A DNA stretch of 12,794 nt. It comes from an uncultured Gemmatimonadota bacterium (GTDB lineage: Bacteria; Gemmatimonadota; Gemmatimonadetes; Gemmatimonadales; Gemmatimonadaceae). Positions within the stretch are counted from its first letter, which is position 1, and the number at the start of each line of letters is the position of its first letter. The stretch spans positions 1 through 12,794 of the forward strand of contig CAMPKM010000046.1 of NCBI GenBank assembly GCA_946887155.1, given 5' to 3'. A program made the position numbers and the translations under genes. Positions 1 through 12,794 of the stretch are shown here, piece after piece. The notes below the pieces were generated by a model. It did not search any database. It saw nothing but the letters and a program-made list of their open reading frames with translations, and was not told the origin of the DNA.

Positions 1-774
1 CACGCCCCAGTCACGGTTCGTTTGCGGGAACTCCGTCTCGAGCTGGCGCGCCACCCGTTCGAGGTCGCCTCGCGCCTGTGCGAGCGTGATGCCGGGCTTG
101 AGTCGCGAGACCATCTGCAGCTGCCGGCTCGGGACGATATTCGGCGCGGCCGGTGAAACGCCTAACGGTAACCACAGGTCGCCGGGATTCATCCGGGGGC
201 GGTATCCCGTTGGCATGACTCCAATGACCGTTCGGGCCACTCCCTCCACGCTCATCGACGATCCAATCGCGGCGGACGCGTCACCCGGAAACAGTCGTCG
301 CTGAAGCGCGTGGCTGATGACGACCACCGGCACGTCGGCTCGATCCTCCGATTCGTCGAAGACCCGGCCGGCAATGGGGCCAGTTCCCAGCACGGTCCAC
401 ATCGAAGCGGATACCGCCGCTCCCCGGATACTCAACGGCTCGGTGGATCCCGCCGGCACAACGGCGTAGGTCTGCGAGTTGATAGCCGCCGATCCCGCGA
501 GGGTACGGCTTCGGTGCGCGAATGCCAGGTAATCCTGCGAGGAGACGGCAAAGTCGGCGATGGCGCCCGACGCCGAAACATGTGTCGTGGAAATGCCGAC
601 CAACTCGTGGTCAGCCCGGAACGGAAGGGGCCGAAAGAGAAACGCATTGACGAACGTGTACGCCAGCGTCAACGCCGCCACCCCGAGTGCCAGCGTGGCG
701 ATGCCGGCCGCCGCATACAGCGGCTGGCGCCGGAGTGTTCGCAGGGTCCGGAAGAATTCTTCGCTGATGTCCAT
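1..774 (-). CDS. FtsX/MacB-like ABC permease (ADOP type), N-terminal part
   Basis: Reading the minus strand from ATG at 774 gives an open frame that leaves the window at base 1 without a stop, so about 258 residues are visible. It begins MDISEEFFRTLRTLRRQPLY, followed by one membrane helix at roughly residues 19-45. A long extracytoplasmic region follows, with motifs typical of the MacB periplasmic core domain: GRVFDESED, VVVISHALQRRLFPGD, VIGVMP and GDLWLPLG. This layout fits the MacB/FtsX permeases called ADOP in Acidobacteria and Gemmatimonadota, which act with an ATPase encoded elsewhere; the substrate cannot be told. The start is uncertain. No Shine-Dalgarno sequence precedes ATG 774. 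An in-frame TTG at 798 lies just after GGAGGG, and an in-frame ATG lies at 897, inside the operator-like repeats. The gene diverges from the MocR regulator and may be its target. The downstream half is outside the window. Confidence 0.85.
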   Translation of the reverse strand, partial: MDISEEFFRTLRTLRRQPLYAAAGIATLALGVAALTLAYTFVNAFLFRPLPFRADHELVGISTTHVSASGAIADFAVSSQDYLAFAHRSRTLAGSAAINSQTYAVVPAGSTEPLSIRGAAVSASMWTVLGTGPIAGRVFDESEDRADVPVVVISHALQRRLFPGDASAAIGSSMSVEGVARTVIGVMPTGYRPRMNPGDLWLPLGVSPAAPNIVPSRQLQMVSRLKPGITLAQARGDLERVARQLETEFPQTNRDWGV

Positions 775-847
775 GTGTCGGAAGGGAGGGACGCGCAAGT
801 TCCCTCCACCATCCGGGTCGGGGCCATGGCCACCATCAGGTGGCGTC

Positions 848-914
848 GCCGGACCACTTCCACAAGTGGACTGGCCGAATCCGCGAAATGTGGTCATTTC
901 AGCCGGACCACTAT
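848..914. promoter_or_regulatory. Cluster of four AGTGGWC half-sites, putative MocR/PdxR operator
   Basis: Four copies of one half-site lie between the permease and the regulator. AAGTGGTCC is on the minus strand at 851-859. AAGTGGACT is on the plus strand at 864-872. TGTGGTCA is on the plus strand at 889-896. ATAGTGGTCC is on the minus strand at 905-914. The first two form an inverted repeat (GGACCACTT ccac AAGTGGAC), and the last two form GTGGTC/GACCAC. An 11-base direct repeat GCCGGACCACT occurs at 848-858 and 902-912. From memory, the Corynebacterium glutamicum PdxR site is close to AAAGTGGWCTA, so these match the regulator family encoded next door. I could not assign convincing -35/-10 boxes. 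Binding is inferred. Confidence 0.6.
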
Positions 915-947
915 TCCTGTACCTTCCCTGGTTATTGGGGCGAGGAC

Positions 948-2609
948 ATGAAACGAGCATCTGGCAGGGATACGCGCCGGACCGCGGCACAGAGATCGCC
1001 TGAGCGAACACGGGCCGCCGGCATCGTCCCGCACGCACCGCTGAATACGCGTTCGCGAGAGCCGCTGTACGAGCAACTGTATCGCAGCTATCGCGAGGCA
1101 ATCGTCGACGGCCGGCTCATTCCGGGCAGCCGCCTCGCGTCCACGCGGGTACTGGCCGGTGAACTCGGCGTTTCACGCTTCACCGTCGTCAATGCGATCG
1201 AGCGACTGCGCGCGGAGGGATACCTGACGGCACGGAAGGGCTCGGGCACGTTCGTCAACGCCACGCTACCCGACCTTGCGATCCGCGTCAGGCCGCGCAG
1301 TCGATCGACGGCCGCGCCACAGCATCTCCGCGCATCGCCGCCGCGACTGTCCGCACGCGGCTCGGCGATGTCGAAGGTGGTGATCACCGGGCCGCGACCC
1401 ATCGTGGACGAACCACGCGCCTTCCGGCCGCGCCGCCCGCCGCTCGACGCATTTCCCTACGAAACCTGGGCGCGCCTGGTCCGCAAGCAGTGGGGAAAAT
1501 TCCGGCATCAATTGCTCGACTACGGTGACCCGGCGGGCTTCATGCCACTGCGACGGCAGATCGCCCAACATGTCGCCACCACCCGTGGCGTCCGGTGCAC
1601 CGCCGATCAGGTCATCGTGACCAGTGGATCGCAACAGGCATTCGACATTCTCTTCCGGCTCCTGATGGATCCCGGTGATGCGGCCTGGATGGAAGATCCA
1701 GGGTATCTGGATGTCCGTGGCGCGCTCGTGGGAGCGGGCGCGCGAATCGTTCCGGTCCGCGTCGACGAGCGAGGCATGGATATCGAACGGGGAATCGCTG
1801 CCGCTCGCGGTGCGCGGCTCGCGGTGGTTTCGCCGTCACACCAGTATCCGACCGGCGCCACGCTTTCGGCGGAGCGCCGGCTGGAGTTGCTGGACTGGGC
1901 CTACGCGGAAGGCACGTGGATTGTCGAGGATGACTACGACAGCTACTTCCGCTACGCCGGGCAACCATTGTCCGCGCTGCAACAGCTCGATGTCGATCGG
2001 CTGGCGCGGAGCGGCATCCACTCTTCGGACGGGAGAGTCGTTTACGTCGGCACGTTCAGCAAGACACTTTTTCCCTCGCTTCGCATTGGCTTCTGCGTGG
2101 TACCACCGTCGCTCGTTTCGAGCGTTGCCAATGCCCGGGCGATCGCCGATCGCAACTCGCCGATCGCCGACCAGGCGGTGCTGGCCGAGTTCATCGCGTC
2201 AGGCCAGTACGATCGTCACCTCAGGCGAATACGGTTGATCTGCGCGGAACGATATGAAGCCGTCTGCCACTATGCTGACCGGGAGTTGCGCGGCCGCCTG
2301 CGACTCCAGACGGCAGCGGCTGGGACTCACGTACTGGGTTGGCTGGAGGACGCACGCCACGACAATGCGCGCCGCATGTCGACCAATTCGTCGCTCTCGC
2401 TAGTCGGTCGCATTGCGAAGCATGCCACAGATGCAGGGCTCGTCCTTTTCAGACTGAGTCGATACAGCCTGACAAGCCTGAAGGAGGACGGCCTCGTGCT
2501 CGGCTATGGTGGGCTCTCGACCAAGCGAATTGCCGCCGGCATGCAGGTACTGGCGAAGGCATTCGATACCGCCGAGCACGAACACGCGCGACTGTCGAGC
2601 CGATCGTGA
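948..2609 (+). CDS. MocR/PdxR-family regulator (GntR HTH plus aminotransferase domain)
   Basis: A 553-residue protein with the two-domain MocR architecture. Residues about 40-105 form a GntR-type winged helix (EPLYEQLYRSYREAIVDG, LASTRVLAGELGVSRFTVVN, LTARKGSGTFVN). After a basic linker, residues about 165-540 form a class I aminotransferase-like fold. It has the SGSQQAFD motif, VEDDYDSYFRY, and the PLP-binding lysine K372 in GTFSKTLFPSLRIG. Such proteins are cytoplasmic, bind pyridoxal phosphate and usually act as regulators, not enzymes. ATG 948 was chosen because GAGG lies just upstream and the HTH begins about 40 residues later; the frame stays open further upstream, into the operator region. 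The nearby AGTGGWC half-sites suggest autoregulation and control of the divergent permease. No pdxS/pdxT lies nearby in the window, so a role in vitamin B6 control is not shown. The family call is firm; the effector is unknown. Confidence 0.93.
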   Translation: MKRASGRDTRRTAAQRSPERTRAAGIVPHAPLNTRSREPLYEQLYRSYREAIVDGRLIPGSRLASTRVLAGELGVSRFTVVNAIERLRAEGYLTARKGSGTFVNATLPDLAIRVRPRSRSTAAPQHLRASPPRLSARGSAMSKVVITGPRPIVDEPRAFRPRRPPLDAFPYETWARLVRKQWGKFRHQLLDYGDPAGFMPLRRQIAQHVATTRGVRCTADQVIVTSGSQQAFDILFRLLMDPGDAAWMEDPGYLDVRGALVGAGARIVPVRVDERGMDIERGIAAARGARLAVVSPSHQYPTGATLSAERRLELLDWAYAEGTWIVEDDYDSYFRYAGQPLSALQQLDVDRLARSGIHSSDGRVVYVGTFSKTLFPSLRIGFCVVPPSLVSSVANARAIADRNSPIADQAVLAEFIASGQYDRHLRRIRLICAERYEAVCHYADRELRGRLRLQTAAAGTHVLGWLEDARHDNARRMSTNSSLSLVGRIAKHATDAGLVLFRLSRYSLTSLKEDGLVLGYGGLSTKRIAAGMQVLAKAFDTAEHEHARLSSRS

Positions 2610-2630
2610 AAAGCCAGTACCCGCGTTGAC

Positions 2631-2659
2631 TTGCGACACCAAAACGCGGCGCGTAGTGT
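2631..2659 (+). promoter_or_regulatory. Possible promoter of the Ser/Thr kinase gene
   Basis: The 59-base gap after the MocR gene contains TTGCGA (2631-2636), 17 bases, then TAGTGT (2654-2659). This would start transcription only a few bases before the kinase ATG at 2669. No Shine-Dalgarno sequence precedes that ATG, so a nearly leaderless message would fit. A better -35 match, TTGACT at 2626-2631, is spaced too far from TAGTGT. Low confidence: these are only composition-level matches. Confidence 0.25.
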
Positions 2660-2668
2660 CTCTGGCTC

Positions 2669-4864
2669 ATGACGCTTCCGCCTGAACCACTGGTCGACGC
2701 GCTTCGGGCGGCACTCGGCCCGGCCTACGAAATCGAGGCCGAGTTGACCGGCGGCGGGATGAGCCGCGTGTTTGTCGCCACGGAACGGGCGCTCAACCGG
2801 AAAGTCGTCGTCAAAGTCCTGCCGCCGGACGTTGCGGCCGGGGTGAACCGCGAGCGGTTCCGGCGCGAAATCCAGCTCGCGGCACAGTTGCAGCACCCGC
2901 ACATCGTGCCACTGCTCTCGGCCGGTGACACCGAAGGCGTGCTGTACTACACGATGCCCTTCATTGAAGGGGAATCACTCAAGCACGCGCTCGCGCACAG
3001 CACGCGATTCTCGCCGCGCGAAGTCATCGGGATCCTGCTCGACGTGGTGGACGCGCTGGCGTACGCGCACTCGCGCGGTGTCATCCATAGAGACATCAAG
3101 CCGGCCAATGTCCTCCGCAGCGGGTCACACGCCGTGGTCGCGGACTTTGGTGTCGCGAAAGCGCTGTCGGCGGCGCTGCCCGCGGTCGGCATGACGACGA
3201 GCGGCATGGCGATCGGCACACCGCAGTACATGGCGCCCGAGCAGCTCGCCGGCGATCCCGCGGCAGACCATCGCATGGACCTCTACGCGATTGGCCTGCT
3301 CGGCTATGAATTGCTGACTGGCGCCCCGACGTTCGCGGAACAGTCGCCACAGGCGACGCTGGCGGCCCAGCTCACGCGGAACCCGGCGCCTATCGAGTTG
3401 AAGCGGCCGGACGTGCCTGACGCATTGGCCACGCTCCTGATGAGGTGCCTGGCCAAGGAGCCCGGCGCCAGGCCGGCGACGGCCCAGGTCGTGCGGCAGG
3501 AACTGGAAGAGATCGTCATGCCGTCGGGCGACTATACGCCATCGCGATTGCTGCCCCGTCAGAAGAAGGCGAACCGCGCCGTTCCGATTGGTGCGACAGT
3601 GGCGTTGCTCGCGGTTGCCGCGGTCTTCCTGACGAAACAGGTGTCCACTCGTGAGGCGCCAGCGACGGTGGATTCGCCCGTCACCAGTGTCGCGCCGCCC
3701 CCGCTTCCGGATTCGGTACGGGCACCGGCGGCACCGCCGCTGCCCGCGGGTCGTGGTGTCAATGCGCCGGCGGTCACCAGCGGGTCGCCTGCCGCTGCCG
3801 ACTCGTCAGGCGGACGACAGGCAGTTGCCGCGTCAGGCACCTCAACGAGCGCGACCGCGCCGCGCCGGCCAGCCTCTCGCGCGAGGACAGCGGGGGACTC
3901 GATCGCGGACCTGGTGCTGCTGCTCAAGGCGCAGGCGCCGCCAGATCCCATCGTCAGGCGGCCGCGAGCTGACGAGGTGTCGCAGGCAGGCCTCGAGGAA
4001 CGAAGAAGCAACCCGGGTCCAAGGCGGAAGGTGCTGGTCTTCGCGGATACGGGCACGATCAGTCGCGCCATCGCGGACGGCATCGCCCGGGTGCTCGACC
4101 GGTCGCGCTACGATGTGACGATGTCGGACCGTACGATCGGTTCGGCGAACCAGGACATGCTCGACACGCTCGCTCTGTCGTCCGATCATGACGTCGTGGT
4201 CGCGACGCAGGCCGTCGTTCGTCGCGACAGTTCGTACACCGGTGTGGTCCGGCTGCGCGACCTGACGGCGCATAAGGCATACGCCACGGGCGGAGGCTCA
4301 CGGCGCATTCCGGGGGACAGCGTGCCGGCGAGCGTCGATTCGCTGGCTGCGTCGGTCGCGAGGAGACTGGCGCAGATGGATCGCGCGCCGCGAGCCGGTG
4401 TCATTGACCCGGAAGTGCGCGCCTTCGAAGAACGTGCGGCGAATCTCGGGCCGCCGCGTCGCCTGGTGATCTGGAATCACCCGCCTCACGACGATCTGCG
4501 CGTGCAGGAAGGCGGTACGTCGGTGCTGGACATCCTGCGCCTGGCCCTGCGCAACCCGCGTTTCGTACAGGTGCCCAGGGATTCCACGCTGGCGTTGCTG
4601 GCACGTTCGCGGAATCGCGAGACGGTCATGAACGCGCTGAACGCCGATTTCATGGTGTCGATTGCGTCGAGCTTTACCTCACAGCGCGCAGACTCCGTGT
4701 CGTGGATCATCTCGGTGCGCGACCTGGGCGCGGCGTCGCAATACCAGGAGCGTTCGTTCCGCAGCGCGCCAGCGCCGATAGAAAACCCCCTGGCATTTTC
4801 CGCGATCACGTTGTCGCGCGTGCTGGCCGCGCTGGAACAGATGGATCGGGCGCCGCGGAAGTAG
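2669..4864 (+). CDS. Transmembrane Hanks-type Ser/Thr kinase with duplicated C-terminal module
   Basis: A 731-residue protein. Residues about 20-280 form a eukaryote-like protein kinase: a glycine loop written GGGMSRV, ATP-binding K49 in VVVKV, catalytic loop HRDIKPANVL (D142, K144), DFGVAKA (D159), and GTPQYMAPEQ before the P+1 region. All catalytic residues are present, and the HRD arginine marks an activation-loop-regulated kinase. One membrane helix follows (about 305-321), then a Pro/Ala/Ser-rich linker to about residue 430. The C-terminal part should lie outside the cytoplasmic membrane. It consists of two similar segments, about 443-575 and 587-730, both starting EERxxNxGPxR and both ending QMDRAPR. 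Their fold resembles TolB-type or similar sensor domains only loosely; I do not assign a family. No partner phosphatase or substrate is encoded here. It follows the MocR gene by 59 bases and converges on the nos operon. Confidence 0.93.
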   Translation: MTLPPEPLVDALRAALGPAYEIEAELTGGGMSRVFVATERALNRKVVVKVLPPDVAAGVNRERFRREIQLAAQLQHPHIVPLLSAGDTEGVLYYTMPFIEGESLKHALAHSTRFSPREVIGILLDVVDALAYAHSRGVIHRDIKPANVLRSGSHAVVADFGVAKALSAALPAVGMTTSGMAIGTPQYMAPEQLAGDPAADHRMDLYAIGLLGYELLTGAPTFAEQSPQATLAAQLTRNPAPIELKRPDVPDALATLLMRCLAKEPGARPATAQVVRQELEEIVMPSGDYTPSRLLPRQKKANRAVPIGATVALLAVAAVFLTKQVSTREAPATVDSPVTSVAPPPLPDSVRAPAAPPLPAGRGVNAPAVTSGSPAAADSSGGRQAVAASGTSTSATAPRRPASRARTAGDSIADLVLLLKAQAPPDPIVRRPRADEVSQAGLEERRSNPGPRRKVLVFADTGTISRAIADGIARVLDRSRYDVTMSDRTIGSANQDMLDTLALSSDHDVVVATQAVVRRDSSYTGVVRLRDLTAHKAYATGGGSRRIPGDSVPASVDSLAASVARRLAQMDRAPRAGVIDPEVRAFEERAANLGPPRRLVIWNHPPHDDLRVQEGGTSVLDILRLALRNPRFVQVPRDSTLALLARSRNRETVMNALNADFMVSIASSFTSQRADSVSWIISVRDLGAASQYQERSFRSAPAPIENPLAFSAITLSRVLAALEQMDRAPRK

Positions 4865-4880
4865 CTGAAGCTCGAGTCGA

Positions 4881-4947
4881 TGGCAGGCGCTGGTTGCTTG
4901 AACGGCTCGAGACAAGCGTCGAACCCTGCGCAAGCGACCAGCTGCCA
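4881..4947. terminator. Long imperfect hairpin, probable bidirectional terminator
   Basis: The 102-base gap between the convergent kinase and nos genes holds a stem built of three pairings. TGGCA (4881-4885) pairs with TGCCA (4943-4947). GCTGGTTGCTTG (4889-4900) pairs with CAAGCGACCAGC (4931-4942), with one G-U wobble. GGCTCGA (4904-4910) pairs with TCGAACC (4919-4925), with one mismatch, closing an 8-base loop. No T-run follows on either strand, so it is not a classical intrinsic terminator. The position between two converging units argues for termination or 3' end protection. Confidence 0.6.
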
Positions 4948-4966
4948 GCCGACACTGCTCAGTTAC

Positions 4967-5425
4967 CTATTCGGCAGTAGGAAGACCCTTCGTACTCAGC
5001 GCTGACACGATCCGCTCGCGCTGCCGGGCATCGGCCTTGTTGAACGTCACCCACATGTTGAACACGAAGGCCAACGCGCCCGCGGTGAACATCGTTCCGC
5101 CGAGCGCGGTAATCCACGAGCCGCGCATTCCATAGTGGGGCGTGGCAAAGAAGCCAGCCACCATCGCGGCAAGCCCGAGGTTCGCAAGCCACCAATGCGC
5201 TTCAGCCAGCCGGCGGCTGTGCAGCGCGAAGCCGAACAGCCGCGGCAGCAACTGGTAGCCGACACCGAACACCATCATGGTGATGAACCCGGCCACCATC
5301 ATGTGAGCGTGGGCCGGTCGATAGATCACCCACGGCGGGTGCATCGCCATCGCGAGTCCCATCACGAGGCCGAGCCCGAACCACACCAGGCTCGACCGGA
5401 TGAATGCCTTGATGAACCATTCCAT
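4967..5425 (-). CDS. Short four-helix protein related to heme-copper oxidase subunit I
   Basis: A 152-residue membrane protein, last gene of the nos operon. It starts 12 bases after the cupredoxin stop, with AGGA about 7 bases before its ATG. Four hydrophobic segments are visible at about residues 8-28, 41-65, 78-98 and 103-127. The second begins AHAHMMVAGF and continues VFGVGYQLLPRLFG, the pattern seen around a heme-ligand helix in NorB/cbb3-type subunit I relatives. Full heme-copper subunits have about 12 helices and about 450 or more residues, so this is only a fragment-sized relative and cannot house a complete binuclear centre. The two histidines of the AHAH motif could ligate a heme, but that is inference. 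Its place in the operon suggests electron transfer from quinol or cytochrome toward NosZ, or help in copper or heme handling. It appears intact, not a decayed gene, because its start, helices and stop are tidy. Confidence 0.75.
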   Translation of the reverse strand: MEWFIKAFIRSSLVWFGLGLVMGLAMAMHPPWVIYRPAHAHMMVAGFITMMVFGVGYQLLPRLFGFALHSRRLAEAHWWLANLGLAAMVAGFFATPHYGMRGSWITALGGTMFTAGALAFVFNMWVTFNKADARQRERIVSALSTKGLPTAE

Positions 5426-5437
5426 GCTCGATCCTGC

Positions 5438-5854
5438 TTACTTGACGTTCAATTGCGCCTTCATACCAAGAGCCGCATGCGGATCGCAGTGGAACTGGTA
5501 CGTGCCCGGCCGCATGCTTATGGGCAGGTCGTATTCCTGACCCGGAAGCTGCAGGAAGTCGCTGGACTCCGGCAAGCCGTCCTTCCCGCTGTTGATGCTG
5601 TCCGGGAAACTGACATTATGCACGCCAGTCTTGAGCGTGAAGCGGATGACATCGCCACGCGACGCATCGATCGTCGACGGGCTGAAGTAGCTCCCCTTTT
5701 CGTCAGTGATCATGTAAACCGTGATGATCTTGCCCGTTGGCTGGATGTCCGCAGCACCAGCCGTTGGCGCTGGTGTGGAACCTGCTCCTTCGCTGCCGCC
5801 GCAGGCGACCACAGAAAGGGTGGCAAGGGTACAGAAGATGTAAGCGTATTTCAT
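5438..5854 (-). CDS. Type-1 copper cupredoxin lipoprotein (plastocyanin/azurin-like)
   Basis: A 138-residue protein chosen from ATG 5854, because it then starts with a clean lipoprotein signal (MKYAYIFCTLATLSVVAC, lipid Cys at 18). The open frame runs much further upstream but there overlaps nosY. After a Gly/Ser/Ala/Pro linker comes one cupredoxin domain (about 40-138). The four expected type-1 copper ligands are visible: H79 in GVHNVSFP, C123 and H126 in FHCDPHAALGM, and M131. It should be anchored outside the cytoplasmic membrane and shuttle single electrons. The gene starts 17 bases after the nosY stop, with no evident Shine-Dalgarno sequence, so translation may be coupled. In this setting it is a candidate electron donor to NosZ, or to the NirK-like protein encoded nearby; a copper-carrier role is the alternative. 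Confidence 0.88.
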   Translation of the reverse strand: MKYAYIFCTLATLSVVACGGSEGAGSTPAPTAGAADIQPTGKIITVYMITDEKGSYFSPSTIDASRGDVIRFTLKTGVHNVSFPDSINSGKDGLPESSDFLQLPGQEYDLPISMRPGTYQFHCDPHAALGMKAQLNVK

Positions 5855-5871
5855 GTCAGTGGTGCCCGAGG

Positions 5872-6660
5872 TTAGAAGTCTTTGCGATGAAAGAGCCGGG
5901 CGCCGAGAAGCGCCGGCAGAGCGGTCCAGGCCAGAAACACGGTCAGGGCGATCGCCAGGCCCGTGGCGCCGCCTAACAGCTGCTGGAACAACGCGCCGGT
6001 GTAGCCGAGCAGCGCAGCCACATCGAATCGGGTGAGCATGACGAGTCGGGCCAGGTCGATCGGGTTGGCGAACATCGCCGCCAGCATCGGCCGCTCGATC
6101 GGGTACTCGGCAAGCCGCGTGGCGGCCATGATGACGACGGCGTCGTAGACGACGGCAAGGAGGAGCCATGTGCCGATCGCGGCCACGATGCCGCGGACAC
6201 GATCCTCGAATCCATACGCGACCACCGCGCCAATGCCGGTGAATACCGCGCCTAACGCCGTCGCCATCACGGCCAGCATGGCGCCTTCGGCGAGCGTCTC
6301 GCGCGCTGCACCCATGGCCACCAGCGGCACGCCAATCCCGGCCACGACCGCCAGGGACACCGGCGCCGTCAGGCCGAGGTAGAGTCCCGAGAAGAGCTGT
6401 CGCCGCCGGATGGGTTGTGCCAGCAGCAGCTCGACGAACTCGCGACTCGATTGCAGGTACATCGTGCCGAACACCACGTTGGCCAGCGGCACGATGAGCA
6501 GTACCACATTCACGAGGCTCAGCATGGCCTTCGCCTCGTTGTCGCTGAATTGGAGCAGCGCAAAGGTCGCCACCAGGAAGAATGCGGCATACGCCGCCAG
6601 CCATCGGCTGCGCATGAGATCCCGGACCGCATACTTCGCGATTCGCAATGTGGTGTTCAT
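5872..6660 (-). CDS. nosY: NosY-like ABC transporter permease
   Basis: A 262-residue protein with about six hydrophobic helices, spaced as in ABC-2 type NosY permeases (for example WLAAYAAFFLVATFALLQF near residue 20, and a C-terminal helix ending GLAIALTVFLAWTALPALLG). Conserved NosY-type segments include VFGTMYLQSSREFVELLLAQPIRRRQ. Its ATG overlaps the nosF stop (ATGA), and GGAGG lies about 10 bases upstream. With NosF and NosD it forms the NosDFY complex, which supplies what is needed to build the copper centres of N2O reductase on the outer face of the membrane (known for Pseudomonas stutzeri; sulfur species or copper handling). The leucine codon TTA occurs twice here, each time before GGC. 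Confidence 0.92.
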   Translation of the reverse strand: MNTTLRIAKYAVRDLMRSRWLAAYAAFFLVATFALLQFSDNEAKAMLSLVNVVLLIVPLANVVFGTMYLQSSREFVELLLAQPIRRRQLFSGLYLGLTAPVSLAVVAGIGVPLVAMGAARETLAEGAMLAVMATALGAVFTGIGAVVAYGFEDRVRGIVAAIGTWLLLAVVYDAVVIMAATRLAEYPIERPMLAAMFANPIDLARLVMLTRFDVAALLGYTGALFQQLLGGATGLAIALTVFLAWTALPALLGARLFHRKDF

Positions 6661-7364
6661 GCGGCCGCTTCCTCCATGAACGAGGCTACCGCCCGTTCGA
6701 GGCTGAGCTGGCGCGTCAAGCGCTTGAGGTCCACCACGGGCCCCGAATAGCGGACTCGCCCCTCGCAGAGGAGGACGACATTATCCGATACCTCATCGAG
6801 CTCGCTCATCACGTGCGACGTCACGATGAACGTTCGGCCGGACGCCCTTTCGGCGCTGATCTTGTCCTTCAGGACGGTGCTCGACGCCGGGTCGAGGCCA
6901 GCGGTCGGCTCGTCGAGGATGAGGATCGAGGGTGCGAACAGGAACGCGAGCGCGGCGTTGATCTTCTGGCGCGTGCCCCCGGAGAGCACCCGCAGCGGCT
7001 TCTCGAGGTGGCCCCGAAGCCCTAACGATTCGACCAGCTCGAGGTCGCGGGCTGGCGCCTGGCGCAGGTCGGCCATCATCGCCAGCAGGTCGGCGCCCGT
7101 CAGGTTCTCAGGGTACCGGGCAATCTGTGGCATGTACCCGATCGCGGCGCGCCATGAAACGTCGGCGTTCACCTTCTTCCCGTCGATGACGACTTCACCT
7201 TCGTCGGCACGCGTCAGGCCAAGCACGGTCTTGATCAGCGTGGTCTTGCCGGCACTGTTGGGACCGACGATGGCGGTGACGCAGCCAGCGTAAAGGTCCA
7301 GGTCCACGCCATCGAGCACCTGCAGCGCGCCAAACCGCTTGCGAATTCCCGCGAGCTTGATCAT
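6657..7364 (-). CDS. nosF: NosF-like ABC transporter ATPase
   Basis: A 235-residue ABC ATPase. Walker A is GPNSAGKTT (K40), with Ser in the place usually held by Gly. The signature is LSGGTRQK, Walker B with catalytic Glu is ILILDEPTAGLDP, and the H-loop is TSHVMSELDEV. Length and motifs match NosF. The start ATG overlaps the nosD stop (ATGA) and is preceded by GGAGG at a good distance; its own stop overlaps the nosY start in the same way. It acts in the cytoplasm and powers the NosY permease during maturation of N2O reductase. The Walker A Ser substitution is mild and should not abolish activity. The C-terminal tail (RYSGPVVDLKRLTRQLSLE) follows a common ABC-ATPase extension. Confidence 0.95.
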   Translation of the reverse strand: MIKLAGIRKRFGALQVLDGVDLDLYAGCVTAIVGPNSAGKTTLIKTVLGLTRADEGEVVIDGKKVNADVSWRAAIGYMPQIARYPENLTGADLLAMMADLRQAPARDLELVESLGLRGHLEKPLRVLSGGTRQKINAALAFLFAPSILILDEPTAGLDPASSTVLKDKISAERASGRTFIVTSHVMSELDEVSDNVVLLCEGRVRYSGPVVDLKRLTRQLSLERAVASFMEEAAA

Positions 7365-8590
7365 CTCGGCCTCCGCATCAGCGGCGCAGTGTCCGCGAGC
7401 GTTTCAGGAGTCAGCGACGGAAGCAGCCGCTCCGACTTGTCGAGCAGCGAGACGACCGCGCTTCGCAGGAGCACGAGCAGCGGTTCGTTCTGCTCAACGA
7501 CGAGCGTAAAGAGGCGCACCGGCCGGTGTGGCACGTCGCCGCGCCCATCGCGATCGATATCGTAGCCCTCGTACTGGTCCCAGTAATTGCCGCTCAGGGT
7601 GGCGCCGCTCGACCGGCTGTTGGTGGCGAGGTCGAACGTGTTCCCGACGAACGTGTTGCCGGACAGCGTGGCACCCTGCGTACTCGCCATGAGCTTCACG
7701 GCCCAGCCGTTGCTCGCGAAGACGTTGTCGCGAGCGATCATCCGCGTCGCGCCGTCCGCGAGCAGCCCGGTCGTATTGCGCGTGAACCTGTTCCGTTCGA
7801 GCCGGCTATCGCTGATTTCCTTGAGCAGCAACCCGTAGGCGGCAGGTCCCCAGTTGTCGGCAAACACATTGTCGGTCATGGTGACGCGCTTCGTGTACAT
7901 CACGGCCACGCCCGCCTGGTTGCCGCGAAACTCGTTGCGCGCGTACGTGCAATCGTCGGAGTACATGAAGTGCAGCCCGTACCGCACGTTCTGCTCGCTG
8001 ACATTTCCCGACACATGGGCACCGTGCGTGAACTCGAGGTAGACCCCATCGCGGTGACCGGTGATGCGATTGTCGAGGACGTCGACGTCGCGCGCTGTCC
8101 AGAGATGAATCCCGTTCCCGGAACGATCCTCGGTGGTGCCATGGCTTCGGAGCACGTTGCGGGCAATCCGGCAGCCGGAGCTCCCGGCCAGGTAGATCCC
8201 GAAGAAGACGTTCTCGATGCGATTGTCCTCGGCGACGCAGCGTCGCACCGCGCCAACCCGCAGGGCAGCCCGATCCTCAACGTGACTCGGCCCCACGTTC
8301 CGGAACGTGAGACCGCGGACGGTGACATCGTCCGCCTCCACGCGCATGATATGCGTGGCATTCGCGCCGTCGAGTACGGCGCCGGGTTCGCCGACGATCG
8401 TGAGCGGACGATCGATGACGATGGTCGGTTCGCGATAAATGCCGCGAGCAATCACGACCTGGTCGAACGCTCGTGCCGTTCGAACGGCCTCGGCGATGGT
8501 CAACGGGCCGCCCGGCTGCACGGTGACGACGCGTTGTGCTTCCGCGACGAGTGGCAGGCAAAGCATGACCACGAGTCCCCTAACGAACAT
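7361..8590 (-). CDS. nosD: NosD periplasmic copper-maturation protein
   Basis: A 409-residue protein from ATG 8590. The start is supported by a Sec signal peptide (MFVRGLVVMLCLPLVAEA, cleavage before QRVV) and by GGAG six bases upstream; the open frame extends further but there overlaps the upstream gene. The mature part is a run of right-handed beta-helix (CASH/PbH1-type) repeats, with the recurrent pattern G-x-x-x-x-x-x-x-N-x-I/V (DNRITGHRDGVYLEF, ARNEFRGNQAGVAVMYT, RNRFTRNTTGLLAD, SGNYWDQYEGYDIDRDGRGD). The last of these is a hallmark of NosD. It works with NosF and NosY to mature NosZ outside the cytoplasm. The gene overlaps the upstream NosL-fusion stop by 11 bases, implying translational coupling. 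Confidence 0.95.
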   Translation of the reverse strand: MFVRGLVVMLCLPLVAEAQRVVTVQPGGPLTIAEAVRTARAFDQVVIARGIYREPTIVIDRPLTIVGEPGAVLDGANATHIMRVEADDVTVRGLTFRNVGPSHVEDRAALRVGAVRRCVAEDNRIENVFFGIYLAGSSGCRIARNVLRSHGTTEDRSGNGIHLWTARDVDVLDNRITGHRDGVYLEFTHGAHVSGNVSEQNVRYGLHFMYSDDCTYARNEFRGNQAGVAVMYTKRVTMTDNVFADNWGPAAYGLLLKEISDSRLERNRFTRNTTGLLADGATRMIARDNVFASNGWAVKLMASTQGATLSGNTFVGNTFDLATNSRSSGATLSGNYWDQYEGYDIDRDGRGDVPHRPVRLFTLVVEQNEPLLVLLRSAVVSLLDKSERLLPSLTPETLADTAPLMRRPR

Positions 8591-9521
8591 GACCGGCTCC
8601 GTATGAAACGGCCGTGCCCATCGGGGGACGCAGCGTGGCGTCATGATCCACAACGGTGGCCGCTTCCATTGCGATGAGCGTGCCCGGCGCCGCCGCGTCG
8701 ACCACCCACGTCTCGCGAACCGCGGGAGAATCCGGCCGCGCCGAATACGCGCGAAGGCAGTCGATCGAATCGAAGGTGAGCGTGCGCCCATGTTCGGTGA
8801 CCACGAGCGCACCGAAACGCCGGTCGCTCACGATCATCCGGCATTCCTCGCAGGCTGCGTGATCAAACGCGATGGATGGATTCCCGGCGCAGGCAGCGGC
8901 CGCCAGCGAGAGTGCCGCTGCGCCGCTGCGCAATCGGCGATAGGACACGCCGATGGCACCTAACGCGATGGCAAACGACAGGCCGGCCAGCAATCCACCG
9001 GCCGCCGGCAGGGATGTCGCCCTGAAGTTGAGCAACTGCTTCGTGCCGATCAGCGGCGGCTGATACGACATGCCCGGCACGACGATGATCGCGTTCTCGA
9101 AATCGAGATCGTGCCCATAGTCGTAACTCCACCGCCAGAAGTCGTACAAACCGGCGACGCCGAGCAGGGCGAATCCGGCTGTCCACGCAACGAGCAGCCG
9201 CCGGCGCCCTGTCACGGCGACGAGCATGCCGGCGGCGATGAGGCCGGCCGCGATCCACGGCATGTACTGCAGTTCGGGGATCGCGTCCGGCTCGATCGGC
9301 TTCATGCCGATGTAGTGATTGAGCGAGTTGATGTTGCGAAGATCATGTTCCTTCATCCCCTCGATGGTGTTGAGGCGGATGTGCATCCCGATGCCTTCGG
9401 GATACTGCGGCGCGACCAGTCGCACGCTCCACAACGGTGCCACGAACACCGCGCCGAGCAGTACCACCGCGACGGCCAGCATCGCGCGAGCGCTGTGAGG
9501 CATGCGACTGGTGGCGCGCAT
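8580..9521 (-). CDS. Membrane protein (NosB-like?) fused to a NosL copper-chaperone domain
   Basis: A 313-residue protein whose ATG shares a base with the nosZ stop (TAATG). Residues 1-192 form a membrane protein: helices at about 11-33, 88-106, 108-128 and 168-192. An extracytoplasmic loop carries APQYPEGIGM and LNHYIGMKPIEP. I recall these motifs from the uncharacterised membrane protein (NosB) next to nosZ in clade II clusters, but cannot verify it. From residue about 192 the chain looks like a complete NosL lipoprotein. V192 is encoded by GTG, then comes YRRLRSGAAALSLAAAAC, a good lipoprotein signal with C211. NosL's metal-binding motif CEECRM (C224, C227, M229) follows, then TLTFDSIDCLRAY. 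The frame is continuous. Either it is one fused chain, with the old signal acting as a membrane helix, or a separate NosL is also made from the GTG at 8948. NosL delivers Cu(I) to NosZ. Confidence 0.82.
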   Translation of the reverse strand: MRATSRMPHSARAMLAVAVVLLGAVFVAPLWSVRLVAPQYPEGIGMHIRLNTIEGMKEHDLRNINSLNHYIGMKPIEPDAIPELQYMPWIAAGLIAAGMLVAVTGRRRLLVAWTAGFALLGVAGLYDFWRWSYDYGHDLDFENAIIVVPGMSYQPPLIGTKQLLNFRATSLPAAGGLLAGLSFAIALGAIGVSYRRLRSGAAALSLAAAACAGNPSIAFDHAACEECRMIVSDRRFGALVVTEHGRTLTFDSIDCLRAYSARPDSPAVRETWVVDAAAPGTLIAMEAATVVDHDATLRPPMGTAVSYGAGHVR

Positions 9522-11530
9522 TACTTCTGTCCCTCCACCGCGCGAGCGCGTTCCAGTTGCGTCGCGGCTTTCTTGCTGATCGTGGCCTCGAGCGCGACGT
9601 TTGATCCACGCGGCGAGACGCGGAGGTAACCCGACATTTCCTGGTGCAGCGCCGAGCAGAAGTCGGTGCAGTAGAACGGATAGATCTGCGCTTTCTTCGC
9701 GACCCACCTGAGCGTCCGGGTTTCGCCGGGCTGCATGATCAATTCGGCATTTTCGCCGCCAAGGATCGCGAAACCGTGAAGGATGTCCCAGTCCTGCTCG
9801 ATGTTGGTGACGTGGAAATAGACCGTGTCACCCTCTTCCACACCCTGGATGTTGTCGGGCGCGAAGTGGCTGCGGATGGCGATCATGTTGACGTCCACGC
9901 GACGGCCGGTCCGTTTGATGCCGGTTTCCGACTCGGCGCGCGCCACGTGCGGGTGCGTGCTTTCCGCGAGCGAGAAGTACTTCACCTGCTTGTCCTTGAT
10001 CAGGCTCGCCGGAATGGCCTGCGCGTAGTGTGGCTCGCCGAACGTCGGAAAATCGAGCAGCAGCTTCATCTTGTCGCCGCTGATGTCGAACAGTTGCGCG
10101 GACTGCGTGAGTTCAGCGCCCGTCGGCAGGTAGCGATCCTTGGTGATCTTGTTCATGGCCACGAGGTACTTGCCGTACGGTTCCTTGCTGTCGCCGCCGG
10201 GAATCATGAGGTGGCCAATCGAGTAGTACGTCGGGACGCGATCGACGACTTCCCAGGTGCCCAGCTTCCACTTCACGACCTCGGACGAGATGAACATCGA
10301 GGTGTAGGCGTATCCCTTGCCGTCGAACTCCGTGTGCAGTGCGCCGAGGCCCGGCTTCTGGACTTCGGCCGCCATGACGGCGTCGTATTTCAGGACCGGG
10401 ATTCCCTCGACCGTCGCCTCGAAGTCCTGGTTGGCGATGGCCTTCTGCATCTTGCTGAACGAGTGCACCGGGATGTTGGCGGCGAGCTTGCCGCTGGCCA
10501 CGATGTATTCACCACTCGGATCGACGTCGACGCCGTGCGGTGACTTCGGCGTGGGCAGGTAGTAGACGAGTCCCGGACAGTCCGCCGGGTTGAGCATCTT
10601 CACCGACGTGCGGGCTTCCGAACGCGCCGAGCGCGATTTCTCGTCCATCCAGTTGTGGAAGTAGCGCGCGTTGACGGTCTGCGCCTTTCCGTTCGCGACG
10701 CACTGTTCCGCCTGCCGGAAGTTCAACGCTGCGATAAAGTCCTTGTCGTTCTGGGAAGCGTTCTCCTCGAGCTTTGTCCACGCGCGTTCCGAGTTGTATG
10801 TCGTGAAGAAGAACCATCCTTCGGAGGGGCCCTTGCCGGCGTGGCCGAGGTCGTAATTGAAGCCGGGCATCAGGATCTGGAACGCGACGTCCATCTTCCC
10901 GGGCTGGTCGGCGGTGATGAACGAGATCGTGCCGCGGAAGTTCTGCCCAAAGGTCTCGATGGGGACGTCCTTGTTCGGGATCGGCACACTGAAGCGCGTC
11001 GCCGAGACGATGTACTTGCCGTCGGGGGTGGTGAACGGGCTAGCGTGTCCGCCGGCGGCGTTAGGCAGCTCGAGGATTTCCTCGGTCTCGAACCGTGTCA
11101 GCTCGATGCGCGCGACCCGCGGCGTGTTGTTGCCGTTGATGAAGAGCCAGCGGCCGTCGGGGACGCCGTTGGTCTGGGAGAGTTCGGTGTGGTGGGTATC
11201 GTCCCACGGCACGAAGCCATAGCTCGTCTGGAGCATCGGCTTGGTTTCCTCGTTGTAGCCCCAGCCGTTCTCCGCGTGCTGCGAGAAGACCGGGATGAGC
11301 TTGAGCATGCGGCCGGACGGCAGGCCGTAAACGCTCACCTGGCCATTGAATCCGCCGGAGAGGAAGGCGTAGTACTCGTCATGCGCGCCGGGAGCGACAT
11401 AGACCCGGCCGGCGGCGTCGCCGGTGGCGAGGTTGGGGGCCGTGGTGCGGCAGGAAAACCCGAGGGCGGCGAGGGCGATCGCGCCTGCGATCGTCCCGCT
11501 GCGTACCAGGGTTCGGCGATTGATCGGCAT
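9521..11530 (-). CDS. nosZ: Nitrous-oxide reductase NosZ
   Basis: A 669-residue copper enzyme reducing N2O to N2 outside the cytoplasm. The N-terminal beta-propeller shows histidine motifs for the CuZ cluster: DDTHHTELSQ (H113, H114), GGHASPF, SPHGVDVDPSGEYI, EPHYAQAI and ESTHPHVARAES. The C-terminal cupredoxin domain carries the CuA site CTDFCSALHQEMSGY (C621, C625, H629, M632). ATG 11530 has GAGGTC just upstream and begins a signal peptide, MPINRRTLVRSGTIAG, then a hydrophobic stretch ending LGFSC. The paired arginines recall a Tat signal, while the final Cys could be a weak lipobox. The absence of nosR and the company of a NosB-like protein suggest clade II, whose members usually use Sec, so the export route is unclear. 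It starts 7 bases after the Rrf2 stop and ends in the start codon of the NosL fusion. Confidence 0.97.
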   Translation of the reverse strand: MPINRRTLVRSGTIAGAIALAALGFSCRTTAPNLATGDAAGRVYVAPGAHDEYYAFLSGGFNGQVSVYGLPSGRMLKLIPVFSQHAENGWGYNEETKPMLQTSYGFVPWDDTHHTELSQTNGVPDGRWLFINGNNTPRVARIELTRFETEEILELPNAAGGHASPFTTPDGKYIVSATRFSVPIPNKDVPIETFGQNFRGTISFITADQPGKMDVAFQILMPGFNYDLGHAGKGPSEGWFFFTTYNSERAWTKLEENASQNDKDFIAALNFRQAEQCVANGKAQTVNARYFHNWMDEKSRSARSEARTSVKMLNPADCPGLVYYLPTPKSPHGVDVDPSGEYIVASGKLAANIPVHSFSKMQKAIANQDFEATVEGIPVLKYDAVMAAEVQKPGLGALHTEFDGKGYAYTSMFISSEVVKWKLGTWEVVDRVPTYYSIGHLMIPGGDSKEPYGKYLVAMNKITKDRYLPTGAELTQSAQLFDISGDKMKLLLDFPTFGEPHYAQAIPASLIKDKQVKYFSLAESTHPHVARAESETGIKRTGRRVDVNMIAIRSHFAPDNIQGVEEGDTVYFHVTNIEQDWDILHGFAILGGENAELIMQPGETRTLRWVAKKAQIYPFYCTDFCSALHQEMSGYLRVSPRGSNVALEATISKKAATQLERARAVEGQK

Positions 11531-11537
11531 GCTGACC

Positions 11538-11942
11538 TCAGAGTGGGGGTCGTGATGACACCAGTTCCGCGACCGTTGTTCGTGCCAGGAACGCGGACAT
11601 GGAGCTGGCAATGGGGGCCCAGCGCAGGTGCACCGGGCAATCGGGGTTCTGGCCGCAGGGGCCGGTGCCTAACAAGCAGTCGTGGGGGTGGGGCCGTTCG
11701 AACACCGCCGCGATGGCTGCCAGGGACACATCAGCCGCCCTTGGCGAAAGCGAATAGCCGCCGGCCGGTCCGCGCGTCGAGCGCAGGTAGCCGGCGTGCG
11801 TCAGTTGGCTCAGGATCTTGGCGAGATAGCGCGGCGGGGCGTCGACGGCCGATGCGACTTCCATCAGTCGCCGTGAGCGCGGTGCTTCACCAGCGATGTG
11901 AATGAAGGCGCGGAGCGCGTATTCGGTCGTTTGCGAGAACAC
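11538..11942 (-). CDS. Rrf2-family Fe-S regulator, NsrR-like
   Basis: A 134-residue protein starting at GTG 11942, chosen because the family begins with a motif like MFSQTTEYALRA at residue 1; no strong Shine-Dalgarno sequence is seen. The winged helix spans residues about 1-70 (ASAVDAPPRYLAKILSQLTH; wing RGPAGGYSLS). Three cysteines, C89, C96 and C102 (spacing C-x6-C-x5-C, CLLGTGPCGQNPDCPVH), match the Fe-S ligands of IscR/NsrR proteins. NsrR uses this cluster to sense NO. It is the first gene of the nos operon: its stop and the nosZ ribosome-binding site overlap, with only 7 bases between the genes. That makes autoregulation with the nos genes likely. NO-sensing is inferred from denitrification context; an IscR- or RirA-like role is the main alternative. 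It is divergent from the nirK-like gene. Confidence 0.9.
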   Translation of the reverse strand: MFSQTTEYALRAFIHIAGEAPRSRRLMEVASAVDAPPRYLAKILSQLTHAGYLRSTRGPAGGYSLSPRAADVSLAAIAAVFERPHPHDCLLGTGPCGQNPDCPVHLRWAPIASSMSAFLARTTVAELVSSRPPL

Positions 11943-12031
11943 GTCGTGAACCCGTGGTGTAGTCGCATTGACGATGTCGAGGTCCGAATTGCGGCAAAGT
12001 CAGGCGCACGCCGATTCTGCGTACGAGGACG

Positions 12032-12050
12032 CCCTGACAGCGTGTCAGGG
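12032..12050. promoter_or_regulatory. Perfect palindrome CCCTGACAgcgTGTCAGGG, candidate operator
   Basis: Two 8-base arms are exact reverse complements around a 3-base centre. The site lies about 90 bases before the Rrf2 start and 115 bases before the nirK-like start, in the 222-base divergent region (11943-12164). A weaker related element, TTGACGATGTCGA, lies at 11968-11980, closer to the Rrf2 gene. The palindrome is not the classical FNR/DNR site (TTGAT-N4-ATCAA type), and no T-run follows, so an operator is likelier than a terminator. The bound protein is unknown; the Rrf2 protein and an unseen regulator are both possible. I saw no convincing -35/-10 pair in the rest of the region. Confidence 0.55.
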
Positions 12051-12164
12051 AATCGCCGCTACGGGATCGCGACTGGCCGAGATCATTGAACGGATTACTG
12101 CGGCTCGGTTGTCCAGGCGTGTCACGCGGTTCACTTTGCAGCGACCTTCGTGGAGGATTGTGAC

Positions 12165-12794
12165 ATGTCCAGAGATTCGATCCCGCGGTTGTCCGACCTT
12201 CTCACGAATCCCGAGCAACCACCGACCGGGCGACGCGCTTTCCTGGGAACGTCAGCGCTGGGCCTCGTCATCGGTGGTGCGACGCTCGCCGCCTGCCGGC
12301 CTGCTACAGAGCAGCGCGCCGACTCGGCCGCCGCCCAAGGTGGCGTCGACCTTACCAATCCGAACAGCAAGCTGGATACGACGCTCCACGATCAGGTGAC
12401 GCATGGCGCGGCGACGCAACCCGCCGGCCTGACGCCAGCTCCGTATCATCGTTATGACCCGGCGTTGCCTCCTCTTCCGGCCCAACGGACACAGCGCCTT
12501 CAATGGAGAGCGCAGGAACTGCCGGTGAGAATCACGCCCGACGTGACCGTAGCGGCGTGGACTTTCGAGGGTGACATCCCCGGCCCCATCGTGCATTGCC
12601 GGGTTGGCGATACGATCGAATTCACGCTGACGAATGAAGGAGACGTTCCGCACTCGATGGATTTTCACGCCGCGCAGATCGATCCGAAGGTCGCCTTCCG
12701 ATCGGTCGGAAAGGACCAGTCGGTGACCTTCACCTTCCGTCCCCGGTTCGCCGGCGCCTTCATGTACCACTGCGGCACCGCACCGGTGCTGATG
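12165..12794 (+). CDS. NirK-like copper nitrite reductase / multicopper protein, N-terminal part
   Basis: ATG 12165 has GGAGG eight bases upstream; 210 residues are visible before the window ends. Residues about 20-44 form a Tat lipoprotein signal: TGRRAFLG, a hydrophobic run, then TLAAC with C44. A low-complexity spacer of about 70 residues follows, then a cupredoxin domain with multicopper motifs: GDIPGPIVHCRVGDTIEF, VPHSMDFHAAQ and FMYHCGTAPVLM. The histidines of HSMDFHA and the Cys-His pair of YHCGTAPVLM correspond to type 2 and type 1 copper ligands of NirK-like proteins. The YHCGTxPVLM wording differs from classical NirK (HCAPxGMVPWH) and is shared with a broad group annotated as NirK or multicopper oxidase. 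The predicted role is nitrite to NO outside the membrane, consistent with the divergent Rrf2-nos operon. Nitrite reduction cannot be confirmed without the second domain. Confidence 0.85.
   Translation, partial: MSRDSIPRLSDLLTNPEQPPTGRRAFLGTSALGLVIGGATLAACRPATEQRADSAAAQGGVDLTNPNSKLDTTLHDQVTHGAATQPAGLTPAPYHRYDPALPPLPAQRTQRLQWRAQELPVRITPDVTVAAWTFEGDIPGPIVHCRVGDTIEFTLTNEGDVPHSMDFHAAQIDPKVAFRSVGKDQSVTFTFRPRFAGAFMYHCGTAPVLM

Follow-up and report, generated by a model that had tools for sequence, protein, structure and literature searches.

A nosB-nosL gene in a clade II nos operon

The window (the whole stretch of 12,794 nucleotides of DNA analysed in this study) contains, on its minus strand, a clade II nos operon comprising genes for an Rrf2-type regulator (11538–11942), nosZ (9521..11530), a fused nosB-nosL gene (8580..9521), nosD (7361..8590), a nosF-like ABC ATPase (6657..7364), and a nosY-like ABC permease (5872..6660). 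nosZ encodes a clade II Sec-type nitrous oxide reductase (TIGR04246, 918 bits) and nosD matches TIGR04247 (418 bits); the nosF-like and nosY-like products match PF00005 and PF12679, respectively, and their NosF and NosY names were given by position. The nosB-nosL gene (P0001) is one frame of 313 codons whose 313-aa product has fused homologues. The sequence-only reading had suggested that NosL is joined here to a nosZ-adjacent membrane protein, and this fusion is real: a single frame runs from 9521 to 8580, and the membrane protein is NosB. The ATG of the gene overlaps the stop codon of nosZ and has GGAGG upstream of it, and the start of nosD overlaps the 3' end of nosB-nosL. A PADLOC search returned no match. 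Beyond the nosY-like gene lie genes for a plastocyanin-like protein (5438-5854, minus strand), which has its own lipobox-like VACGG and is a possible electron donor, and for a small COX1-like membrane protein (4967-5425, minus strand), whose 152 aa match part of COX1/CcoN (PF00115, 37.9 bits) and are not long enough to make up a complete oxidase subunit I. Inspection by eye of L009, L028, and L040 likewise showed plastocyanin-like proteins encoded downstream of their nosY-like genes.

Residues 1-194 (8940..9521, minus strand) were assigned to NosB on the basis of an AlphaFold2 model, hydropathy, and motifs. The model has four predicted transmembrane (TM) helices (residues 9-26, 82-104, 107-135, and 174-194), the hydrophobic part of helix 107-135 covering about residues 109-127, and hydropathy together with charge predicts a topology with the N-terminus in, four TM segments, and the C-terminus in. 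According to the accessible part of PMC11388526, NosB proteins are polytopic, with 4 or 6 TM helices, and are encoded next to clade II nosZ; the protein studied here is likewise a polytopic membrane protein whose gene adjoins clade II nosZ. LNHYIGM and YGHN are given as NosB motifs in the accessible part of PMC9697520, and we detected LNHYIGM at residues 67-73 and YGHD at residues 135-138, the consensus of alignment A1 having N, not D, at the last position. NosB is described in the same source as essential in clade II N2O respiration of Wolinella, with proposed roles in electron transport and possibly in copper handling.

Residues 211-313 (8580..8891, minus strand) form the NosL domain, with C224xxC227xM229, FD251, C255, and PMG (300-302). 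Because the Pfam score for NosL was below the cut-off and NCBIfam gave no match, a sequence profile and the structure were used to establish its identity; both the profile and the fold agree with NosL, and the copper motif CxxCxM is present. On a tree of 121 proteins (the window protein and the best 120 of 2011 homologues), C224, C227, and M229 underwent 1, 0, and 0 changes, respectively, and they are invariant in alignment A1. Considering this motif and the surrounding operon, the domain would bind Cu(I) and supply CuZ. In other bacteria, NosL is a lipoprotein (PMC7558416, accessible part).

Fused and separate nosB and nosL genes among relatives

Among the best 120 of 2011 homologues, full-length fused proteins reach up to 99% identity to the window protein. 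The relatives (80 of 117 were kept) come from Gemmatimonadota, Balneolia, Rhodothermia, Cytophagia, Kapabacteria, and other groups, and a match is present in 132 of 395 genomes from the same phylum as G001, which is a Gemmatimonadaceae MAG. In the 183 sequences compared (182 loci and the window), nosB and nosL are fused in one frame in 43 and separate in 111, and NosL was not found in 29; some of these 29 reflect stretch ends, and rows without NosL stand outside the fused and split counts. The loci from the phylum comprise the 30 best and 72 more, the set being defined without second matches, places already present as L002–L043, and the weakest unlisted matches, and the same sequence occurs twice as L019/L020, L009/L089, L028/L108, and L040/L158. 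Trees kept 182 of the 183 rows, the exception being a row whose NosB match spans at most 140 residues. On the NosB tree, the fused or split state changed at least 22 times, and at least 8 times when only branches with SH-aLRT of at least 95 were considered, a count which does not tell fusion from fission. As judged from these sequences, clade II nos operons switch repeatedly between fused and split nosB and nosL. A further 26 weaker matches from the phylum, which were added later and lie outside the tree and the counts, included neither a NosB–NosL fusion nor a NosL match within the stretch, so the fusion is a feature of the closer relatives.

As to whether relatives share the fusion, a question raised when the gene was first read, the closest listed proteins share it, and separate genes are a natural alternative that appears in relatives further away. 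The possibility that close relatives have two genes and that a sequencing error joined the frames here did not hold, the closest proteins being fused. A frameshift or assembly artefact was rejected because close homologues are fused and because the fusion in one relative (G134) lies on a contig of 3.26 Mb in a genome of 3.3 Mb.

Fusions of this kind have been described in Flavobacterium, with Dyadobacter fermentans also mentioned, in the accessible part of PMC9697520. The NosB-L proteins of Flavobacterium azooxidireducens and D. fermentans share with the window protein the order of their domains and the place of their gene between nosZ and nosD, and the same source gives them the motifs LNHYIGM and YGHN, which correspond to LNHYIGM and YGHD in NosB here. 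A retained lipoprotein signal or processing is not mentioned for them in the accessible text of PMC9697520, and the window gene differs in coming from what, by the names its homologues bear, would be a Gemmatimonadota-like bacterium. A NosB-NosC2 fusion, mentioned in the accessible part of PMC11409646, likewise joins NosB to another nos component, although the partner differs.

NosB is also fused to NosD, with no NosL in between, in three genomes (L009 with its copy L089, L134, and L138), and these proteins match TIGR04247 at 416–422 bits. By eye, the junction carries a lipobox-like AVACAG in L009 (5923-7929, plus strand), an AxA-type, signal-peptidase-I-like sequence in L134 (238-2193, minus strand), and a less clear signal in L138 (265-2154, plus strand). 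A distant NosB fusion in L206 (1066-2235, minus strand) continues in frame through a lipobox-like SGGC into a partner of about 135 residues, for which no Pfam match was obtained. These signal-like junctions suggest a tendency of nosB to join with exported partners whose signals are retained. Other arrangements were also observed: two NosL-like genes follow nosB in L030, L037, L039, L044, L051, L055, L059, and other Balneolia loci, the first of the pair being divergent (18-44 bits) and the second typical, and in L028 and L040 nosB is followed by nosD, with NosL not found between them.

The junction between NosB and NosL

At the junction lies a putative internal lipoprotein-type signal (8889..8939, minus strand), with an n-region RRLR (195-198), an Ala-rich h-region (199-210), and a lipobox AAAA-C211, the codon of Cys211 (TGC) occupying 8889..8891 on the minus strand. 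The arrangement is that of an N-terminal lipoprotein signal, here following a membrane protein whose end is predicted to be cytoplasmic. In NosL as a Cu(I) lipoprotein chaperone (PDB 7og7, 7osf, and 7znq) the signal is N-terminal, whereas that of the window protein lies behind four predicted TM helices.

The earlier suggestion that an intact lipoprotein signal stands directly before NosL is supported, and its cysteine is strongly conserved. Cys211 is present in 121 of the 121 proteins on the tree and in all 241 aligned fused proteins of a larger set, to which 120 Bacteroidota-type fusions, the best 120 of 7995 homologues, had been added, and the linker otherwise varies in letters and length. 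It underwent no parsimony change on the 121-protein tree (the median for the other columns of 194–223 is 29) and is invariant in 66 of 66 proteins when the set is thinned so that identity stays below 75%; the proteins kept extend to 35–41% identity with the window protein. Judging from this pattern, the junction is under selection. The pair [AGS]C occurs in the linker of each of the 43 fused sequences available as DNA (the window and 42 loci) and of 284/284 rows; the rows were searched for that pair, which the alignment shows too. These rows consist of the 241 proteins, the 42 loci, and once more the window, with L023 and P0122 being one protein, and counts of this kind are not independent in phylogenetic terms. 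In 273 of the 284 rows, the segment 12–32 residues upstream of Cys is net positive. A strict lipobox pattern, [LVI][ASTVI][GAS]C, was dropped as proof and alignment columns were used instead, since it fits only 120 of the 284 rows and the AAAAC of the window fails it; a PROSITE-like lipobox pattern fits 264. The AlphaFold2 model, in which confidence at the junction is low (mean pLDDT of 55 at residues 201–210), has a 10-residue helix at 202–211.

The NosB-L fusion is already known in print, and the conserved internal signal at its junction is the new point. An internal lipoprotein signal or its processing was absent from the literature searched, which was mostly without subscription papers, and the primary NosB papers (Hein 2017 and van Spanning 2011) may mention it. 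The accessible parts of PMC9697520, PMC11388526, PMC13068155, PMC7558416, and PMC11409646 contain no mention of an internal lipoprotein signal with processing.

Possible fates of the fused chain

One way in which the gene might give free, lipoprotein NosL in addition to the full-length fusion is internal initiation at GTG 8948, as had been proposed from the sequence alone. This in-frame GTG (8946..8948, minus strand; V192) is a candidate internal start; AGGT, a weak Shine-Dalgarno (SD)-like tetramer (8958..8961, minus strand), lies at a workable spacing, 9 nt before it, and the n-, h-, and c-regions would suit a lipoprotein signal. However, nosB itself has a good GGAGG, and V192 is not conserved: of the 28 closest proteins among the matches listed, the window's own included, only 3 have V at position 192, and the position changed 35 times on the 121-protein tree. 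The lack of a start codon in the linker was discarded as proof against internal initiation, since over the whole linker only 1 of 43 fused sequences is without any ATG, GTG, or TTG; thus, the evidence counters a conserved mechanism, not every single case. A fairer test is to compare the 14–40 codons before Cys with those of split genes (109 of 111, L032 and L065 being left out with no [AGS]C found). ATG was detected there in 14/43 fused versus 97/109 split sequences (p = 2e-7 and 2e-5 when tested by group), and none of the three codons in 8/43 versus 0/109. A start codon with an SD-like motif was found in 5/43 fused versus 45/109 split sequences, but this difference is not significant within the Gemmatimonadota group (4/26 versus 21/57, p = 0.07); here 'Gem' stands for L081 upward, the window, and five hand-named loci, and 'Bact' for the other loci of L001–L080. 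Fused genes have for the most part lost the nosL start codon and retained the lipobox; therefore, by these comparisons, internal initiation is not a conserved mechanism. As a general explanation, initiation at GTG 8948 is unsupported, and in this one gene it is conceivable but improbable. In three Bacteroidota-type fusions (L023, L024, and L026), an ATG or GTG is retained 20 codons before Cys, so internal initiation may occur there.

It is also conceivable that the chain is kept whole, the hydrophobic segment being a fifth TM helix that tethers NosL to NosB, and Cys211 being lipidated and uncut or otherwise kept, either as a copper ligand or for a disulfide. The single frame and the view of NosB-L as combining both functions (PMC9697520, accessible part) are in line with this, and fused sequences have a longer uncharged run before Cys than split ones do (median 16 versus 13, p = 1e-5), a shift towards TM-helix length that would also fit an added TM role. 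However, the stretch has only about 12 residues and is Ala-rich in the window, A, G, or S precedes Cys in every row, which a copper ligand would not need, and the distance from NosB to Cys varies from 21 to 90 residues across the 43 fused sequences, whereas Cys stays 13–15 residues from CxxC wherever CxxC was found. Tethering is possible, yet alone it does not explain the invariant lipobox Cys, and we consider a permanent fusion rather unlikely. In parts of the tree, fused sequences sit next to split ones, so some of the fusions may be recent, and the lipobox might be left over from such an event, with no present function; but the absence of any change at Cys211 in 121 proteins, against a median of 29 at neighbouring columns, makes such a vestige highly improbable.

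Lipidation by Lgt and a cut by LspA would be the most economical reading of the fused chain, and we find it reasonably likely that this one gene encodes a NosB–NosL precursor that yields NosB and free NosL in this way. NosB would insert with four TM helices and leave its end, with the positive YRRLR, in the cytoplasm; the short hydrophobic stretch would then serve as an internal type II signal peptide carrying NosL across the membrane. Lgt would lipidate Cys211 and LspA would probably cut before it; the products would be NosB and a free, lipidated NosL anchored in the membrane, and this NosL could hand Cu(I) to NosDFY/NosZ. Genes for both Lgt and LspA were found in 8 of the 8 relatives searched (seven with NosB–NosL and one with NosB–NosD).

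A comparable polyprotein is FbcH, the cytochrome b/c1 polyprotein of Bradyrhizobium, in which a polytopic membrane protein is followed by an exported partner and an internal signal peptide is cut after synthesis. That cut is made by signal peptidase I with no lipidation, whereas a type II signal is proposed for NosB–NosL. Nothing relevant to an fbcH precedent was found in the literature searched, mostly without subscription papers. Under the predicted topology, NosB has a cytoplasmic C-terminus followed by a conserved candidate cleavage signal, Cys211 with A, G, or S before it. With somewhat less confidence than for the single precursor, we lean towards regarding NosB–NosL and some NosB–NosD proteins as signal-peptidase-resolved polyproteins, a recurrent bacterial strategy in which an internal lipoprotein signal in a polytopic protein, recognised by Lgt and LspA, would give a membrane partner and a lipidated copper chaperone in a 1:1 ratio from a single chain.

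The NosB-NosL fusion has been used as a hint of copper handling by NosB (PMC9697520, accessible part). If the chain is cut, the fusion would represent 1:1 co-synthesis and not a permanent tether, and this argument would change. If the proposed processing is true, Lgt and LspA would be able to use an internal signal that follows four TM helices, and lipoprotein prediction in genomes would also be affected, because searches for N-terminal signals would miss internal ones.
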